This document shows, piece after piece, positions 1-64,000 of a stretch of DNA of 64,000 bases. The position numbers were made by a program, and so were the translations under genes. Source of the DNA: Saprospiraceae bacterium. GTDB taxonomy: Bacteria > Bacteroidota > Bacteroidia > Chitinophagales > Saprospiraceae. How positions within the stretch are numbered: position 1 is the first letter of the stretch; every line of letters begins with the position of its first letter. The notes below the pieces were generated by a model. That model was not told the DNA's origin. It was given only the letters and a program-made list of their open reading frames with translations, and searched no databases. The stretch lies in NCBI GenBank assembly GCA_021739645.1, contig JAIPBL010000002.1, positions 1 to 64,000 on the forward strand. The letters run 5' to 3'.

Positions 1-1
1 C

Positions 2-898
2 GGTGCTTGCACCGTGGATGGTTTCACCACGACTGGCGATGTGGAATTGGTGGCAAATACGTTCGCATGCACCCCTGGTAAAAACGTGACTACGACCGTT
101 GGCGCATCGCTGCCAGCTATTTTCAACGAGTTTTCTGCCTCCGGCAATGATAGCCTTGCCTCGGCGACTGACCTGAAATTGGCCAACCCGTTTGCCTTCG
201 CAGGCAACAACCCTGACTTCCGTCCGAACGCTGGCTCGCCGCTCCTCAGTGGTGCCGACTTCACCAGCCCGACGGTGATGGATCCGTTTTTCACCATCAC
301 CAACTTCCGTGGCGCCATGGGCGAGAACGATTGGACTGACTGCTGGACGGAGTGGGATCCCATCAATGCAGATTACACGCACAGCATCAACTATGGCCTG
401 ACGCCTGGTATTTCGACCAACGTCAACGATCACGAAGTGACCTTCATGGGCACAACGGCTGGTGCAGCTTCCTACTTCTGGGATTTTGGCGACGGCAATA
501 CTTCGACACAGGAAAACCCTGTACACAACTACAATGGCAGCATCGGCGGCATCACTGTCGTGCTAACCGTCACTTCTGCTAGGGGCTGCGTGGCCGAAAC
601 TACCACGACCGTCGGCTTGACTGCTGCAAACGAAGTGGCTGGTCTGACTTCACTGAAGGTATTCCCTAACCCAACCAGCAACCATAGTTTTGTGGATTTC
701 AATTTGAAAAACCAAATGGAGTTGAATATTCAATTGCTGGATGTGAACGGCAAGCTTGTGAACTTGGTAAACCGTGAGTTCCAGGCTGGTTTCAACCGTT
801 ACGAATTGGACGCCACTGGTTTGAACACCGGCGTGTACTTCCTCCGCCTGCTTTCCGAAGAAGGCCAGCAGACGGTTCGTGTTTCGGTGATAAAGTAA
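2..898 (+). CDS. T9SS-exported PKD-domain protein, 3' part
   Basis: The reading frame is open from the first bases of the window, so the true start lies upstream and only the last ~299 residues are seen. A PKD-type segment is recognisable from YFWDFGDGNTSTQENPVHNY, the usual WDFGDG...P.H.Y pattern. The last ~80 residues form a type A T9SS sorting domain, with FPNPTSN followed by a beta-rich tail ending in GVYFLRLLSEEG and VRVSVIK. The protein is therefore probably secreted and cell-surface attached through the type IX system, with a binding or structural role. The upstream part could carry an enzyme domain that cannot be seen here. A strong terminator follows directly. Confidence 0.85.
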   Translation, partial: GACTVDGFTTTGDVELVANTFACTPGKNVTTTVGASLPAIFNEFSASGNDSLASATDLKLANPFAFAGNNPDFRPNAGSPLLSGADFTSPTVMDPFFTITNFRGAMGENDWTDCWTEWDPINADYTHSINYGLTPGISTNVNDHEVTFMGTTAGAASYFWDFGDGNTSTQENPVHNYNGSIGGITVVLTVTSARGCVAETTTTVGLTAANEVAGLTSLKVFPNPTSNHSFVDFNLKNQMELNIQLLDVNGKLVNLVNREFQAGFNRYELDATGLNTGVYFLRLLSEEGQQTVRVSVIK

Positions 899-929
899 AG
901 AATCCTTTAGTGAAAACCATTTGACCTAA

Positions 930-960
930 GCCGCCCGGCACCGTGCCGGGCGGCTTTCTT
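930..960 (+). terminator. Rho-independent terminator after the PKD/T9SS gene
   Basis: A 12-base perfect inverted repeat (GCCGCCCGGCAC at 930-941 against its complement at 943-954) is followed by TTTCTT. It lies 31 bases after the stop codon. Confidence 0.85.
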
Positions 961-1077
961 AATTTGGCAAAGGATAAAAAACATAACCTCCACTTAACCT
1001 AAACTTAATCTCAAAAACACATTTCCCACGGGCGCTCTGCGGAACTTTGCACCTTCTATTTTACAATACAATTTCAC

Positions 1078-3861
1078 ATGAAATCACAAAGATTTACCTT
1101 TTCATTTCTACTTTTTTTGATGCTGGCCAGTTTTCTACAGGCGCAAACCGGCAAGGTTTACGGAACCATCACCGATGCCGGAAACAACGAAGCGCTCATC
1201 GGTGCGACGGTACTGGTCATGGAGACGGGCAACGGGACAGCGGCCGATATTGACGGTTCGTTTGACCTGAAACTCACCCCCGGCAAATACACGCTAGAAG
1301 TGAGTTTTACAGGTTACCAGCCTCAAAAAGTAACTGAATTGGAAATCAAGTCTGGTGAAAACATCAAGATGGACTTTGCGCTTGGAAGTGGTACGGCCAT
1401 CCTCACGGAAATCGTTGTGACGGCTGCCGCCAAGCGAAATTCCTACGCCAACCTTATGTTGCTCCAGCAAAAAAGCGTGGCCGTCGTGACGGGCATTTCT
1501 GCGGAGCAGATGAAGCTCTCGCCCGACAAAAACACCAGCGACGTGCTCAAGCGAGTGGCTGGCGCCAGCGTTCAGGACAACCGCTACGTGGTCATCCGGG
1601 GTCTTAGCGACCGCTACAACACCGCGCTCATCAACGGCCTCAGCCTGCCCAGCACCGAGCCGGACAAACGGGCGTTTTCGTTCGATATTTTCCCCAGCAA
1701 CCTCCTCGACAACCTCCTCATTTTCAAAACAGCGACCCCAGACCTGCCCGGCGAATGGGCCGGTGGCGTGGTGCAGCTGAATACGAAGGAAATTCCGCAG
1801 GAAGGTTTTGCCAGCCTGAGCATCAGCTCCGGTTACAATTCGCAAAGCACTTTCAAAAACTTCAAATCATACCAAGGTGGCAACAGCGATTGGTTGGGCT
1901 TTGACGACGGAACAAGGGCATTGCCAGAGGCGATTAAAGGCATCAACCGCGATTCCTTCAATGTCAACTCCGCTAACCAGTCGAAGTACGCCAAGGCTTT
2001 CCCCAACGACTGGGCCATCACCGACGAAAGCGGCATGAGGCCATCCGTGGGCTTGCAGTTTTCGGCAGGTCGGAGCTTCGGCAAACTGGGCGTGGTAGGT
2101 GCGCTGACTTACAGCAGTTCACCGAAAATCGTGGTGGGCGAGCGCAACGATTTCAACGTGGACGAGTCGCAACTGTACAACTATTATGATCGTGTTTACA
2201 AAACCAACACTTCTGTTGGCGGCTTATTTAACCTCGCTTACAAACTCTCAGACCGCAGTAAAATCCAACTGAACAACACCTACACCGTATCGGCTGACGA
2301 CCAACTGGTGGAGCGGACGGGGACGGACATTGAGCAGGCCCGTTATGTTCGTTCCAACTCGATGTTTTATACCAGCAACTCGATGTATTCCAGCCAGTTG
2401 TTGGGAGAGCATGCCTTCACCGACCGTCAGATAAAACTGAACTGGGCCTTGGGCTACAACCGCCTGACCCGTGACATTCCATCTTACCGTCGGATGCTTT
2501 ACCTGAAAAACTTCGAGGCGTCCGACTCGGATCCGTACCAGGCAGTGGTGCCCTTCGGCAATCCTTCACCGAACTATGCAGGCAACTTTTTTGCGGAGCA
2601 GCAGGAAGATTTTTACACCGGAAGGGTTGACCTCACCGTGCCTTTTTTCATGAGCGGCAAAAAAGGCAACTTCAAAATGGGTGGCATGTGGGAAGACAAA
2701 AACCGCGAGTTTGATGCGCGTCTTTTCGGTTTTATTTCCTCGTTCCAGACGCCGCAGGAGTTGTACTCGCAGCCAATTGACCAGATTTTTGACCCCAAAA
2801 ACATTGGAGAACAGGGCTTCAGCATGAAGGAAACCACAGACCGCTCGGACAGCTACGATGCAGGCTCGCAGCTTTTCGCTGGCTACGGCATGGTGGAGCA
2901 GTCGCTCACGAAAAACCTGCGCTTCATCGGTGGGGCGAGGGTGGAAAGTTTCCATCAGGAATTGAACTCGTTCAAGGTGTTGAGCACCATTCCGGTCATT
3001 CTCGATACGACGACAGTGGATGTGTTGCCTAGTGCGCATTTGATTTTCGCCCTCAGCGACAGCACGAATATCCGCGCTTCGATTTCGAAGACGGTTGCCC
3101 GCCCGAACTTCCGGGAGCTGGCGCCGTTCTCGTTCTTCGATTTCTTCCTTTTCGCAGGTGTGGACGGCAACCCCGACCTCAAGCGCACCAAAATCCTGAA
3201 CGCCGACCTTCGCTTCGAAACCTACCGCCGTGGCTCGCAGTACTTTGCTGCCTCGGTTTTTTACAAGAAATTCGACAGCCCTATCGAGCAGTTTTACAAC
3301 AACGCGCAGGGCGCAGGCACTCGCAACTTCCAGTGGCGCAACGTGCCGAGTGCGGTTGACCTCGGAGCCGAGGTGGAGTTCCGCCTCATGCTGACGAAGT
3401 TGGCGCCGGTGCTGCGCAATGTCACGGCGTTTGGCAACTTTTCGTACATCTACTCCGATGTGGACATCAGCACACTGCCGGGTGCGCAGGCCCGTCCACT
3501 TTTCGGGCAGTCGCCGTACCTCGTGAATGGTGGCCTGACCTACGACAACCAATTTTATGGTTTTAGCACGACGCTGCTGGCGAACCGCATTGGCCGCCGC
3601 ATCTGGGTGGTGGGACAAGACCAGTACCTGCACACCTGGGAAGCGCCCCGGACGGTGGTGGACTTTCAGGTTACGAAGAAAATCGGCGAGTTTGGTGAGC
3701 TGAAACTGACCGTTGGCGACATCCTGAACCAAGAGGCGGTTTTCTACCAAGACCAAGACGATAATGGAAAATATGACAAGGCCAACGACACGAAAATAGT
3801 CGGGCAGAAGTTTGGAACGAACGTATCGTTGGGCTTCAGCTACAATTTTGGGCGGGGCTAA
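1078..3861 (+). CDS. TonB-dependent outer membrane receptor with carboxypeptidase-like N-terminal domain
   Basis: The 927-residue product starts with a signal peptide ending near LQAQ (about residue 23). A CarboxypepD_reg-like beta-sandwich follows (residues ~24-105, GKVYGTITDAGNNEALIGAT), then a TonB plug (~125-245) containing DVLKRVAGASVQDNRYVVIRG, and a long outer membrane beta-barrel that ends with an aromatic-rich strand (NVSLGFSYNFGRG). Members of this family import large substrates across the outer membrane with TonB energy. The substrate cannot be told, because no SusD partner or enzyme is next to it. It appears monocistronic, with terminators on both sides. Confidence 0.92.
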   Translation: MKSQRFTFSFLLFLMLASFLQAQTGKVYGTITDAGNNEALIGATVLVMETGNGTAADIDGSFDLKLTPGKYTLEVSFTGYQPQKVTELEIKSGENIKMDFALGSGTAILTEIVVTAAAKRNSYANLMLLQQKSVAVVTGISAEQMKLSPDKNTSDVLKRVAGASVQDNRYVVIRGLSDRYNTALINGLSLPSTEPDKRAFSFDIFPSNLLDNLLIFKTATPDLPGEWAGGVVQLNTKEIPQEGFASLSISSGYNSQSTFKNFKSYQGGNSDWLGFDDGTRALPEAIKGINRDSFNVNSANQSKYAKAFPNDWAITDESGMRPSVGLQFSAGRSFGKLGVVGALTYSSSPKIVVGERNDFNVDESQLYNYYDRVYKTNTSVGGLFNLAYKLSDRSKIQLNNTYTVSADDQLVERTGTDIEQARYVRSNSMFYTSNSMYSSQLLGEHAFTDRQIKLNWALGYNRLTRDIPSYRRMLYLKNFEASDSDPYQAVVPFGNPSPNYAGNFFAEQQEDFYTGRVDLTVPFFMSGKKGNFKMGGMWEDKNREFDARLFGFISSFQTPQELYSQPIDQIFDPKNIGEQGFSMKETTDRSDSYDAGSQLFAGYGMVEQSLTKNLRFIGGARVESFHQELNSFKVLSTIPVILDTTTVDVLPSAHLIFALSDSTNIRASISKTVARPNFRELAPFSFFDFFLFAGVDGNPDLKRTKILNADLRFETYRRGSQYFAASVFYKKFDSPIEQFYNNAQGAGTRNFQWRNVPSAVDLGAEVEFRLMLTKLAPVLRNVTAFGNFSYIYSDVDISTLPGAQARPLFGQSPYLVNGGLTYDNQFYGFSTTLLANRIGRRIWVVGQDQYLHTWEAPRTVVDFQVTKKIGEFGELKLTVGDILNQEAVFYQDQDDNGKYDKANDTKIVGQKFGTNVSLGFSYNFGRG

Positions 3862-3888
3862 AAGATTTAGTTTTCTAATTAAGCTCGT

Positions 3889-3921
3889 GCGGCGCTGGGA
3901 GACTGGCGCTGCATTTTTTTT
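3889..3921 (+). terminator. Rho-independent terminator after the TonB receptor
   Basis: GCGGCGC (3889-3895) pairs with GCGCTGC (3906-3912) with one G-U pair, followed by a run of eight T from 3914. It is 27 bases after the receptor stop and stands between the convergent receptor and KilA-N genes. Confidence 0.75.
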
Positions 3922-3936
3922 GTAAAAAATTGAAAT

Positions 3937-4800
3937 TCAACCGTTTAGCAAACCCTGTTCACCTTCCGTCAATTGCTTGAGGTTACTGATGGCCCGCGTG
4001 TTCACGAGGATTTCCATCTGCTCTCGGGCGGTTTTGTTCAGGATTTCGAGGCGCTGCTCCTTGGGGCTGTCCCATTCGAGGAGCTTGGCATTGAGGGACT
4101 GGAGGTTGGCCAGCACGAGCAGTTGCTCGGTGGAGGCGTGGTCGCGGAGGTTGCCGGAGAGGTCAGGGTTGGCGGCCTTCCACTCGCGGGCAGTCATGCC
4201 GAAAAGGGAGAGGTTGAGCAGGTCGGCCTCGCTGGCCTGGGCGTATGCTTCTCGGCGGGTGTTCCAGTCAATGATGGGCACGAGGTGCTCCCGAACGGCT
4301 TCGGTGTGGATATGCCAATTGGCCTTGGCAAGCTGCCGCTTGAGGTTCCAGTCGAGGCCGAGGCGGGTGGATTCGTCGGTTTTTAGGCGTTGGAATTCTT
4401 TGATTATCAACAACTTAAAAGAGGGGTTCAACCAAGAGCCGAACTCGAAGGCGATGTCTTTGTGGGCGTAGGTGCCACCGTAGCGGCCTGCACTTGCTTT
4501 GATTCCAATTGCGTTTGTGCTATTTACCCAATCACTGACTGACAACACAAAGGTGTTCAACCCGACATTACTTTTAATCACATCGAATTCGATGTGATTA
4601 AAATTTGGGTTGTTTAAACTTTCCCATAGGCCAAGAAACTCTACTGTATTTCGACTCCTCATCCAGTTTTGAATCACGATTTCTGTGCGCGAACTGGACT
4701 TCTTAGCCATGTCAGTCAGTGAGAAGTAATCCTCCTTTTCGATGTTATACAACCGAATTGTGAAATTATCAACAACTAAAGATGAATGCGTTTTTGCCAT
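3937..4800 (-). CDS. KilA-N domain protein, copy 1
   Basis: The 287-residue product has an N-terminal KilA-N domain (residues ~10-130), with FSLTDMA, NWMRSRNTVEFLGLWE, the F-x-L-S-V-x-x-W segment and GRYGGTYAHKDIAFEFGSWL. A conserved alpha-helical C-terminal part follows (EADLLNLSLFGMTAREW, HASTEQLLVLANLQSLNAKL). KilA-N is a DNA-binding fold common in phages and bacterial mobile regions, so a DNA-binding or regulatory role is likely but not shown. Two relatives lie at 6121 and 9698. A 32-base perfect palindrome (4572-4603) is part of the coding sequence, and its 26-base core is repeated just upstream of the start codon. Confidence 0.9.
   Translation of the reverse strand: MAKTHSSLVVDNFTIRLYNIEKEDYFSLTDMAKKSSSRTEIVIQNWMRSRNTVEFLGLWESLNNPNFNHIEFDVIKSNVGLNTFVLSVSDWVNSTNAIGIKASAGRYGGTYAHKDIAFEFGSWLNPSFKLLIIKEFQRLKTDESTRLGLDWNLKRQLAKANWHIHTEAVREHLVPIIDWNTRREAYAQASEADLLNLSLFGMTAREWKAANPDLSGNLRDHASTEQLLVLANLQSLNAKLLEWDSPKEQRLEILNKTAREQMEILVNTRAISNLKQLTEGEQGLLNG
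4572..4603. repeat. Coding palindrome inside KilA-N copy 1
   Basis: This is a perfect 32-base palindrome centred on GAATTC with arm TTTTAATCACATCGAA. It is read in frame and encodes F-N-H-I-E-F-D-V-I-K. The inner 26 bases are identical to the centre of the palindrome at 4816-4849, upstream of the same gene. Confidence 0.9.
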
Positions 4801-4815
4801 TGAAATGTTTTTTGG

Positions 4816-4849
4816 ATTCTAATCACATCGAATTCGATGTGATTAGAAT
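4816..4849. promoter_or_regulatory. Perfect 34-base palindrome upstream of KilA-N copy 1 (operator candidate)
   Basis: The arm ATTCTAATCACATCGAA is followed by its exact complement. It ends 16 bases from the KilA-N ATG, where an operator would lie. The inner 26 bases equal the palindrome encoded within the gene. Binding by the KilA-N product is inference. Confidence 0.55.
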
Positions 4850-4861
4850 TGAAAGTGGTTG

Positions 4862-5084
4862 GGTTTAATTTGGTGCAATTGCACCAAATTAAACCTAATT
4901 CTATCGAAATCGATAGAATTAGGAACTGGCTAAACCTAACGAAACCGTTACCTTTAAACTAAACCTAAAGTGGTGGAATTCCACCACTTTAGAACCCAAC
5001 CCCTTCGATTTCGAAGGGGTTGAAACCTCACAAACTTAAAACGCCTCGATTTCGCTGCCTTTATTCCATGCAATCACATGGAAT
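4862..5084. repeat. Cluster of further palindromes with different arms
   Basis: At least five more palindromes follow the first: 4862-4895 (34 bases, centre CAATTG), 4894-4923 (30, centre GAAATC), 4965-4992 (28, centre GAATTC), 4997-5022 (26, centre GATTTC), and a weaker one at 5063-5084 with an ATTCCATG arm and a 6-base loop, overlapping the end of the next gene. A decayed one may lie near 4937-4950. The arms are unrelated, but the six-base centre always fits G/C-AA/AT-W-T-C/G. AAACCTAA recurs in the spacers. Confidence 0.85.
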
Positions 5085-5962
5085 TAAACCGTACAAATCT
5101 CCACCCCTCTTCTCAGCGCCGCCATTTTGTCTGCCCCCTTCGGGATGAACTCCTGTGCCACGTAGCCCTTGAAGCCCGTGTCGGCGATGGCCCGCATGAT
5201 GGCGGGGTAGTAGAGTTCCTGCGTTTCGTCAATCTCGTTGCGGCCCGGCACCCCGGCGGTGTGGTAGTGGCCGATGTGGTTGTGGTGCTTTTTGATGGTG
5301 GCGATCACGTCGCCCTCCATGATTTGCATGTGGTAGATGTCGTAGAGCAGCTTGAAATTGGGCGACCCGACTTTCTCCACCAACTCCACGCCCCACGGGG
5401 TGCGGTCGCACTGGTAATCGGGGTGGTTCACCCGGCTGTTCAGCAGTTCCATGACGACTTGGACGCCCAGTTTTTCGGCGTACTTGGCCAGTGGTTCCAG
5501 GCCTTTTGCACAAAAATCAATGCCGAGGTGGTCGTCCAGCCCCTTGCGGTTGCCGGAGAAAACGATGATGGTCGGAATGCCTGCGTCTGCGGCTTTTTTG
5601 GCGAGGTCGAAGTAGCGCTCATTCAGCATACTGTGGAGGCCGGGCTGGTTGTAGCCCTCCGTCAGGCTTTGGTTTGGGTGCGAACCGAGGGCACAGGTGA
5701 GGCCGTATTTTTTCAAAATCGGCCACTCGTCCGGCGTGGTGAGTTCGATGGAGGTAATGCCCATCGGCTTCACCTGTTCGCAGAGTTCTTCCAGCTTAAA
5801 GTCGTTGAAGCACCATCGGCAGACCGAGTTTCCATGCTGGCCGATGGCTGACAGTGGCGGGTTGACGGCGGTGGCGGCTTTCATCCTCGGCAGCGCGAGG
5901 GCAGTGGCGGTGCCAAGTGCGATGTTTTTCATGGCGGTGCGGCGAGTGGTTGATTTTGTCAT
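5084..5962 (-). CDS. Hydroxypyruvate isomerase-like TIM-barrel protein
   Basis: The 292-residue product begins with a Tat- or Sec-like leader (TTRRTAMKNIALGTATALALP), so it is probably exported to the periplasm. The rest is an AP-endonuclease-2-type TIM barrel. The Hyi-family signatures KLLYDIYHMQIMEGD and HIGHYHTAGVPGRNE carry metal and substrate ligands, and VVMELLNSR carries the catalytic Glu. The expected reaction is isomerisation of hydroxypyruvate or a related small sugar, but exported Bacteroidota homologues often have unknown substrates. The start is supported by a TACTTTTG -7 box just upstream. Confidence 0.85.
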   Translation of the reverse strand: MTKSTTRRTAMKNIALGTATALALPRMKAATAVNPPLSAIGQHGNSVCRWCFNDFKLEELCEQVKPMGITSIELTTPDEWPILKKYGLTCALGSHPNQSLTEGYNQPGLHSMLNERYFDLAKKAADAGIPTIIVFSGNRKGLDDHLGIDFCAKGLEPLAKYAEKLGVQVVMELLNSRVNHPDYQCDRTPWGVELVEKVGSPNFKLLYDIYHMQIMEGDVIATIKKHHNHIGHYHTAGVPGRNEIDETQELYYPAIMRAIADTGFKGYVAQEFIPKGADKMAALRRGVEICTV

Positions 5963-5979
5963 GATTGAAATGTTTTGCC

Positions 5980-6011
5980 CAAAAGTAGTTTTCTCAAGTC
6001 TAATTTTTCAA
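5980..6011 (-). promoter_or_regulatory. Bacteroidota-type promoter of the isomerase gene
   Basis: On the minus strand TACTTTTG (5980-5987) fits the TAnnTTTG -7 box, and TTG (6009-6011) lies 21 bases upstream. The untranslated leader would be about 10 to 15 bases. Confidence 0.5.
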
Positions 6012-6080
6012 GTTTCTTCGAGTTGATTGGAACTTGGCTTAACGCCTCAATTTGCGTAATCCAGAGAATTCCGGTTTTCC

Positions 6081-6088
6081 TACATTTG
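6081..6088 (+). promoter_or_regulatory. TAnnTTTG -7 box of KilA-N copy 2
   Basis: TACATTTG lies 32 bases before the ATG. A TTTG occurs at 6051-6054, but its 26-base spacing is longer than usual. Confidence 0.4.
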
Positions 6089-6120
6089 CATGAGTCGTTT
6101 CACAAAACCTAATAGAATCC

Positions 6121-6939
6121 ATGAAGAATCAAGCAAAATCAATTCTCGTCCAAGGCAACGCCATCCGATTGCAAGCCGACTTTATTTCCTTGACGGATAT
6201 GTGCATTGGGTTTGACAGCCCTTCAGATGCCTTGTTGGAGCGTTGGTTGAGGCAGAAGTACACGGTGGAATATATTGGGAAATGGGAATTGTTGCACAAC
6301 CCGGATTTTGATGCAAATGAGTTTGAGTCATTTTTTAATCAAGCTGGTTCCAATACATTTTACCTGTCGGTAACCAAATGGGTGAAGGCTACTGCTGCCA
6401 AGGGTATAGTGAGTAAAAAAGGGAGAGGTGGTGGCACTTTTGCCCATCGGGATATTGCGTTTCAGTTTGCCAGTTGGCTTTCGGTTGATTTTCATCTCTT
6501 GCTCATAAAAGAATACCAAGTATTACTGGAGGAAAAATTTGGCAAAGAAGCAATGGATTGGAAGGTGAAAAGGACTTTGGCCAAGGTGAACTATTTTCTT
6601 CACACGGAAGCAGTGAAGTCATTGATGCCACCCCGTTTAAACAAGTCTGAATCCGGATTTTTTTATGCCAATGAAGCCGATTTGCTGAACATGGCGCTTT
6701 TCGGCATGACCGCTTCGCAATGGCGGGCACAAAACCCTGACAAACAAGGCAACCTTCGTGATTACGCTTCCACAGAACAACTATTGGTGCTTGCCAATCT
6801 AGAAAACCTCAACGCAGAATACATCAAGTCCAGCCTCAATGCCCAAGAACGCCTTTCATTGTTGAATGAAAGAGCAATCGAGCAACTTGATTTACTTATG
6901 CGCTATGAAGCTGGGAAAAAATTCGTTGAAGGCAATTGA
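6121..6939 (+). CDS. KilA-N domain protein, copy 2
   Basis: The 272-residue product aligns along its length with copies 1 and 3: ISLTDMCIGF, LRQKYTVEYIGKWELLHNPDF, GRGGGTFAHRDIAFQFASWL, and the C-terminal NEADLLNMALFGMTASQW. It is the most divergent of the three. At the position where copies 1 and 3 encode a clean palindrome, this gene has only an imperfect one (AAATGA / TCATTT near 6315-6333). It lies alone between the divergent isomerase gene and the convergent TonB receptor. A DNA-binding role is inferred from the family. Confidence 0.88.
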   Translation: MKNQAKSILVQGNAIRLQADFISLTDMCIGFDSPSDALLERWLRQKYTVEYIGKWELLHNPDFDANEFESFFNQAGSNTFYLSVTKWVKATAAKGIVSKKGRGGGTFAHRDIAFQFASWLSVDFHLLLIKEYQVLLEEKFGKEAMDWKVKRTLAKVNYFLHTEAVKSLMPPRLNKSESGFFYANEADLLNMALFGMTASQWRAQNPDKQGNLRDYASTEQLLVLANLENLNAEYIKSSLNAQERLSLLNERAIEQLDLLMRYEAGKKFVEGN

Positions 6940-6952
6940 TTGCACCTATTTA

Positions 6953-6974
6953 AACCCCCCGATTTCGGGGGGTT
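6953..6974. terminator. GC-rich palindrome between convergent genes, possible bidirectional terminator
   Basis: AACCCCCCGA and its complement are separated by TT. It lies in the 45-base gap between two convergent genes. No T-run follows on the plus strand, so termination is uncertain. It has the same CGATTTCG centre as the palindrome at 4997-5022. Confidence 0.45.
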
Positions 6975-6984
6975 ATCTACTTCC

Positions 6985-9690
6985 TCACCATTCCGTCATC
7001 ACAAAAATGCTCGGCGTGGCCCCAGCGGCGAGGCGATACAATTCCTTTAGGTTGTAAGTTGTCTGCGGCTGGTCGAGGGCGGGGGTTTCGAGCAGGTAGT
7101 CCTTGTCGAGGAGGTTTCGGCGGTTGGTGAAATTATAGACTGCGAGGCCGACCTTGCCGTGGTTGCGCCGTTTTTTCCACTTCCAGGTGGCGCTGAGGTC
7201 GAGGCGGACACTGCCGGGCAGGCGGGCAGTGTTCAGTTGGTCAAAAGCGAGGGCGTAGGTAAAGGTATCGGCGGTGCAATCCGGACAGGGCTTTTGCACC
7301 ACGCTGGGGATGGAGTAGGGGGTGCCGCTGCGCAAATTCAGGTTGGCGGCAAATTCCCAATTTTTCCAAGAAAGCGTGTTGACCCAGTTCAGTCGGTGGC
7401 GCACGTCGTGGCGGGCGGGGAAGGACTTGCCGCCGTTCAGTTCGGGGAACTGCGTCTGCACCTCGCCGAGCGAATAGGCCAGCCAGGTGCTGAACCTGTG
7501 CCAGCGTTTGCGCAGCAAAAAATCAAAACCCGTTGCAGTGCTCTCCCCATCGAAATTGAACCCGCGGTCGAAACTGTTCTCCAACCGCAGATTTAGGGAG
7601 GTGAGGTTGCGGTTTTTCTTTCGGTAAATTTCCATGTCGAGCAGGGCGGTCTTGCTCTCCATGCTCAGGCCGAAGGAGGTCTGCCAAAGCTCCTGAGCGG
7701 GAATGTTCTCGTCGGCCAAGGCCCAGAGCGGCTCGCCCACGCCGAGGTCGCCAAAGTCAATAATTTGGAAAACGAACTGCCAGTAGCGCCCGAGGCCGCC
7801 TTTCAATCGGAAGTTGCTGCCGTCCGCCTTTTTTCCGAAGGGAAACCAATTGAATCCAAGCCTCGGCTCAGAGTAGTACAGTCCCCGTTCGGGGAAAAGG
7901 TTCTCGCGGATGCCCAATGTCAAGTCCAGCTTTTGGGTAGCTTGCCAGGCAAATTCGGCATAAAAAGTATGCAGCCCGGTGCGCACGGTATCATTGGTCG
8001 AGAGGTTGCCAGTGAGCGTGACGGCATTGGTGTCGCGGAAAACGATCGATGCCTCTTGAACTTTCAGTTGGTACCCGAAGGAGGCACGGTGGCGGTCGCT
8101 TATCTTCCAGTTGTGGTGCAGGTTAAGGTCGAATTCGCCCATCGAATTGTTGGTCGTGTACCGGTAAATGAACGGTCGCAAACGGTCTTCTTCGTTCCAA
8201 ATGAAAGTGTAATCATTTTTGTAGGCGCTCAGTGCGGCGCTGTATTTTATGTCAAAAACGGGCGACCACTGGGCGCTGTGCTGCCAGCTCATGCCAAAGT
8301 TGCTGGCCGCGATGATGTCTTCGGTTTCGGTGAAAAAAGTGCTGTCGTCGAAAGCGAACCGGTAGTTGAGTTGGTCGTTGGTGTTGTAGAAACTAAGCGC
8401 GTTTTCCGCGGTTTTTTTGCCTTTCCAACGCAGTTTTAGGTTGGCGTCGCCAAAACTGATGGCGGGGTTCCAGGTGATGAATTTGCTATCGTTGACGGCC
8501 TGTTCCTGCAATGCGATTTTCCCGTTCTGAAAAATTTGGTTGAAAAAACTCTTGTACGCCGTGCTTTGCAGCCCGTCAATATAGCTGCGCCGGAGGGCGA
8601 TTAGGAGCGACACCCGGTCCTTTTTGAGCGGGATGTCCACGTAGCCCTGGAGGCTGAGTAGGTTCATCCCGATGCCCCCGCTGGTCTTTTTGCCGTAGCC
8701 CTGTTTGGCGGCGATGTCAATCACGCTGGAGTTCCGCCCACCGTACTCCGCCCCGAAGTTGCCGCGCCAGACGTCCACCTCATCCACGATGAAGGGGTTG
8801 AAGGCATCGTACAGCCCGAAGAAATGGCCCGTGTGGTAGATGGGGATGCCGTCGAGCAGCACGAGGTTTTGGTCGGGGGTGCCGCCGCGCACGTTGAGGC
8901 GGGAGCCGCTCTCGTCGGCGGCGCTGATGCCGGGCAGCAGTTGGAGGCTGCGCAAAACGTCCGGCTCGCCCCAGCCGGGCAGCGTGGGCATTTTTTGTTT
9001 GTCAAAATGGAAGCCGCCCTCGTCGGCCAGTTTGATCATGTCGGTGGCGAAATCCTGAATGAGCACGTCGGGGATGTTCATTACGTCCACGCGGAGGCGG
9101 TAATCCTGGCATTTTTTCACCAAAAGTGGGCGGACGAGGTGTGCCTGTTGTTTGTAGCCTAAGTAGCTGACTATCAGTGAGTCGTCTTTGGTGAAACTGC
9201 CTTCTAGCTTGAATTTACCATCGGCTTCCGTCACGGTTCCGTGGGGCGTATTCTTGATGTAGGCGGTGGCGCCGGGCAGAGGTTCGTTGGTTTCGGCGTC
9301 GAGGATGGTGCCGCAGAGGGCAAGGGCGGGAATTGGGGAATTGGGGAATTGGGGAATTGGGGGCATAGGTTGGCTTTCGGCGTTGAGCTTTTTTATCAGA
9401 ATGTATTGGTTGTCAATGATTTCGAAGGTGAGGCCCGTGCCTTTGAGCAGGCGCTTCATGGCATCGGGTAGCTCAAAGTTTCGGAATACAGCAGTTACTC
9501 GCACGCCTTCGACGGCATCGTCGTCGTAGGAGAAAGAAACGGGGTAGTTTTTTTCAAAAAAGGCAATTGCGGTGTGGAAGTCGGTGTTCCGGAAATTGGC
9601 GGAAAGGGTGGGGAGGGTGTTTTGCGCAAGCAAGCTGTTTACCCAGAAATAACAAAGGAAAAAGAGAATAATAATTCGGTAGTTCGGCAT
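6985..9690 (-). CDS. TonB-dependent receptor with STN signalling domain (FecA-like)
   Basis: The 901-residue product has a signal peptide (ending LLAQ), a secretin/TonB short N-terminal (STN) domain at ~23-100 (FEIIDNQYILIKK), a Pro-rich linker at ~107-125, a CarboxypepD_reg-like domain at ~128-205, a plug at ~230-330 (LNVRGGTPDQNLVLLDGIP), and a beta-barrel. STN-bearing receptors report ligand to a FecR anti-sigma factor. Such a FecR and an ECF sigma gene lie upstream on the same strand, so this is the receptor of a trans-envelope signalling set. The Pro-rich linker is encoded by a GGGGAATT tandem repeat. A KilA-N gene sits between it and FecR. Confidence 0.9.
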   Translation of the reverse strand: MPNYRIIILFFLCYFWVNSLLAQNTLPTLSANFRNTDFHTAIAFFEKNYPVSFSYDDDAVEGVRVTAVFRNFELPDAMKRLLKGTGLTFEIIDNQYILIKKLNAESQPMPPIPQFPNSPIPALALCGTILDAETNEPLPGATAYIKNTPHGTVTEADGKFKLEGSFTKDDSLIVSYLGYKQQAHLVRPLLVKKCQDYRLRVDVMNIPDVLIQDFATDMIKLADEGGFHFDKQKMPTLPGWGEPDVLRSLQLLPGISAADESGSRLNVRGGTPDQNLVLLDGIPIYHTGHFFGLYDAFNPFIVDEVDVWRGNFGAEYGGRNSSVIDIAAKQGYGKKTSGGIGMNLLSLQGYVDIPLKKDRVSLLIALRRSYIDGLQSTAYKSFFNQIFQNGKIALQEQAVNDSKFITWNPAISFGDANLKLRWKGKKTAENALSFYNTNDQLNYRFAFDDSTFFTETEDIIAASNFGMSWQHSAQWSPVFDIKYSAALSAYKNDYTFIWNEEDRLRPFIYRYTTNNSMGEFDLNLHHNWKISDRHRASFGYQLKVQEASIVFRDTNAVTLTGNLSTNDTVRTGLHTFYAEFAWQATQKLDLTLGIRENLFPERGLYYSEPRLGFNWFPFGKKADGSNFRLKGGLGRYWQFVFQIIDFGDLGVGEPLWALADENIPAQELWQTSFGLSMESKTALLDMEIYRKKNRNLTSLNLRLENSFDRGFNFDGESTATGFDFLLRKRWHRFSTWLAYSLGEVQTQFPELNGGKSFPARHDVRHRLNWVNTLSWKNWEFAANLNLRSGTPYSIPSVVQKPCPDCTADTFTYALAFDQLNTARLPGSVRLDLSATWKWKKRRNHGKVGLAVYNFTNRRNLLDKDYLLETPALDQPQTTYNLKELYRLAAGATPSIFVMTEW
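9328..9363. repeat. GGGGAATT tandem repeat inside the TonB receptor gene
   Basis: About four 8-base units lie in frame and encode the linker PPIPQFPNSPIP between the STN and carboxypeptidase-like domains. Similar arrays lie in intergenic DNA at 31227-31260 and 60737-60778. Confidence 0.85.
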
Positions 9691-9697
9691 TACAGGA

Positions 9698-10537
9698 TTA
9701 GCTACTCCAACTTCTTGACCTCGTCCAAGCCGCTGGTTTTGATAATGATTTCCATTTGTTCTCTAGCTGGGTGTTTAATATTTCCAGTCGTTGGTCCTTT
9801 GGGCTGGCCCACTGCAGCAGTTTTGAGTTGAGGCTTTGAAGGTTCGATAGCACCAGCAATTGCTCCACTGTTGCGTGGTCACGGATATTGTCCTTCACAT
9901 CGGGATTGGCGGTGCGCCATTGCCGGGCAGTCACGCCAAAAACAGCGAGGTTTAGCAGGTCTGCCTCGGAGGCTTGGTGGATGGCCTCCTTGTTCGTGTT
10001 CCAATCAATGAGCGGGACGAGGTTTTCGCGTACAGCATTGGTATGAATGTGCCAATTGGTCTTGGCGATTTGACGCCGCAGGCTCCAGTTCGTTTCTAAC
10101 CTTGTCGATTCATCTTCTTTCAGACGCTGAAACTCGCGGATAAGAAAAAGATAAAAAGAGGGGTTGAGCCAACTGGCGAACTGCACAGCGATGTCCTGAT
10201 GGGCATAGGTGCCGCCATACCTGCCAGCTTTTGCGGTAATTCCGATTGCATTGGTGAGGTCTATCCAGTCTTTCACAGAAAGGATAAAGTCGCTCAGACC
10301 AGTCTCCGTTCTAATTCGGTGGAAATCCACCGAATTAAAATCGGGGTTGTTCAAGCTCTCCCAAAGGCCGAGGAATTCAATGTTGGAGCGGTTGCGAAGG
10401 TAGTTTTTGATGATGTCGTTGGCAGGGGAACGGCCATTTGAAGCAATGTCCGTTAAGGAAACATAGGCTCCTGTGTCATGCTGTTGAAGCCTGACTTCTA
10501 TGTCTTGAACCTTGATGGTATTTTGTTTAAGAGCCAT
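9698..10537 (-). CDS. KilA-N domain protein, copy 3, with frameshifted C-terminus
   Basis: The 279-residue product closely resembles copy 1 (VSLTDIA, NYLRNRSNIEFLGLWESLNN, GRYGGTYAHQDIAVQFASWL, EADLLNLAVFGVTARQW). The two match up to RLEILN; after LNTQ the frame departs and ends in about 22 unrelated residues. Skipping one base restores AREQMEIIIKTSGLDEV, the family ending, with a stop at 9702-9704. It lies in the 1.1 kb between fecR and the TonB receptor and has its own -7-like TACTTTTG at 10553-10560. It probably entered the signalling operon as an insertion. The DNA-binding role is from the family only. Confidence 0.88.
   Translation of the reverse strand: MALKQNTIKVQDIEVRLQQHDTGAYVSLTDIASNGRSPANDIIKNYLRNRSNIEFLGLWESLNNPDFNSVDFHRIRTETGLSDFILSVKDWIDLTNAIGITAKAGRYGGTYAHQDIAVQFASWLNPSFYLFLIREFQRLKEDESTRLETNWSLRRQIAKTNWHIHTNAVRENLVPLIDWNTNKEAIHQASEADLLNLAVFGVTARQWRTANPDVKDNIRDHATVEQLLVLSNLQSLNSKLLQWASPKDQRLEILNTQLENKWKSLSKPAAWTRSRSWSS
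10312..10337. repeat. Coding palindrome inside KilA-N copy 3
   Basis: Arms TAATTCGGTGGA and complement flank a central AA (26 bases). It is read in frame as F-N-S-V-D-F-H-R-I and sits at the same alignment position as the palindrome of copy 1, although the arms differ. Confidence 0.88.
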
Positions 10538-10566
10538 GTGGTCACTTTAGCGCAAAAGTAAAACAA

Positions 10567-11676
10567 TCAATGAATGACCACCGTATCCCCGCGCACTTCG
10601 CAGTTCAGCTTCATGGGGTCGCAGACCATTTTCACGGCTTTTTTCAGGTCGTTGTTGACGAATTTGCCGCTGAACGTCCGTTCGCCGAGGCTGTCTGCCA
10701 GCACTTTGACGCCGTACTGCCGCTCCATTTCACCGAAGACCCGCTCCAGCGATGCACTTCGGAAAGTGCTTTCGCCCTTGAACCAGTTTGGGTAAAAACT
10801 AAGCCCCTGCCGCTGCTGCATCCTGCCGCGCAGCACGGTTACTTGTTCGCCTTTTTTTAGCAGCACCCGTTCTGTCGCTTCGGGGTTGGTGACCTGCACC
10901 TTGCCTTCTGCGCATTTCACTTCCAGCTCCTCGCCGCGGGCGTACACGTTGAAAATGGTACCGACCACCTGCACTGAACCCTGCTCGGTTTGGACGGTGA
11001 AGGTCTTTCCTTTTTTGGCCTTGAAATATGCCTCGCCGTCGAGGGCGACCTTGCGGCCCTCCGTCCAGTCAGCTTCGGCAAAGCCCAGTTTTGACATGGC
11101 GTTCAGGGTCACCACCGAGCCGTCGGGGAGTTTGACTTCTTTGTTTTCGCCCGCATTGGTCTGGTAGGCGGTGTCGGTGAAGCTGAAATTGTCCCTGCTC
11201 GAAAACCACCAGATGCCTACTACCCCGAGGAGTACGGTGGCAGCGATGGCGAGCCATTGACGATTTAGGATTTGGGATTTACGATTTACGATTGTCGGAG
11301 CTGTGCTTGGCTGGGTGATTTCGACGATTTTGGCTTCGGGTTGCTGCGCAATTTCTGGCGTTTCAGCTGTAGTTTCTAATTCAGCAGGCACTGACTGCGC
11401 ACTGCCCACCCCGACCAGGGTCGGTGAATTGCCCACTTCCTTTTCCGCTTTTTCTTTTTCCAAAATCGGCTGCAATTTCTGCCATGCGAGGGTGGGGGAG
11501 TATTCGTCCATTTCCAGCCCTTCGAGGGCGGCCAGCATCTCGACGTACTCGGGGTAGCCTTCGAGGTTGCGCAGGGCTTCGAGGTCTTCTGGCGAGAGGT
11601 CGCCAGCCAGCCACCGAGCTAGCAACGTGTCGTCGTTGCCGGGCTGAAGGTCGTCGTCGTGATGGTTATTTTCCAT
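10567..11676 (-). CDS. FecR-family anti-sigma factor
   Basis: The 369-residue inner-membrane regulator has a cytoplasmic N-terminal part (~1-140) with acidic and low-complexity stretches, one membrane segment (~143-160, AIAATVLLGVVGIWWF), a periplasmic FecR domain (~175-270, LPDGSVVTLNAMSKL, GEAYFKAKKGKTFTVQT) and a C-terminal DUF4974 domain (~295-365, FRSASLERVFGEMERQYGVKV). It should hold the ECF sigma factor encoded just upstream until the STN receptor signals. The stretch PTIVNRKSQILNRQ before the membrane segment is encoded by AATCGTAA-like repeats. Confidence 0.9.
   Translation of the reverse strand: MENNHHDDDLQPGNDDTLLARWLAGDLSPEDLEALRNLEGYPEYVEMLAALEGLEMDEYSPTLAWQKLQPILEKEKAEKEVGNSPTLVGVGSAQSVPAELETTAETPEIAQQPEAKIVEITQPSTAPTIVNRKSQILNRQWLAIAATVLLGVVGIWWFSSRDNFSFTDTAYQTNAGENKEVKLPDGSVVTLNAMSKLGFAEADWTEGRKVALDGEAYFKAKKGKTFTVQTEQGSVQVVGTIFNVYARGEELEVKCAEGKVQVTNPEATERVLLKKGEQVTVLRGRMQQRQGLSFYPNWFKGESTFRSASLERVFGEMERQYGVKVLADSLGERTFSGKFVNNDLKKAVKMVCDPMKLNCEVRGDTVVIH
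11259..11298. repeat. In-frame AATCGTAAATC-like repeat in fecR
   Basis: Short imperfect units of GATTTACGATT and GATTTAGGATT type encode NRKSQILNR just before the membrane segment. The same kind of repeat (TCGTAAATCGCTAAAATCG) lies between fecR and the sigma gene at 11731-11765. Confidence 0.6.
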
Positions 11677-11767
11677 GTTGCTTTTTTCTATTTTGGCAAA
11701 CGATTGAGCGGGTCTTTACCCTACTACTCCAATCGTAAATCGCTAAAATCGTAATTCGTAAATCCTT

Positions 11768-12289
11768 TCAAATTCCTTTCAAAATCTGCCGCAGCTCTAC
11801 CAATGCCAGGTGCATCCGCTTCTCGACAGCTTTCACGGAAAGGTCGAGGTAGGCGGCGATTTCGGCATACTTCATTTTGTCCATTCGGTTCATCAGGAAG
11901 ACAACCCGCTGTTTTTCGGGCAGTTGGGCAATGGCTTTTTCGAGGCGGTCTTGCAGTTCCTTAGTTTCCAAGTCGAAGTGGGGGTTTTCGTCGTTGCTTG
12001 CCTCCTCGGTCGTTGCTTGCCGCTGGAAGCACAGGACGACTTGCTCGTGCTTTTTTTCATCCAAAAAAAGATTGCCGGCCACGGCGAACAGGTAGCCCTT
12101 GGCCTTCTCGAAAGGCACTTTTGCACAGTCTCGCCAAAGGCGCAAAAAGGCTTCTTGGGCTAGGTCGTCGGCCTCGGTGGCGTTAGCGCCTTTGTAGCAG
12201 AGGAAGTTGCGCACGTGTCGGGCATGTGCGTAGAAGAGCTCCCGGTAGGTAGGCTCGTGGCAGACGTTATTTATTGGGAGTGAATCCAT
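11768..12289 (-). CDS. ECF-type RNA polymerase sigma factor
   Basis: The 173-residue product contains sigma region 2 (~15-85, with EADDLAQEAFLRLWR and AKGYLFAVAGNLFLD) and region 4 (~112-165, LPEKQRVVFLMNRMDKMKYAEIAAYLDLSVKAVEKRM, the helix-turn-helix). Small sigma factors of this kind in Bacteroidota usually drive the neighbouring TonB receptor genes under FecR control. It is the first gene of sigma - fecR - (KilA-N) - receptor, all on the minus strand. It lies 10 bases from the end of the hepT-like gene. Confidence 0.9.
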   Translation of the reverse strand: MDSLPINNVCHEPTYRELFYAHARHVRNFLCYKGANATEADDLAQEAFLRLWRDCAKVPFEKAKGYLFAVAGNLFLDEKKHEQVVLCFQRQATTEEASNDENPHFDLETKELQDRLEKAIAQLPEKQRVVFLMNRMDKMKYAEIAAYLDLSVKAVEKRMHLALVELRQILKGI

Positions 12290-12299
12290 GTTTCAGGTA

Positions 12300-12728
12300 T
12301 CAAAGGAATTTTCTCAAATATCCAAGATGCTTGTAAAATTGGGAGTTCAAAGCTGCTTCAAGTTCGCCTTTGTCGAATGGCATCATTTCAATCATTTTCA
12401 ATAGTGCCAGTTTCAGCGGTTCCATTTCATTGTTTGCCGTGGCAAAAACGAGGTTGAAATCAATTCCTCTATAGTCGTGTGATAGTCTGTTGCGCATCCC
12501 TGTCATTAGTTTCCATGGTATTGCCGGAAAAGCTTCTTTTAGTCCCTTTTCAAGTTTTTTGCTTTCTTCGCCAATGGCCAATAATAGATGGGAAACGGCA
12601 TGGAAGTGCAATTGGTCATCTTTGTAAAAAAAATTGCGTGCGTTGGCAAATGGAGAGATGAATTGCTTCACCTTTTCAATAGCTTCCAACATGGTCAGCA
12701 AGTAAAGCAAGTTGTCGCCACTAAACAT
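12300..12728 (-). CDS. HepT-like HEPN toxin
   Basis: The 142-residue helical protein carries the HEPN RNase motif R-x4-H in MRNRLSHDYRGID (about residues 78-90). It overlaps the end of the MNT nucleotidyltransferase gene by 8 bases, the standard layout of MntA/HepT (HEPN/MNT) toxin-antitoxin pairs. In described pairs HepT is an RNase and MntA neutralises it by adding AMP to a Tyr near the HEPN motif; the Tyr in HDY fits this. Confidence 0.82.
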   Translation of the reverse strand: MFSGDNLLYLLTMLEAIEKVKQFISPFANARNFFYKDDQLHFHAVSHLLLAIGEESKKLEKGLKEAFPAIPWKLMTGMRNRLSHDYRGIDFNLVFATANNEMEPLKLALLKMIEMMPFDKGELEAALNSQFYKHLGYLRKFL

Positions 12729-13023
12729 AAATAAAGCTCTTTTCTGCCCGATACCGGACGATGGGATTCATGAAGCTGAGGTTGACGAGGTCTATTTTTT
12801 TGTGCTGCAAAATCTTCTTGACCTTTTCTTCAAAAGCTTCCAGCTGGCGCAGGTCAAGAAAACTGCCTTCTCTTAGTTCATAAAAAAGGTCAATATCGCT
12901 GTCTTCATTTGAATTTCCCGTTGCCACGCTGCCAAAAATACCAAGCCTACGGATGCCAAATTCTTTTGACAACAGTTCTTTATTATCTTCGAGTATGGAC
13001 TTGATGGTGTCTTTATTTGACAT
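12721..13023 (-). CDS. MntA-like nucleotidyltransferase antitoxin
   Basis: The ~100-residue minimal nucleotidyltransferase has the motif GSVATGNSNEDSDIDLF (G-S-x10-D-x-D). The start at MSNKDTIKSIL (13021-13023) is preferred over an upstream in-frame ATG, because a complete promoter (TTG-N17-TATTTTTG) lies between the two. It overlaps the hepT-like gene. Confidence 0.82.
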   Translation of the reverse strand: MSNKDTIKSILEDNKELLSKEFGIRRLGIFGSVATGNSNEDSDIDLFYELREGSFLDLRQLEAFEEKVKKILQHKKIDLVNLSFMNPIVRYRAEKSFIYV

Positions 13024-13043
13024 GGCTTTGAATTTCTTCCTTG

Positions 13044-13071
13044 CAAAAATAGAGATTGTTTTGCCTTTCAA
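13044..13071 (-). promoter_or_regulatory. Bacteroidota-type promoter of the mntA-hepT pair
   Basis: On the minus strand, TTG (13069-13071) and TATTTTTG (13044-13051) are spaced by 17 bases. The start codon lies 20 bases downstream. Confidence 0.65.
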
Positions 13072-13194
13072 GTTGAAAATGGGTCAAAATGCACTAAATC
13101 TTTCACCCGTTATAACTTCACAAAAATCGTGGTAGGGTTTTTTCTGTTATTATCGTTTTTAATGCAAACCTTCGAAGAAACCGCCACATTGGAT

Positions 13195-13202
13195 TAGTTT
13201 TG
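13195..13202 (+). promoter_or_regulatory. TAnnTTTG -7 box of the DUF1800-DUF1501 pair
   Basis: TAGTTTTG lies 56 bases before the chosen ATG. The -33 element is weak (TTC near 13171). Confidence 0.4.
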
Positions 13203-13258
13203 GGCGAGCATTTTGCTTGCTGAACACCAAACTGCCTTTCACCAAATCGAATATCAAC

Positions 13259-15022
13259 ATGACTGTATCAACGCTGAACAGGCGGGCTTTTTTCCAAAAA
13301 TTGCGCAGCGAATCCACAGAAAAAACGGAGCAGCGCATGGGCATTTTTGGAAAAATGAAACCAGTTTTCCCGCTGGGCAACCAAGAGTTGCCTCTGGTGC
13401 CGCCACCCACCACAACCGTCACGCTCAACGGTGGCCTAGAGCCATACACCGGCCCTTGGGACTATGAGCAGGCAGCTCATCTGCTGCGCCGGACCACTTT
13501 TGGGGTGAAGAAAAATGACCTCGAACTGCTGGTGGGCATGACGATGGACGAGGCGGTGAACCATATTCTCTTGGATTTGCCACCCCCCCTCGACCCAATC
13601 AACAACTACTCCGACGACGATCCCACAAACGAAGACGATTACGACGACCCCGCCGTACCAGCTGGCCAAACCTGGGTGGATGCCAACTACGACAACGATG
13701 CCGAAGGCTACCGAATCGAGAGCTACCGGGGCTGGTGGATAGATTTGATGGTGAATCAGGAGGCGAACATCCGAGAGAAAATGACCCTCTTTTGGCACAA
13801 CCATTTCGCTACGCAGACTGATGCGGTTTTTTATGGAAAGGTAAACTATCGGCATAACCGGTTGCTGCGCTCCCATGCGCTGGGCAATTTCAAACAGTTT
13901 ACGAAGGAAGTCACTCTCGACCCCATGATGCTGTTTTACCTCAATGGCTACCTCAATGTGAAAGACGCCCCCGACGAAAACTATGCGCGGGAGTTGCAGG
14001 AGCTTTTCACTGTGGGCAAGGACAATCCTGATCACTACACCGAGGACGATGTGGTGGCCGCGGCAAGGGTGTTGACGGGGTGGTCTATTGATTGGAATAA
14101 TTTTGATACGACAATTCCTTCCATTTTCAATGCAGGTGCCCACGATATTGGTGACAAACAGTTTAGTGCTTTTTATGGTAACACAGTTATAACAGGCAGT
14201 TTTGACGGCGACGCAGAACTTAATGCCTTGCTCGACATGATTTTCCAGAAAAACGAAGTAGCCGAGTTCCTCGTTCGCAAGCTCTATCGCTGGTTCATTT
14301 ACTACAATATTGACGCTGCTGCCGAGGCGAACCTAATCCAGCCGCTGGCGCAAATCTTCCGCAGCAACGGGTACGAAATCAAGCCCGTGATGGAAACGCT
14401 GCTCAAGAGCACGCACTTTTTCGACGCCGTGAACAAGGGCTGTTTTATCAAAACACCCGTAGATATTGTGGTCGGAACAATGCGGAGCTTCAACCTGGGC
14501 ATCCCTTCCATCACGCTTTGGGACGACTTCGTGATGAAATCCTATCTCCGGTATTTCCACAGCGTCATGCAGATGCTGCCCGGCGACCCGCCCAACGTGG
14601 CAGGGTGGCAGGCGTTCCGGCAGGTGCCGCAATTCTACCGCATGTGGATAAACGGGGACACGGCCCGCAACCGCAATTTTTACATCGCTGCCATGTTTTC
14701 AGGGAATTTGGCGAGCAGCAACGATAACGTCTTGCGGATTGACCCGATTGCGTTTGCCAGCCAGTTCAGCGACCCGAGCAACCCTGTCACGCTGGTGGAT
14801 GAGATGGTGAAACTCCTGCTGCCGCAGCCCATTTCTGACTTAAAAAAGACGCTGCTGAAAAGCATCCTGTTGTCGGGGTTGCCCAGCGACAGCTACTGGA
14901 CCATCGAATGGATTGCCTACGTCAATAATCCGAACGACCCGATGTCCGTTGCCGTGGTGAACACCCGGTTGACCAACATGATTGCGTATATTTTGCTTTT
15001 GCCAGAATACCAACTGGCTTAA
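13259..15022 (+). CDS. DUF1800 family protein
   Basis: The ATG at 13259 is chosen because MTVSTLNRRAFFQKL looks like the Arg-containing leader of this family; an ATG 42 bases upstream is also open. The 587-residue body shows DUF1800 features: AAHLLRRTTFGVKKNDL near residue 75, MTLFWHNHFATQ, YLNVKDAPDENYARELQELFTVG, and PPNVAGWQAF. DUF1800 and DUF1501 genes are regular neighbours in Bacteroidota and Planctomycetes; the function is unknown but thought to be exported. The DUF1501 gene follows 102 bases downstream. Confidence 0.9.
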   Translation: MTVSTLNRRAFFQKLRSESTEKTEQRMGIFGKMKPVFPLGNQELPLVPPPTTTVTLNGGLEPYTGPWDYEQAAHLLRRTTFGVKKNDLELLVGMTMDEAVNHILLDLPPPLDPINNYSDDDPTNEDDYDDPAVPAGQTWVDANYDNDAEGYRIESYRGWWIDLMVNQEANIREKMTLFWHNHFATQTDAVFYGKVNYRHNRLLRSHALGNFKQFTKEVTLDPMMLFYLNGYLNVKDAPDENYARELQELFTVGKDNPDHYTEDDVVAAARVLTGWSIDWNNFDTTIPSIFNAGAHDIGDKQFSAFYGNTVITGSFDGDAELNALLDMIFQKNEVAEFLVRKLYRWFIYYNIDAAAEANLIQPLAQIFRSNGYEIKPVMETLLKSTHFFDAVNKGCFIKTPVDIVVGTMRSFNLGIPSITLWDDFVMKSYLRYFHSVMQMLPGDPPNVAGWQAFRQVPQFYRMWINGDTARNRNFYIAAMFSGNLASSNDNVLRIDPIAFASQFSDPSNPVTLVDEMVKLLLPQPISDLKKTLLKSILLSGLPSDSYWTIEWIAYVNNPNDPMSVAVVNTRLTNMIAYILLLPEYQLA

Positions 15023-15039
15023 ATGAATGATGAATGATA

Positions 15040-15113
15040 AATGATGAATGATGAATAACCACGCATCATCATTCCACTTTACATTCACCATTCATAATTC
15101 ATCATTCATCATT
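15040..15113. repeat. Inverted AATGATGAATG-type repeats between DUF1800 and DUF1501
   Basis: A 17-base arm (15040-15056) is exactly complementary to 15097-15113 with a 40-base loop. Both arms consist of ATG/AAT short repeats. The RNA could fold, but the repeat looks like expanding low-complexity DNA. Confidence 0.7.
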
Positions 15114-15124
15114 GAATCAGAATT

Positions 15125-16705
15125 ATGAAAAGAAGAAATTTCCTACGCACGGCAGGCGCTTCGGCAGCCTTCATGCCGTTTATCCATAATGGTTTTTCGG
15201 TCAACCCATTGAGCAAAAACTCGCTTTTCGGGATGTTGGGCGCTTCGGCCAACCTCAGCGGCAAGGTGATGGTTTTCATCGAACTCAGCGGTGGCAACGA
15301 TGGGTTGAACACCCTCATTCCGCTCGACCAGTACAGCAACCTTTCCAGTCATCGGGGCAGCATTTTGATACCAGAAAACAAGGTGCTCGACCTGAACGGC
15401 GCTCCCGACACGGGCCTGCACCCCAGCATGACGGGTTTGCAGGAGATGTTCAACGATGGGCTTGTGAGCATCGTCCAGAATGTGGGCTATCCTCAGCAGG
15501 ACTACTCCCACTTTCGCTCCATGGACATTTGGCAAACGGCCAGCGACAGCGGCCAGTATGTAGATACGGGCTGGCTTGGCAGGGCGCTGCAAGGCGAATA
15601 TCCCGACTTTCCAGAGGGGTTCCCCAATGTCGATAGCCCAGACCCGCTGGCCATCCAGATTGGCTCCATTCTGCCGTTGGCATACATGGGCACGGCCTTT
15701 CCGATGGGTATGAGTCTTGGCAATGCTGACAACTTTGACGATGCATTTCTCAACGACTATGTGGAGCCTGCTCCCGCGACGCCTTATGGCGATGAATTGG
15801 AGTACATCAGGTTGGTGCAAAAACAGTCACAGGAGTATTACGAAGTGATAAAAACTGCCGCAGAAGCGCAGCCCGACAACCTCTCCCCGCTGTACCCGCC
15901 ACAGTATGAGAACTACCTCGCCGACCAGTTGCGCATTGTAGCCAGGCTGATTGGTGGTGGACTTCAAACGGCGGTTTATACGGTGTCGATCGGTGGGTTC
16001 GACACGCACAGCGAACAGGTGGAGGCTGGTACGCCAGACCAAGGCAATCATGCTAATTTGCTCCGTATGGTATCCGAGGCCATTGCCGCTTTTCAGGATG
16101 ACATCCGGCTGATGGGCAAGGAGGATGACATGGCAGGCATGACCTATTCCGAGTTTGGCCGCACCATCGCTGCCAACGGTAGTGTTGGGACTGACCACGG
16201 TGCAGCTGCGCCGCTATTTGTTTTTGGAAAAGGGGTGAACCCCGGCATCATCGGGGAGAACGCTCAAATACCCGGCAACCTGAACAACAGTGCCGATGTG
16301 CCCATGGCACATGATTTTCGGCAGGTGTATGCCAGCGTTTTGCAGGATTGGTTTGGCCTGACAAACTTGAACGACATCCTTTTTCAGGATTTTGACATCC
16401 TGCCAATTTTCAAGGGCGCAAGCCCAGCGAGGGAGGAGCGAAACAGGAACATTTTTGGTGTAGGCAACTACCCGAACCCCGTGCGCAGTTCCACGACGAT
16501 CACGTTCACCAGCTTTTCGAATGCCCAAGTGACCATCAATTTGATGGATGCGCATGGCCGCTTCATACTGAAGATTGCCGAAGGCAACTACCCAACGGGC
16601 ATGCACCAAGTGCGGTTCGATCGCTCCAATTTGCCGAGCGGCACTTATTTTTATCAGGTAAAGCTGGACGGGATGGGCGTGACGAAGAAGATGCTTGTTT
16701 ATTAG
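15125..16705 (+). CDS. DUF1501 family exported protein with T9SS sorting domain
   Basis: The 526-residue product begins KRRNFLRTAGASAAF, a Tat-like leader. The body matches DUF1501, a relative of the alkaline phosphatase/sulfatase fold: VFIELSGGNDGLNTLIPL, GLHPSMTGLQEMF, SHFRSMDIWQTAS, and SEFGRTIAANGSVGTDHG with likely metal ligands. The last ~80 residues (NYPNPVRSSTTITF ... GTYFYQVKLDG) are a T9SS type A sorting domain. It probably forms an operon with the DUF1800 gene. The substrate is unknown. Confidence 0.9.
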   Translation: MKRRNFLRTAGASAAFMPFIHNGFSVNPLSKNSLFGMLGASANLSGKVMVFIELSGGNDGLNTLIPLDQYSNLSSHRGSILIPENKVLDLNGAPDTGLHPSMTGLQEMFNDGLVSIVQNVGYPQQDYSHFRSMDIWQTASDSGQYVDTGWLGRALQGEYPDFPEGFPNVDSPDPLAIQIGSILPLAYMGTAFPMGMSLGNADNFDDAFLNDYVEPAPATPYGDELEYIRLVQKQSQEYYEVIKTAAEAQPDNLSPLYPPQYENYLADQLRIVARLIGGGLQTAVYTVSIGGFDTHSEQVEAGTPDQGNHANLLRMVSEAIAAFQDDIRLMGKEDDMAGMTYSEFGRTIAANGSVGTDHGAAAPLFVFGKGVNPGIIGENAQIPGNLNNSADVPMAHDFRQVYASVLQDWFGLTNLNDILFQDFDILPIFKGASPAREERNRNIFGVGNYPNPVRSSTTITFTSFSNAQVTINLMDAHGRFILKIAEGNYPTGMHQVRFDRSNLPSGTYFYQVKLDGMGVTKKMLVY

Positions 16706-16732
16706 TCCAACGACATTTTGTGGCAAAATAAT

Positions 16733-16773
16733 AAGGCGTGGTATCCGAAACGGAAGCCACGCCTTCATTTTTC
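16733..16773 (+). terminator. Rho-independent terminator after DUF1501
   Basis: AAGGCGTGG (16733-16741) pairs with CCACGCCTT (16757-16765), with an inner TCCG-AAA-CGGA stem, followed by CATTTTTC. Confidence 0.75.
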
Positions 16774-17200
16774 AACTAAAAAAGCCAGCACTCTTAGTAA
16801 GCACTGGCTGTTATTTTTGTGTATATTGTTTGCGTAAAAAGTCTGGCGGCATAAAGTATGATGCTTACCCTATCCGCCAGATGTAATAAGTATTATCTTG
16901 TAGGCAAGGATTGAAATCCTATTGCTTAAGTTGTTAACTGTTCACTTTTCTAAGTAGGGTAAATAAGCTGTATGAATTGTATCTCCCCACTTTGATTTCT
17001 GGCCATCACTTCTGATGGTGGTCTCTCTAAAAGAGAAATGTTCTTCTCTACGAAACAAATATAAGCCCTATCCACAGAGGGCAGCAAGTCCAAGATAGTA
17101 AGAGGTGTTCCCAAAATTAGCTAAAATAATGTCAATAATAGTCAATAAATATTTTCATATTGTACTCATTAATAGATTTTTATGAAAAAATAACCTAAAC
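16774..17200. other. Gene-free stretch with small inverted repeats
   Basis: No convincing reading frame is present. AGCCAG/CTGGCT (about 16782-16808) and TCTGGCGG/CCGCCAGA (about 16841-16881) are short inverted repeats. The rest becomes AT-rich toward the next promoter. Confidence 0.5.
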
Positions 17201-17205
17201 AATTT

Positions 17206-17232
17206 TTGTTCCTAAAAAAGTGACTATTTTTG
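17206..17232 (+). promoter_or_regulatory. Bacteroidota-type promoter of the 17254 gene
   Basis: TTG (17206-17208) and TATTTTTG (17225-17232) are spaced by 16 bases, and the ATG follows about 21 bases downstream. This supports the ATG at 17254 over the upstream TTG at 17230. Confidence 0.65.
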
Positions 17233-17253
17233 ACCAACAATTCTAGTAAGTTC

Positions 17254-18738
17254 ATGTTAGAACACAAAGTCATTCGACTGATACAAGCACTTTTGAAGAA
17301 GGAACTTTCAGCTATTGAAAAGTACCTATCCTCACCCAATGTCTGTTCCAATGATGAATGTGCCCGCCTGTTCTTTCTGATATGTAAGTTCCTACCTGAT
17401 ATGGACTCTCCAAAACTGACCAAAGAGCGGCTTTTCGCCAAGTTGTTTGGCAAGCAGCCCTACAACGATGGCAAAATGCGGAAGCTGATGACTCAGCTTA
17501 CTCAAGCGATAGAACAGTATTTGATGGAAACCGAACTCAAGCAATCGGAAGAACTCAAGACAAAATTGCTGGCTAGGGCATTGAGTGAACGCGATAATTA
17601 CAAGCTTTTTTATGAAGCAGTGCAGTCTCGTTTGAGGACTCTGGACAATGGGGTTGATAGGGGTAGGAATTATTTCAGGGAAAGTTACGAGTTGTCGGAT
17701 TTGCTCTATTACCACCCGGGGTCGGTTAAGCTTGTTAAAAAACGAGAATATCAGCAACGAGCAATTGACGACTTGGAAAGGTACTTTACCTTGGTGATGC
17801 TCCAAAATGAGGCAAATGATGTAGTAGTCAATCGGGTGATAAACACCGATGGTTCGAAGAGCGGTTATATAAGGGTAGTAATGCAAACTGCCGAAACACC
17901 TTCATTCGCTGCCTTCAATGCCATCAAGTTATTTCGCCATTTAGTTGGGCTATTACAAAGTAAATCGGAGGAAGATCTCGACGAGTTGAGAAGGACTGCC
18001 TTCGATACCTTTCCTCAGTTGAGTCTATTTGAACAGGATTTTGCAACTAACCTGCTTAGAAATTATGCAGTGCCGTTTACCAATAGAGGTTCTATGGAGC
18101 ACGCTCGTTTTACTTTTGACCTTTACAAACTGGAATTGGAGCGTGGCCTTTATGCGAATTCCTTGAGTTCCGGTGCTTTTATGAACATTGTTTCTGTTGG
18201 CCTATTGGTTGATGAAATTGACTGGGTTCATTACTTTATTGAAAACTTCGATAAATGCCTTCCAGAGGACGAGCGATTGAACACACTACACTATTGCAAG
18301 GGGTTTTGGCACTATCGAAAAGGGGTGAAAAGCAATGATATCGATGCGTTTTACAATGCTATTCAGATATTTAATCTAATACCTACGAAAGCTGGTGTAA
18401 ACTATGAACTTAGGGTTCGGTCAACGCTTCTTAGAGTTCATTTTGAACTTTTTGAAAGAGACAAAGAGACATTGGATGAATTGCTGAATAAAGTCAGAAA
18501 TTTTGAAAGACATCTTAGAGGTAATACTCAATATGCCGAAACAATTCGAAGTGGGTACACTAATTTTTTGCGATTTTACAAATCGCTTATTAGAGTGTCT
18601 AAAACTTCGCCGATTAATCAGGCTACAGTTGCCAAATTCTTGAAGAAACTATCACAAGATGGGTCTGATATTTACTTAAAGAACTGGATGCTAGAAAAAG
18701 CCAAGGAATTAGTCGTGAGTGACCAAACCCTTGGCTGA
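17254..18738 (+). CDS. Hypothetical helical protein (~494 residues)
   Basis: I do not recognise a named family. The product has no signal peptide or membrane segment and is rich in Leu, Lys and Glu with a repeating helical look (LIQALLKKELSAIEKYLSSP; LELERGLYANSLSSGAFMNI; FEKLL-like turns). That is reminiscent of TPR-like solenoids but without a clear repeat consensus. Base composition is lower in GC than its neighbours. It stands alone with its own promoter. A cytoplasmic scaffold or regulator is possible, but this is a guess. Confidence 0.8.
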   Translation: MLEHKVIRLIQALLKKELSAIEKYLSSPNVCSNDECARLFFLICKFLPDMDSPKLTKERLFAKLFGKQPYNDGKMRKLMTQLTQAIEQYLMETELKQSEELKTKLLARALSERDNYKLFYEAVQSRLRTLDNGVDRGRNYFRESYELSDLLYYHPGSVKLVKKREYQQRAIDDLERYFTLVMLQNEANDVVVNRVINTDGSKSGYIRVVMQTAETPSFAAFNAIKLFRHLVGLLQSKSEEDLDELRRTAFDTFPQLSLFEQDFATNLLRNYAVPFTNRGSMEHARFTFDLYKLELERGLYANSLSSGAFMNIVSVGLLVDEIDWVHYFIENFDKCLPEDERLNTLHYCKGFWHYRKGVKSNDIDAFYNAIQIFNLIPTKAGVNYELRVRSTLLRVHFELFERDKETLDELLNKVRNFERHLRGNTQYAETIRSGYTNFLRFYKSLIRVSKTSPINQATVAKFLKKLSQDGSDIYLKNWMLEKAKELVVSDQTLG

Positions 18739-18835
18739 GTGATTTTCAAAAGCCAAACTTTCAAAAGATATTAAAATATTTACAAATTTTCTTGTTCCTG
18801 GTTTAGCCTTATTCATTGCATCAATGGGCTAATCG

Positions 18836-18976
18836 TTACCCAACAATAATATCGTCATCCCCAATAATCCCAGTAGTCCCTTCTCCGTCCCCGCCCTTCA
18901 CTTCCAGTTGCTGGGCAGTTTTGATTTCTTTTGTTTCAAAAGCGGTAAATGTCTTTTTAGAATTCTTGATTTTCAT
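18836..18976 (-). CDS. Small peptide with double-glycine leader, possible RiPP/secreted peptide precursor
   Basis: This 46-residue peptide starts MKIKNSKKTFTAFETKE and contains TAQQLEVKGG at residues 20-29. It matches the leader style of Bacteroidota GG-type natural product precursors (Q-L-x-x-x-K-G-G). The tail after GG is short and acidic, GDDDIIVG at the end, with no Cys and only two Thr, so it is not an obvious lanthipeptide. No peptidase-transporter or modifying enzyme lies nearby. The upstream in-frame GTG/ATG extension to 19036 looks non-coding. Confidence 0.55.
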   Translation of the reverse strand: MKIKNSKKTFTAFETKEIKTAQQLEVKGGDGEGTTGIIGDDDIIVG

Positions 18977-19811
18977 GATAAAATAGTTTTTGTGAAACAG
19001 GTTTTGCCTGGTCACAGTCAGTGAATGATATACCAATCCCTACCCCTGCACAGGACGCATCCCGTACCGAGCCAAGAAAGAAATGGCACAGCGTTGTATG
19101 TCTGTCAGCAATAGCTCACAGGCAATGTGATTTTTTTAGGATTTAAAGTGGATGAAGACAGCAGGAATAAATGCGTCAAAAAGGCACACAACTGCTTCAG
19201 GATAGAATCAGTTAGCACCTGTTCAAACACGGTGTCTTCTTGACAAGGGGAATTCGTGGTTTTGTTAAGCTCGAAGTAGATTCATGTCCACGCAAAGTGC
19301 GAGACCGGGGAGTTCAAATTTGCTTCGAGTTGTAGGCTGGATTTTATAGTGTGCCAAGCATCATTTTTGGCCGGGTGGGTAAGCAATTTTTGGCCATGCT
19401 CAATTGAAAAACAGTGCAAACATCGCACTAATTTTAGCTAGACGCAATTATAAGTATATTATTTTGTGACATTAAAAAAATTGAATTTTATGTTTTTGTT
19501 TTCATATAAATAGTAATTGAATTTAAAAATTCATTCCTATTCCTCCGCTCCACATTCAAGTATCTTTTGATGTCAAAATCAAACACATTTCATAAAAATG
19601 TAATTAATTGGCAAGATTGTTGACATGTTAGAAATACTTAATTTGTTTATGAAATTTCTGTTGATTGCAAATAGCAATCAAGCATGAAATTAAAGAAGAC
19701 CCGCCAACCGATTTTTATTCCAACATACTGCGAGAAATACCTACACGGCACTTCTATTTGGTTTTAAATTATTGATTATCAATGATTTAAAAAATATTTT
19801 TTGAAACAGAT
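18977..19811. other. Gene-poor AT-rich stretch upstream of the giant secreted protein
   Basis: No supported gene was found in ~830 bases. The 5' half is of average composition; from about 19430 it becomes strongly AT-rich. A near-perfect inverted repeat, TTTAAATTATTGAT-T-ATCAATGATTTAAA with one mismatch, lies at 19763-19791 just before the next gene and may be regulatory. Confidence 0.5.
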
Positions 19812-22800
19812 TTGTCGAAGAAAACAAATTTTAATCCATTTACCGTGAAGCACTTCAACCTCATCTGGGCAGTTCTCGCCTGCCAGTTATTCACCAACTT
19901 TAGTTATGGTCAGTGCACATTGGCCTGCAACGACCTTGTCAATGTTTCGCTACCACAAGAGGGTTTTGGTGTCATTACGCCCGAAATCGTGTTGGACGGC
20001 GAAGAGACTTCCTGCCCTGGCCCAAAGACCGTTACTGTTTACTCACCGGAAGGCGAAAGCCTGCACGATACTGTGACATGCGGGCAGTTGAATTTGATAC
20101 TTAACGTGACTGTCTTTGACCAAAATTCCGGTAATTCCTGTTGGGGAACACTTTTTATTCAAGACTACTTGCCCCCCATTATCACCTGCTCCGACCTTAC
20201 CGTAACTTGTACGACCGACCTTTCGCCAGATAGTTTGGGCTATCCGTTGGTAGTGGACAATTGCGACAATTCGCCCAACTTGACTTATACCGGGCAGCCC
20301 GTTATGCAGCCCTGCAACAGCCAGTACAGCGCCATCTTGATGCGCACCTGGCATGCCGTTGATGCCAGCAACAACTACGCAACCCCTTGTGTCCAGAAAG
20401 TATTCGTTGTGCGCCCCAGCTTTGCCGATATTGTTTTTCCGCCAAACCTCGACGGCTTCCAAGCTCCACCGCTTTCGTGCCCTAACCCCAACACAAACCC
20501 AAGCAACACGGGCTTTCCAACCATTGATGGCAAAGCAGTCTCGCAGTATTGCAAAATGACCGTTACCTATGAAGACCTTGTGATAGGTGGCTGCGAAAAC
20601 GAACAAAGCGTACTTCGTTCTTGGATAGTTTTGAATTGCTGTACCAACCAGATTTTAGAGCATGACCAGATAATAAAGGTGTCCGACGACATCGGACCAG
20701 TGTTGAACTGCATGGACTCTTTGACTTTTAGCACCAACGGCCCTAGTTGCGCAAGCACCTTTTTCTTGCCCGCCATGAGTGCTGCCGATAATTGCTCTTC
20801 CACGATTACCTGGCGAACGCTCACACCTTGGGCCGTGCTGAACAGCAACGGTGGCATGGTGTACAGCCTTCCGCAAGGCACCTATATCGTCACCTACGAG
20901 GCCACGGATGCTTGCGGCAATGTTTCCACTTGCCAAGTGACTGTGATAGTGAAAGACAACGTTTCACCTGTGGCCATTTGCACCGAGTTCACGGTGGTGG
21001 CACTCAGCAACCAAGGATTGGCAACACTGGCTGCACATACACTTGACAATGGCAGCTACGATGCTTGTTGCCCCAGCGTGACCTTTTTGGCAAATAGGAT
21101 GGACCAGCCCAATGCCCCGTTTACGCCTACCGTGCAGTTCAACTGTGCAGATGTGGGCAATTCCGTAGCCATCATTTTGCAAGTAACGGATTGCAAGGGA
21201 AACAAAAACACCTGCATGGTTCAAGTGGACGTGCAGGATAAAACGGCGCCCACCATCATTTGCCCTTCAAACATCACCATTCCTTGTTCCACGATATTGC
21301 CACCGGCAATGTCGCTCACGGGGTCGCCAACGACCAACGACAACTGCGCCGTGGACACGCTGTATTTTGCGGATGCAAACAACTTTAACTTGTGCCATGT
21401 GGGCACCATCACCCGCACTTTCTCCGTAGTGGATATTGCGGGCTACCAAACTTCCTGCTCCCAAGTTATTACCACGGTGGACAATACCCCTGTGAAGTTC
21501 TTTTTTCCTCCAGATACCATCGTGGGCTGCGACCGACCGCTTGATAGCCTCGAAGTAGGCGAGCCTTCTGTTTTAAAGGATTGCGAGCTTTTCGGCTTAA
21601 ACATCAGCGATGAAATTTTCCCCATACCGTGCGGGCTCAAAATTTTCCGCACCTATACTTATTTGGAATGGTGTACTGGGTACGATACTTCCTACACTCA
21701 GTTCATAAAAGTACTGGACACCAACGGGCCTGTTTGGGATGATCCCATCGGCTCGCAAGACATGGTGTTCCTTTGTGGCAGCGATGTGGTAAAACCACCA
21801 CCACCCACTGCGACCGACTACTGTTCGCCCGATTCTGTGTACATCATATCTGACGTAAAAGTGCCGGGTGACTGCCCCAACCATTTCTCTCGCACTTTGA
21901 TTTATGAAGCAATTGATACCTGCGGCAATGTCTCAGTGCCATTTGTGCAACATATTATCGTAAACGATACCTTACCGCCATTTGCCAATCCATTGCCGAC
22001 CATCGGGCCGTTCACCTGCTACGGCAATATACCTGCCCCGAACGTGAACGACGTGACGGGAGAGACGGACAACTGCATTGACCCGGTGACCGTAACATGG
22101 GTTTCGGATGGCCCCAACCCCGGTTGCATGGGCACGGTGGTTCGCACCTATCAGCTTGCTGACAACTGTGGCAATAGCGCATTAATTACCCAGAACATCC
22201 TCATCAACGACAACGTAGCGCCTACGGCTGACCCTCTGCCATCGCAAAACCTGTTTTGCGCCAGCCAAATACCTGCGCCAAACGTGGACGATGTGACGGG
22301 AGAAACTGACAATTGCGGTGGGCCTGTAACCGTCCAATTTGTGTCGGACTTGGGCAGCCCAGCCTGTTTTGGGACGATGGTGCGCACTTATAGCCTGACC
22401 GATATTTGCAACAACACGGGGCTGATTACCCAGCAGTTTAATATCAACGATACCATACCGCCAACGCCTTCTTGGCCAGATACCATTGCGCAAACAATAG
22501 TAGGTTTGGCCTGTGAGGATTCCGTGGTCGTACAAGCCACAGCCGTTGACAATTGCCCGGGCAACCCTGTAACAATTACCAATAGTTACAATGACAATGG
22601 TGCAAATGCAAGCGACTCCTATCCAGTTGGAGAGACCATCGTGACGTGGACGTTTTCGGATGCCTGCGGCAATTCCGTGACGCAGCAGACGGTGGTGAGC
22701 ATTTGTGAAACAATCACGCCCTCCATCACTTGCAACACCATTACCATTGATATTGACTCGAACGGTATAGCGGTGTTGAATATTGACAGCCTACTGGCAG

Positions 22801-24257
22801 CGGGCTTTATCGGGGGCAGCGACAACTGCACCGAGGTGACTTTCGACATAACGCCGGATACCATCACCTGTGCTGACCTAACGGGTGACCCAACCATGCT
22901 GACCTACATGCTCACCGTGACCGATGCCTGCGGCAATTCGACCACCTGCGACAATGGTTCAGTGGTGGTTAGCGACCCATTGAACATCTGTATCCAGGAC
23001 GATACGCTGGTGGTGAGCGGCCTAATTTTCAACGAGTTCCATCAGCCCTTGACTGGCGTGGATGTGCAGCTCTCCGACAATGGCAATATGAGTCACGCAT
23101 TCAGTCAAAACCTTGGTTTGTTTGTGTTCCAAAACGTGCCACCAGGCATGAGCTGCAAGCTACAACCCGTGAAGGAAGGCGGACTGCTGAACGGCGTGAC
23201 TACCTTCGACCTCGTCATTTTGCAAAACCATATCCTCGGCACGCAGTCGCTCACTTCGCCGTACAAGCTGATAGCGGCTGACGTGAACAATTCCGGCAGT
23301 ATTTCGACTTTCGACATTGTGTCACTGCGAAAGGCTATCCTGCACATGACCGATTCGTTCCCGAACAACAATGCGTGGCGCTTCATCGAGGCGGGCTATC
23401 ATTTCCCCAACCCCAACAACCCGTTTGTGGAACCACTGCCCGAGAGCACCTGGCTGAACAACATGCACCACGACATGTCGGGCCGAAATTTCGTAGCAGT
23501 GAAAATTGGCGACCTGAACAACAGCGCCGTCCTCAACTTCCATGAAGAAGAAGTGGAAGAGCGCAACCAAGCGGGCGAACTGACCCTCGCCGTGCCGAAC
23601 TGGAAGTTGGCGGCAGGCAAGGAGGTCCGCATCCCCGTCAACTGTGGTGAGGCGGTCGATTTGGCCGCTTTGCAAGGCACCATAGAATTTGACCCAACGA
23701 AGATGTCGTTCGTGGGCGCCATGCCAGTGGAGTTGGACGGCCTCGGTGCCGACAACTTCGGCGAACCCGCCACGGGCAGCCTGACCATGAGCTGGCACAA
23801 CGCCAGCGGGCAGCCGCTCGAAGCGGGCAGCACGTTGTTTTACCTGCAATTCTTGATGTATGAAAATGCCTCCGTAGAAGGGGCGATAGCAATGAATTCC
23901 ACAATTACGCCGGCCATTGCGTATGAAAATGGCGGTATTCCCTTGAACGTTCGCTGGCGCATCCACGAGGCACCACAAATGCCCGTGGATGCTGCCCCGC
24001 TTTTTTTGCTGGGGCAAAACCGACCAAATCCGTTCAACGCGGAGACCCGTATCGAATTCATGCTCAAGGAAAGAATGCCCGTAACACTTGAAATAATAGA
24101 CCTGAGCGGCAGGAAGACCCTGATTTTGCAAAGCACCGAAGATGCTGGATGGCACGAAGTGGTGGTGGACAAATCCATGATGGGCGGCCCCGGTGTGTAT
24201 ATTTACCAACTGACCACGCCGAGCGGCACGGAGCGGCGGAAGATGGTTTTTCAGTAG
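19812..24257 (+). CDS. Giant secreted HYR/dockerin-like protein with T9SS sorting domain
   Basis: The 1481-residue product has a signal peptide ending near FSYGQ. It then carries many Cys-containing HYR-type repeats (DACGNVSTCQVTVIVKDN, DKTAPTIICPSNITIPC, DVTGETDNC twice). A carboxypeptidase-like module follows near 1075 (GLIFNEFHQPLTGVDVQLSD), then a dockerin-like segment (ADVNNSGSISTFDIVSLRK, ~1157), a cohesin-like beta domain (~1260-1385), and a T9SS sorting domain (NRPNPFNAETRIEF to the end). It is probably a cell-surface adhesin or matrix protein. The start is uncertain: TTG at 19812 follows an in-frame stop at 19788, and GTG at 19845 would give a tighter signal peptide. Confidence 0.88.
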   Translation: MSKKTNFNPFTVKHFNLIWAVLACQLFTNFSYGQCTLACNDLVNVSLPQEGFGVITPEIVLDGEETSCPGPKTVTVYSPEGESLHDTVTCGQLNLILNVTVFDQNSGNSCWGTLFIQDYLPPIITCSDLTVTCTTDLSPDSLGYPLVVDNCDNSPNLTYTGQPVMQPCNSQYSAILMRTWHAVDASNNYATPCVQKVFVVRPSFADIVFPPNLDGFQAPPLSCPNPNTNPSNTGFPTIDGKAVSQYCKMTVTYEDLVIGGCENEQSVLRSWIVLNCCTNQILEHDQIIKVSDDIGPVLNCMDSLTFSTNGPSCASTFFLPAMSAADNCSSTITWRTLTPWAVLNSNGGMVYSLPQGTYIVTYEATDACGNVSTCQVTVIVKDNVSPVAICTEFTVVALSNQGLATLAAHTLDNGSYDACCPSVTFLANRMDQPNAPFTPTVQFNCADVGNSVAIILQVTDCKGNKNTCMVQVDVQDKTAPTIICPSNITIPCSTILPPAMSLTGSPTTNDNCAVDTLYFADANNFNLCHVGTITRTFSVVDIAGYQTSCSQVITTVDNTPVKFFFPPDTIVGCDRPLDSLEVGEPSVLKDCELFGLNISDEIFPIPCGLKIFRTYTYLEWCTGYDTSYTQFIKVLDTNGPVWDDPIGSQDMVFLCGSDVVKPPPPTATDYCSPDSVYIISDVKVPGDCPNHFSRTLIYEAIDTCGNVSVPFVQHIIVNDTLPPFANPLPTIGPFTCYGNIPAPNVNDVTGETDNCIDPVTVTWVSDGPNPGCMGTVVRTYQLADNCGNSALITQNILINDNVAPTADPLPSQNLFCASQIPAPNVDDVTGETDNCGGPVTVQFVSDLGSPACFGTMVRTYSLTDICNNTGLITQQFNINDTIPPTPSWPDTIAQTIVGLACEDSVVVQATAVDNCPGNPVTITNSYNDNGANASDSYPVGETIVTWTFSDACGNSVTQQTVVSICETITPSITCNTITIDIDSNGIAVLNIDSLLAAGFIGGSDNCTEVTFDITPDTITCADLTGDPTMLTYMLTVTDACGNSTTCDNGSVVVSDPLNICIQDDTLVVSGLIFNEFHQPLTGVDVQLSDNGNMSHAFSQNLGLFVFQNVPPGMSCKLQPVKEGGLLNGVTTFDLVILQNHILGTQSLTSPYKLIAADVNNSGSISTFDIVSLRKAILHMTDSFPNNNAWRFIEAGYHFPNPNNPFVEPLPESTWLNNMHHDMSGRNFVAVKIGDLNNSAVLNFHEEEVEERNQAGELTLAVPNWKLAAGKEVRIPVNCGEAVDLAALQGTIEFDPTKMSFVGAMPVELDGLGADNFGEPATGSLTMSWHNASGQPLEAGSTLFYLQFLMYENASVEGAIAMNSTITPAIAYENGGIPLNVRWRIHEAPQMPVDAAPLFLLGQNRPNPFNAETRIEFMLKERMPVTLEIIDLSGRKTLILQSTEDAGWHEVVVDKSMMGGPGVYIYQLTTPSGTERRKMVFQ

Positions 24258-24309
24258 ATGGCGATTGGTGAATAGTGATTGGTGACTGGACGGATACGTT
24301 CTGAAACAA

Positions 24310-24345
24310 CGAAACCCCTTGCAAACGCAAGAGGTTTCGGCTTTT
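24310..24345 (+). terminator. Terminator after the giant secreted protein
   Basis: CGAAACC-C-CTTGC pairs with GCAAG-A-GGTTTCG around an AAAC loop (one mismatch), followed by GCTTTT. Confidence 0.65.
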
Positions 24346-24414
24346 AAGTTTAGTGGAATCTTGGCGGCGACTTTGAATCAACTCAAAACTCGACACGCAA
24401 AACCCAATACTTAT

Positions 24415-24531
24415 TTAGCAAAATGGGCAGCAGCCTGGCTCGCAAATGCTACCGCAGCAGCCGCCAACCATGGCATAAACCGCACCAGCAATGGCCGTGA
24501 TGGACAGGCCAATCAAGATTGCACGTTTCAT
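24415..24531 (-). CDS. 38-residue Cys-rich membrane or exported peptide
   Basis: MKRAILIGLSITAIAGAVYA is a clear signal or membrane segment, followed by MVGGCCGSICEPGCCPFC: six Cys in 18 residues. It sits just downstream of another Cys-rich exported protein on the same strand. Metal binding is plausible but only inferred. The upstream extension to 24609 overlaps that gene and is not needed. Confidence 0.5.
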   Translation of the reverse strand: MKRAILIGLSITAIAGAVYAMVGGCCGSICEPGCCPFC

Positions 24532-24578
24532 ATCAGTTGAATTTAAAATGGAATGGTAAAATGCCGTTTTGCAGCATT

Positions 24579-24998
24579 TTACCAAAAACAAGAACACTCG
24601 AACCGCCACGGCATCCCGCCGGGCTGGTTAGCAGTGCTGCGCAAACTCCGGGGTTGGAAATGCTCGCCGACATGGGCGGAGTGAAGGACTTTGGTGGTTT
24701 CGTTGGGGCGGGTATTTGTTTCGCCTTCGGCAAAATCGGAGAACTGCGCCGTTTGCTGGCAGTAGCAACAGCAAGGGAAGCAGCACTGGAAAGGTACGCA
24801 ACAACTGTCGGGTGTTTTCCCGTCCGCATCTTTTGATGGGCTGTCGGGAAGGGTGGGGGAGGCCGCACAGCTCATGGCTGTTAGGCCGCATGTTTCGCTT
24901 CCGCAACTGCCAAACATCGCCTGTGCCAGTGGCTGCCACAGCGGCTGCGTGCTGAAAACAGCAAATTGGATGGCTAATATGAAGGCGATTTTCTGCAA
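24579..24998 (-). CDS. Cys-rich exported protein (139 residues)
   Basis: There is a signal peptide-like start (MQKIAFILAIQFAVFSTQ), then clusters of Cys (GSCGSETCGLTAMSC; SCCVPFQCCFPCCCYC). I do not recognise the family. The Cys clusters suggest metal binding in the periplasm. The gene pairs with the 38-residue Cys-rich peptide 47 bases downstream. A competing minus-strand frame (24628-25059) has no such leader and is taken as a shadow. Confidence 0.5.
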   Translation of the reverse strand: MQKIAFILAIQFAVFSTQPLWQPLAQAMFGSCGSETCGLTAMSCAASPTLPDSPSKDADGKTPDSCCVPFQCCFPCCCYCQQTAQFSDFAEGETNTRPNETTKVLHSAHVGEHFQPRSLRSTANQPGGMPWRFECSCFW

Positions 24999-25110
24999 TG
25001 GAATTTCTTGGTCTGTTGTTTACGTGGGCAAGAATCCATGAAAAATGGCAGGGACGCAAGCATTTAACAGACTTTAACTTAACCAGTTTGCATTTCCCTG
25101 AAAAGCCCGC

Positions 25111-25500
25111 TTACTCCGCATATCCGTTCTTCGCCCAGCAGTCTAGCTTGTTGATGGTGGCATCGGAGAGCTTGGGGCTGCCATTGGGCATGGGCTTGCA
25201 GCCGCTACCGTGGTGGATGGCGCAGAGGGCGTTGTTGTTTTGAAAAACATTTTTTGAATTGGCATAATTGGAGAGGTCAACCCCGCTACTGACGGAGATG
25301 GCATCGTGGCAGCCCGCGCTGGCGCATCCTGTGTTGAGTATGGCCTTGATGCTGTTGGTGTAGGTGTTGTCGGCTGTGACAATGGCCGTGCAATCAGCAT
25401 TGGCGGCGTAGTCGGGGTTGTTGCTGTCCTTTTTGCAGGAAGCAACAGCAAAAATCAAAGCGAGCGAAAAGAGCGCGAACGCTAAAATTGTCTTGTGCAT
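25111..25500 (-). CDS. Lipoprotein with cytochrome c-like motif
   Basis: The ~129-residue product has a lipoprotein signal (LALIFAVASC, lipobox Cys about residue 22). The motif NTGCASAGCHD resembles haem c attachment with four residues between the Cys (C-x4-C-H), and HHGSGCKPMPNG could supply the Met ligand. Similar small proteins occur in Bacteroidota next to exported proteins. Start MHKTILAFAL is chosen over the upstream MPRPKRF because the lipobox then fits. A divergent delta-60 gene shares the promoter region. Confidence 0.75.
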   Translation of the reverse strand: MHKTILAFALFSLALIFAVASCKKDSNNPDYAANADCTAIVTADNTYTNSIKAILNTGCASAGCHDAISVSSGVDLSNYANSKNVFQNNNALCAIHHGSGCKPMPNGSPKLSDATINKLDCWAKNGYAE

Positions 25501-25572
25501 GGATTTGTGATTTTTTTTTGAGTTGATGGTGGGAAAAAACCAAATTGGTTGCGTGAACCGTTTGGGGCGGGG

Positions 25573-25600
25573 CAAAGTTAAACAACGATGGTGGAGGCAA
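25573..25600 (-). promoter_or_regulatory. Bacteroidota-type promoter of the cytochrome-like lipoprotein
   Basis: On the minus strand TAACTTTG (25573-25580) follows TTG (25598-25600) with a 17-base spacing. The leader is about 60 bases. Confidence 0.55.
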
Positions 25601-25623
25601 TGCTGCCAACATTCAAATTTTTG

Positions 25624-25631
25624 TAGATTTG
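25624..25631 (+). promoter_or_regulatory. TAnnTTTG -7 box of the delta-60 protein
   Basis: TAGATTTG lies 21 bases before the ATG at 25653. No clear TTG is at the right distance. Confidence 0.45.
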
Positions 25632-25652
25632 GGTTCTGTAAAATGATTTGCT

Positions 25653-27161
25653 ATGAATTCAATTAAAACTATCCTTCCTTTTTTGGGGCTAATGGTCATT
25701 GCCACATCTTCCTACGCCCAAGCGGGCATCCTCGACAGCAGTTTTCACGATGATGGGGCAGCGTTCTTCCATTTTGCTGGTAGCAGTGCTGTGGCTTCCT
25801 CGGTTGCCGTTTTGCCCAACGAAAAAATACTGGTGGCTGGAACAGTGGTGACTGGACCGGGTGCCGATTCTGATATTTTGCTGTTGCGCTACAATACCGA
25901 TGGCAGCTTGGACACCTCTTTTGGGAACAATGGCATGACCTTGTTCAGTTGGGGTGGCCAACACGATTTTGCGAAAACGGTGGTGATGCAGCCTGATGGC
26001 AAAATACTTGTAGCTGGTTGGACGGTGAGCGACGGCAGGGCATACGGTATTTTGTGCCGATTTTCAGAGTATGGAATTCTGGACAAAACCTTTGATGAGG
26101 ATGGGGTCGTTTACAACGGTAGCGAATTAACTGAAAAGCCTTTCATGGATTTGTTTTTGACCGACGATGCCAAAATCCTGTGGTGCATGATTACAAAAGC
26201 GCATGATTCATCAATTATGCAGTTTTTGCTTAGTGGCAAAATTGATACTTCTTTTGGCGATGCGGGAGCGGCAGATTTGGAGCTACCGTGGTCAACCTAT
26301 AAGCATGGGACTTGGGGGTTGTTGCCAGAAGGGCGAATTGCAGCAATCATTGGGTATCTATTGTATAGTGACCATTTAGGCGACCCACCTATTATTTATG
26401 TAAAATTCTTGAGATACTCCAAAGATGGGAAAACACTGGAAATTAATCAGATCCTGGAAAATTATGAACCGCTACTAAATGATGCCTTGGCATGGGAAGA
26501 AGGAGTAATCATAGGAGGGTACGCTGTCAGTAAAACTGATTACGACGGCATTTTGGAAAACGATTTTGTATTCAAAGGAAAACAAAAAGCAATACCGGGC
26601 CTTACCAATTCCATGGTTGCCCAAATTGATGGCAAGCTGGTCGTGGTCGGTCAAAAAGAGACGATATTGGACACCAGCATTTTCGTAACACGCTTGAATA
26701 CAGATGGCGAAGTGGACAAAAATTTCGGGAGGTACGGCCATGTCCTCCTCAACTTCAGCCCAAACGACGACATCGCCTACGCCACCGCCATTGATGCCGA
26801 CGACCGCATTCTCGTAGCTGGCCGGAGCGGCGACTCGCTCGTGGTGGCACGGGTTTTTGGGCGCAAATACACCGGGCCGCCCAACCCCGGCGTTGACAGC
26901 ATATTTTTCGGCTTTCGGCCAAACCCGGTCGGAAGCGTGCTCACCGCCGACTATGGTTTGCCGACCGATGGGAACATTAGCATTGAGCTGTTGGACTTGT
27001 TTGGAAGGCAGGTTCAATCGTTTTATTCCGAAGCGAACAGGCAGGCTGGACACTATGCTGAACCCCTCCACATCTTGGGCACTTTGCCAAATGGAACCTA
27101 TCTGCTGCGCGTCCGTTCCGGGGAATTCCATGCTGTGCAAAAATTGATAGTAATTCGATAG
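25653..27161 (+). CDS. Delta-60 repeat exported protein with T9SS sorting domain
   Basis: The 502-residue product has a signal peptide (IATSSYAQ) and several delta-60 repeats of the form LRYNTDGSLDTSFGNNGM ... PDGKILVAGWT (starting near residues 25, 80, 130, 340). The tail, FRPNPVGSVLTADYGLP ... GTYLLRVRSGEF, is a T9SS sorting domain. Delta-60 repeats form beta-propeller-like structures of unknown binding role. It looks monocistronic. The middle (~200-300) has weaker repeats. Confidence 0.87.
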   Translation: MNSIKTILPFLGLMVIATSSYAQAGILDSSFHDDGAAFFHFAGSSAVASSVAVLPNEKILVAGTVVTGPGADSDILLLRYNTDGSLDTSFGNNGMTLFSWGGQHDFAKTVVMQPDGKILVAGWTVSDGRAYGILCRFSEYGILDKTFDEDGVVYNGSELTEKPFMDLFLTDDAKILWCMITKAHDSSIMQFLLSGKIDTSFGDAGAADLELPWSTYKHGTWGLLPEGRIAAIIGYLLYSDHLGDPPIIYVKFLRYSKDGKTLEINQILENYEPLLNDALAWEEGVIIGGYAVSKTDYDGILENDFVFKGKQKAIPGLTNSMVAQIDGKLVVVGQKETILDTSIFVTRLNTDGEVDKNFGRYGHVLLNFSPNDDIAYATAIDADDRILVAGRSGDSLVVARVFGRKYTGPPNPGVDSIFFGFRPNPVGSVLTADYGLPTDGNISIELLDLFGRQVQSFYSEANRQAGHYAEPLHILGTLPNGTYLLRVRSGEFHAVQKLIVIR

Positions 27162-27350
27162 CTATAAAAAAGACTTTCCAAAAGCAGCATTTCACGCAAC
27201 CAAACTTATTAATGTTCTCAACCAACGCATAAAATCTCAACCTGACCAAACCAAATCCATTTTCTCCACCTTAAATCTAGCAAACCCGGCTTACGCTTTC
27301 AGGGATACCCACTTTGGGAATGTCTAAGGCATGGCCAAAAATCAGTTTTT

Positions 27351-27806
27351 ATGTTTATCAATTCAGCTAAAAAAACCTTCACACTGCTCTTCACGCTTTT
27401 GCTTGCTCTCGTTTTTGTTGGAACTTCCTGCAAAAAGGACGATGAGAAGACTTCCAAGGATTTCCTCACTGCCCATGACTGGCAGCTGGTCTCCGTCAAA
27501 GTCGGTGGAATCGCTTCTACGCTTGATGACTGCGACAAAGATGATATTGCTACTTTTCACAGTGACGGTGAATACCACTTGGATGAAGGCGCTACCAAGT
27601 GTGACCCTGCCGACCCGCAGGAAACAATAGGTACTTGGTCAATCTCTAGCTCAACCACGCCTGAGACACTGACCCTCAGCTACGATGATGCTGGCACACA
27701 AGTTACCGAAGAGTACGACATTACTGAAATATCGGATGCTCAAATGGTACTGACCATTGAAGTTCCATTCTTCGGCACGGTAGTGAGCACCTTCGAGAAG
27801 AAATAA
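27351..27806 (+). CDS. Lipocalin-like lipoprotein
   Basis: The 151-residue product has a lipoprotein signal (LLALVFVGTSCKKD; lipobox Cys about residue 26), followed by a lipocalin-type beta-barrel (LTAHDWQLVSVKVGG, ATFHSDGEYHLDEG, ETIGTWSISSS, LTIEVPFFGTVVSTFEKK). This family is abundant in Bacteroidota; ligands are unknown. It is monocistronic, with a strong terminator directly after it. Confidence 0.82.
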   Translation: MFINSAKKTFTLLFTLLLALVFVGTSCKKDDEKTSKDFLTAHDWQLVSVKVGGIASTLDDCDKDDIATFHSDGEYHLDEGATKCDPADPQETIGTWSISSSTTPETLTLSYDDAGTQVTEEYDITEISDAQMVLTIEVPFFGTVVSTFEKK

Positions 27807-27829
27807 TCGAAGCATTTTCACTTGCATGC

Positions 27830-27867
27830 AAAAACCCGCTGGAACACCCTCCAGCGGGTTTTTCTTT
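27830..27867 (+). terminator. Rho-independent terminator after the lipocalin-like gene
   Basis: AAAAACCCGCTGGA and its exact complement (27830-27843 and 27850-27863) surround a 6-base loop; TCTTTT follows. Confidence 0.85.
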
Positions 27868-28062
27868 TGCCCAAAAGCCACTCACCCCTGACCTTAATCA
27901 TCTCCGCCCCTGACAGCAATCATTGCAAAAAGCGGCTAACCTCATCATTTTTGCATTGAAAGCTATTGAAGGCAAAAGGCTTCCCCAGATGCCAAAACCC
28001 AGAAGCCGATGACCCCAAACCTAGACCCCCGAGAACCATTTTTATCATAAAAATCAAAAGCC

Positions 28063-29745
28063 ATGAAAAGTTATCTGAAAACCGTGGTGGTACTGTCGTG
28101 GATGGTACTGCCGCTTTTTGTTTCCGCCCAAACCGAAAGGGAACTGCTGGCGCAACTGCTCGAAGAGGAACAGAGCAGCGTGGAGGCTTTGGCGCTTTAT
28201 CCCGAATCCACGAGGGTGGCCATCCTCGAGGCGGCCCGTTATCCCGAGGCACTGATAAAGCTGGAAAGCCTGCAAGGCAAGACCAGTGTGGCGTTCAAGT
28301 CGCTGCTGGAACCCTACCCAAAGGAATTGCAAGAAAAGGTCTGGGACCTGACGAGGTACACGGGCATCGTGGCGACCATCGTGGAGGGTGGCCAAAAATG
28401 GGGCATTGACCTCGATGTTGCTTTGCAGGATTATCCCCCGGAAATCATGCAGCGGGCTCGGGAGTTGTCCTATGATTACTTCCCCCTGCTCACCGAAGTC
28501 CACCGCCTGAACCGCCAATGGGACGGTGCTTTTCGGGAACTGGTGGCTACTTACCCGCCCCCTACGAGGGATGCCATTCAGCAACTCGTGGAACTGCCCG
28601 AAGTGCTCAGCCTGCTCACCGACAATATCCGCCTGACGGTATTGGTGGGCGACCTCTACCAGCGAAACCCCGCTTGGCTGCTGAGGCAGATGGACTCGCT
28701 GAACCTCGTAGTAGCCGAGGCTAGGACCAAGGAACTGGATGCCTGGAAGAAAAACCTGGAAAACGACCCGGAGGCGCGGGCAGAGCTTGAAAAAGCGGCC
28801 AAGGACTACGTCAGCGACGATGGTTATGACGACGAGTTTTACAACTACGACGATGCCTATTACGACCGGGAAACCATCGTGGAATACCATTATTACCACT
28901 ACAATTATCCCTACTGGTTCGGCTATCCGTCCTGGTACGCCTACCCACGCTGGCGGCCTTATCCCTATTGGTACGATTGGGGTTTTTACTACGGCCCCGG
29001 CAACAGCATCGTCATCATTGACCTGCCGTCCTACTGGTTCGTCAACTGGTATTTTTACTATCCATGGCACCACTACTATTATCCGCACCTATCGTCCCAT
29101 TACGCCAACCACTACTATGGCCACCGCACCTCCTCCAGCAGCATCACCACCAACGTGCGGACTTGGAAAAACCGCAACCGGGACGTGGTGACCGACGACT
29201 GGTTGAACCGGGCGAGGACGGACGCTAACGCTTTCCGGGAATTCGGCAAGTTCGAGACCGAGCGGGAGAAATACAACAACTCGCACCCCGACAAGCCCGT
29301 TACGCAAGGGCAGTTTTTGGATAAAAATAGCCGGAAATACCCCGACCTGACCCAAGCCGTTGACCGGAAAAAGGAACTGGACCGGGTGGAAGACCAACGT
29401 CGAGCGCCCACCACCGTGGAGCCTAAAAGGCCGAACGACACCACCGCCCCTACCCGCAAACCGGAGGTGAGCCCAAAACCAGTGGAACCCCGCAAGCCGG
29501 ACATCAGCCCGAAACCTCCAAAGGTCGAACCCCGCAAACAGCCGCCTGTCAACCTCCCAAAAGTAGAGAAGGCGCAAAAGCACCACCAAGATGCTTGGGA
29601 ACAAACCAAAAGGGAAGCGCCGAAGCGGCCGTCCATCCAACAACCGAGGACGCCCCCGGCCAATTTGAAGGTGCCGAAAACTGCGCCAGCACCTAAAATA
29701 AAGACGGCGCCGAGCGCGCCGAGGAAGAAGGGTGGGGGAGAGTAA
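28063..29745 (+). CDS. Exported protein with helical N-terminus, Tyr/Trp/His-rich middle and Pro/Lys-rich tail
   Basis: The 560-residue product has a signal peptide ending FVSAQ. Residues ~22-255 are helical with a repeated LYPESTRVAILEAARYP / PPPTRDAIQQLVELPE pattern. Residues ~262-350 are extraordinarily rich in Tyr, Trp and His (YYDRETIVEYHYYHYNYPYW, NWYFYYPWHHYYYPH). The last ~150 residues are basic and Pro-rich (KPEVSPKPVEPRKPDISPKP). The layout recalls DUF3300 proteins, which pair a helical part with an aromatic low-complexity part. The function is unknown; an envelope or matrix role is a guess. Confidence 0.82.
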   Translation: MKSYLKTVVVLSWMVLPLFVSAQTERELLAQLLEEEQSSVEALALYPESTRVAILEAARYPEALIKLESLQGKTSVAFKSLLEPYPKELQEKVWDLTRYTGIVATIVEGGQKWGIDLDVALQDYPPEIMQRARELSYDYFPLLTEVHRLNRQWDGAFRELVATYPPPTRDAIQQLVELPEVLSLLTDNIRLTVLVGDLYQRNPAWLLRQMDSLNLVVAEARTKELDAWKKNLENDPEARAELEKAAKDYVSDDGYDDEFYNYDDAYYDRETIVEYHYYHYNYPYWFGYPSWYAYPRWRPYPYWYDWGFYYGPGNSIVIIDLPSYWFVNWYFYYPWHHYYYPHLSSHYANHYYGHRTSSSSITTNVRTWKNRNRDVVTDDWLNRARTDANAFREFGKFETEREKYNNSHPDKPVTQGQFLDKNSRKYPDLTQAVDRKKELDRVEDQRRAPTTVEPKRPNDTTAPTRKPEVSPKPVEPRKPDISPKPPKVEPRKQPPVNLPKVEKAQKHHQDAWEQTKREAPKRPSIQQPRTPPANLKVPKTAPAPKIKTAPSAPRKKGGGE

Positions 29746-29833
29746 GACGTTAGGGGGATGTCCTTGGGGAGAAGCTGATGTGGCAATTTATCTTAGCTCC
29801 TAAAATATTGGTCATTATTCATTGGTCATTGTT

Positions 29834-29867
29834 GGGGTTGGAAGCTTTAGGAGAAGCTTTCAACCCC
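29834..29867. repeat. Structured inverted repeat upstream of the transglutaminase gene
   Basis: GGGGTTGGAAGCTT and AAGCTTTCAACCCC form a stem with one G-U pair and a 6-base loop (TAGGAG). There is no T-run. Confidence 0.65.
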
Positions 29868-29935
29868 ACTTAATTTTGGGCAATGGAAGACGGCGGCGAA
29901 CGTTTAAGAAGCAATTTTTCACTAAACTTGCGTCC

Positions 29936-30898
29936 ATGAAACCCATCCTTTTCCTTTTCGCCCTTCTTTTTTGCGCCAGCGCAAATGCCCAAACGGACTA
30001 CAGCCGGGCGGATGCCTTCGTCGCCGCTTTCAACGAACCCTATTCGGATGCTGCCGACCTTGCCAAGAAGCTGACCACCACTTTTCAGACAGAAGAAGAA
30101 AAGGCTAGGGTGCTTTTCATGTGGTTGGCCAACAATGTCCGGTACGATTGCAAAAAGTTCACGAACCCGCCCAACCACAGCGTCAGTGCCCGCTCCAAGG
30201 AAGAACTCCTGCAAAAAAGGCGGGAAATGGAAGAGAAGGAGCTGGCCAAAAGCTTCAAAGCCAAGAAGGGCATCTGCGCCGATTATAGCAATATCTACAA
30301 GGCCATGTGCGATGCGGTTGGGTTGGAGGCCGTGGTAATCATTGGCGATGCCCGTGATTTTTACCGGCCCTACCGCAATGCCCAGAACAACTCCCACGCC
30401 TGGAATGCCGTGAAAATTGACGGTCAGTGGCGGCTGCTCGATGCCACTTGGGCGGCGGGCTACGTGAACCCGGAAGTCACGAAGTTCACCCAGCGCCTGT
30501 TCCCCGGTTATTTTCTGACCGACCCCAAATGGTTCATCCAGAACCACTTCCCTGACGACGATAAATGGCAGTTGCTGGAGCAGCCCATCGGCAAAAAACA
30601 ATTCCCCGACCAGCCGCTCATCAACTACGGCCAGCAGGACTACCCGCTGTTGGATTTTTCCGTTGCTCCGCAAAAGTCGGCAGATGACAAGGGCTACGAA
30701 ATCCGTTTCAAATTTGCCACCACCCCGAAAGCGTTCCTGATGACCTCCAACAACGCCCGACCAATGGATTTTGAAACCCGGCAGGAAGACGGCTGGGTAG
30801 TGCTTAGTTTCACCAAAAAGCCCCGGGAAATAACGGTGTTCGCCGGGGAATCGCAGCGGCAGCACATGGGGTGGCTGGCTAGGTATGAGGTGAAGTGA
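29936..30898 (+). CDS. Exported transglutaminase-like protein
   Basis: The ATG at 29936 gives a clean signal peptide (MKPILFLFALLFCASANAQ). The ~320-residue product holds a transglutaminase core: catalytic Cys in KKGICADYSNIYKAMC (about residue 110), His in SHAWNAVKIDGQW (~154) and Asp in RLLDATWAAG (~165). The class resembles the kyphoscoliosis-peptidase type found in bacteria, which may act as peptidases rather than cross-linkers. The C-terminal ~130 residues look like a beta domain. Confidence 0.85.
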   Translation: MKPILFLFALLFCASANAQTDYSRADAFVAAFNEPYSDAADLAKKLTTTFQTEEEKARVLFMWLANNVRYDCKKFTNPPNHSVSARSKEELLQKRREMEEKELAKSFKAKKGICADYSNIYKAMCDAVGLEAVVIIGDARDFYRPYRNAQNNSHAWNAVKIDGQWRLLDATWAAGYVNPEVTKFTQRLFPGYFLTDPKWFIQNHFPDDDKWQLLEQPIGKKQFPDQPLINYGQQDYPLLDFSVAPQKSADDKGYEIRFKFATTPKAFLMTSNNARPMDFETRQEDGWVVLSFTKKPREITVFAGESQRQHMGWLARYEVK

Positions 30899-30967
30899 GA
30901 GAGATGAGAGCGTGAGCGGGTGAGAGAGGTGAGAGCGTCAGGGGTGCAGGCCAGCGGGCAAAAGAAA

Positions 30968-30997
30968 ACCGCCGAACTGTAACCAATCCGGCGGTTG
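30968..30997. terminator. Inverted repeat after the transglutaminase gene
   Basis: AACCGCCG and CGGCGGTT surround a 14-base loop, 70 bases after the stop codon. No T-run follows directly, so terminator function is weak. Confidence 0.4.
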
Positions 30998-31029
30998 CAA
31001 ACCAATATTATGGACAATAAAAATTTATG

Positions 31030-31268
31030 AATTCAACCCGTCTTTGTAGTCGTCATGGTTGTCGCCGCCTTTGTCATCCCGACCAAAAGTCGGGACCCGT
31101 CCTCGTACTACGTGCAAACGTGACATGAAACGAGGCGACGCAGGACCCCTCCCGAAAATTCGGGGTGGCCTATGGCCATGCCAAAATCGGCGCACAGCAA
31201 TTGGAAAAACAACTCACCTAATGCATCCCCCCAATTCCCAATTTCCCAATTTCCCAATCCTCCCCTCC
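31030..31268. repeat. Repeat-rich gap with CCCAATTT array
   Basis: This gap holds two small hairpins (CCCGAC-CAAAA-GTCGGG near 31068; CCCGAAAATTCGGG near 31152) and a CCCAATT(T/C) tandem array at 31227-31260. No gene is supported on the plus strand. Confidence 0.6.
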
Positions 31269-32042
31269 TCAATGCACCCCATTCATCGCAGGCTGGCCCG
31301 TGCTGGCCGACAGCGCCAATTGCAGCTCCTCGCTGCTGGGCATCGCTGCTACCTCCTTCGGATTAGCGCCATTCCCCGTTTCGGTGGTGCCACCGCCACC
31401 CTCGTGCAGTTTGCGGGCCAGGAAATAGGCCGCCACGAATTCCGGGAAGGCTGCTTTCCGGGTGCGAACGGCGAGGTCGAGGGTGGTGAGTAGGAATGTG
31501 TCCATCTGCCGGAACGCCTTCTCCTGTAGCTGCCGCTTCACCATCCGGGCGTCAATGGCGCTGCGGGGCGAGTCCACCAGTGTTTCCAAGCTCGTCAGGT
31601 TGGTTTCCAGCGCCGTCAGGTCGGCAGCCGTGATGCCATAAGGCACGAGGTCGGCGGGAGTGATGGCCTTGGCAGCGTTCACCACGGTCCAGAAGCGGTG
31701 TACCTGCGATACCTCGTCGCCATCCATCAGGTTGCTGAGGTAAATGGGCACCTGACCCGCCAGTACCATGTTCAAGGTCGCATTGGCATAGAGTTGCAGG
31801 CCATTGCAGACCGGGAGCAACTCCTCGGCAAAAGCCAGGAACCTGGCGTTCTTGAACTTCGTGTTCGGAATGGTGGCGTTCACCTCCGGTACTTGTATGC
31901 CCTCCACCAGGTCCAGGTTGTTTTGGAACGCCACCCCGACAGCCAGTAGCGTCGGGTTGCTGGCCACGGCAGTGGGGTATTCCGCCAATACCTTCTTGAT
32001 ACGCAGGTATGCCTTCGATTTTTTGCTGAATGTCTCGTTCAT
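31269..32042 (-). CDS. Hypothetical protein (257 residues)
   Basis: I do not recognise the family. The product lacks a signal peptide. The N-terminal ~90 residues include KAYLRIKKVLAEYPTAVASN, and the middle is helical (ITAADLTALETNLTSLETLVDSPRSAIDARMVKRQLQEKAFRQMDTF, split by acidic turns). The C-terminal ~40 residues are Gly/Thr/Asn-rich and probably unstructured (HEGGGGTTETGNGANPKEVA). It stands alone. GC use matches the surrounding core genes. Confidence 0.72.
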   Translation of the reverse strand: MNETFSKKSKAYLRIKKVLAEYPTAVASNPTLLAVGVAFQNNLDLVEGIQVPEVNATIPNTKFKNARFLAFAEELLPVCNGLQLYANATLNMVLAGQVPIYLSNLMDGDEVSQVHRFWTVVNAAKAITPADLVPYGITAADLTALETNLTSLETLVDSPRSAIDARMVKRQLQEKAFRQMDTFLLTTLDLAVRTRKAAFPEFVAAYFLARKLHEGGGGTTETGNGANPKEVAAMPSSEELQLALSASTGQPAMNGVH

Positions 32043-32148
32043 CAGGAGATAATTTTAGGTTTGAATGAATTAATGAATTTAAATATTCAAAATATATGCC
32101 AATTCAAAGCCTGAATTCGAGGGCCTGAACCCCAGGTTCCCCGGCGAA

Positions 32149-32206
32149 ATGACTGGGTGTCAGGCAGTGCAGGGTGGGGGCGTGGCTGGCATGACTGGGT
32201 GTCAGG
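32149..32206. repeat. Direct repeat ATGACTGGGTGTCAGG
   Basis: Two exact 16-base copies start at 32149 and 32191. No gene is seen in 32043-32503 apart from this and the palindrome at 32442. Confidence 0.7.
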
Positions 32207-32441
32207 TGAAGAGGCGTGAAATCGTGGGGTAGGGGCGTGATGTTGGGGACGGGATGGCCAACGGTGAGAGTGTGCTACTCCATGCTGAAATATCTTATGA
32301 ATTGTTTTTATTATCAGGTGTTTCACTAACTTGCAGCGCACAAACAACCAAGCGAATGAAACCTGCAAACCTCCCGTTCAAACAAAACACAAAACTTAAA
32401 GGTGATGCCTTATCATTAGGTGTCTGCTTTGGCGTATGCAT

Positions 32442-32474
32442 AGACCTGCCAGGTTTCAGAAACCTGGCAGGTCT
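32442..32474. repeat. Long palindromic element (CCTGCCAGGTTTC type)
   Basis: Arm AGACCTGCCAGGTTTC and its exact complement flank a single A. The type is common between genes in Bacteroidota genomes. TTTT follows, so it could terminate transcription. Confidence 0.8.
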
Positions 32475-32503
32475 TTTAATTTCCACCACCCAAACACAAC
32501 ATC

Positions 32504-33781
32504 ATGGCTAAACAAAAAACCACCGAACCAGAAGAACCCCTCGAAAAAAAACTCTGGAAAACCGCCGACAAGCTCCGCAAGAACATGGACGCTGCCGAGT
32601 ATAAACACGTGGTGCTCGGCCTCATCTTCCTAAAATACATCTCCGACGCCTTTGAGGAACTGCACCAACTACTGCTGGAAGGCAAGGGCGAATACGAGGG
32701 CGCCGACCCTGAAGACCGCAACGAATACATCGCCGAGAAGGTCTTCTACGTGCCGCCAAGCAGCCGCTGGACCTGGCTGCAAGGCCGGGCCAAACTCCCC
32801 ACCATCGGCAAGGACATAGACGATGCGATGGACGCCATCGAAAAGGACAACCCCACCAGCCTGCGGGGCGTGCTGCCCAAGGTCTATGCACAGGAAAAAC
32901 TCGACAAGGCCAGTCTCGGCAGCCTCATTGACCTCATCAGCACGGCCACGCTGGGCACGAAGGAAGCGCAGGGAAAGGACGTGCTCGGGCGGGTCTTCGA
33001 ATACTTCCTCGGCGAGTTCGCACTGGCGGAGGGCAAAAAGGGCGGACAGTTCTACACCCCCGGCTCGGTGGTGAAGCTGCTCGTCGAAATGCTCGAACCC
33101 TACGAGGGCCGGGTCTTCGACCCTTGCTGCGGAAGTGGGGGGATGTTCGTGCAGAGCGAAAAGTTCATCAAGGCGCACAGTAGGGGCGAACCCTTGCGGT
33201 CGCCCAACAACCGCAACGGCAAATCCCTTTCCACCAACCCCGCCGACCGCATCTCCATCTACGGCCAAGAGAGCAACCAGACCACCTGGCGCCTCTGCAA
33301 GATGAACCTCGCCATCCGGGGCATTGACAGCAGCAACGTGAAATGGAACAACGAGGGCAGCTTCCTCAACGATGCCCACCGGGACCTCAAGGCCGATTTC
33401 ATCATCGCCAACCCGCCCTTCAACGACAGCGACTGGAGCGGCGAACTGCTGCAGACCGATGGCCGCTGGCAATACGGCGCACCGCCCGCTGGCAATGCCA
33501 ACTACGCCTGGATTCAGCACTTCCTCTACCACCTCGCCCCCAACGGACTGGCCGGCTTCGTGCTATCCAAAGGCTCGCTGACCACCAAGAGCGGCGGCGA
33601 GTTCGAGATACGAAAGGCGCTCATAGACAACGACCTGCTGGAATGTGTGGTGAACCTGCCGACGAAGCTGTTCCTCAATACGCAGATTCCCGCCTGTTTG
33701 TGGTTTTTGCGGCGGGGGAAGGCCGTGCGGAAAGGCGAAGTGCTGTTCGTGGATGCCCGCAACATGGGCCACCTCGCTTAA
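32504..33781 (+). CDS. hsdM: Type I restriction-modification methyltransferase subunit, C-terminally truncated
   Basis: The 425-residue product has the HsdM N-terminal helical domain (residues 1-150, [20 protein letters not shown]) and the N6-adenine methylase core: motif [15 protein letters not shown] (~205) and motif [11 protein letters not shown] (~300). It also has [13 protein letters not shown]. It ends at [12 protein letters not shown], where the family normally continues for about 60-90 residues, so the 3' end has been lost. No hsdS follows. With the broken hsdR at 45964 this is the remnant of a type I system that now frames the defence island. GC content is high compared with the inserts. 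Confidence 0.9.
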
Positions 33782-33956
33782 CACTCTGATTGCTTTTACA
33801 CCGATTCAACTAAACACAAACCTTATTATCAAAGCATGCATTGTGAATTTTATCAGGAATAAGGGCCAAGTAAGGAGGGGTATGAGGCGATAAAACTGGA
33901 GTGAAGCAGTCTCTAAACAACATAAATATCTATAACCATTCAAAATAGGAAACATC

Positions 33957-35753
33957 ATGGAAGAACCATTTAAACCTCTAAGTCTTTCGATTCGTGAACT
34001 TTTTGGGAATGCAGATGCGCTATATAAAATACCACAATACCAGCGTCCCTACAAATGGGAAGATGAGCAGGTAGATAAACTGTGGGAAGATATTACAGAC
34101 GCATTCAAAAATGGGGAGAGCAACTATTTCTTAGGCTCCATTATCACAGCCAAGCCAAGAGAAGATGAAAAATCGGCCTACGTGGATGTGGTGGATGGCC
34201 AGCAAAGGCTTACCACTTTGATGATACTCTTCTGTGTTATCCGGGATACTTATCCCGACCTAAATGCAGGTACTACTGAAGACCCCTTTGCTGTTGATGC
34301 CGATACGATATCATCTTCCATTGCCCTGTTCGGTAAGGCAAACAGATTGAAGTTGTTTACGCACCGTCAGCACCAATCAGATTTTGAAGCTTTGATTTTG
34401 AAAGGCAATACTGCCGAACACCGGAAACCTTATAAGTACCAAATCCGGACAGACGAAGAGCCGAAATACAAATTCCTGAATACAGCAAATATCTTCCGCA
34501 ACAACCTGCTGGAACTTGGAAAACCACAATCGGAAGAACTTATCAATTTCCTGTTCAATCAAGTTAAAATCATTCGGATTGACTGCAAAAACCGGGATTT
34601 CGCCATCAAGCTTTTTCAGGTGCTGAATGATCGAGGGATGGACTTGACGGCTGCCGACCTAATCAAGAGTTACCTGCTGGAAAAACTTTACACCAAATAC
34701 AAGGAAGACACGGACACCTCCAAGCTCAAGGAAGAACAGTTTATTGCCGATTGGAGGGAGATGGAGCAAATGGTCAAGACCTGCGAAGAGGACATCAGCA
34801 TGAACGATTTGTTCATCATTTACGAATATTACACCCTTGGTCAAAATCCCAAACGGTCATTGTATGATGAATTACAAGAAGCATTTAAAGGGAAAGACCC
34901 GAATGAGGTGATTAGCGACATCAAAAAATTTGTAACTACCTATTTTAAAGAAATCTATTCAGGGAAGGATGAAGTACTGTATTCATTCTGGTATCTCCGC
35001 TGGAATATGTATTGGAAAAGCATTTTGCTGGCCGCACTGCATACGGAATACGTAGAATACCATGAATTAAAATCTGCTTTACGGCGATTCTACTACCTGT
35101 ATTGGATAGCGGGCAAAACGTTGTCAAAAATCAAGCAGGCGTCTTTTAATATGATTAAATGGGTAAAGGAGGGCAGGCCCATCAGTGAGATAAAAGTCGA
35201 ACTCGAAAACAAGCTGCTGGAAGACAAGATTATTAGCCAGGCCTTAGAAAGCTTAAACAGTGAAAATATCAACAATGAGAACTGGATTAAGCCGCTGCTG
35301 ATAATGATGGAATATAACGCCACAGACCGTAGCAAACTTAGCTTTATCCCATTGCAAAGAGACCTTCACTTGGAACACATCCTGCCCGAAAAATATGAAA
35401 GGTTCACGGAATGGAGCCACATTAAAAAGGAAGTAGCTGCCAAATGGCTGAATAGTGCAGGGAATTTGACATTGTTGAGCGGAGCCAAGAACATTGAGGC
35501 CAGCAATAATCCCTTCCCCATAAAGATGGAGGTTTACAAAGGGAAAGGCAAATACGATGACAAGGATGATAAAATCACGGCATTTGCAATCTCACAACGA
35601 ATCGTACATGAATACGAAAAGAATCTGTACGACCGACAATGGACTGAAGACTCCATGATTGACCGATGGAAGTGGTTTTTTGCGGAGGTTGGACAATTGT
35701 TGGAGATTGATGTTAAGGAGGCGATAGAGAAGCATAAACCGTTGGTGATATAA
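33957..35753 (+). CDS. GmrSD-like DUF262/DUF1524 protein
   Basis: The 598-residue product has an N-terminal DUF262 domain (KIPQYQRPYKWEDEQVDKLW at ~25; DVVDGQQRLTTLMIL at ~80), a long helical middle, and a C-terminal DUF1524 domain with an HNH-like nuclease signature (LHLEHILPEKYERF, then SAGNLTLLSGAKN) near residues 465-520. This architecture is that of GmrSD-type IV restriction enzymes, which cut modified phage DNA. It lies just after the truncated hsdM and just before an hsdR fragment. Lower GC than hsdM suggests separate acquisition. Confidence 0.88.
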   Translation: MEEPFKPLSLSIRELFGNADALYKIPQYQRPYKWEDEQVDKLWEDITDAFKNGESNYFLGSIITAKPREDEKSAYVDVVDGQQRLTTLMILFCVIRDTYPDLNAGTTEDPFAVDADTISSSIALFGKANRLKLFTHRQHQSDFEALILKGNTAEHRKPYKYQIRTDEEPKYKFLNTANIFRNNLLELGKPQSEELINFLFNQVKIIRIDCKNRDFAIKLFQVLNDRGMDLTAADLIKSYLLEKLYTKYKEDTDTSKLKEEQFIADWREMEQMVKTCEEDISMNDLFIIYEYYTLGQNPKRSLYDELQEAFKGKDPNEVISDIKKFVTTYFKEIYSGKDEVLYSFWYLRWNMYWKSILLAALHTEYVEYHELKSALRRFYYLYWIAGKTLSKIKQASFNMIKWVKEGRPISEIKVELENKLLEDKIISQALESLNSENINNENWIKPLLIMMEYNATDRSKLSFIPLQRDLHLEHILPEKYERFTEWSHIKKEVAAKWLNSAGNLTLLSGAKNIEASNNPFPIKMEVYKGKGKYDDKDDKITAFAISQRIVHEYEKNLYDRQWTEDSMIDRWKWFFAEVGQLLEIDVKEAIEKHKPLVI

Positions 35754-35759
35754 GGTCAT

Positions 35760-35846
35760 CTTCCGTGCAGTTGCTGCGGCAGGAGCCGGTGCAGGCCAAA
35801 GACCGGGGGCATTTGAAGGAACTGCTGCAAGTGGCCAGCGGCATTG
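35760..35846 (+). pseudogene. hsdR fragment (after motor motif I)
   Basis: About 86 bases are nearly identical to hsdR DNA around 47118-47206 (CGTGCAGTT, GCGGCAGGAGCCGGTGCAGG, GACCGGGGGCAT). It starts 7 bases after the DUF262 stop codon and shows no start of its own. Confidence 0.85.
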
Positions 35847-35886
35847 GGAAGGTGAAAATATTTGTAAAATCATAAAGATTTAAATC

Positions 35887-36261
35887 ATGGCATTAACAGA
35901 TTTCTTTCGCATCAATTTTCCTTACGGAATTAAAAGAAACAAATCCGACCAATGGGTAGCATTTAACAGAGAATACATGCCGTTGGGTTGGAATTCACAA
36001 TTTGTGCGTAACAGCATAGTTGATGAACATGCTTTTGACGACCTACCAATCTTTACTGCCTACAAGGGTATGACGGACAAACAACTCATGAAAATTGTTG
36101 ACAGTCCTCAAGCTGTACAGTATGATGAATCTGGAAAGATTAAAACAATCTTCCTTTATAACGATGGTACAAACCCACAGACTTTTCCTGAATATTGGAA
36201 TGATTACCTAAAAAAAATAAAACTGCTCTCAACTTTTGAAAGAGTTGGGCAGCATTTTTAA
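35887..36261 (+). CDS. Hypothetical protein (124 residues)
   Basis: MALTDFFRINFPYGIKRNKS begins a small soluble protein with no recognised family. It contains FNREYMPLGWNSQ and YKGMTDKQLMKIVD. It lies between an hsdR fragment and the Pycsar-like genes, 140 bases upstream of the first cyclase and on the same strand. It may belong to that module or be an independent insertion. AT-rich composition fits the Pycsar genes. Confidence 0.65.
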   Translation: MALTDFFRINFPYGIKRNKSDQWVAFNREYMPLGWNSQFVRNSIVDEHAFDDLPIFTAYKGMTDKQLMKIVDSPQAVQYDESGKIKTIFLYNDGTNPQTFPEYWNDYLKKIKLLSTFERVGQHF

Positions 36262-36400
36262 ACCTAATGTACCCTTGCTTTTCATCAACGACTTGACTTT
36301 TCTGTGGATGCTTGCTATGGAATCAAGAAAGGGTTTCAGAGCAAAGCGGGGAGGGTTGGGTGGTTGTTTGGGAGGTGGGAACAAATAAAACAAAGCTAAT

Positions 36401-37447
36401 ATGACGACTAAAGAATTTTTAATAGATGTAAACTCAGATGTTAATGACATCCTTAACACAAATTTTGAATTTGGGATTACAGATACTCAATTAGTGCCAA
36501 GTTACGAAGACCCGTCATTGACGTTTGAGAATGGCAGGACAAAGAAAGGAAAGACAATAGAAACTTGTGTATTGTTTGTAGACATCCGAAATTCTGTAGC
36601 CTTAGTGAATTCTCACCAGAAAGAAACAATGGGAAAACTATATACAGCATTTATTAAGGCAATGCTATCAGCTGTAGATTTTCATAATGGTTTTGTGAGA
36701 AATATCATTGGAGATAGAGTGATGGGAGTTTTTCCTAAAGATAACTGCTTCACTAATGCGGTTGATTGCGCTATTTCTATCAATACAATTGCTACAAGAA
36801 TTATTAACAAACATTTCAAGCTGAACGAATTTAAATGTGGTATTGGTATTGACTATGGAAATATGCTCGTACTCAAAACTGGTATAATCAAACAGGGAAA
36901 AGATAGAACTGCATACAAAAATCTTGTTTGGATAGGAAGGCCTGCGAATGTTGCATCAAGGCTGACTGACTTGGCTAATAAGGAAACGAAAAAATTAGTC
37001 TATAAAGTTAGGCGTAATCCTGAAAACCCTAATGCATGGCGTCCAAAATATGCACAGAATTTGGGGAGATTTGGACACTTACGAATGCCACTAATTGGAG
37101 GGGAATTTGAGCGTGTGCCTGGGCAACCGTTAAACTTATCTTCTATTGAAGAAATTGAAATGTCACCTGAAGAATTTGCAAATTCAATCTGGCAATATTC
37201 AGTTACAGGTGAAATTAGTACTTTAGGAGGTAAAATGCTGAGTTTTGAAAAAAAAGAAATTACAACTACTAATTCTCCAATACTGATGACTGAAGCAGTC
37301 TATAATGGGTTTAAATCAAAAAATTTAAATAGAAAATGTATAACTCAAAATTATTGGACAGAAAAGAAAATACAAGTAAAAGACTATTCAGGTAAAGTCT
37401 TTGGAGGGGAAGTTTATTGGTTGGCAATGGATGAAATCACAATCTAA
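36401..37447 (+). CDS. Class III nucleotide cyclase, Pycsar-like (cyclase 1)
   Basis: The 348-residue product has a cyclase domain at ~52-200: metal-binding Asp61 in VLFVDIRNS and Asp105 in NIIGDRVMGVFP, and the transition-state pair Asn183/Arg187 in RPANVASRLTD. All needed residues are present, so it is probably active. A ~130-residue C-terminal extension is not shared with cyclase 2. It is 10 bases upstream of a cNMP-binding/TIR gene, the pairing of Pycsar anti-phage systems, where cyclases make cCMP or cUMP. The base made here cannot be told from the sequence by eye. Confidence 0.85.
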   Translation: MTTKEFLIDVNSDVNDILNTNFEFGITDTQLVPSYEDPSLTFENGRTKKGKTIETCVLFVDIRNSVALVNSHQKETMGKLYTAFIKAMLSAVDFHNGFVRNIIGDRVMGVFPKDNCFTNAVDCAISINTIATRIINKHFKLNEFKCGIGIDYGNMLVLKTGIIKQGKDRTAYKNLVWIGRPANVASRLTDLANKETKKLVYKVRRNPENPNAWRPKYAQNLGRFGHLRMPLIGGEFERVPGQPLNLSSIEEIEMSPEEFANSIWQYSVTGEISTLGGKMLSFEKKEITTTNSPILMTEAVYNGFKSKNLNRKCITQNYWTEKKIQVKDYSGKVFGGEVYWLAMDEITI

Positions 37448-37457
37448 ATTAAAAATT

Positions 37458-38363
37458 ATGATTAAACGTTTTCAAGGCGAAGAAGGAAAAAGGAAAATTA
37501 TTCAAGCTTTAACTGATTGTCAAATTTTTATTGGCGACACACTGGCTTCTGAAAAAATCGCAGAAGTAGGCAACTTGTTTCCATTTATCGAAGGTCAAAT
37601 TATCATCACTCAAGGTGAGAGTGACGATGACTTATACATTATCCTTAGTGGAGAGCTTGAAATACATGTAAACAAAAGGCTTGTAGCAGTTAGAGATGCT
37701 GCACAAGACGTTGGTGAAATGTGTGTAGTTGACCCCAAAGCACCTCGTAGCGCTACAGTAAAGGCGAGAACAAACGGTGTCGCATTGAAAGTGTCTGAGT
37801 CAGACTTTACCAAAATTGCAGACCAACATCCTATACTTTGGAGAAACATTGCATCACAATTAGCAAACAGACTGAGAGAAAGAGGGCGATTGCTAAAAGC
37901 TCCTAATGAGATAATTAAAATTTTTATTGGTTGTGCTGTAGAATCGCTTGCTTATGCACAACAATTGCAAGCGCTGCTTGACCATGACCCAGTTGAAGTG
38001 AGAATTTGGACAGATAATGTTTTCTCACCTTCCAGTTACACTTTGCAAGATTTGATGGAACAGGTAAACTGTGTTGACTTTGCGATATTTTTTGCAATGC
38101 CAGAAGACTTGATAGAAAGCAAGGATGAAGAAAGTTATGGACCAAGAGACAATGTAATTCTTGAGATAGGTCTTTTTATGGGTAAACTTGGCAAAGAGAG
38201 AGTTTATTTAATCAAAAAGAGAAAAGCAGAATTGAAAATCCCAACTGATTTACTCGGATTTCAAACAATAGACTTTGATGCGTCGAAAACCGATTTGTCG
38301 ATTGCATTGAACCCTGTTTGCTTAGAAATTCGTAAAATGTTAAAAAAACTTGGCCCGGTTTAA
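37458..38363 (+). CDS. cNMP-binding TIR effector, PycTIR-like
   Basis: The 301-residue product starts at the ATG at 37458, 10 bases after cyclase 1; an ATG inside the cyclase gene (37401) is less likely. Residues ~35-145 are a cyclic-nucleotide-binding domain (FIEGQIIITQGESDDDLYII, VGEMCVVDPKAPRSATV with phosphate-binding Glu87 and Arg97). Residues ~154-270 are a CAP12/Pycsar-type TIR domain (KIFIGCAVESLAYA, VRIWTD, RDNVILEIGLF with probable catalytic Glu236). In described Pycsar systems the TIR degrades NAD when the cyclic nucleotide binds, stopping growth of infected cells. Confidence 0.88.
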   Translation: MIKRFQGEEGKRKIIQALTDCQIFIGDTLASEKIAEVGNLFPFIEGQIIITQGESDDDLYIILSGELEIHVNKRLVAVRDAAQDVGEMCVVDPKAPRSATVKARTNGVALKVSESDFTKIADQHPILWRNIASQLANRLRERGRLLKAPNEIIKIFIGCAVESLAYAQQLQALLDHDPVEVRIWTDNVFSPSSYTLQDLMEQVNCVDFAIFFAMPEDLIESKDEESYGPRDNVILEIGLFMGKLGKERVYLIKKRKAELKIPTDLLGFQTIDFDASKTDLSIALNPVCLEIRKMLKKLGPV

Positions 38364-38378
38364 TAAAAATATATTCCC

Positions 38379-39113
38379 ATGATTGCTAAAATAACAGAAA
38401 ACATTGAAGCAATTCTTCAGGAAAATTTTGAAACTGAAGATTATGAATTTGTACCGACTCATAATAACAAATTTTTGGATAATGGTAATACTGGAAAATC
38501 ATTTAGTGCTGCAGTTCTATATATAGACATGCGTGGCTCTACGATAATTTTGAAGAAATTTAACAAACAGACAGTTGCAAAATTACATAAAGCTTATTTT
38601 GAGGCGATAATACCAATCGTTATGAGAATGGGTGGCAGAATAAGAAGTTACAACGGAGATAGCCTTCTTGCTTTTTTTAACGGCACACCTACGCATTCAA
38701 TAAGCGATGCGGTAAAAGCTGCAATGCAAATAAATTATATTTTCTATGATGAGATAGTAGGGGTAAATCAAAAGCTTAAGAAATACAAGGAAATAGATTT
38801 CGGAATTGGAATTGATTACGGGGAAATACTATGCACTAAAATCGGTTCAAAAAAATATGAATATAGCACCGACTTAATATGGGTTGGTCATCCTGTAAAT
38901 AAATCGGTCAGATTAGGAGACAAAGCAAGGTATCCTAAATCAGTTTACATTTCTAAATTTGCATTTGACAAATTATCGCATAGAGTAAAGTACGTTCCTA
39001 AAAGGGGATTTTTTGGAAAATATAAAGAAGACCTATGGTCAAGTGGTAGTTTTGAGTATGGAGGCGAAACAGAGGAGTGTTACTATTCGAGTTATAAGTA
39101 CCCATTTTCATAA
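38379..39113 (+). CDS. Second nucleotide cyclase next to the PycTIR-like effector (cyclase 2)
   Basis: The 244-residue cyclase has Asp50 in LYIDMRGST, Asp94 in YNGDSLLAFF, and Asn174/Arg178 in HPVNKSVRLGDKA, so the catalytic set is complete. The N-terminal lead-in (IEAILQENFETEDYEFVPTH) resembles that of cyclase 1 (VNDILNTNFEFG...LVPSYE), so the two are relatives, but it lacks the long C-terminal extension. It begins 15 bases after the effector gene and the three probably form one operon. Described Pycsar loci usually have one cyclase. Confidence 0.85.
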   Translation: MIAKITENIEAILQENFETEDYEFVPTHNNKFLDNGNTGKSFSAAVLYIDMRGSTIILKKFNKQTVAKLHKAYFEAIIPIVMRMGGRIRSYNGDSLLAFFNGTPTHSISDAVKAAMQINYIFYDEIVGVNQKLKKYKEIDFGIGIDYGEILCTKIGSKKYEYSTDLIWVGHPVNKSVRLGDKARYPKSVYISKFAFDKLSHRVKYVPKRGFFGKYKEDLWSSGSFEYGGETEECYYSSYKYPFS

Positions 39114-39187
39114 ATAATTTCACACCACATCAGGAAAGCTCAAAAATACGCCGCCAACCAGCACATCATCCTTCCCAGGTGCATCAC

Positions 39188-39333
39188 CAAGGACCGGGGG
39201 CATCTAAGGGAACAGCTGCAAGTGGCCAGCGGCGGCATCGTTTTCACCACCATCCAGAAGTTTTTGCCGGAAGGCAACGGGTCGGTCTATGAGACGCTGT
39301 CCGAACGGAAGAACATCCTGGTCTTCGCCGACA
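39188..39333 (+). pseudogene. hsdR fragment (motor region)
   Basis: GGACCGGGGGCATCTAAGGG to GGTCTTCGCCGAC match hsdR around 47155-47312, including the TTIQKF region, with several substitutions. It lies directly after the Pycsar-like genes; the DNA at 39114-39187 before it is not hsdR and has no gene. Confidence 0.85.
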
Positions 39334-39403
39334 AAACCTGCACCACGAAGTTTAACAGAGAGAATTAATTTCCCATCTTTGGCGCTCAACTATTTCAATC
39401 AAA

Positions 39404-40060
39404 ATGAACATCACTTTTCTTGGACAAGGATTTTTGCCGGATGGCAATTCTCCCGTTGGTGAGTATTTGATGAAATTTCTTTTGGAGGAAGATTTTCACT
39501 CTTTTACAGGATTTTCAGCTTTTGCAAGCGAAGCTGGGGTTGTAGGATTGTCAGACCATTTTAAAAAGGCAAAAGAGAAGTTTGAAAACCTGACCTTGAT
39601 AGTGGGCGTTGACCAGAAAGGAACCTCGAAAGAAGCGTTGGATGCGATTTTGGATTTGGATATTTCTGCTCATATATTTTACCAATTGTCCTTCCCTATT
39701 TTTCATCCAAAAATATACCTGTTTGAAGGAGAACAAAGGACAGAGCTTATCATCGGTTCGTCCAATTTGACAACGCAAGGGATGTTCATAAATGTGGAAG
39801 CATCCCTGCTCGTTTCCATAGATAACGGGGATGAAGCTGACCGGAAAGTTGTCGATGATTTGAAGGCATATTTCAATGGTCTGTTCGAGCTGTCTGACCC
39901 CAATTTACAGCCATTGACAGTCGAATTAATTGAGGAACTGGTTGCACAAAAAGTGGTACCTACCGAAAGCGAACGGAAGCAACAACACGACAAACAGGAG
40001 CAGCAGGAAAAAGAAAAGAACTACTCACTGATTGGCAAACTGTTCCCTAAGGAACGATGA
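39404..40060 (+). CDS. PLD-fold restriction nuclease, N-terminal part
   Basis: The 218-residue product holds a phospholipase D-type nuclease domain: FPIFHPKIYLFEG (His-x-Lys) followed by TELIIGSSNLTTQGM, as in NgoFVII/BfiI-type endonucleases. The C-terminal stretch KQQHDKQEQQEKEKNYSLIG is a charged linker. Translation stops at a TGA (40058-40060), but the same frame stays open beyond it to 40702. The DNA-recognition part is encoded there, so this is probably one gene cut by a nonsense codon. Confidence 0.82.
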   Translation: MNITFLGQGFLPDGNSPVGEYLMKFLLEEDFHSFTGFSAFASEAGVVGLSDHFKKAKEKFENLTLIVGVDQKGTSKEALDAILDLDISAHIFYQLSFPIFHPKIYLFEGEQRTELIIGSSNLTTQGMFINVEASLLVSIDNGDEADRKVVDDLKAYFNGLFELSDPNLQPLTVELIEELVAQKVVPTESERKQQHDKQEQQEKEKNYSLIGKLFPKER

Positions 40061-40702
40061 AAGAATAAGTTCCTAATTTCAATCAGGCTCGAGTTAGGCC
40101 GCAACTTGAAGTTGCGACCTAACTTACTCCGCAATCTGGGAAGTTATTTTTTAACCGGTACTAAAAGGGCAATTGCCAAAATAGCAAAGGAATTCAAAAG
40201 GGTGCGGAAAGCGGCCACTGCCAAAGCTCAACCTGCCAAAGCCGCTGGAGCTAAGGTGCCTTCGACTTTGGGCGAGCTTGTCTGGGCGAAATACAATTTG
40301 CCAAAGTCGGATGTGCAAATCCCGGCAAGGGAAGGCACTAATCCGACGGGAGGAATTCGCCTAACGCAGGCGGATTATCTCGTGGATGGCAAAGCGATTG
40401 ACCAAACGACTTATTTCAGAAATGTTTTTGGAGATTTCAAATGGAAAATAGCAAGCCAGGCACCTTATGTTGAAGTTGCTCTTGTCCCATTTGAAATTAC
40501 GATAAAAGGGAAGTTCATCGGGAAATTCAATTTGGAAATCAGGCACAAACCAAGTGGGGAGGCCGGGCAAGGCAATTATACCACTTCGATTTCTTGGGGT
40601 GAAGCAGGCGAAGAAATACGTGAAGCGTACCTTGTCGGGGCAAATCTTGAACTTTACAGACCATCAAAAAAGGGCGAACCATTCCAAATTGTTTTTACTT
40701 AA
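40061..40702 (+). pseudogene. C-terminal DNA-recognition part of the PLD restriction nuclease, after an in-frame stop
   Basis: The frame of the PLD gene continues without another stop. From ~40240 it encodes PSTLGELVWAKYNLPKSDVQ and TNPTGGIRLTQADYLVDG, resembling the C-terminal recognition domain of NgoFVII-like enzymes. A separate start is doubtful: the first TTG used by gene callers (40106) lies within a palindromic element at 40094-40124. The piece could still be made as a separate subunit. Confidence 0.65.
40094..40124. repeat. Palindromic element within the split PLD nuclease gene
   Basis: GTTAGG-C-CGCAACTT and AAGTTGCG-A-CCTAAC surround a single G, with one mismatch. It is read in frame as LGRNLKLRPN. 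Confidence 0.78.
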
Positions 40703-40811
40703 TACTTGAACATTTTTGTATTGTTGAAAACTATTTGTTTCAATCCGTTTCTATTTTTCGTTAGGCTAACGTACTTTTGGCTTTATTAAAGCGAATCAAT
40801 CACAAGGGAAA

Positions 40812-42422
40812 ATGAAATTGATAACCGAAGCTACATCGGAAAAACTGAGAGGAGGTTTCTACACACCGGAACCAATAGCTGCATTTCTGCTCAAATGGGG
40901 AATCAATGGCAGCAATAACAGCGATGTGCTTGAACCAAGTTGTGGCGATGGGGTCTTTTTGGAGCAACTGGGAAAATTAGGATTGCCTTTTCAGTCTGTC
41001 ACAGCTATCGAACTTGACCCCGAGGAAGCTGAAAAAGCGGATTCGATTCCCCTGAAGAACAAGTTGGTCATCAACGATGATTTTCACACCTATTGCAACA
41101 ATACGGTTCAACGATTTGATTTGGTGATTGGAAACCCACCCTATATCCGTTACCAATATTTTGCGCCTGAACAGCAAGTGGCTGCCGAGGATATTTTCAT
41201 CAGAGCAGGGTTGACTTATTCAAAGCTGACCAATGCCTGGGTTTCTTTCGTGGTAGGTTCATCTTTGTTGCTGAAAGAAGAAGGCGGTAAAATTGGTTTC
41301 GTGCTTCCCGCCGAAATTTTGCAGGTATCCTTTGCAAAACAACTTCGGAGTTTCCTCGCACACTATTTCAATAAAATCAACATCATCTCTTTCAAGAAAT
41401 TGGTATTCCCGAATATACAACAGGAGGTCGTCTTATTAATGTGCGAAAAGGACAATTCCAAGAACCACAATATTGAGCATATTGAACTGAACGATGCTGA
41501 TGAATTGGGAAAACTGGATGTTGCAAGGTTGAAAAGCCCTCAAAAAAGAATTGATTTTAAGTCCAATAAATGGACCTTCTATTTTTTGGAACAAGAAGAA
41601 ATTGACTTTTTGGAAAATGTTGCAAAGAATAAAAAGATACCAACCATCGGGAAATATGCCAACGTGGAAGTTGGCATAACTACAGGGGCAAATGATTTTT
41701 TTACCGTTCCCCTTTCAACTGTTTCCGAGTATGGTTTGGAAGATTACGCTAAACCGATGGTTGGTCGCAGCGTACAAGTAAACAGTGTTGTTTTTACGCC
41801 TGATGATTGGGATGCAAACCGGAATTCTAAAGCAAAAGCTCATTTGTTGGTTTTCCCGGACAGGAAACGACTTAACCCCTTGAATGGCGCTATAAAGTAC
41901 ATTTCCGAAGGAGAAAAAAAAGGGATACAAAATGGCTATAAATGTGGCATCCGAGAAGATTGGTTTGTTGTGCCTTCCTTGAGAATTTCGGATGCCTTAT
42001 TTATTCGCCGGAATAATATTTATCCCCGTCTCATCATCAATGAAGCAAAAGCCTATACAACCGATACTATGCACCGGGTCTTTTTACACCCGGGGATTGA
42101 CATAAAAGCCTTTACCGCCAGCTATTATAATTCCCTTTCGCTTGCATTTGCCGAGGTTTCAGGAAGGAGTCATGGTGGCGGAGTACTGGAATTGATGCCT
42201 AATGAAACGGAAAGAATCCTGTTGCCTTTTCATTTAGAAAATGCCCACTTGCTGCAATGGATTGACGAACAAATCCGAAAGAAAACTGACATCGAAAAGA
42301 TTTTGAGCGTAACCAATCAAGAAATACTTGGCAAACATTACGGCTTATCCAAAAAGGAAATTGACCTGGCACATAGTATTTGGAAAAAACTTTCTTCTCG
42401 CAGATTGAATCGTGGGAAATGA
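40812..42422 (+). CDS. N6-adenine DNA methyltransferase (Eco57I/TaqI-like)
   Basis: The 536-residue product has a SAM-binding motif I region (DVLEPSCGDGVFLEQL, ~38), an acidic motif (AIELDPEEAEKAD), and the catalytic motif IV DLVIGNPPYIRYQY (~105), typical of gamma-type N6-adenine methylases. The C-terminal half (~270-535) probably recognises DNA (VEVGITTGANDFFTV, PMVGRSVQVNSVVF, SGRSHGGGVLELMP). It sits 110 bases after the PLD nuclease gene and probably protects the sites that nuclease would cut: a compact restriction-modification module. Confidence 0.88.
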   Translation: MKLITEATSEKLRGGFYTPEPIAAFLLKWGINGSNNSDVLEPSCGDGVFLEQLGKLGLPFQSVTAIELDPEEAEKADSIPLKNKLVINDDFHTYCNNTVQRFDLVIGNPPYIRYQYFAPEQQVAAEDIFIRAGLTYSKLTNAWVSFVVGSSLLLKEEGGKIGFVLPAEILQVSFAKQLRSFLAHYFNKINIISFKKLVFPNIQQEVVLLMCEKDNSKNHNIEHIELNDADELGKLDVARLKSPQKRIDFKSNKWTFYFLEQEEIDFLENVAKNKKIPTIGKYANVEVGITTGANDFFTVPLSTVSEYGLEDYAKPMVGRSVQVNSVVFTPDDWDANRNSKAKAHLLVFPDRKRLNPLNGAIKYISEGEKKGIQNGYKCGIREDWFVVPSLRISDALFIRRNNIYPRLIINEAKAYTTDTMHRVFLHPGIDIKAFTASYYNSLSLAFAEVSGRSHGGGVLELMPNETERILLPFHLENAHLLQWIDEQIRKKTDIEKILSVTNQEILGKHYGLSKKEIDLAHSIWKKLSSRRLNRGK

Positions 42423-42506
42423 TAATCGGTCATTAAGGAGGCTATTAGGAAGTGCGGTATGATTACTTACCCGTGTTGTTGCATAGCATCAACGAATTTC
42501 ACAGCA

Positions 42507-42703
42507 AACAGCAAGAGCCTTAGCATGGTCTTCCTTTCCGGCAAGCTCATCCCCGCTGCCGAGATGCGGAACCCCACCATCGTTGTCATCACCGACCGCA
42601 ATGATTTGGACGACCAGTTGTTCGACACTTTTGCCGCCTCCGTGCAGCAATCCGCCATCGAGACACTGCAAGCGCAGGGCTGGGCGTATGTGAACGGCAA
42701 GGG
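42507..42703 (+). pseudogene. Chimeric hsdR remnant: motor piece joined to N-terminal piece
   Basis: Bases 42507-42647 match hsdR 46989-47128 (GKSLSMVF to FDTFAASVQ). Without a gap they join bases 42648-42703, which match hsdR N-terminal codons ~11-28 ([18 protein letters not shown]). Homology ends at AACGGCAAGG. The 42423-42761 gap holds nothing else recognisable. Confidence 0.85.
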
Positions 42704-42761
42704 TGAAGAAACCACCCATTTCCCTACATTTGTCAAACCAACCATCATCAGCAGCTAAACC

Positions 42762-43547
42762 ATGACCGCTAACCAATTCCATATCCTACCCACCGCCCTG
42801 CTACCCGCCTTTTGCGAAGCAATAGCGGAAGCGAACCTGCGCCGCTACGAGGCGTTGCAGGACAGCGAGCTATCGGTGGAAGCGTTCAGCTTTTACACCT
42901 CGGTGGCGGCGGTGTACAGCAGCAAGATAGAGGGCGAGGCCATTGAGTTGGATTCCTACGTGAAGCACAAGCGGTTCGGCGTGGAGTTTCAGCCGGACTA
43001 TACCCGCAAGATTGATGATTTGTACGATGCCTATCAGTTTGCCAATTCCCATGCCCTGAACCGGGTACATTTAGAGGCGTCGCACGGGCTTTTGACGAGG
43101 AACTTCCTGCCCGCCCACCGGCAGGGCAAGCTCCGGACGGGCATGATGTATGTCACCACACCGGATGGCCGGATTGAATATGTGGCCGCATCGCCTTATG
43201 CCGTGCCTGCGGAACTGGAAAAATTCTACCACGACCTCGGCGTGTTGCTGTCGGAAGAATTGAGTTTGCAAGAGGTATTTTTCTTTGCTTCCCTGCTGCA
43301 CCTGGTCTTTGTGAAGATTCACCCTTTCGATGATGGGAATGGCCGGGCGGCCCGGCTGTTGGAGAAATGGTTTCTGGCGGATAAACTGGGCGAAAATGCG
43401 TGGTTGATTCCCTCAGAGCGGCAATATTACGAGCAACATGCGGGGTACTATGACAATATCCGGTTGTTGGGATTGGAATATGAGGCATTGGATTACGGGC
43501 AAGCATTGCCGTTTTTGCTGATGTTGCCCAAGGCGCTCGTTTCCTAA
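42762..43547 (+). CDS. Fic family protein
   Basis: The 261-residue product carries the Fic active site HPFDDGNGRAARL (about residue 187). The N-terminal SSKIEGEAIELDSY (~50-63) fits the inhibitory S/T-x3-E-G motif, placing it among Fic proteins with an N-terminal inhibitory helix. Fic enzymes usually transfer AMP to a protein target. It stands alone between hsdR fragments. High GC matches the hsdR pieces. It could be a toxin, a defence protein or a regulator. Confidence 0.88.
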   Translation: MTANQFHILPTALLPAFCEAIAEANLRRYEALQDSELSVEAFSFYTSVAAVYSSKIEGEAIELDSYVKHKRFGVEFQPDYTRKIDDLYDAYQFANSHALNRVHLEASHGLLTRNFLPAHRQGKLRTGMMYVTTPDGRIEYVAASPYAVPAELEKFYHDLGVLLSEELSLQEVFFFASLLHLVFVKIHPFDDGNGRAARLLEKWFLADKLGENAWLIPSERQYYEQHAGYYDNIRLLGLEYEALDYGQALPFLLMLPKALVS

Positions 43548-43568
43548 ACCTCGAAGGTTTAGGAAACG
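43538..43568. repeat. Palindromic element overlapping the Fic stop codon
   Basis: Arm CGTTTCCTAAACCT and its exact complement flank CGA. The Fic stop codon TAA (43545-43547) lies within the left arm. Confidence 0.8.
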
Positions 43569-43587
43569 TAAAACACCTATTCAATAC

Positions 43588-43676
43588 ATGAAACCCATCA
43601 CAGAATCCCACATCGAGCAATCTGCCATCGAAACCCTGCAAGCGCAGGGCTGGGCGAATGTAAACGGCAAGGAAAT
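43588..43676 (+). pseudogene. hsdR 5' fragment (first ~29 codons)
   Basis: ATGAAACCCATCACAGAATC onward matches the hsdR start at 45964, and the conserved lead-in (CAATACATGAAACCC) is also similar. Homology stops after AACGGCAAGGA, the same point where the copy at 42648 ends. Confidence 0.88.
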
Positions 43677-43732
43677 GGGCATTTCAGCAAAGGTAATTTC
43701 CCTATCTTTGCCCACAACAAATCAAGGAAGCC

Positions 43733-43993
43733 ATGACAATAGAAGCAATTAGACCGGAAGACATCACCTTGCTGTACGGCATCGCCGAAAAATCCTGGTT
43801 CGAGATGGATGCCAGGGAGCGCAAGCAGGCCACCGCCGCAGCGTTTCAAAGGGCGAAGGAGGCAGCTTTCACAAGGGGTTTGCCCATCATCTATGGAGAA
43901 GATGGGCTGGTGATTGCGGAATACGTGAACGGAAAACGCTTTGTCCGGGAAAACGGCAAGGACATCAGGCCCTATCATGGAAAACAAGCCTAA
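43733..43993 (+). CDS. Small hypothetical protein, possible antitoxin
   Basis: The 86-residue soluble protein includes RKQATAAAFQRAKEAAFTRG and IYGEDGLVIAEYVNGKRF. I do not recognise the family. It overlaps by 17 bases the start of a truncated P-loop kinase gene related to zeta toxins, a toxin-antitoxin layout; small partners of this sort usually lie directly upstream. An antitoxin role is inferred from position only. Confidence 0.65.
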   Translation: MTIEAIRPEDITLLYGIAEKSWFEMDARERKQATAAAFQRAKEAAFTRGLPIIYGEDGLVIAEYVNGKRFVRENGKDIRPYHGKQA

Positions 43994-44039
43994 GCTATAT
44001 GTGCTGGCCGGTGCCAACGGCGTAGGGAAAAACCCAATG
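43977..44039 (+). pseudogene. Truncated zeta-toxin-like P-loop kinase
   Basis: MENKPKLYVLAGANGVGKN starts at 43977 and matches the N-terminus of zeta-toxin-like kinases (LYVLAGPNGAGKST). After the P-loop, at about codon 20, the frame loses resemblance and runs into sequence before the AAA ATPase gene. Only the first ~60 bases remain. Confidence 0.65.
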
Positions 44040-44083
44040 GAAAATAGCTACTATTGGTGTCTGGCAATCAAAATTACTACAAC

Positions 44084-45190
44084 ATGGTCAACATAAAAGA
44101 ACTCACCATAAAAGGCTTTAAAAGCATAGAAAACCTCGAAGCTTTCCAGCCTTCGCAAATCAATATCCTCATTGGGGCCAATGGGGCGGGGAAGTCCAAT
44201 TTCATTGGCTTTTTCCGCATGTTGTCCTGGTGTGTGACATCGGTTGACCAGTTTCAGAACTTCATCGCTGATGCGGGGTATGGTTCGGCCTTGTTGTTCG
44301 ATGGGCCGGAGGTGACCCGGGAGATTGATTGGAGTTTGGTATTGGAAACGGAATCCGGTCTGAATGAATACACTGCAAGGCTGGTGCATGGGGCAGGGGA
44401 CATCCTGTTTTTTGCAGACGAAAAAGTGCGCTTTTCAAGAAGTGATGTCGGCACGTTAAACCCCAACTGGATTTCGATGGGCGCTGGCCACAAGGAGTCA
44501 AGGTTGTTCGAGCGGCAGAGTGAGGACAGCACGGTTCGCACGGTTTTTAACTTGCTCCGTAAAGTCATCGTTTACCAATTCCACAACACCTCGCCCAAAG
44601 CGCCTATTCGCAATAGGTGGTCAGTGAATGATGGCAAATGGTTGAAAGAAAACGGGAACAACCTCGGCAGTTTTCTCTATCGACTTTACCGGGAACACCC
44701 GACTGAATACAAGCGGATTGTCCAGCATTTGCGGATGATACTGCCTTATTTTGAGGATTTTGTATTGGAGGCAGAAAAGGGGTTTGTGTTGCTCCGTTGG
44801 AAGGAAAAAGGGTCGCCCAAAGTGTTTGACGCCTCTTTGGCATCGGATGGTATGCTGCGCTATATTGCCTTGGTTGCGTTGTTGAGCCAACCCTATCAAT
44901 CGCTCCCGGCAGTTATGTTCATTGACGAGCCTGAATTGGGTTTGCACCCCTCGGCTATCGAGTCGCTGGCTGGTATGATTAAAACAGCATCGAGGCATTG
45001 CCAACTGTTTATTTCAACGCAGTCTCCAGCATTAGTGGATATGTTTGAACCGGAGGATGTCGTGGTAGTGGAACGCAATGGCAGGGTATCGGAATTCAAG
45101 CATCTTTCCAGCACCGAATTGGAACATTGGTTGGAAGAATACTCCCTGAGCGAGCTTTGGGAAAAAAACGTCATCGGCGGTCAACCCTAA
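44084..45190 (+). CDS. AAA ATPase (OLD/RecF-like) of a two-gene defence module
   Basis: The 368-residue product has Walker A in ILIGANGAGKSNFI (~28-41), and in the C-terminal half the ABC-like signature DASLASDGMLRYIALVALL (~250), Walker B VMFIDEPELGLHPS (~282) and the switch ISTQSPALVDMF (~317). Start ATG 44084 is chosen because MVNIKELTIKGFKSIENL fits the family. It is 6 bases from a DUF4276 gene. ATPases of this class with TOPRIM-like or DUF4276 partners recur in phage defence islands; the mode of action is inferred. Confidence 0.85.
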   Translation: MVNIKELTIKGFKSIENLEAFQPSQINILIGANGAGKSNFIGFFRMLSWCVTSVDQFQNFIADAGYGSALLFDGPEVTREIDWSLVLETESGLNEYTARLVHGAGDILFFADEKVRFSRSDVGTLNPNWISMGAGHKESRLFERQSEDSTVRTVFNLLRKVIVYQFHNTSPKAPIRNRWSVNDGKWLKENGNNLGSFLYRLYREHPTEYKRIVQHLRMILPYFEDFVLEAEKGFVLLRWKEKGSPKVFDASLASDGMLRYIALVALLSQPYQSLPAVMFIDEPELGLHPSAIESLAGMIKTASRHCQLFISTQSPALVDMFEPEDVVVVERNGRVSEFKHLSSTELEHWLEEYSLSELWEKNVIGGQP

Positions 45191-45196
45191 CCAACT

Positions 45197-45907
45197 ATGG
45201 CAAGAGTACATATCATCACCGAAGGACCCACAGAAAAGAATTTTGTGGACGATGTATTGAAGCCTTACCTCGCCACTAAAGGCGTTTATATTGATGCCCA
45301 CAGTGTGACGACCCGTCGTGACCGCCGCAAAAACAAGGTATTCCGGGGCGGTCTGGATAAAGTTGACCATTTGTTGAAAGATATCAGGCTCTGGCTGTTG
45401 GAATCTGCCAACCAACCTGATTGCTATGTGACTACGATGGTTGACCTTTATGCATTCCCGTATGAGCAAAAGCCAGCATGGGTCGAAGGCTTTAATGCCC
45501 AAAGCGATGGCCTCGGGAAGGCTACATTTTTAGAGGAGAAATTAAGGGAAGAATTTCCCGCTAACCGCCGTTTTATCCCTTACATACAATTGCATGAATA
45601 TGAGGCGCTTTTGTTGACGGATACTTCTATCATCAATGAAGCATTCAAAGGATTGCACCCCGCTAATAGGTTGGCTCAATTGAACAGGGATATTGGTGAT
45701 TTAGAACCAGAAGAAGTCAATCAAGGACAGCACAGCGCCCCTTCCAAGCGGATTATCAAATACTATCCTGAGTATGAAGATTCCAAGTCCACGTGGGGAC
45801 CAATCATTGCCGTGGAAATTGGTATTGACAGGATGCGGGAACGGAATCCACATTTTGATGCCTGGATTACTTCGCTCGAAGACTTGGCCACTGAAAATCA
45901 GGAGTGA
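45197..45907 (+). CDS. DUF4276 protein, partner of the AAA ATPase
   Basis: The 236-residue product begins RVHIITEGPTEKNFVDDVL (the E-G-x-T-E of TOPRIM-like folds) and has TTMVDLYAFP (D-x-Y) near residue 78 and YIQLHEYEALLL near 131, as in DUF4276. It is translationally linked to the ATPase gene (6-base gap). Such proteins are thought to supply nuclease activity next to an OLD-like ATPase. An hsdR start copy follows 56 bases downstream. Confidence 0.82.
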   Translation: MARVHIITEGPTEKNFVDDVLKPYLATKGVYIDAHSVTTRRDRRKNKVFRGGLDKVDHLLKDIRLWLLESANQPDCYVTTMVDLYAFPYEQKPAWVEGFNAQSDGLGKATFLEEKLREEFPANRRFIPYIQLHEYEALLLTDTSIINEAFKGLHPANRLAQLNRDIGDLEPEEVNQGQHSAPSKRIIKYYPEYEDSKSTWGPIIAVEIGIDRMRERNPHFDAWITSLEDLATENQE

Positions 45908-45963
45908 ATAAACCGGCATTTACAAAACTTCAGGTGATTTAGTAACGGCAACCCATTCAATTC

Positions 45964-47749
45964 ATGAAACCCATCACAGAATCCCATATCGAGCAATCCG
46001 CCATCGAGACCCTTCAAGCGCTGGGCTGGGCGTATGTGAACGGCAAGGACATATCGCCGGAGGGCATCGCCTGTGAGCGGGAGAGTTTCAGCCATCGAGA
46101 CCCTTCAAGCGCTGGGCTGGGCGTATGTGAACGGCAAGGACATATCGCCGGAGGGCATCGCCTGTGAGCGGGAGAGTTTCAGCCAAATCATCCTCACCGG
46201 GCGGCTGCGGGAGGCCGTCGCTGCCATCAACCCACATATCCCGGCGTATGCACAGGAGGCGGCCATTCAGCAGGTGCAGCGCATCTATTCGCCGGATTTA
46301 TTGCACAACAACGAGGAGTTCCACCGCCTGCTGATAGAGAAGGTGAAGATACCCTACCAGGAGAACGGCTACGAGCGCAGCCACGAGGTGGCGCTGGTGG
46401 ATTTTGAGCACCCGGCGCAAAACCAGTACCTCGTCGTCAACCAGTTTACCATCATCGAGAACAACCACCAAAAGCGCCCGGACGTGCTGCTCTTCGTCAA
46501 CGGCCTGCCGCTGGTGGTGATGGAACTGAAAAACGCCACCGACGAAAACGCCACCATCCGCAGCGCCTACCAGCAAATACAGACGTATAAGGCGCTCATT
46601 CCCTCGCTGTTCACTTACAATGCCGTCTGTATCCTCAGCGATGGGCACGAGTGCCGGGCGGGCAGTGTCACCGCTGGCCTCAGCCGCTACATGAGTTGGA
46701 AGACAGCGGACGGTGTGAAGGAGGCGTCGAGGTTCCAGCCGCCCATGTATGTGCTGCTGCAAGGGATGTTGCAGCCCGCTGTGCTGCTGGATTTGGTGCG
46801 GAATTTCATCGTTTTTGAAAAGACAAAAAAGGAAGATGCCAAGACGGGCATGATACAAATCGAGACCACCAAGAAGCTGGCGGCCTATCATCAATACTAC
46901 GCCGTCAACAAGGCCGTGCAGTCCACCATTACTGCATCGGGCGCACATGGCGACAAGAAGGGCGGCGTGGTCTGGCACACGCAGGGCAGCGGCAAGAGCC
47001 TGAGCATGGTCTTCTACTCCAGCAAGCTCATCACCGCCACGGCGATGCGGAACCCCACCATCGTCGTCATCACCGACCGCAATGACTTGGACGACCAGTT
47101 GTTCGACACGTTTGCCGCTTCCGTGCAGTTATTGCGGCAGGAGCCGGTGCAGGCCAAAGACCGGGGGCATCTAAGGGGGTTGCTGCAAGTGGCCAGCGGC
47201 GGCATTGTTTTCACCACCATCCAGAAGTTTTTGCCCGTAGGGGCAGACCTCGTGTCTGCCCAATACGAGCGGTTATCAGAACGCAGAAACATCGTGGTGG
47301 TCGCCGACGAAGCGCACCGCACCCAGTACGGCTTCGAGGCCAAGCTGGTGGACGAGCGGGACAAGGAGACCAAGGAGGTCATCGGCAAGCGCATTGCCTA
47401 CGGCTTCGCCAAATACATGCGGGATGCGCTGCCCAATGCCACCTATATCGGCTTCACGGGCACGCCCATCGAGGGCACGGACGTGAACACGCCGCAGGTG
47501 TTCGGGCAGTACGTGGATGTGTACGACATCTCGCAGGCCGTGGCGGACAAGGCGACGGTACGGATATACTACGAAAGCCGCCTCGCCAAGGTGAACCTCG
47601 ACGAGGAGGGCCAGCGGCTCATCGAGGAGTTCGACGCCGAACTGGAGCAAGATGAGGAAGTGACCGAGCGCCAAAAAGCCAAGGCCAAATGGACGAAGCT
47701 GGAAGCCATCGTCGGCAACCACAAACATTTGAGCAATTGCAGTTTATAG
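45964..47749 (+). pseudogene. hsdR: Type I restriction subunit, frameshifted and truncated
   Basis: Starts [19 protein letters not shown] 91-base exact tandem duplication (46000-46090 and 46091-46181) shifts the frame; with one copy removed the frame runs on to 47749. Visible motifs are the PD-ExK nuclease (RPDVLLFVNGLPLVVMELKN), Walker A HTQGSGKSLSMVF, DEAH box VVVADEAHRTQYG, and TGTPIEGTD. It ends at LEAIVGNHKHLSNCSL, so some 400 residues of the usual ~1000 are missing. It is the longest of the hsdR copies in the island and is not expected to make a working enzyme. Confidence 0.9.
46000..46181 (+). repeat. 91-base perfect tandem duplication in hsdR
   Basis: The unit begins GCCATCGAGACCC and ends GAGAGTTTCA; the next bases after copy 2 are GCCA again, so 4 bases of homology border the unit. 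91 is not a multiple of 3, so the duplication breaks the frame. Confidence 0.95.
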
Positions 47750-47792
47750 TTGTTGGCAAAAAACCGATAACTTTGACCATAAATACCGCAAC

Positions 47793-48005
47793 ATGAATAC
47801 CAGCATCCAGCCACCGCTTACCAACTTGCAAATGGAATTGTTGAAGCTGTTCTCCCGGCAGCTTCCCGACAAGGATTTGCACGCCATCCGTGATTTGATT
47901 GCCCAGTACCTACTGGAAAGGAGCTTCGAACTGGCGGACGAAGAATGGGACAAGCGGGGCTATACCGTCGAAAGTTTCCAAAAGAAAATCAAGGGCAATG
48001 GCTGA
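47793..48005 (+). CDS. Antitoxin of a PIN toxin-antitoxin pair
   Basis: The 70-residue product (LLKLFSRQLPDKDLHAIRDL, then RSFELADEEWDKRGYTVESF) resembles the small Bacteroidota antitoxins that precede PIN-domain toxins. It overlaps the toxin gene by 8 bases. It starts 44 bases after the truncated end of hsdR, so its insertion may be what cut hsdR. Confidence 0.78.
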   Translation: MNTSIQPPLTNLQMELLKLFSRQLPDKDLHAIRDLIAQYLLERSFELADEEWDKRGYTVESFQKKIKGNG

Positions 48006-48420
48006 AAAACTCCGGGTGGTTTTGGATACGAATGTTGTCCTGAACGCCTTGTCGCCCAAGCTGCCGTACCGCCATTTGTTGCGCCGGGCCATCCGGGGCG
48101 AATTTGAATGGTGCGTCACTACGGAAATACTGCTGGAATACGAGGAGAAAATTTCCGAATTTTTTGGGGAGGAGGCAGCTAACACATTCATCGAAGCGCT
48201 GATGATGTCGAGCCACGTAAAACGGGTTGAAGTATTCTATCGCTTCAATATTTTGAAGGATATGGACGACAATAAATTTTTGGATTGCGCTTTTGCTTCC
48301 AATGCTCACTACCTTGTTTCAGACGATAAGGTTTTCAATTCACTTCGAAACGTGGATTTTCCGAAAGTCAATACTATTCGATTGGATGACTTCAGTGATA
48401 TTTTAGAAAAGGAAAACTGA
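47998..48420 (+). CDS. PIN-domain toxin
   Basis: The 140-residue product has the PIN acidic set: VVLDTNVVLNAL (Asp about residue 9), TTEILLEYEEKI, MDDNKFLDCAFA and HYLVSDDKVF. PIN toxins are Mg-dependent RNases. Start ATG 47998 is inside the end of the antitoxin gene, typical of such pairs. The neighbours on both sides are hsdR pieces. Confidence 0.85.
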   Translation: MAEKLRVVLDTNVVLNALSPKLPYRHLLRRAIRGEFEWCVTTEILLEYEEKISEFFGEEAANTFIEALMMSSHVKRVEVFYRFNILKDMDDNKFLDCAFASNAHYLVSDDKVFNSLRNVDFPKVNTIRLDDFSDILEKEN

Positions 48421-48450
48421 GAGAAGGCTTCACAGCAACCCATTCATCAC

Positions 48451-48628
48451 ATGAAACCCATCACCGAATCCCACATCGAGCAATCCGCCATCGAGACCCT
48501 GCAAGCGCAGGGCTGGGCGTATATGAACGGCAAGGACATCTCGCCAGAGGGCATCGCCTGTGAGCGGGAGAGTTTCAGCCAAATCATCCTTACCGGGCGG
48601 CTGCGGGAGGCCGTCGCTGTCATCAACC
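48451..48628 (+). pseudogene. hsdR 5' fragment (first ~59 codons)
   Basis: [20 protein letters not shown] to LTGRLREAVAVIN matches the hsdR start, with the same lead-in (CAACCCATTCA). Homology ends near 48628. The DNA from there to 48905 shows no supported gene. Confidence 0.88.
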
Positions 48629-48908
48629 TGCTGGTGCAGGGTCTTCCCCACAACGCTGGTCCCACTGTCATGAAGCTGGATTGGGCACCAAGCATTTGAG
48701 CGAAAATAAACGCCGATAGAAAGGACATTGCAATTTTCAAGGCAGCAAGAAGATTTTATCGTCCAATCTAAGCGGATTGTTACCTGCTTGAAAATGCGTA
48801 AAATCATGGGCTGGGGTGATTTTGGCTGTAGTGATGTTCATCGTCCGCCGGACGCTGTGAAAAAGCTATTAAAACAACTGCTGGCACTAAGCCTCCCCAA
48901 GCAGCGGG

Positions 48909-50192
48909 TCATTCCCCTTCCGCCAATTTCACGATAATCACCTTATCAATCCTCGCCCCGTCCATGTCCACGATTTCAAAGTTGTAACCTTCGTGAATGA
49001 AATGTTCGCCTACGATGGGCATGGTTTCCAGTTTGTGAAAAATAAAACCTGCCACGGTGCTGTAAAACGGGCTGGTCTCCGGGAGCAAATGGTGTTGCAG
49101 AAAATGGTTGAGGTGGGAAGCCAGCAAGTTCCCACTGACGAGCAGGGAACCGTCTTCCCGCTGGAGGATGCTGTCAGGTTCGTCGTCCATGTTCGGGAGG
49201 TCGCCGACGAGGGCTTCGGCGACGTCGTGGAGGGTGATGACGCCTTCGAAAGCGCCGAACTCGTCGGTGACGATGCCGAAATAGCAGCGGTTTTTCCTGA
49301 AAAGCTGCAGGAGGTCGATGGCGAATTGGTTTTCCGGCACGAAGACGGGTTCCCGGAGGATTTTGCGCAACTGGAAGTCGGGTTCGCCTTTCATGGCGAA
49401 AAAGTCCCGGGCATGGAGGTATCCGAGCACTTTGTCGTAGGTGCCGTCGCAGGCGGGGAAGTGGGTGCGGTAGCTGTTGCGGAGTTTCGTTTCGATGATT
49501 TCGATGGGTTTGTTCACGTCCACCCATTCCACGTTGAGGCGATGGGTCATGAGCGACTTGACCCGGATGTCGCCGAAAGACAGCACGTTGACATGCAGCT
49601 CGCTTTCGTCCTTGTCGAGCAGGCCCTGTTTTCCGGCAGTTTTGATGGCGTAGCGCAAGTCTTCCTCGGTGATTATTTCCTCGGCGGTCGGTTTGACGCC
49701 GAACAATTTGAATACAAGGTTGGTGGAACCGGTCAGCAGCCAGACGATTGGGCTGGTGATGCGGCTGAACACTCGGATAAAACCAGCGACGGACAGCGCC
49801 ACTGGTTCGGCGAACTTCATGGCCAGGGTTTTGGGAATCAGCTCCCCGATGACGATGGACAGGTAGGTGATGACGGCCACTACCAGCACGTAGGCGATGG
49901 TATGGGCGTAGGGCTGGAGGAATGCAACCTGCTCCACCACCGGGCGGAAGTTGTCGGTGAGCGTAGCGCCGCCATAAACGCCGGACACGATGCCGATGAG
50001 CGTGATGCCAATTTGCACCGCCGAAAGAAAGCCTTCGGGGTTTTTCAGCAGGATGAGCACGGCTTTGGCCCTGGCGTCGCCCTTTTCGGCAAGTAGCACC
50101 ATGCGCTGTTTTTTAACCGAGACCAAGGCGATTTCCGACAAGGCGAAAATGCCGTTGATAAGGTTGAATAGGAGGATGATGAGGATTTCCAA
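48909..50192 (-). CDS. CNNM/CBS-domain membrane protein (CorC/HlyC family)
   Basis: The 427-residue product has an N-terminal CNNM domain with about four membrane segments (LIILLFNLINGIFALSEIAL; IAYVLVVAVITYLSIVIGELIPK). It then has a pair of CBS domains (~205-330, SLMTHRLNVEWVDV, YFGIVTDEFGAFEGVITLHD) and a C-terminal CorC_HlyC domain (~345-425). The family is linked to Mg or Na transport or signalling at the inner membrane. In some Bacteroidota related genes are gliding-associated (gldE), but the context here does not show this. Confidence 0.88.
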   Translation of the reverse strand: MEILIILLFNLINGIFALSEIALVSVKKQRMVLLAEKGDARAKAVLILLKNPEGFLSAVQIGITLIGIVSGVYGGATLTDNFRPVVEQVAFLQPYAHTIAYVLVVAVITYLSIVIGELIPKTLAMKFAEPVALSVAGFIRVFSRITSPIVWLLTGSTNLVFKLFGVKPTAEEIITEEDLRYAIKTAGKQGLLDKDESELHVNVLSFGDIRVKSLMTHRLNVEWVDVNKPIEIIETKLRNSYRTHFPACDGTYDKVLGYLHARDFFAMKGEPDFQLRKILREPVFVPENQFAIDLLQLFRKNRCYFGIVTDEFGAFEGVITLHDVAEALVGDLPNMDDEPDSILQREDGSLLVSGNLLASHLNHFLQHHLLPETSPFYSTVAGFIFHKLETMPIVGEHFIHEGYNFEIVDMDGARIDKVIIVKLAEGE

Positions 50193-50524
50193 TTGGCAAT
50201 GTTTAGACTGTGTTGAAATGGTGGCGTGAAATTAACAAATTCTACTGCTGGCGCAGGACGCAGCTGGTGTCGGTTCGCTCAACACTTGCTCGAACAGTGG
50301 TGAATTCACAATTGGGCCTCCGCTGGCGCAAGTCTTCCACTCAACGAATTCATCAGCTACCAAGTAACCTTAGTGAGTAGGGTAGGCTATCGCAGCTTGA
50401 GACCTTAAAAGCTGACATTATTTACCACAATTCTAAAAATTACCAATAGTGCTTGATTATTGAACTACCTTAGTCAATTATTGGGTGTTTGTCGTCAGTT
50501 TTCACTTCGCTTAAACGAAAATCA
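50193..50524. other. Intergenic stretch with no supported gene
   Basis: No reading frame or clear regulatory element was seen, apart from a repeated GCTGGCGCA word (near 50249 and 50333). Confidence 0.4.
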
Positions 50525-51025
50525 TTGAAGAATCTAAGAATCATATTGTCGTTTGCCTTTTTAATGCTCATCGTTATCAAAGGCTATTCACAGGAGAAAA
50601 AGAATGCAGTGACGCTCGAAGTTTTGGGGAAGTCCCTCTTCATTTTTGATGTTAACTACGGCCGATACCTAACGGAAAAGTTACAGGTTGGCGTGGGATT
50701 GGGCCTTGCTGGTGTGAACAAAATAACCTATGTTGATGGGACGGCTACCAACTTTGATTTTAATATTCCCATCTACGGCTCCTATGCATTTAGTACGAAA
50801 AGACGCCATTTGGTTTCGGAGTTTGGCGCCATCATGGGTGGTTCAACGAACTCAAAAAGTGGTACCATTATTAATGGCGTGGCCCCATTTGTCTCGATTG
50901 GCTATGAGGTCAAGGGGGAAAACTACGTTTTTCGGGTACCCGTTTACTTGTTTTATGCTGGAGACAATGATTTTTTTTCGACTGTAATACCTTGGGTGGG
51001 GGTGAGCTTGGGTCGTCTTTTTTAG
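50525..51025 (+). CDS. Outer membrane beta-barrel-like protein
   Basis: Only non-ATG starts are available. TTG at 50525 gives a clean signal peptide (MKNLRIILSFAFLMLIVIKG to YSQ), whereas the longer start at 50489 adds a charged extension. The ~166-residue product alternates strands (LQVGVGLGLAGVNKITYV, IPIYGSYAF, YVFRVPVYLFYAGDN) and ends with an aromatic C-terminus (GVSLGRLF), as small outer membrane barrels do. The function is unknown. Confidence 0.65.
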   Translation: MKNLRIILSFAFLMLIVIKGYSQEKKNAVTLEVLGKSLFIFDVNYGRYLTEKLQVGVGLGLAGVNKITYVDGTATNFDFNIPIYGSYAFSTKRRHLVSEFGAIMGGSTNSKSGTIINGVAPFVSIGYEVKGENYVFRVPVYLFYAGDNDFFSTVIPWVGVSLGRLF

Positions 51026-51044
51026 AAAATTGAGGCACAAGGTA

Positions 51045-51130
51045 ATTTGTCATTAAAAGAAGCTACCCGCTGGTTCAAGGTCTCCCCCAAAGGTGTAAAC
51101 ATGATATTCCATCGCCTTTATACAGAATGA
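51045..51130 (+). pseudogene. Short coding-like remnant, possibly transposase-related
   Basis: LSLKEATRWFKVSPKGVNMI then FHRLYTE-stop can be read at about 51048-51130. It resembles a helix-turn-helix segment but has no start. Low confidence. Confidence 0.25.
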
Positions 51131-51150
51131 ACCGCCTGAGACGAAATGGC

Positions 51151-51180
51151 ACTTGAACAAGTCTCTTGACTTGTTCAAGT
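51151..51180. repeat. Inverted repeat ACTTGAACAAG
   Basis: An 11-base perfect stem surrounds an 8-base loop. It lies in the gap between the barrel gene and the S9 peptidase remnant. Confidence 0.65.
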
Positions 51181-51308
51181 GGTGTGGCCTCCTGATAATC
51201 GTCACTCCTTAAGGAGCAGGAACTTATCACAGTTAATTCAATGCCTAGCCTTCTTTTTACTTTGTAGTTTTGCGGGAGTGCGCTTAGGAGCGATGAAATC
51301 AAATTACT

Positions 51309-51464
51309 ATGAAAATCAAAATTACCCTCTTTCCCTTATTGTTGGTTTTGTCTAGCTGTTTGCTCTACAGCCAACCCAGCAAAACGTTTACCGCTGCCGA
51401 TTATGACCGTGCTGTCGCCATGCTGAACGGCAATGCCAGCAGCACGGTGGAAAATCGGAGTTAA
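51309..51464 (+). pseudogene. N-terminal remnant of an S9 peptidase gene
   Basis: It encodes a signal peptide (MKIKITLFPLLLVLSSCLL) and then KTFTAADYDRAVAMLNGNAS, matching residues ~24-43 of the intact S9 peptidase at 54027 (KTFTAADYDRAVALLNGNVS). After 48 codons it runs into a stop at 51462-51464 at the 3' end of the convergent NHL-repeat gene. A -7-like TAGTTTTG is at 51265-51272. Confidence 0.8.
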
Positions 51465-52594
51465 TTCCGCACCAGATTCCGGGTCAGCACCTGCCGCCCA
51501 TCATCCAACCGAAGCACCACGTGGTAAATCCCGGCTGGCCAGTAGGCTGTGCGCACTTCGAACTGATGACTACCCGCTTCAAGCACCTCATTTTCAAGTA
51601 ATTGGGTTACTATTTCCCCTTTTTGGTCATACACCAATAGGCTAGCGGTGGCTGGATGCGCAAGTTCAAAGCTGGCCACAGTCAGGTCGCCCACTGGGTT
51701 CGGGGAAATGCTGAAGTTATGGGCTTGCAACGCCTCCGAACCGCCACTTGGATTGCCTTCCAAATTGGTAATCATGCGGATATTGGAAGTGCTGTAATCT
51801 GACACATAGAGCGTGTCGCCGTTGGGGGAGGCAACAATGCCGTTTGGGCGATTGAATTTGGCCACGCTAGCGTCGCCATCCACCGAGCCAGCCGTGCTGC
51901 CGAGGTAGATTTCATAATTGCCTTGCAGGTCTGTGCGGAATAGCTTGTGCTTGTTATACATCGTCCCATAGATATACCCATTGGAGTAGGCGATGAACCC
52001 TTGGTTACTGCCGCCGCCGGGGCCAAAGGTGACCAGTTCCTGATCGCCGCTGGGCGAGAGTTTTACGATGGTGGTATTGTCGAAATTTCCGACGTAGAGG
52101 TTGCCGTTTTCATCGAAATCCATCCCGACCGGTGCGCCCGACAGGTAGCCACCCGCAGCAAAGGTGGATGTGTCCCCACTGAGGGTTATTTTGAAAATCC
52201 GGTGGCCTTGATAACTGGTAGCAAGAATGGTACTGTCGAGTGGATAATAAATGAGGCCACTGGGGTTGAAGATGCTTGCAAATATTTCCCAACTGCCATC
52301 GGGGAAGATTTTATAGACTTTGTTGCCCACGTTATCGGCCATGTACAGCAAACCGTTATGGTCGAAGGCGAGGCCGTTGGGCGTGTTGAAGCCGTCGGCA
52401 AAAATGGAGGAAGCCCCATCGGGCAAGGAAATCCGGTAAATGGCCGAACCACCGTAATCAGCTCCCAACAGGTTGCCGTTGGCATCGAAAATCAGGTCGT
52501 CCGTCGCACCGGAATTGGCGGAAATGGTGGTGACGGTTTGGGTGCTTGCCAACATGGGCAAGAGGAAAAACAGCAGGGTGATTTTAGCATTCAT
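51461..52594 (-). CDS. NHL/SMP-30-like beta-propeller protein with T9SS sorting domain
   Basis: The 377-residue product has a signal peptide (FFLLPMLASTQ). Six or so propeller blades follow: LIFDANGNLLGADYGGSAIY, NTPNGLAFDHNGLLYMADNV, PVGMDFDENGNLYVGNFDNT, FNRPNGIVASPNGDTLYVSD. The last ~75 residues (FSISPNPVGDLTVASFEL ... GIYHVVLRLDDGRQ) are a T9SS sorting domain. It is a surface binding protein or lactonase-like enzyme; the catalytic metal ligands of SMP-30 were not clearly seen. Its stop codon abuts the S9 peptidase remnant. Confidence 0.86.
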   Translation of the reverse strand: MNAKITLLFFLLPMLASTQTVTTISANSGATDDLIFDANGNLLGADYGGSAIYRISLPDGASSIFADGFNTPNGLAFDHNGLLYMADNVGNKVYKIFPDGSWEIFASIFNPSGLIYYPLDSTILATSYQGHRIFKITLSGDTSTFAAGGYLSGAPVGMDFDENGNLYVGNFDNTTIVKLSPSGDQELVTFGPGGGSNQGFIAYSNGYIYGTMYNKHKLFRTDLQGNYEIYLGSTAGSVDGDASVAKFNRPNGIVASPNGDTLYVSDYSTSNIRMITNLEGNPSGGSEALQAHNFSISPNPVGDLTVASFELAHPATASLLVYDQKGEIVTQLLENEVLEAGSHQFEVRTAYWPAGIYHVVLRLDDGRQVLTRNLVRN

Positions 52595-52704
52595 AATGCA
52601 GCTTTATTTTAGTGAAACAATGGCGGCAAACCACCCAAAAACCGCCGGAAATGGTGTTCACTTTTGCAAAGTGGTACATGGCACGTGCCGATATGTCGGC
52701 GGGC

Positions 52705-53808
52705 TTACGATAATTCGTTGTTGTGCTGGGGGTTGTCCTTGAAAAATTCGCTCGGCGTAAACCCCGTCTCCTTTCGGAAAGCCCGGTTGAAGGCCGTCCG
52801 GGAATTGAAACCGGCTTGAAAGGCAAGGTCGAAGATGTGAAGATGGGCATGGCGGGGGCTATTTCGCAAAGCAATAAACTCCTGGGTGCGGTGGGCATTC
52901 ACGTAATCAAAGAAGTTTTTGCCGAAGGCGTGGTTGAGCACTTTTGAGAGTTCGTGCTTGGGCATGTCGAGGGTGTCAGCGAGGTCGCCAATTTTGAGCG
53001 CTGGGTCGAGGTGGGGCTTTGCTTTCAGCATGTGTTTTTCGACCCGGTCCTGCACGGACTGCGGGATGTCCACGAGGGTTTTCAGTTTGGGAAGTTCCAG
53101 CCATTCTGGATGCAGGAGGATTTGGCAGCCGAGGAAAAAGACATAAGCCACCAGCACAAACCAGAGCGTGAAATAAGCCGTGTATTCCGGCTTGTCTCGG
53201 AGCATATTGCCGAGGAACGAGGCCATCCAACAGGCCGACAATAAAAATCCAGTGATGAAAAACGGCTGTAACAATCGAGCTGGCAACGGGGTCGAAAACT
53301 GCTGTTCCCATGCCACTCGGTAGTGGCGGCAGTCGCCAAGGCTCAACCAAAGGTAAGTCACCAAACTGACGATGGCCCCACCTTCTATGAGAAAGAAAAT
53401 CAAGTTAATCTGCTGTTCGTCGAGGAAGGATAAAGTCCCGTTCAGGTGCAGCCCAACCACCGTGTTAAAGACCAGCACATGGATGGCCGCTGGCAGGTAG
53501 TGCCACCAACGGCGGGGCGTTTCGGGCAGCGGCAATCGCAACAGCGAGCGGGTAAAAAAATAGAGGTGCGGCCCGATGAGGAAAAGAATGGCATCAGGCA
53601 GGAGGAGGATTTCTGCAAATGTCTGCACCATTTGTGGCTGATAACTTGCCCTCAGCAGCATCACCAAGGCAAGCAACAGGATGATGGATGCCAAATACTG
53701 CACGGCACTGCGGTTGGAAGGCATTTTCTGCCAAAGCACCACTGTGATGAAAATGCCCAATGTAGCGCCAGCCGATAACAATAGGTCGAGCCAATGGCTT
53801 TGTATCAT
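52705..53808 (-). CDS. AraC-type regulator with membrane N-terminus
   Basis: The 367-residue product has about seven hydrophobic segments in residues 1-220 (LLLSAGATLGIFITVVLWQ; YLASIILLLALVMLLRA; LLLPDAILFLIGPHLYFFTR). Its C-terminal AraC/XylS helix-turn-helix domain (~260-360) contains LADTLDMPKHELSKVLNHAF and IFDLAFQAGFNSRTAFNRAF, then FKKETGFTPSEF-like FRKETGFTPSEFF. The design suggests a membrane sensor that binds DNA from the membrane. A -7-like TATTTTTG lies at 53822-53829 on the minus strand. The divergent S9 peptidase is a possible target. Confidence 0.88.
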   Translation of the reverse strand: MIQSHWLDLLLSAGATLGIFITVVLWQKMPSNRSAVQYLASIILLLALVMLLRASYQPQMVQTFAEILLLPDAILFLIGPHLYFFTRSLLRLPLPETPRRWWHYLPAAIHVLVFNTVVGLHLNGTLSFLDEQQINLIFFLIEGGAIVSLVTYLWLSLGDCRHYRVAWEQQFSTPLPARLLQPFFITGFLLSACWMASFLGNMLRDKPEYTAYFTLWFVLVAYVFFLGCQILLHPEWLELPKLKTLVDIPQSVQDRVEKHMLKAKPHLDPALKIGDLADTLDMPKHELSKVLNHAFGKNFFDYVNAHRTQEFIALRNSPRHAHLHIFDLAFQAGFNSRTAFNRAFRKETGFTPSEFFKDNPQHNNELS

Positions 53809-54026
53809 GATGCTTTTTGGGCAAAAATAATTATTGATGGCTTGATGCGATAGGAGAGCTTGGGTTTTGTATGCTGATTGCTATTTTGAGGTATTCAAAT
53901 GCTAGATTTCCCACAAAGTATCGCTATGCTTGTGCTTAGTTTAGCATAGTTGGACAGTGTCATGCCTAGCAAAACGTAGTGGTAACCATTTCCCAAAAAG
54001 GCTACAAGTAGCGAAAACAAAATATT

Positions 54027-56201
54027 ATGAAATTTAATCTAAGACTCCTTTCAGTTTTATTGGTTTTGTTTGGCAATATATTGCATGCCCAGCCAGGCAA
54101 AACATTCACCGCTGCCGATTATGACCGTGCAGTCGCCTTGCTGAACGGCAATGTCAGCAGGTTGGTGGATAATGCCATTCGGCCACAGTGGTCGGTGGAC
54201 AATCGGGTTTGGTACAGGTCAAAAGAGAATGACCAAGCGATATACAACTTGCTTGACCCAGCCAATAGGAACAAAATGACGGCAGATTCCGAAAAGGAAC
54301 TATTCGAGAAAGCGGCCATTAAAAAAGAACCGAACGTTGCCTCCCGGTTTGAAGTGGCGTCGCCGGATGGGCGGTATGTCGCCTTTATCCGAGATTGGAA
54401 TTTATGGCTGAGAGAAGTCTCCACCAAGCAAGAGCGAGCATTGACCACCGATGGCATCGTGGATTTTGGCTATTCCACCGACAATGCTGGCTGGAAACAC
54501 AGCGACAAGGCCATTCTGAGTTGGTCTCCGGATTCAAAGCGGATTGCTACTTTCCAACAGGACCAACGGCATGTAAGCGATATGTATTTGGTGAAAACGA
54601 CCGTGGGTGCGCCAGAGGTGCAGCAGTGGAAATACCCGCTGCCGGGCGATTCGGACATTATCCGCATTTACCGGGTCATCATCGAGGTGGACAATGCCAA
54701 AATGGTGCGCCTGAAAATGGGGTCAGATGCCCGGAGGAGTACCCTGTGCGATGATATTTCCTGCGAGGGCGGCTTCGATGATGTGGCTTGGAGCGATGAT
54801 GGCAAGCGATTGGTATTTGTGTCCACCAGCCGTGATCACAAACAGGCAAATGTCAGGATGGCGAACACCGAAACAGGGGAGGTGCGGGATATTTTCGAAG
54901 AAAAAGTAGCTACGCAATACGAGTCGGGGCAGGGTGCCATCAACTGGAAATACCTCTCCAAAACCAATGAAATCATCTGGTATTCAGAAAGGAGCGATTG
55001 GGGGCATTTGTATTTATATGACGCCACGACGGGCCAACTGAAAAGCCAAATCACCTCCGGCAATTATGTGGTCCGGGAAGTGCTGCGGGTGGATGAAAAG
55101 AACCGGGTCATCTATTTCATCGGCGGTGGAAAGGAAGCAAACGCCAACCCTTATTACCGGTACGCCTATCGGGTGGATTTCAGTGGCAAAAACCTAACCT
55201 TGCTGACCCCTGCCTTGGGCGACCACAGTGTCCAGTTTTCCCCCAATGGAAAATACCTGCTAGATTCCTATTCGCAGCCCGACGTCCCGCCAGTGCAGGA
55301 GGTCAGGGACGCCACCGGAAAATTGATAGCGACCTTGGAAAAGGCGGATGTCTCCCGGCTACAAGCGACGGGTTGGAAACCGCCCATGCCGTTCACCGTC
55401 AAATCGGCGGACAACCGCTGGGATTTGTACGGGCTGCTATACACGCCGCCCAATATGGACCCTGCAAAAAAATATCCAGTGATTGTGTACATCTACCCAG
55501 GGCCACAAGGTGGGAGCGTGGGTTCTTGGAGCTTTCAGGCAGGGCGGGGCGACCACCAAGCACTGGCGGAGTTGGGCTTTGTGGTGGTGCAATTGGAGGG
55601 GAGCTGTAACCCCGATAGGTCCAAGTCCTTTCACGATGCCTGCTATGGCAATATGGGCGACAACACCTTGCCCGACCAGATGGCAGGTTTGCAGCAATTG
55701 GCAGCAAAATACCCGTACATGGATTTGGAGAAAGTTGGCATCTGGGGGCACTCTGGCGGTGGCTTTGCCACGGCAGCTGCCATGTTCAAATATCCCGATT
55801 TCTTCAAGGTCGGCATCTCGGAATCTGGCAACCATGACAATCGGAATTACGAAGACGACTGGGGCGAGCGATATATTGGTTTAGAAACCAAGGATGAAAA
55901 TGGTATATCTAATTATGAGCAACAGGCCAATCAAGTTTTTGCCAAGGATTTAAAGGGAAAACTCCTGCTCATACACGGCGGCATGGACGATAATGTGCCG
56001 CCATATAATGCCTATTTGGTAGTCGATGCCTTGATAAAAGCCAATAAAGATTATGACTTCATATTGCTCCCCAATGCCCGGCATGGCTACGGCAAAGACG
56101 GCTATTATATCATGCGCAGGCGGTGGGATTATTTTGTGCAGCATTTAATGGATGCTACGCCTCCGAAGGAGTATGAGATAAAAATTGACGCTAGGCCTTG
56201 A
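54027..56201 (+). CDS. S9 family peptidase (dipeptidyl peptidase IV-like)
   Basis: The 724-residue exported product has a signal peptide (LLVLFGNILHAQ), an N-terminal DPP-IV beta-propeller (~90-470; DGRYVAFIRDWNLWL, LSWSPDSKRIATF), and a C-terminal alpha/beta-hydrolase. Catalytic Ser is in GIWGHSGGGFATAA (about residue 576), Asp in HGGMDDNVPP (~653) and His in PNARHGYG (~685). It should cleave dipeptides from peptide N-termini in the periplasm or outside. A related N-terminal remnant lies 2.7 kb upstream. Confidence 0.9.
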   Translation: MKFNLRLLSVLLVLFGNILHAQPGKTFTAADYDRAVALLNGNVSRLVDNAIRPQWSVDNRVWYRSKENDQAIYNLLDPANRNKMTADSEKELFEKAAIKKEPNVASRFEVASPDGRYVAFIRDWNLWLREVSTKQERALTTDGIVDFGYSTDNAGWKHSDKAILSWSPDSKRIATFQQDQRHVSDMYLVKTTVGAPEVQQWKYPLPGDSDIIRIYRVIIEVDNAKMVRLKMGSDARRSTLCDDISCEGGFDDVAWSDDGKRLVFVSTSRDHKQANVRMANTETGEVRDIFEEKVATQYESGQGAINWKYLSKTNEIIWYSERSDWGHLYLYDATTGQLKSQITSGNYVVREVLRVDEKNRVIYFIGGGKEANANPYYRYAYRVDFSGKNLTLLTPALGDHSVQFSPNGKYLLDSYSQPDVPPVQEVRDATGKLIATLEKADVSRLQATGWKPPMPFTVKSADNRWDLYGLLYTPPNMDPAKKYPVIVYIYPGPQGGSVGSWSFQAGRGDHQALAELGFVVVQLEGSCNPDRSKSFHDACYGNMGDNTLPDQMAGLQQLAAKYPYMDLEKVGIWGHSGGGFATAAAMFKYPDFFKVGISESGNHDNRNYEDDWGERYIGLETKDENGISNYEQQANQVFAKDLKGKLLLIHGGMDDNVPPYNAYLVVDALIKANKDYDFILLPNARHGYGKDGYYIMRRRWDYFVQHLMDATPPKEYEIKIDARP

Positions 56202-56375
56202 AGTAAAACCACCGTGGTTTAAAACAACCAGATATAGGTAGGGCCAATCGGAGACGTCCCGGTAATAGTGGAGGCCAAACAAGTGCAGTGAGCAAAGGGG
56301 TGGCAGCACGTCGGAGACCAGCGAATTTCAACACAACCCGGATTTCGGCAAGTCATTTCTAACCAACCCAACCCC

Positions 56376-58487
56376 TTATTTGAGGCAAGTACAATCGAAT
56401 TTCAGCTGCCGTTGCGAAGCAGTAATGACAGCCGTTTGTATTTTCTTGGGGCAAATCCAGCAGGTTATATTTTTCAATTCAAACTGGTGAGAGCCATGTG
56501 TGATTTCAGGCAAAATATAAGTGGTGCGGCCTTGCCTGACTGCTCGCACCGATTTGCCATCCACTATTATTTCAATCGCTTGCCCGGCATCCTTGGCCAT
56601 TTCGGGGGGAAAGGTGATAGTGACCTCATAAACAGCCGGTCGGCAATCGAAAGCGAGTTTCATATTGCCCTGCACATTGGGGTTGATTTCGTTGCAAACA
56701 TAGGCATCACTGACTCCATTCAACCCAAAACGGTGTGGCCCGAGCGGCACTTCCGGTAGGTTGAAGAAAACATTTGCTTGCTCAATAATCGGCTGAACGT
56801 CCAATAGGGCTCCATCCATCGCAGACCGTATTCTCCCGCCGGATGCCCTAAAAACCTTGGTGGGAACCTGTAATTGTACCCGAAAAAAAGTCGGTACAGG
56901 AGGCGGTGGCTCCCGCCGAACGCAATTCAGCTTCAGCACAGCATCGGCCCTCACCTCAATTTCTGTTGCTTCGCAACTCGTCATTTCATCGCTAAAAACC
57001 GCCTCCACCCGGTGAAGTCCAGCGAGCACTGGCAACTTCACTTCCTGTCGGCCTCGTGCTTCTTCCACACGTTGGCCATCAAGCAGCAAGGTTTCGAAAG
57101 GGTAGGGGGCTGCTATCACCAACCCGAACCGGGCGGGAGGTGCCTCCCCTTCCGCTTCTATCCTACAGCGCAAAGAGTAGGGCGCTGGTTGTTGCTGATT
57201 GATGTTGACCTTGTCGCTGCAGCGGCCATTTTCACCGACCAACGCTATTTCGTACGTTTCACCCACCACGAGGGAGTGAACGATAATGGCCGATGAATCA
57301 TCACCGAACGACCAATCCCGCATTGGCTGCCCGTTGATGAGGACATTGATGCTGCGCAATTCACGGTCAAACTGGAAAGTGGCATCGGTGAGTAATTGGT
57401 TGTTGTTGGGTCGGTTGAAATACCAGATGGCCGCCCCAACGATACCGCCCAGCGCGATGAGGGATACCACGGCGGTCAATATTCTGTTCGATCCGCTTTT
57501 TGTGCTTGGTCCGACATCTACCAGTTGCGGAAGCACCTTGGTGATTTCCTCCAGCTTTTTGCTGGGTTCAGGGCCTCCCGAACCTCCCTTTGGCGGGCTT
57601 GTGGGAAGACCCTTGTTCGTAGGTGGCAGCTCAATAGCTTTGTCCATATCGAGCCATGGCGGTATGGCGGTGGTCGAAGCTTTTGGCTTGTCCTCCATGC
57701 CAATTACCGGAGTCGTTTTCTTCCTTTCGTCAGGTTCCACCACTGCAACGCCCTGCCAATCGGCGGCGGCTGGGGCTTTCGCATGAATCAAGTGCTCCAG
57801 CCGGGTTTCGACCAGCACGGTGATGTCGTACACTTTTTCAGCGTAACGGTCTTTGCCATCAATGAACTTGACGGTCGAGACCTTTAGTTCAAGCTTGTAC
57901 TGACCTTCCAAAAGCGGCGTGACGTCATAGCGCCATTCCGAGTGTGTTTCAAAGTCCACCTCCTGCTCTGGGCGGTTAACGGTCGTAATTTGAAAAGCAC
58001 CTGGTTGCTCGGAGAGCAACTGAACCTCCATCAGTTTGGCCACTTTGATGTCGGTTACTGTAGCAAATTCTTCGTGCTCCATGCCGCGCATGATCTCTTC
58101 GACGATCGAGCCGATGCGGATGGTACAGCGAGTGGGCAGCCCGATGGCCATTCGGCGGGGAATATTGTGCATGAGCAAACCATGCCCCGAAACCTCGGCT
58201 TTCACAGCCTGGTTGGTTTCAAAATCACGCAGCAGGCTCAGAAAAACGGTGATGCTATCGGTGAGTTGGCTTTCCTGTGTGCGGATATCGTCGTAGGCCA
58301 GAGAATGGCTTATTTTAGCATGATTGATGGTAGAAAGTTGGCGCCGCAACTGGATGACATCGCTAACAAGCTCGTTGGAATCGGCATGTTTTTCAAAAAC
58401 ATAGTTGTCCACCAGCTTCAATGCTTTCTCAAGTTGGCCTTCGGCCAATAAATCGTAAACAGTTCGCAGGAGGTCTTGTAGTTCCAT
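56376..58487 (-). CDS. Membrane protein with effector-associated-domain-like N-terminus and PEGA-like repeats
   Basis: The 703-residue product starts with ~90 residues resembling an effector-associated domain of the EAD11 type (VYDLLAEGQLEKALKLVDNY, DVIQLRRQLSTINHAKISHS). An Ig-like domain follows at ~105-240 (NIPRRMAIGLPTRCTIRIGS; THSEWRYDVTPLLEGQYKLE), then a Pro/Lys-rich linker, a membrane helix at ~335-356 (ILTAVVSLIALGGIVGAAIW), and about four PEGA-like repeats each ending in a Cys (SLRCRIE, KLNCVRR, AFDCRPA, KFDCTC). EADs recruit effectors in bacterial conflict and signalling systems, so a sensor or scaffold role is likely. No partner effector is adjacent. Confidence 0.75.
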   Translation of the reverse strand: MELQDLLRTVYDLLAEGQLEKALKLVDNYVFEKHADSNELVSDVIQLRRQLSTINHAKISHSLAYDDIRTQESQLTDSITVFLSLLRDFETNQAVKAEVSGHGLLMHNIPRRMAIGLPTRCTIRIGSIVEEIMRGMEHEEFATVTDIKVAKLMEVQLLSEQPGAFQITTVNRPEQEVDFETHSEWRYDVTPLLEGQYKLELKVSTVKFIDGKDRYAEKVYDITVLVETRLEHLIHAKAPAAADWQGVAVVEPDERKKTTPVIGMEDKPKASTTAIPPWLDMDKAIELPPTNKGLPTSPPKGGSGGPEPSKKLEEITKVLPQLVDVGPSTKSGSNRILTAVVSLIALGGIVGAAIWYFNRPNNNQLLTDATFQFDRELRSINVLINGQPMRDWSFGDDSSAIIVHSLVVGETYEIALVGENGRCSDKVNINQQQPAPYSLRCRIEAEGEAPPARFGLVIAAPYPFETLLLDGQRVEEARGRQEVKLPVLAGLHRVEAVFSDEMTSCEATEIEVRADAVLKLNCVRREPPPPVPTFFRVQLQVPTKVFRASGGRIRSAMDGALLDVQPIIEQANVFFNLPEVPLGPHRFGLNGVSDAYVCNEINPNVQGNMKLAFDCRPAVYEVTITFPPEMAKDAGQAIEIIVDGKSVRAVRQGRTTYILPEITHGSHQFELKNITCWICPKKIQTAVITASQRQLKFDCTCLK

Positions 58488-58850
58488 GACGGTGGGTTGC
58501 TAGCTGCTAATATCGGCATCCTTGGTCAGTTTTTGGTAATAAAACGGGGATTATTTCAGCATCATGCCTTGGTCAATAATGCCGCTGACCATGTCGGCAA
58601 ATGGGCAAAAATTTGGCAATCAGAAACCGGGTTTGGGGATTTTACCCAAACCCGGTTTCTGATATTAAAGTCCCAAAATCTGAACCCTGTCAAAGCTTCC
58701 AACTTATTTTCTTCACCTATTTATCATCCTTTTGAAAAATGGCTTGCCTTTCAATGTCGCCAATAGTTGGGTTGGCCATGCAGCCACAATCCAGCATTTT
58801 TTTTACCTTGTCCACAGCGAGGATTTATAAGCGGTTTTTTAAAAAAAGAC
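58488..58850. other. Intergenic gap between divergent genes holding a long palindrome
   Basis: Apart from the palindrome at 58619-58663 no element is recognised. Confidence 0.5.
58619..58663. repeat. Long palindromic element (AAACCGGGTTTGGG type)
   Basis: A 19-base arm (58619-58637) is exactly complementary to 58645-58663, with a 7-base AT-rich loop. It belongs to the same intergenic palindrome class as 32442-32474. Confidence 0.85.
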
Positions 58851-59702
58851 ATGAAAATCATCAACTTCGACACCCAAAAGAAAAATGGGAAACCGGCCAA
58901 TTTCAGCCCGTTCCGGGAGCGGCTGCACGAGATCATCTTTGAGGCAGAAACCCCGGCGGGCAAGCTCTTCGATGTGGTGCTGCTGGTGATGATACTCCTC
59001 AGCATCGTGGTGCTGATGCTGGAAACCGTACCTTCCCTGCAAGCAAAATGGCGGGGCACGTTCTTGATGTTGGAGTGGATAATCACCATCTTTTTTACCA
59101 TTGAATACCTGCTGCGGCTCTAATGTGTTTACAGGCCCATCCGGTATGCCACCAGCTTTTTTGGGCTGATTGACATCTTGTCCATTCTGCCGATGTACCT
59201 TGATTTTCTCATCCCCGGTGCCCATTCCCTGCTCATTGTGCGTTCGCTGCGGCTGATGCGGGTTTTCCGCATCTTCAAGTTGGACATCTTCCTGAACCAG
59301 GGCAACCAACTGGTGACGGCCTTGCGGGCCAGCCGTGCCAAAATCTCCATTTTCATGTTCTTCGTGCTGCTGGTCGTCTGCATATTCGGTTCGCTCATGT
59401 ACATCATCGAATCGCCTACCAACCCAGGCTTCAACAGCATCCCCGCCGCCATCTACTGGGCCATCGTGACCATCACCACGGTGGGCTACGGCGACATCAG
59501 CCCGATTACCGACGTGGGGAAGTTCATCGCCTCCATCATCATGGTGCTCGGCTACGCCGTCATCGCCGTGCCGACGGGCATCGTCACTTCCGCTATGATG
59601 ACCCAACCGGGCAAAAGCTCCACCCAAAGCTGCAAAAGCTGTGGCAGCGAAGGGCATGCAGCTGATGCGGTTTTCTGCAAATATTGCGGGGAGCACTTGT
59701 AG
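58851..59702 (+). pseudogene. Voltage-gated-type potassium channel gene with in-frame stop
   Basis: The frame opens at ATG 58851 and runs to 59702, except for TAA at 59121-59123 (codon 91), between TIEYLLRL and CVYRPIRYATSFFGLIDILS. Both sides belong to one six-helix channel: S1 FDVVLLVMILLSIVVLML, an S4-like LIVRSLRLMRVFRIFK, the selectivity filter TTVGYGD, and a C-terminal zinc ribbon (CKSCGSEG ... CKYCG). A Tyr codon changed to a stop is the simplest reading. A second product could start at the TTG/ATG near 59178 but would lack S1-S2. Confidence 0.82.
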
Positions 59703-59719
59703 GGGCGGGGAAAATTTCC

Positions 59720-60514
59720 TCAATTCCGGTGCAAATGCACGTCCATCTGTGGGAACGGGATGTGCAGCCCTGCCTCGTTGAAAGCGTTATAGACCTTTTC
59801 GTTCATTTCAAAAAAGATAGGCCAGTAGTCGTCTGTTTTCACCCAAACCCGCACGGTGAGGTTCACGGAGCTGTTGCCCAGTTCTGCTACTTGGATGAAC
59901 GGCGCTTCCTCGGTCAGGATGCGCTCGTCTGTGGCCAGCACTTCCTGGAGCACCTCCCTGGCCTGCTGCACACTGTCGCCGTAGCCGATGCCGAAGGTCC
60001 ACATCACTTTTCGCTTTTCTTGGGCGGAGAAATTTTCCGTGGTATTTGTGGCCAGCCCCCCATTAGGGATAATCACTTCATGGTTGTCCACAGTCAGAAT
60101 GAGGGTATTGAAGATTTGGATTTCTTTCACCGTTCCCATAAACCCTTGTGCCTTAATCACATCACCGACTTTGAAGGGTTTGAAGAGCAAAATAAGCAAG
60201 CCCCCTGCGAAATTCTGTAAAGTGCCGCTCAACGCCAGGCCGATGGCCAGGCCTGCCGAACCGAGGATGGCGATAAAGGAGGTCATTTCAACGCCCATCG
60301 TGCCCAAGGCAGCCAACACGACCATTATGCGCAGCAGCAACCGAGTCAGGGTAAAGAGGAATGGGCGGAGGTTGGGGTCAACCTCGGCGCGTACCATCGC
60401 CTTTTTGATGCCTCGGAGTATCAGGTTGATGGCCAATCCCCCCACAACGAGGATGAGGATGGCAAGCAATAATTTGGGACCGTAAAAGGCAATAATATTT
60501 GAAAAATCAATCAT
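59720..60514 (-). CDS. mscS: Small-conductance mechanosensitive channel (MscS family)
   Basis: The 264-residue product has three hydrophobic segments in residues 1-105 (LLLAILILVVGGLAINLIL; GSAGLAIGLALSGTLQNFAGGLLILLFKPF, the Gly/Ala pore helix TM3), followed by the MscS beta domain (FKVGDVIKAQGFMGTVKEIQ, TVDNHEVIIPNGGLATN) and the C-terminal domain. It opens under membrane tension to release solutes. The ion channel remnant and this gene converge, ending 17 bases apart. Confidence 0.9.
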   Translation of the reverse strand: MIDFSNIIAFYGPKLLLAILILVVGGLAINLILRGIKKAMVRAEVDPNLRPFLFTLTRLLLRIMVVLAALGTMGVEMTSFIAILGSAGLAIGLALSGTLQNFAGGLLILLFKPFKVGDVIKAQGFMGTVKEIQIFNTLILTVDNHEVIIPNGGLATNTTENFSAQEKRKVMWTFGIGYGDSVQQAREVLQEVLATDERILTEEAPFIQVAELGNSSVNLTVRVWVKTDDYWPIFFEMNEKVYNAFNEAGLHIPFPQMDVHLHRN

Positions 60515-60736
60515 GAAGCGGTGTTATTGTTTTGAAAATTAGAAGGGTTGGGTTGGGAAATGCTATAAAATTTGGTCGGCAGAACTATAAGGGTAAATGG
60601 GTAAGCGGGGATATTGTTCAATGGGGAAGGATAGCAGCGCAACCTCAGTATTTGGTTTTGAAGTGAAAATCACCTGAGTCAAGTACGTCCGTGAAATTAG
60701 TTTTGAGGATAAATTGTGCAAGCAATTGATTTTCGA

Positions 60737-60778
60737 CCCAATTCCCCAATTTCCCCAATTCCCCAATTCCCCAATACC
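60737..60778. repeat. CCCCAATT tandem array
   Basis: About five units of CCCAATTC / CCCCAATT lie in the 60515-60873 gap. They are the complement of the array inside the TonB receptor gene. The rest of the gap shows no gene. Confidence 0.8.
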
Positions 60779-60873
60779 TAGCCTACCACTTTCGGGACGA
60801 TTCGTGCTGTTTGCCCGCTCAGATTTGGGCAATTACTTCTCCCTTGCTACCTTGCTCAAAAATCTTTCAAAAC

Positions 60874-62544
60874 ATGAAACTAACCGCCGATACCACCCTC
60901 CTCGAACATTTTTACCGCTGGGAAAGAACCACCCCGCAAAAGGTCTTCCTCAAGCAGCCCTTCGGCAACGAGTGGCGGGACTACAGCTGGCAAGAAGCCG
61001 GCGAACAGGCTCGAAGGCTGGCCGCCTACCTGCTCTCGCTGGACTTGCCGCCGCACAGCCACATCGGCTTGGTGTCGAAGAACTGCGCCGAGTGGTTCAT
61101 CAGTGACCTGGCCATCATGATGTCCGGGCATGTGTCCGTGCCGTTCTTCCCGACGCTGACGGGCGAGCAGCTCCATTTCGTGATGAAGCACAGCGGCTGC
61201 AAGGTGCTGCTGGTGGGCAAGCTCGACGACTGGGCCAGCATGAAGCCGGGCGTGCCGAAGGACGTGCTCTGCATCGCATTCCCCAACTACAACCCTGACC
61301 CCGACCACGTGCAGTGGGCCGACATCATGGACAGCCAGCCGCCGCTCTCCACCTCGCCCATCCCGAAGCTGGACGACCTGATGACCGTCATCTACACCTC
61401 CGGCACCACCGGCAACCCCAAGGGCGTAATGCTTTCCTTCGGAAACATGGCCGCCATGCTCTACAGCTCCCGGGAGCACCTCTGCTTGGACGTGCCCGAC
61501 CCACGGGTCATTTCCTACCTGCCGCTCTGCCACATCGCCGAGCGGGGCGTACTGGTGAACGTGGTTTACGCCGTCGGGGTCACGGTCTTTTTTGCGGAGC
61601 GGCTGGATACCTTCGCCAAAAACCTCGTGGCCACCCGACCCACCCATTTCGGCGGCGTGCCCAGGATTTATGCAAAGTTCCAGCAGGGCGTTTTATCCAA
61701 AATGCCTCAAAGACGCTTGGATTTTTTGTTGAAAATACCGGTGATAAACAACCTCATCCGCCGCAAAATCATTAAAACGCTTGGCCTCGATGCCGTGCAG
61801 GTGTTCCTCGTGGCGGCTGCGCCAATGCCCGTCAGCCTGCTGGAATGGTACGAGCGGCTGGGCATCGTGATTCAGGAGGCGTATGGCATGACGGAGAACA
61901 CGGCCATCGTGACCGTCACCCCCCGCCAAGACGTGCGGCCCGGCAAGGTGGGCAAGGCGACGCCCGGCGTTCAAATCAAGCTACTGCCGGGCACCGGGGA
62001 AATTTGCACCAAGTCCGCCGCCAACACCATCGGCTACTACAACGAGCCGGAAATGACCGCCGCCACGATAGACAGCTTCGGCTGGCTGCACTCCGGCGAC
62101 GTGGGCGAACTCGATGCTGACGGCTACCTCAAAATAACGGGCCGGGTGAAAGAGATGTACAAGACGAGCAAGGGCGAGTACGTGGCGCCCGCACAAATCG
62201 AAATGGGCTTTGCGGTAGATGTGTTTATTGAACAAATCTGCGTGATGGGGGAGGGGCTGCCGCAGCCCGTGGGGCTGGTGGTGCTGTCGGAACTGGCGGC
62301 CTCGTCGAGCCGGGAGGCCATCGCCGCCCATTTGACCGAAACCCTCGACACCCTAAACCCCAAACTGAAATCCTACGAGCGGGTGCAAAAACTGGTGGTG
62401 GTAAAAGAACCTTGGACGGTGGAAAACAACCTGATGACCCCTTCCCTGAAAATCCGGCGAATGCAGGTGGAAAAGGCGTTTGCGAAGCAGGTGCACGACT
62501 GGTACGGTGCGGCGGGGAAGGTGATTTGGGAGGTAGAGAGATGA
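60874..62544 (+). CDS. Long-chain acyl-CoA synthetase (AMP-forming)
   Basis: Start ATG 60874 (MKLTADTTLLEHFYRWERTT) is chosen over the upstream frame extension. The 556-residue product has the AMP-binding P-loop VIYTSGTTGNPKGVMLSF (~170), QEAYGMTENTAIVTVTPRQD (~333), WLHSGDVGELDADGYLKITGR (~408) and the C-terminal Lys region. It activates fatty acids to acyl-CoA. It has a marked high GC content. Its last ~70 bases are repeated at 63580. Confidence 0.9.
   Translation: MKLTADTTLLEHFYRWERTTPQKVFLKQPFGNEWRDYSWQEAGEQARRLAAYLLSLDLPPHSHIGLVSKNCAEWFISDLAIMMSGHVSVPFFPTLTGEQLHFVMKHSGCKVLLVGKLDDWASMKPGVPKDVLCIAFPNYNPDPDHVQWADIMDSQPPLSTSPIPKLDDLMTVIYTSGTTGNPKGVMLSFGNMAAMLYSSREHLCLDVPDPRVISYLPLCHIAERGVLVNVVYAVGVTVFFAERLDTFAKNLVATRPTHFGGVPRIYAKFQQGVLSKMPQRRLDFLLKIPVINNLIRRKIIKTLGLDAVQVFLVAAAPMPVSLLEWYERLGIVIQEAYGMTENTAIVTVTPRQDVRPGKVGKATPGVQIKLLPGTGEICTKSAANTIGYYNEPEMTAATIDSFGWLHSGDVGELDADGYLKITGRVKEMYKTSKGEYVAPAQIEMGFAVDVFIEQICVMGEGLPQPVGLVVLSELAASSSREAIAAHLTETLDTLNPKLKSYERVQKLVVVKEPWTVENNLMTPSLKIRRMQVEKAFAKQVHDWYGAAGKVIWEVER
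62466..62533 (+). repeat. 3' end of the acyl-CoA synthetase gene, first copy of a direct repeat
   Basis: The DNA encoding VEKAFAKQVHDWYGAAGKVIW recurs, with a few changes, at 63580-63648. Confidence 0.85.
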
Positions 62545-62769
62545 GGGGTTCTAGGACTCTGGGGGACACAAGTTTGTTGCGTCTTCGGCATAACGAATGG
62601 ATGAACGCTGGGGCACAGAGACGCAGAGGATAGTTGCAAACACTGCGCCTTCGTTTCTCAGTGTTGAAACTTGGTTAGTCTTAGGCATGAACAACGGATA
62701 TGTTGAGCCAGCGCCAGTGGGGATATATTTTCCAGCTTTCCGATGAAACGAACGGGCTATGATTTTTTG

Positions 62770-63435
62770 CTACTTACTTATGAGAAATGCATAACCTGCA
62801 CTTGCGATGAAGCCGTGGTTTTTGACAACCCCATTTGAAGAACTGGAATTAGTCAGGGGAAGTAGGCCAAGGTTATAACGAAAATCTGTGACCAAGTACC
62901 CCTTTCCAACTGGCAGTTCGAGTCCACTTGCGAACACCAATCCCGCATCCTGATGAATTAGGGATACCCCGCCATTAAAATTATAGGGAAAGGTTTTTCC
63001 GGTTTCAGTAGCAGTTATTTTCCCAGAACCTGAATAACCTACAAACGGCCCAGCCAGCAAGAAGATATGAAGCTGTTTTCGTTTTTTAGGGCTGTTGTTG
63101 ATATTTGTAAAACGGTACTTAAACAGGACAGCCAGGTCAAAATAGTTCAACCTGTAGATTCGGTCACCAAACGGTGTCTCCCTAATAAATCCTTTCTGAA
63201 TAAAGTTGAATTCTGGACGAATGGCGATGTTATCTGTTTTTTCAAAATCAAAATATAGGCCAGTAACACCCCCTGTAATTTTTCTGTTACTTACGCCGCC
63301 ACCTGCATCCCTACTGGTAGTTACATAGGCAATATTAACTCCGCCTTTCATTCCAAAAAGGTTCTGTGCTTGTGTATCAAGTACAAGATAAAGCATTAAG
63401 GAAGTCAAGAAAATTTTTAAAATAGATGTTGACAT
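62770..63435 (-). CDS. PorT-like outer membrane beta-barrel protein
   Basis: The 221-residue product has a signal peptide (LYLVLDTQAQ) and a small outer membrane barrel of the PorT/OMP_b-brl_2 type: FGMKGGVNIAYVTTSRD, TGLYFDFEKTDNIAIRPEF, YFDLAVLFKYRF, LLAGPFVGYSGSG, and a C-terminal GFIASAGYAFLISK. The function is unknown. It lies between two copies of the acyl-CoA synthetase 3' end, which suggests a rearrangement brought it here. Confidence 0.82.
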   Translation of the reverse strand: MSTSILKIFLTSLMLYLVLDTQAQNLFGMKGGVNIAYVTTSRDAGGGVSNRKITGGVTGLYFDFEKTDNIAIRPEFNFIQKGFIRETPFGDRIYRLNYFDLAVLFKYRFTNINNSPKKRKQLHIFLLAGPFVGYSGSGKITATETGKTFPYNFNGGVSLIHQDAGLVFASGLELPVGKGYLVTDFRYNLGLLPLTNSSSSNGVVKNHGFIASAGYAFLISK

Positions 63436-63579
63436 ATTTGTGTGGCTATTAAATTAAACAAATACTGGTTCGGGGTATTTATCTTCACAAGATAGTGTTC
63501 AATTACCAAACGTCCACATCCCTCGCTCTGCTCGTACTGTAATTGCCGATTCTTTTTGAACTTCAATTGAAAACTACGG

Positions 63580-63648
63580 TGGAAAAGGCGTTTGCGAAGC
63601 AGGTGCACGACTGGTACGGGGAGGCGGGGAAGGTGATTTGGGAAGGGT
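63580..63648 (+). pseudogene. Orphan copy of the acyl-CoA synthetase 3' end
   Basis: VEKAFAKQVHDWYGEAGKVIW is encoded again, directly followed by EG and a stop (TAG 63649-ish). It has no start and is not expected to be translated. Confidence 0.85.
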
Positions 63649-63773
63649 AGCCAAATTTTTTATAGCTTAAAAGTAGGGGGTAAATGTCATTTTAATAGTC
63701 TTGGAATAAATGACTACTTCGTGCAACGGTAGGCCATTGAAAACTGTTAACCAAGAACCTAAAGCTATCAACC

Positions 63774-64000
63774 ATGAAAAAAATCTGCATTTTACTCGTC
63801 CTTGCGCTATTGCCCTGGCTGGCGCAATCCCAGAAACTTGGTGAGATAAAAGACGCCCTGAAGAGCGGCAACTCGGGTGGGAGGTCTAACAGTGAAGGCC
63901 GCAATTTCGGCGGCAACAACGATGACTTTTGGTTGGAATTCTTTTTCCAATTGGCTTGGGAACCCACTTGGTGGTTGTTTTACGGCGCTCCCGGCGAGGT
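63774..64000 (+). CDS. Exported hypothetical protein, 5' part
   Basis: ATG 63774 starts MKKICILLVLALLPWLAQSQ, a clear signal peptide. A Gly/Ser/Asn-rich stretch (LKSGNSGGRSNSEGRNFGGN) follows, then aromatic-rich DDFWLEFFFQLAWEPTWWLF. The frame is open to the end of the window. The family is not recognised; an outer membrane or surface protein is likely. Confidence 0.75.
   Translation, partial: MKKICILLVLALLPWLAQSQKLGEIKDALKSGNSGGRSNSEGRNFGGNNDDFWLEFFFQLAWEPTWWLFYGAPGE

Follow-up and report, generated by a model that had tools for sequence, protein, structure and literature searches.

A recurrent palindrome inside the coding sequence of a KilA-N family is most likely the binding site of the protein it encodes

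Why should a KilA-N gene spell out, in its own codons, the same palindrome that stands before its start codon? The question is raised by a gene for a 287-residue protein (positions 3937–4800, minus strand) in the 64-kb stretch of DNA that was analyzed here as a whole (hereafter, the window). The protein matches the Pfam KilA-N domain (PF04383) at 70.4 bits against a curated cut-off of 23.8 (E-value 1.3e-19), matches full-length (residues 1–276 of 287, 2.4e-116) the model for PDC-S22, a PADLOC phage-defence candidate whose name appears in the accessible text of a genome survey, and falls into the PHROGs phage transcriptional-regulator family phrog_2657 (1.7e-46); no NCBIfam model matches it. 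The coding palindrome, a proposed intragenic binding site, is perfect over 32 bp (4572–4603). Its inner 30-mer (4573–4602, TTTAATCACATCGAATTCGATGTGATTAAA), read from 4602 down to 4573, is codons 67–76 and encodes the peptide FNHIEFDVIK; within these ten codons the reverse complement of codon 11-i is codon i, and the symmetry extends to the full 32 bp. The second palindrome, a proposed promoter-proximal operator of the same type, is perfect over 34 bp (4816–4849) and has a 26-bp core, TAATCACATCGAATTCGATGTGATTA, in common with the first, just as the initial annotation had claimed; the gap between it and the ATG (4800), put there at 16 bases, measures 15.

These two palindromes have company. Upstream of 4816–4849 and up to 5022 stand four more, each different in sequence: array palindrome 2, of the TTTAATTTGGTGCAATTGCACCAAATTAAA type (4862–4895); array palindrome 3 (4894–4923), which has a close copy in the orthologous array of locus L029; array palindrome 4 (4965–4992), whose GTGGTGGAATTCCACCAC core is also found in the L029 and L112 arrays; and array palindrome 5 (4997–5022). 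Their nearest coding types agree in 17, 17, 18 and 17 of 20 core bases, respectively. The C-terminal part of L112 (G154:C32) is close to that of the 3937–4800 gene, its N-terminal module lacks a coding palindrome, and three or more palindromes lie upstream of its start or at the start itself. Scanning the window for palindromes also turned up, in a paralogous KilA-N gene (9698–10537, minus strand, 279 residues), a coding palindrome of another sequence type at the homologous codons (10312–10337, peptide FNSVDFHRIR). A third KilA-N gene (6121–6939, plus strand, 272 residues) has no coding palindrome (3 of 15 pairs) and is followed, 13 nt past its stop codon, by the palindrome AACCCCCCGATTTCGGGGGGTT (6953–6974), which could be a terminator or a site. 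Nine palindromes with a score of at least 10 occur in the window, compared to 0, 0, 0, 1 and 1 in five first-order Markov shuffles; six of the nine belong to the intergenic array or to one of the two KilA-N genes with a coding palindrome, and a seventh is the one behind the third KilA-N gene. Further long palindromes lie at 51150–51181 and at 27830–27863, the latter resembling a terminator hairpin. Elsewhere in the same genome, two more KilA-N matches with palindromes were seen (L005 and L006, on C14 and C124); L006 has AAACCGTGTGCAATTGCACACGGTTT at the usual place in a short open frame of 194 residues.

Homologues were collected from GTDB genomes, from the window's family and phylum, from viral contigs (44 relatives) and from two further phyla, giving 264 distinct genes with near-identical genes counted once. 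The GTDB sample leans to the query because only the best 80 of at least 571 relatives were taken; its members, many of them from metagenome bins, come from Bacteroidota, Verrucomicrobia, Clostridia, Bacilli, Proteobacteria, Spirochaetes, Patescibacteria, Nitrospira and archaea such as Methanosarcina. At the same ten codons, a palindrome with at least 11 of 15 base pairs is present in 234 of 246 full-length homologues, where it encodes 119 different peptides; all 15 pairs are formed in 60 homologues, and 12 fall below 11 pairs. Elsewhere in these genes, 11 pairs are reached by 13 of 63,471 in-frame 30-mers. Moreover, Pfam-based samples (best 30 loci each), which lean less to the query, yielded 56 KilA-N loci in 198 + 195 genomes, and 40 of the 41 new family genes among them have at least 11 pairs. 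Eleven of the 56 loci hold no open reading frame (ORF) of the palindrome-bearing family: seven have an ORF over the match, in which the best in-frame palindrome anywhere reaches 9–11 of 15 pairs, and four have none. The trait, as judged from these sequences, is thus a property of one KilA-N subfamily, with no sign of it in others.

Several features of the site speak for a constraint at the level of the DNA. In the 249 genes with at least 10 of 15 pairs (15 of the 264, 11 of them full-length, are left out by this threshold), the site occurs as 152 distinct 30-mers encoding 124 peptides, among them FKPVEFDGFR, FNYGEFAIIK, FKVVEFDHFK, FKGNEFVTFK, FNSNEFVRIK and FKVMQMRNFK. Nine of the 15 pairs are found in two to four Watson-Crick types (128 distinct 30-mers), and the remaining six, A-T pairs at the ends and center of the palindrome, in one. 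Even the outermost codons covary in single cases, with TTC matched by GAA in L387 and TAT by ATA in L367. Since both arms change together, these sequences place the constraint on the DNA. Codon choice obeys the palindrome, not genome preference: phenylalanine is TTT in 183 of 192 cases at position 1 of the site and TTC in 152 of 181 at position 6, and in genes above 55% GC it is TTT at position 1 in 12 of 13 cases, compared to TTC in 99 of 127 (99 vs. 28) elsewhere.

What the palindrome varies with is a short helix of the encoded protein. We computed mutual information between palindrome bases and residues across the 249 genes (effective number 100) and ranked individual pairs, as a column ranking by summed mutual information is near zero throughout by construction and hence uninformative. 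The strongest signals join N45 to base 11, Q44 to base 9, E40 to base 8 and I41 to base 10. In a gene-wide ranking of 173,694 nucleotide–residue pairs more than 6 codons apart, with pairs within the site left out, the top five all join palindrome bases to residues 40, 41 and 44, and base 11 with residue 45 ranks ninth. A pair between residues 129 and 119 ranks sixth, and further pairs around residues 119–129 rank tenth and eleventh; therefore, the ranking also picks up signals of other origin. An AlphaFold model of moderate quality (pLDDT 82.7, pTM 0.54) places residues 40, 41, 44 and 45 in a helix (39–46), spaced i, i+1, i+4, i+5 as on one face, and shows the palindrome encoding most of a separate helix (69–78). 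We regard codons 39–46 (4663–4686, minus strand) as the predicted recognition helix. The initial annotation had taken the palindrome itself to code for the recognition segment, a view that did not survive: the palindrome encodes residues 67–76, and the predicted recognition helix lies about 25 codons earlier in the same module.

In weighted counts, Lys44 goes with G at base 9 (16.0 of 18.3) and Glu44 with C (9.7 of 9.7); Arg40 (8.0 of 9.0) and Lys40 (4.9 of 4.9) go with G at base 8 and Ala40 with T (11.1 of 11.1); Asn45 goes with T at base 11, that is, A on the other strand (63.7 of 65.7), and Lys, Arg or His at residue 45 with C, that is, G on the other strand (11.0 of 11.0). Contact chemistry fits many of these pairings. 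Others depart from simple chemistry: the total of 10.8 for Arg44 splits into C 5.8, T 3.0 and G 2.0, and Gln44, at 26.0 in all, has C in 19.1.

Because helix and palindrome share one module, shared descent inflates any such estimate of covariation. In 117 non-overlapping sister pairs, residue 40 is the best of all columns for changes of base 8 (p 7.5e-8), as is residue 41 for changes of base 10 (p 3e-11); residue 44 comes fifth for base 9, a weaker link (p 0.0012, with E40 the best for base 9), and the link between base 11 and residue 45 is weak (p 0.04, outside the best five, with L62 the best for base 11). With relatives of at least 70% module identity excluded, leave-cluster-out prediction of bases 8–11 reaches accuracies of 0.70, 0.74, 0.62 and 0.82, compared to 0.44, 0.46, 0.45 and 0.77 for always choosing the commonest base. 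The true quadruplet of bases is among the top 3 of 41 in 58% of cases (weighted), compared to 16% for the sites of other genes (every third gene, 20 permutations); among 40 later genes it is in the top 3 for 28, a less strict figure, with relatives in the training set. The change can be seen directly in L062 and L033, which are about 93% identical outside the site and differ at 9 of 30 site bases: bases 7–9 are GGG in one and CCC in the other, and the sole change in helix 39–46 is Lys40 to Asn. Mutual information, sister pairs and leave-cluster-out prediction thus all find the coding palindrome changing together with the predicted DNA-reading residues. The covariation of bases 8–11 with residues 40, 41, 44 and 45 makes it most likely that the palindrome is the KilA-N protein's own binding site.

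Helix and palindrome also appear to be inherited as one piece. Differences between palindromes track the identity of residues 32–104 (partial rank correlation 0.474, given the C-terminal part) and do not track that of residues 105–262 (0.035). When L256 and L250 are compared at the DNA level in 12-codon blocks, identity is 83–100%, mostly 100%, from about codon 108 on and 39–69% before; the L178 and L152 proteins agree closely at both ends and diverge between. Breakpoints in the pairs examined fall at about codons 32–36 and 104–108. Together, identity correlations and breakpoints outline an exchangeable specificity module of about 70 codons (codons 32–104; 4489–4707, minus strand) that holds both site and reading head. 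With the palindrome in the module that encodes the helix, one exchange event moves both, which would explain the odd placement of the site.

How general is the copy before the start codon? Using a 24-mer, we looked for each gene's own type in the 150 nt before the ATG at the 191 loci with enough flank. The own type ranks in the top 1% of types at 13 loci, three of them close orthologues, compared to 1.9 expected; the corresponding counts are 2 of 188 in the next 150 nt upstream, 2 of 191 in the 150 nt downstream and 4 of 194 in a segment within the gene. The own type stands out clearly in the window and its orthologues L110 and L029, and in L233 (24 of 24 bases), L070 (23 of 24) and L185 (20 of 24). 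In L103, the rare center CCATTTGG is present in coding and upstream sites alike, and in L498, found by pattern search, the upstream palindrome shares its core with the coding one. Coding and upstream palindromes are thus of one type in a minority of loci, the 13 of 191, which lends partial support to the idea that the two change together. A constant helical phase between upstream and coding sites was not found.

Upstream palindromes are nevertheless related to the coding types. Of the upstream palindromes, 35 are distinct, and 24 of these agree with some coding type (the gene's own included) at no fewer than 16 of 20 core bases, a level reached by 2 of 300 shuffled half-sites. Foreign types also occur, for example in L239 and in four of the five that the window has. 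For the four other array palindromes of the window, no coding site of a co-resident paralogue is the nearest type (the paralogue L005 is outside the set), and no clear avoidance of shared types was seen among co-resident paralogues (1 of 70 pairs vs. 31 of 1106 between genomes; 18 genomes). An upstream palindrome, whatever its type, accompanies 5 of the 11 genes that lack a coding palindrome, compared to 20 of the 233 that have one (score of at least 10 within 150 nt; p 0.0023); in L221, one of the five, it is not of the KilA-N type. L124, L127 and L134, whose coding palindromes are imperfect (12, 11 and 10 of 15 pairs), have in common the helix KTMIQNW and an upstream GGCATC...GATGCC palindrome. 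The KilA-N genes L166 and L085 are preceded by a further palindrome, ACCATTTTGTTGAC..GTCAACAAAATGGT, and a variant of it lies on C14 of the window's own genome (about 18422–18457, L019), beside two KilA-N-type palindromes; no KilA-N ORF was found there. In the 6.16-Mb genome, the window motif matches with up to 3 mismatches at 4576–4599 and 4821–4844 only. Such confinement to its own gene argues against a regulon and for a self-directed role.

We think it probable that this role is that of an intragenic operator, through which the KilA-N protein regulates its own gene. The conserved palindrome, its covariation with the helix, the exchange of modules, the copies upstream and the lack of further sites in the genome are computed results; from them we infer protein binding, reading by a dimer and repression. 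Two KilA-N domains in symmetric arrangement would each read one half-site, with residues 40, 41, 44 and 45 of helix 39–46 contacting bases 8–11. Bound protein would limit transcription of its own gene via the intragenic site, and a second site just before the ATG may sometimes help or replace it. Recombination that swaps modules would carry reading head and target together, and point changes in the helix would be matched by paired changes in both palindrome arms. With its operator inside the gene, such a locus would be a self-limiting unit, movable behind any promoter. Against the operator stand the scarcity of upstream palindromes (only the 20 of 233 genes mentioned above) and the 12 of 246 homologues with fewer than 11 pairs.

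Among the alternatives, the one that survives best has the palindrome serve as a self-immunity key, by analogy with the BstA protein and its aba element. The KilA-N protein would be an abortive-infection effector and the palindrome its DNA antidote: the palindromes of a replicating carrier would occupy and silence its own protein, foreign DNA without the key would be attacked, cognate and fast-changing keys would exclude rivals, and intergenic arrays of several types would be key sets. BstA itself is a KilA-N-like abortive-infection protein with a cognate DNA element in its own locus (PMC8585504, as far as its accessible text goes). The PADLOC listing as a phage-defence candidate points the same way, as do the 44 relatives in the viral-contig scan and two genomic settings, one between annotated repressor and integrase genes in the Streptococcus satellite phage Javan279 and the other on a plasmid, with Qat defence genes about 3 kb away. 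Consistent with it, too, are the rapid site change between L062 and L033 despite their identity outside the site, and orphan palindromes with no KilA-N ORF in the fetched stretch, which came to light when 100 genomes of the family were searched for one group of types: L485 (645–680) and L490 (1496–1529), both near contig ends, and L493 (1498–1527). However, the own-type upstream sites lie close before the ATG, as operators do, and aba sits at the gene start and depends on direct repeats, with no palindrome named in the accessible text of that report (PMC8585504). In the open-access literature that we searched, in so far as its text was accessible, we found no defence assay for the palindrome-bearing KilA-N family. 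The fast change of types fits the operator and self-immunity readings alike, and we consider self-immunity rather unlikely.

A wider proposal, which we put forward only tentatively, is that in every member of one mobile KilA-N family the recognition module targets the very DNA that encodes it, so that lock and key change together. The palindromes would then form a recognition system between mobile elements in which the own key silences the own protein, and arrays such as 4816–5022 would hold keys against several KilA-N types.

The remaining alternatives do without such a system. A recombination site, serving to cut and swap specificity modules and needing no binding by the protein, would suit a palindrome central in a module whose surroundings are exchanged, but the breakpoints in the pairs examined fall away from it, and the conserved sequence expected of such a site is replaced by a hypervariable one that tracks helix residues; we hold this to be very improbable. 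Still less credible is a role in the mRNA, where the self-complementary 30-mer could fold into a hairpin: pair 2 departs as a T-G wobble in 46 of 128 distinct sites, but this pair is a Lys/Arg exchange, and the other departures from pairing (47 G-T, 39 A-C and 80 others) have no clear wobble bias and thus no sign of an RNA stem; moreover, the palindrome has no loop, and from a role in RNA one would not expect single bases to covary with a protein helix. Rickettsia palindromic elements are mobile palindromic repeats, and the insertion of such a repeat into KilA-N genes and spacers, suggested by the similar palindromes in the coding site and intergenic arrays, is equally hard to credit, for 10 of the 11 full-length homologues without the palindrome align gap-free at the site (the other is a residue shorter), the copies share a shape and not a sequence, as the 152 distinct 30-mers attest, and the window motif occurs in its genome at its own gene only.

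Genes that contain operators and loci that contain cognate elements are already known. New here, and perhaps more than a variant of these, is a proposed binding site in the recognition module's own codons that stays symmetric while both diverge. As of 2016, recognition sequences of KilA-N domains outside fungi were little known, according to the accessible text of one paper (PMC4862756), and we found no report of a self-encoded KilA-N binding site in the open-access literature searched, again in so far as its text was accessible. One stretch of DNA here stands under two codes, one for the protein and one for the palindrome. If the intragenic operator or any other form of self-site is real, most genes of this KilA-N family, which spans bacteria, archaea and phages, print the site of their protein, and sites would be predictable from sequence alone; this would offer a testable reading code for a family with largely unknown targets and a simple route for inheriting a recognition domain and its target as one piece.

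One of the closest known systems is BstA/aba, which has several features in common with the locus described here: a KilA-N-like DNA-binding protein on mobile elements and a cognate-specific, partly coding DNA element in its own locus, a specificity that the covariation found here only predicts (Owen et al. 2021, PMC8585504, accessible text). The bstA gene often lies near a prophage repressor; the gene before the family member is an annotated transcriptional repressor in Javan279, has no name in phage EW, where the neighbors are unnamed, and is not a repressor in the window. The aba element is 63 bp long, lies over the start codon and depends on CCCGCC direct repeats (PMC8585504, accessible text), whereas the element described here is a 26–32-bp palindrome at codons 67–76 that covaries with a helix. 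In this family we did not meet an aba-type element with terminal direct repeats at the gene start, the conserved element being the palindrome, and BstA is absent from the PADLOC matches up to an E-value of 1, in a library that may or may not hold a model for it.

By fold, the N-terminal part of the model is related to the APSES/SBF domains of Mbp1, its best match (PDB 1bm8; Z 7.8, rmsd 2.8, 86 aligned residues) and PCG2 (PDB 4ux5; Z 7.4, rmsd 3.4, 92 aligned residues). The fungal relative PCG2 reads DNA with its wing and not with a helix, according to the accessible text of the report (PMC4862756), whereas the covariation signal here is in the helix. Over its whole length, the 3937–4800 model is best matched by the Deinococcus protein DdrC, which belongs to the DNA-damage response (Z 11.2, rmsd 7.7, 195 aligned residues, 10% identity). 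Foldseek returned nothing at an E-value of 0.001 or better, and a sequence search against solved structures nothing below 0.15. We took no function from fold similarity to DdrC or Mbp1.

E. coli PurR is an autoregulator with an operator inside its coding sequence besides one near the promoter. The KilA-N genes resemble such autoregulators in having a predicted binding site within the regulator's own gene and, at some loci, another near the promoter, but in the sampled family an intragenic site is standard. It occupies codons of the DNA-binding domain, remains symmetric as its sequence changes, and is carried along with the specificity module. Type I restriction specificity subunits carry exchangeable target-recognition domains between nearly identical flanks, and modular exchange of the recognition domain is common to both systems; to our knowledge, restriction targets are not encoded within the recognition domain's own DNA. 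Finally, the residue–base code of the LacI family was likewise derived from sites next to the regulator gene (Camas et al. 2010, PMC2978694, accessible text), in another protein family and with sites sought in intergenic regions, whereas the sites proposed here lie within the gene.
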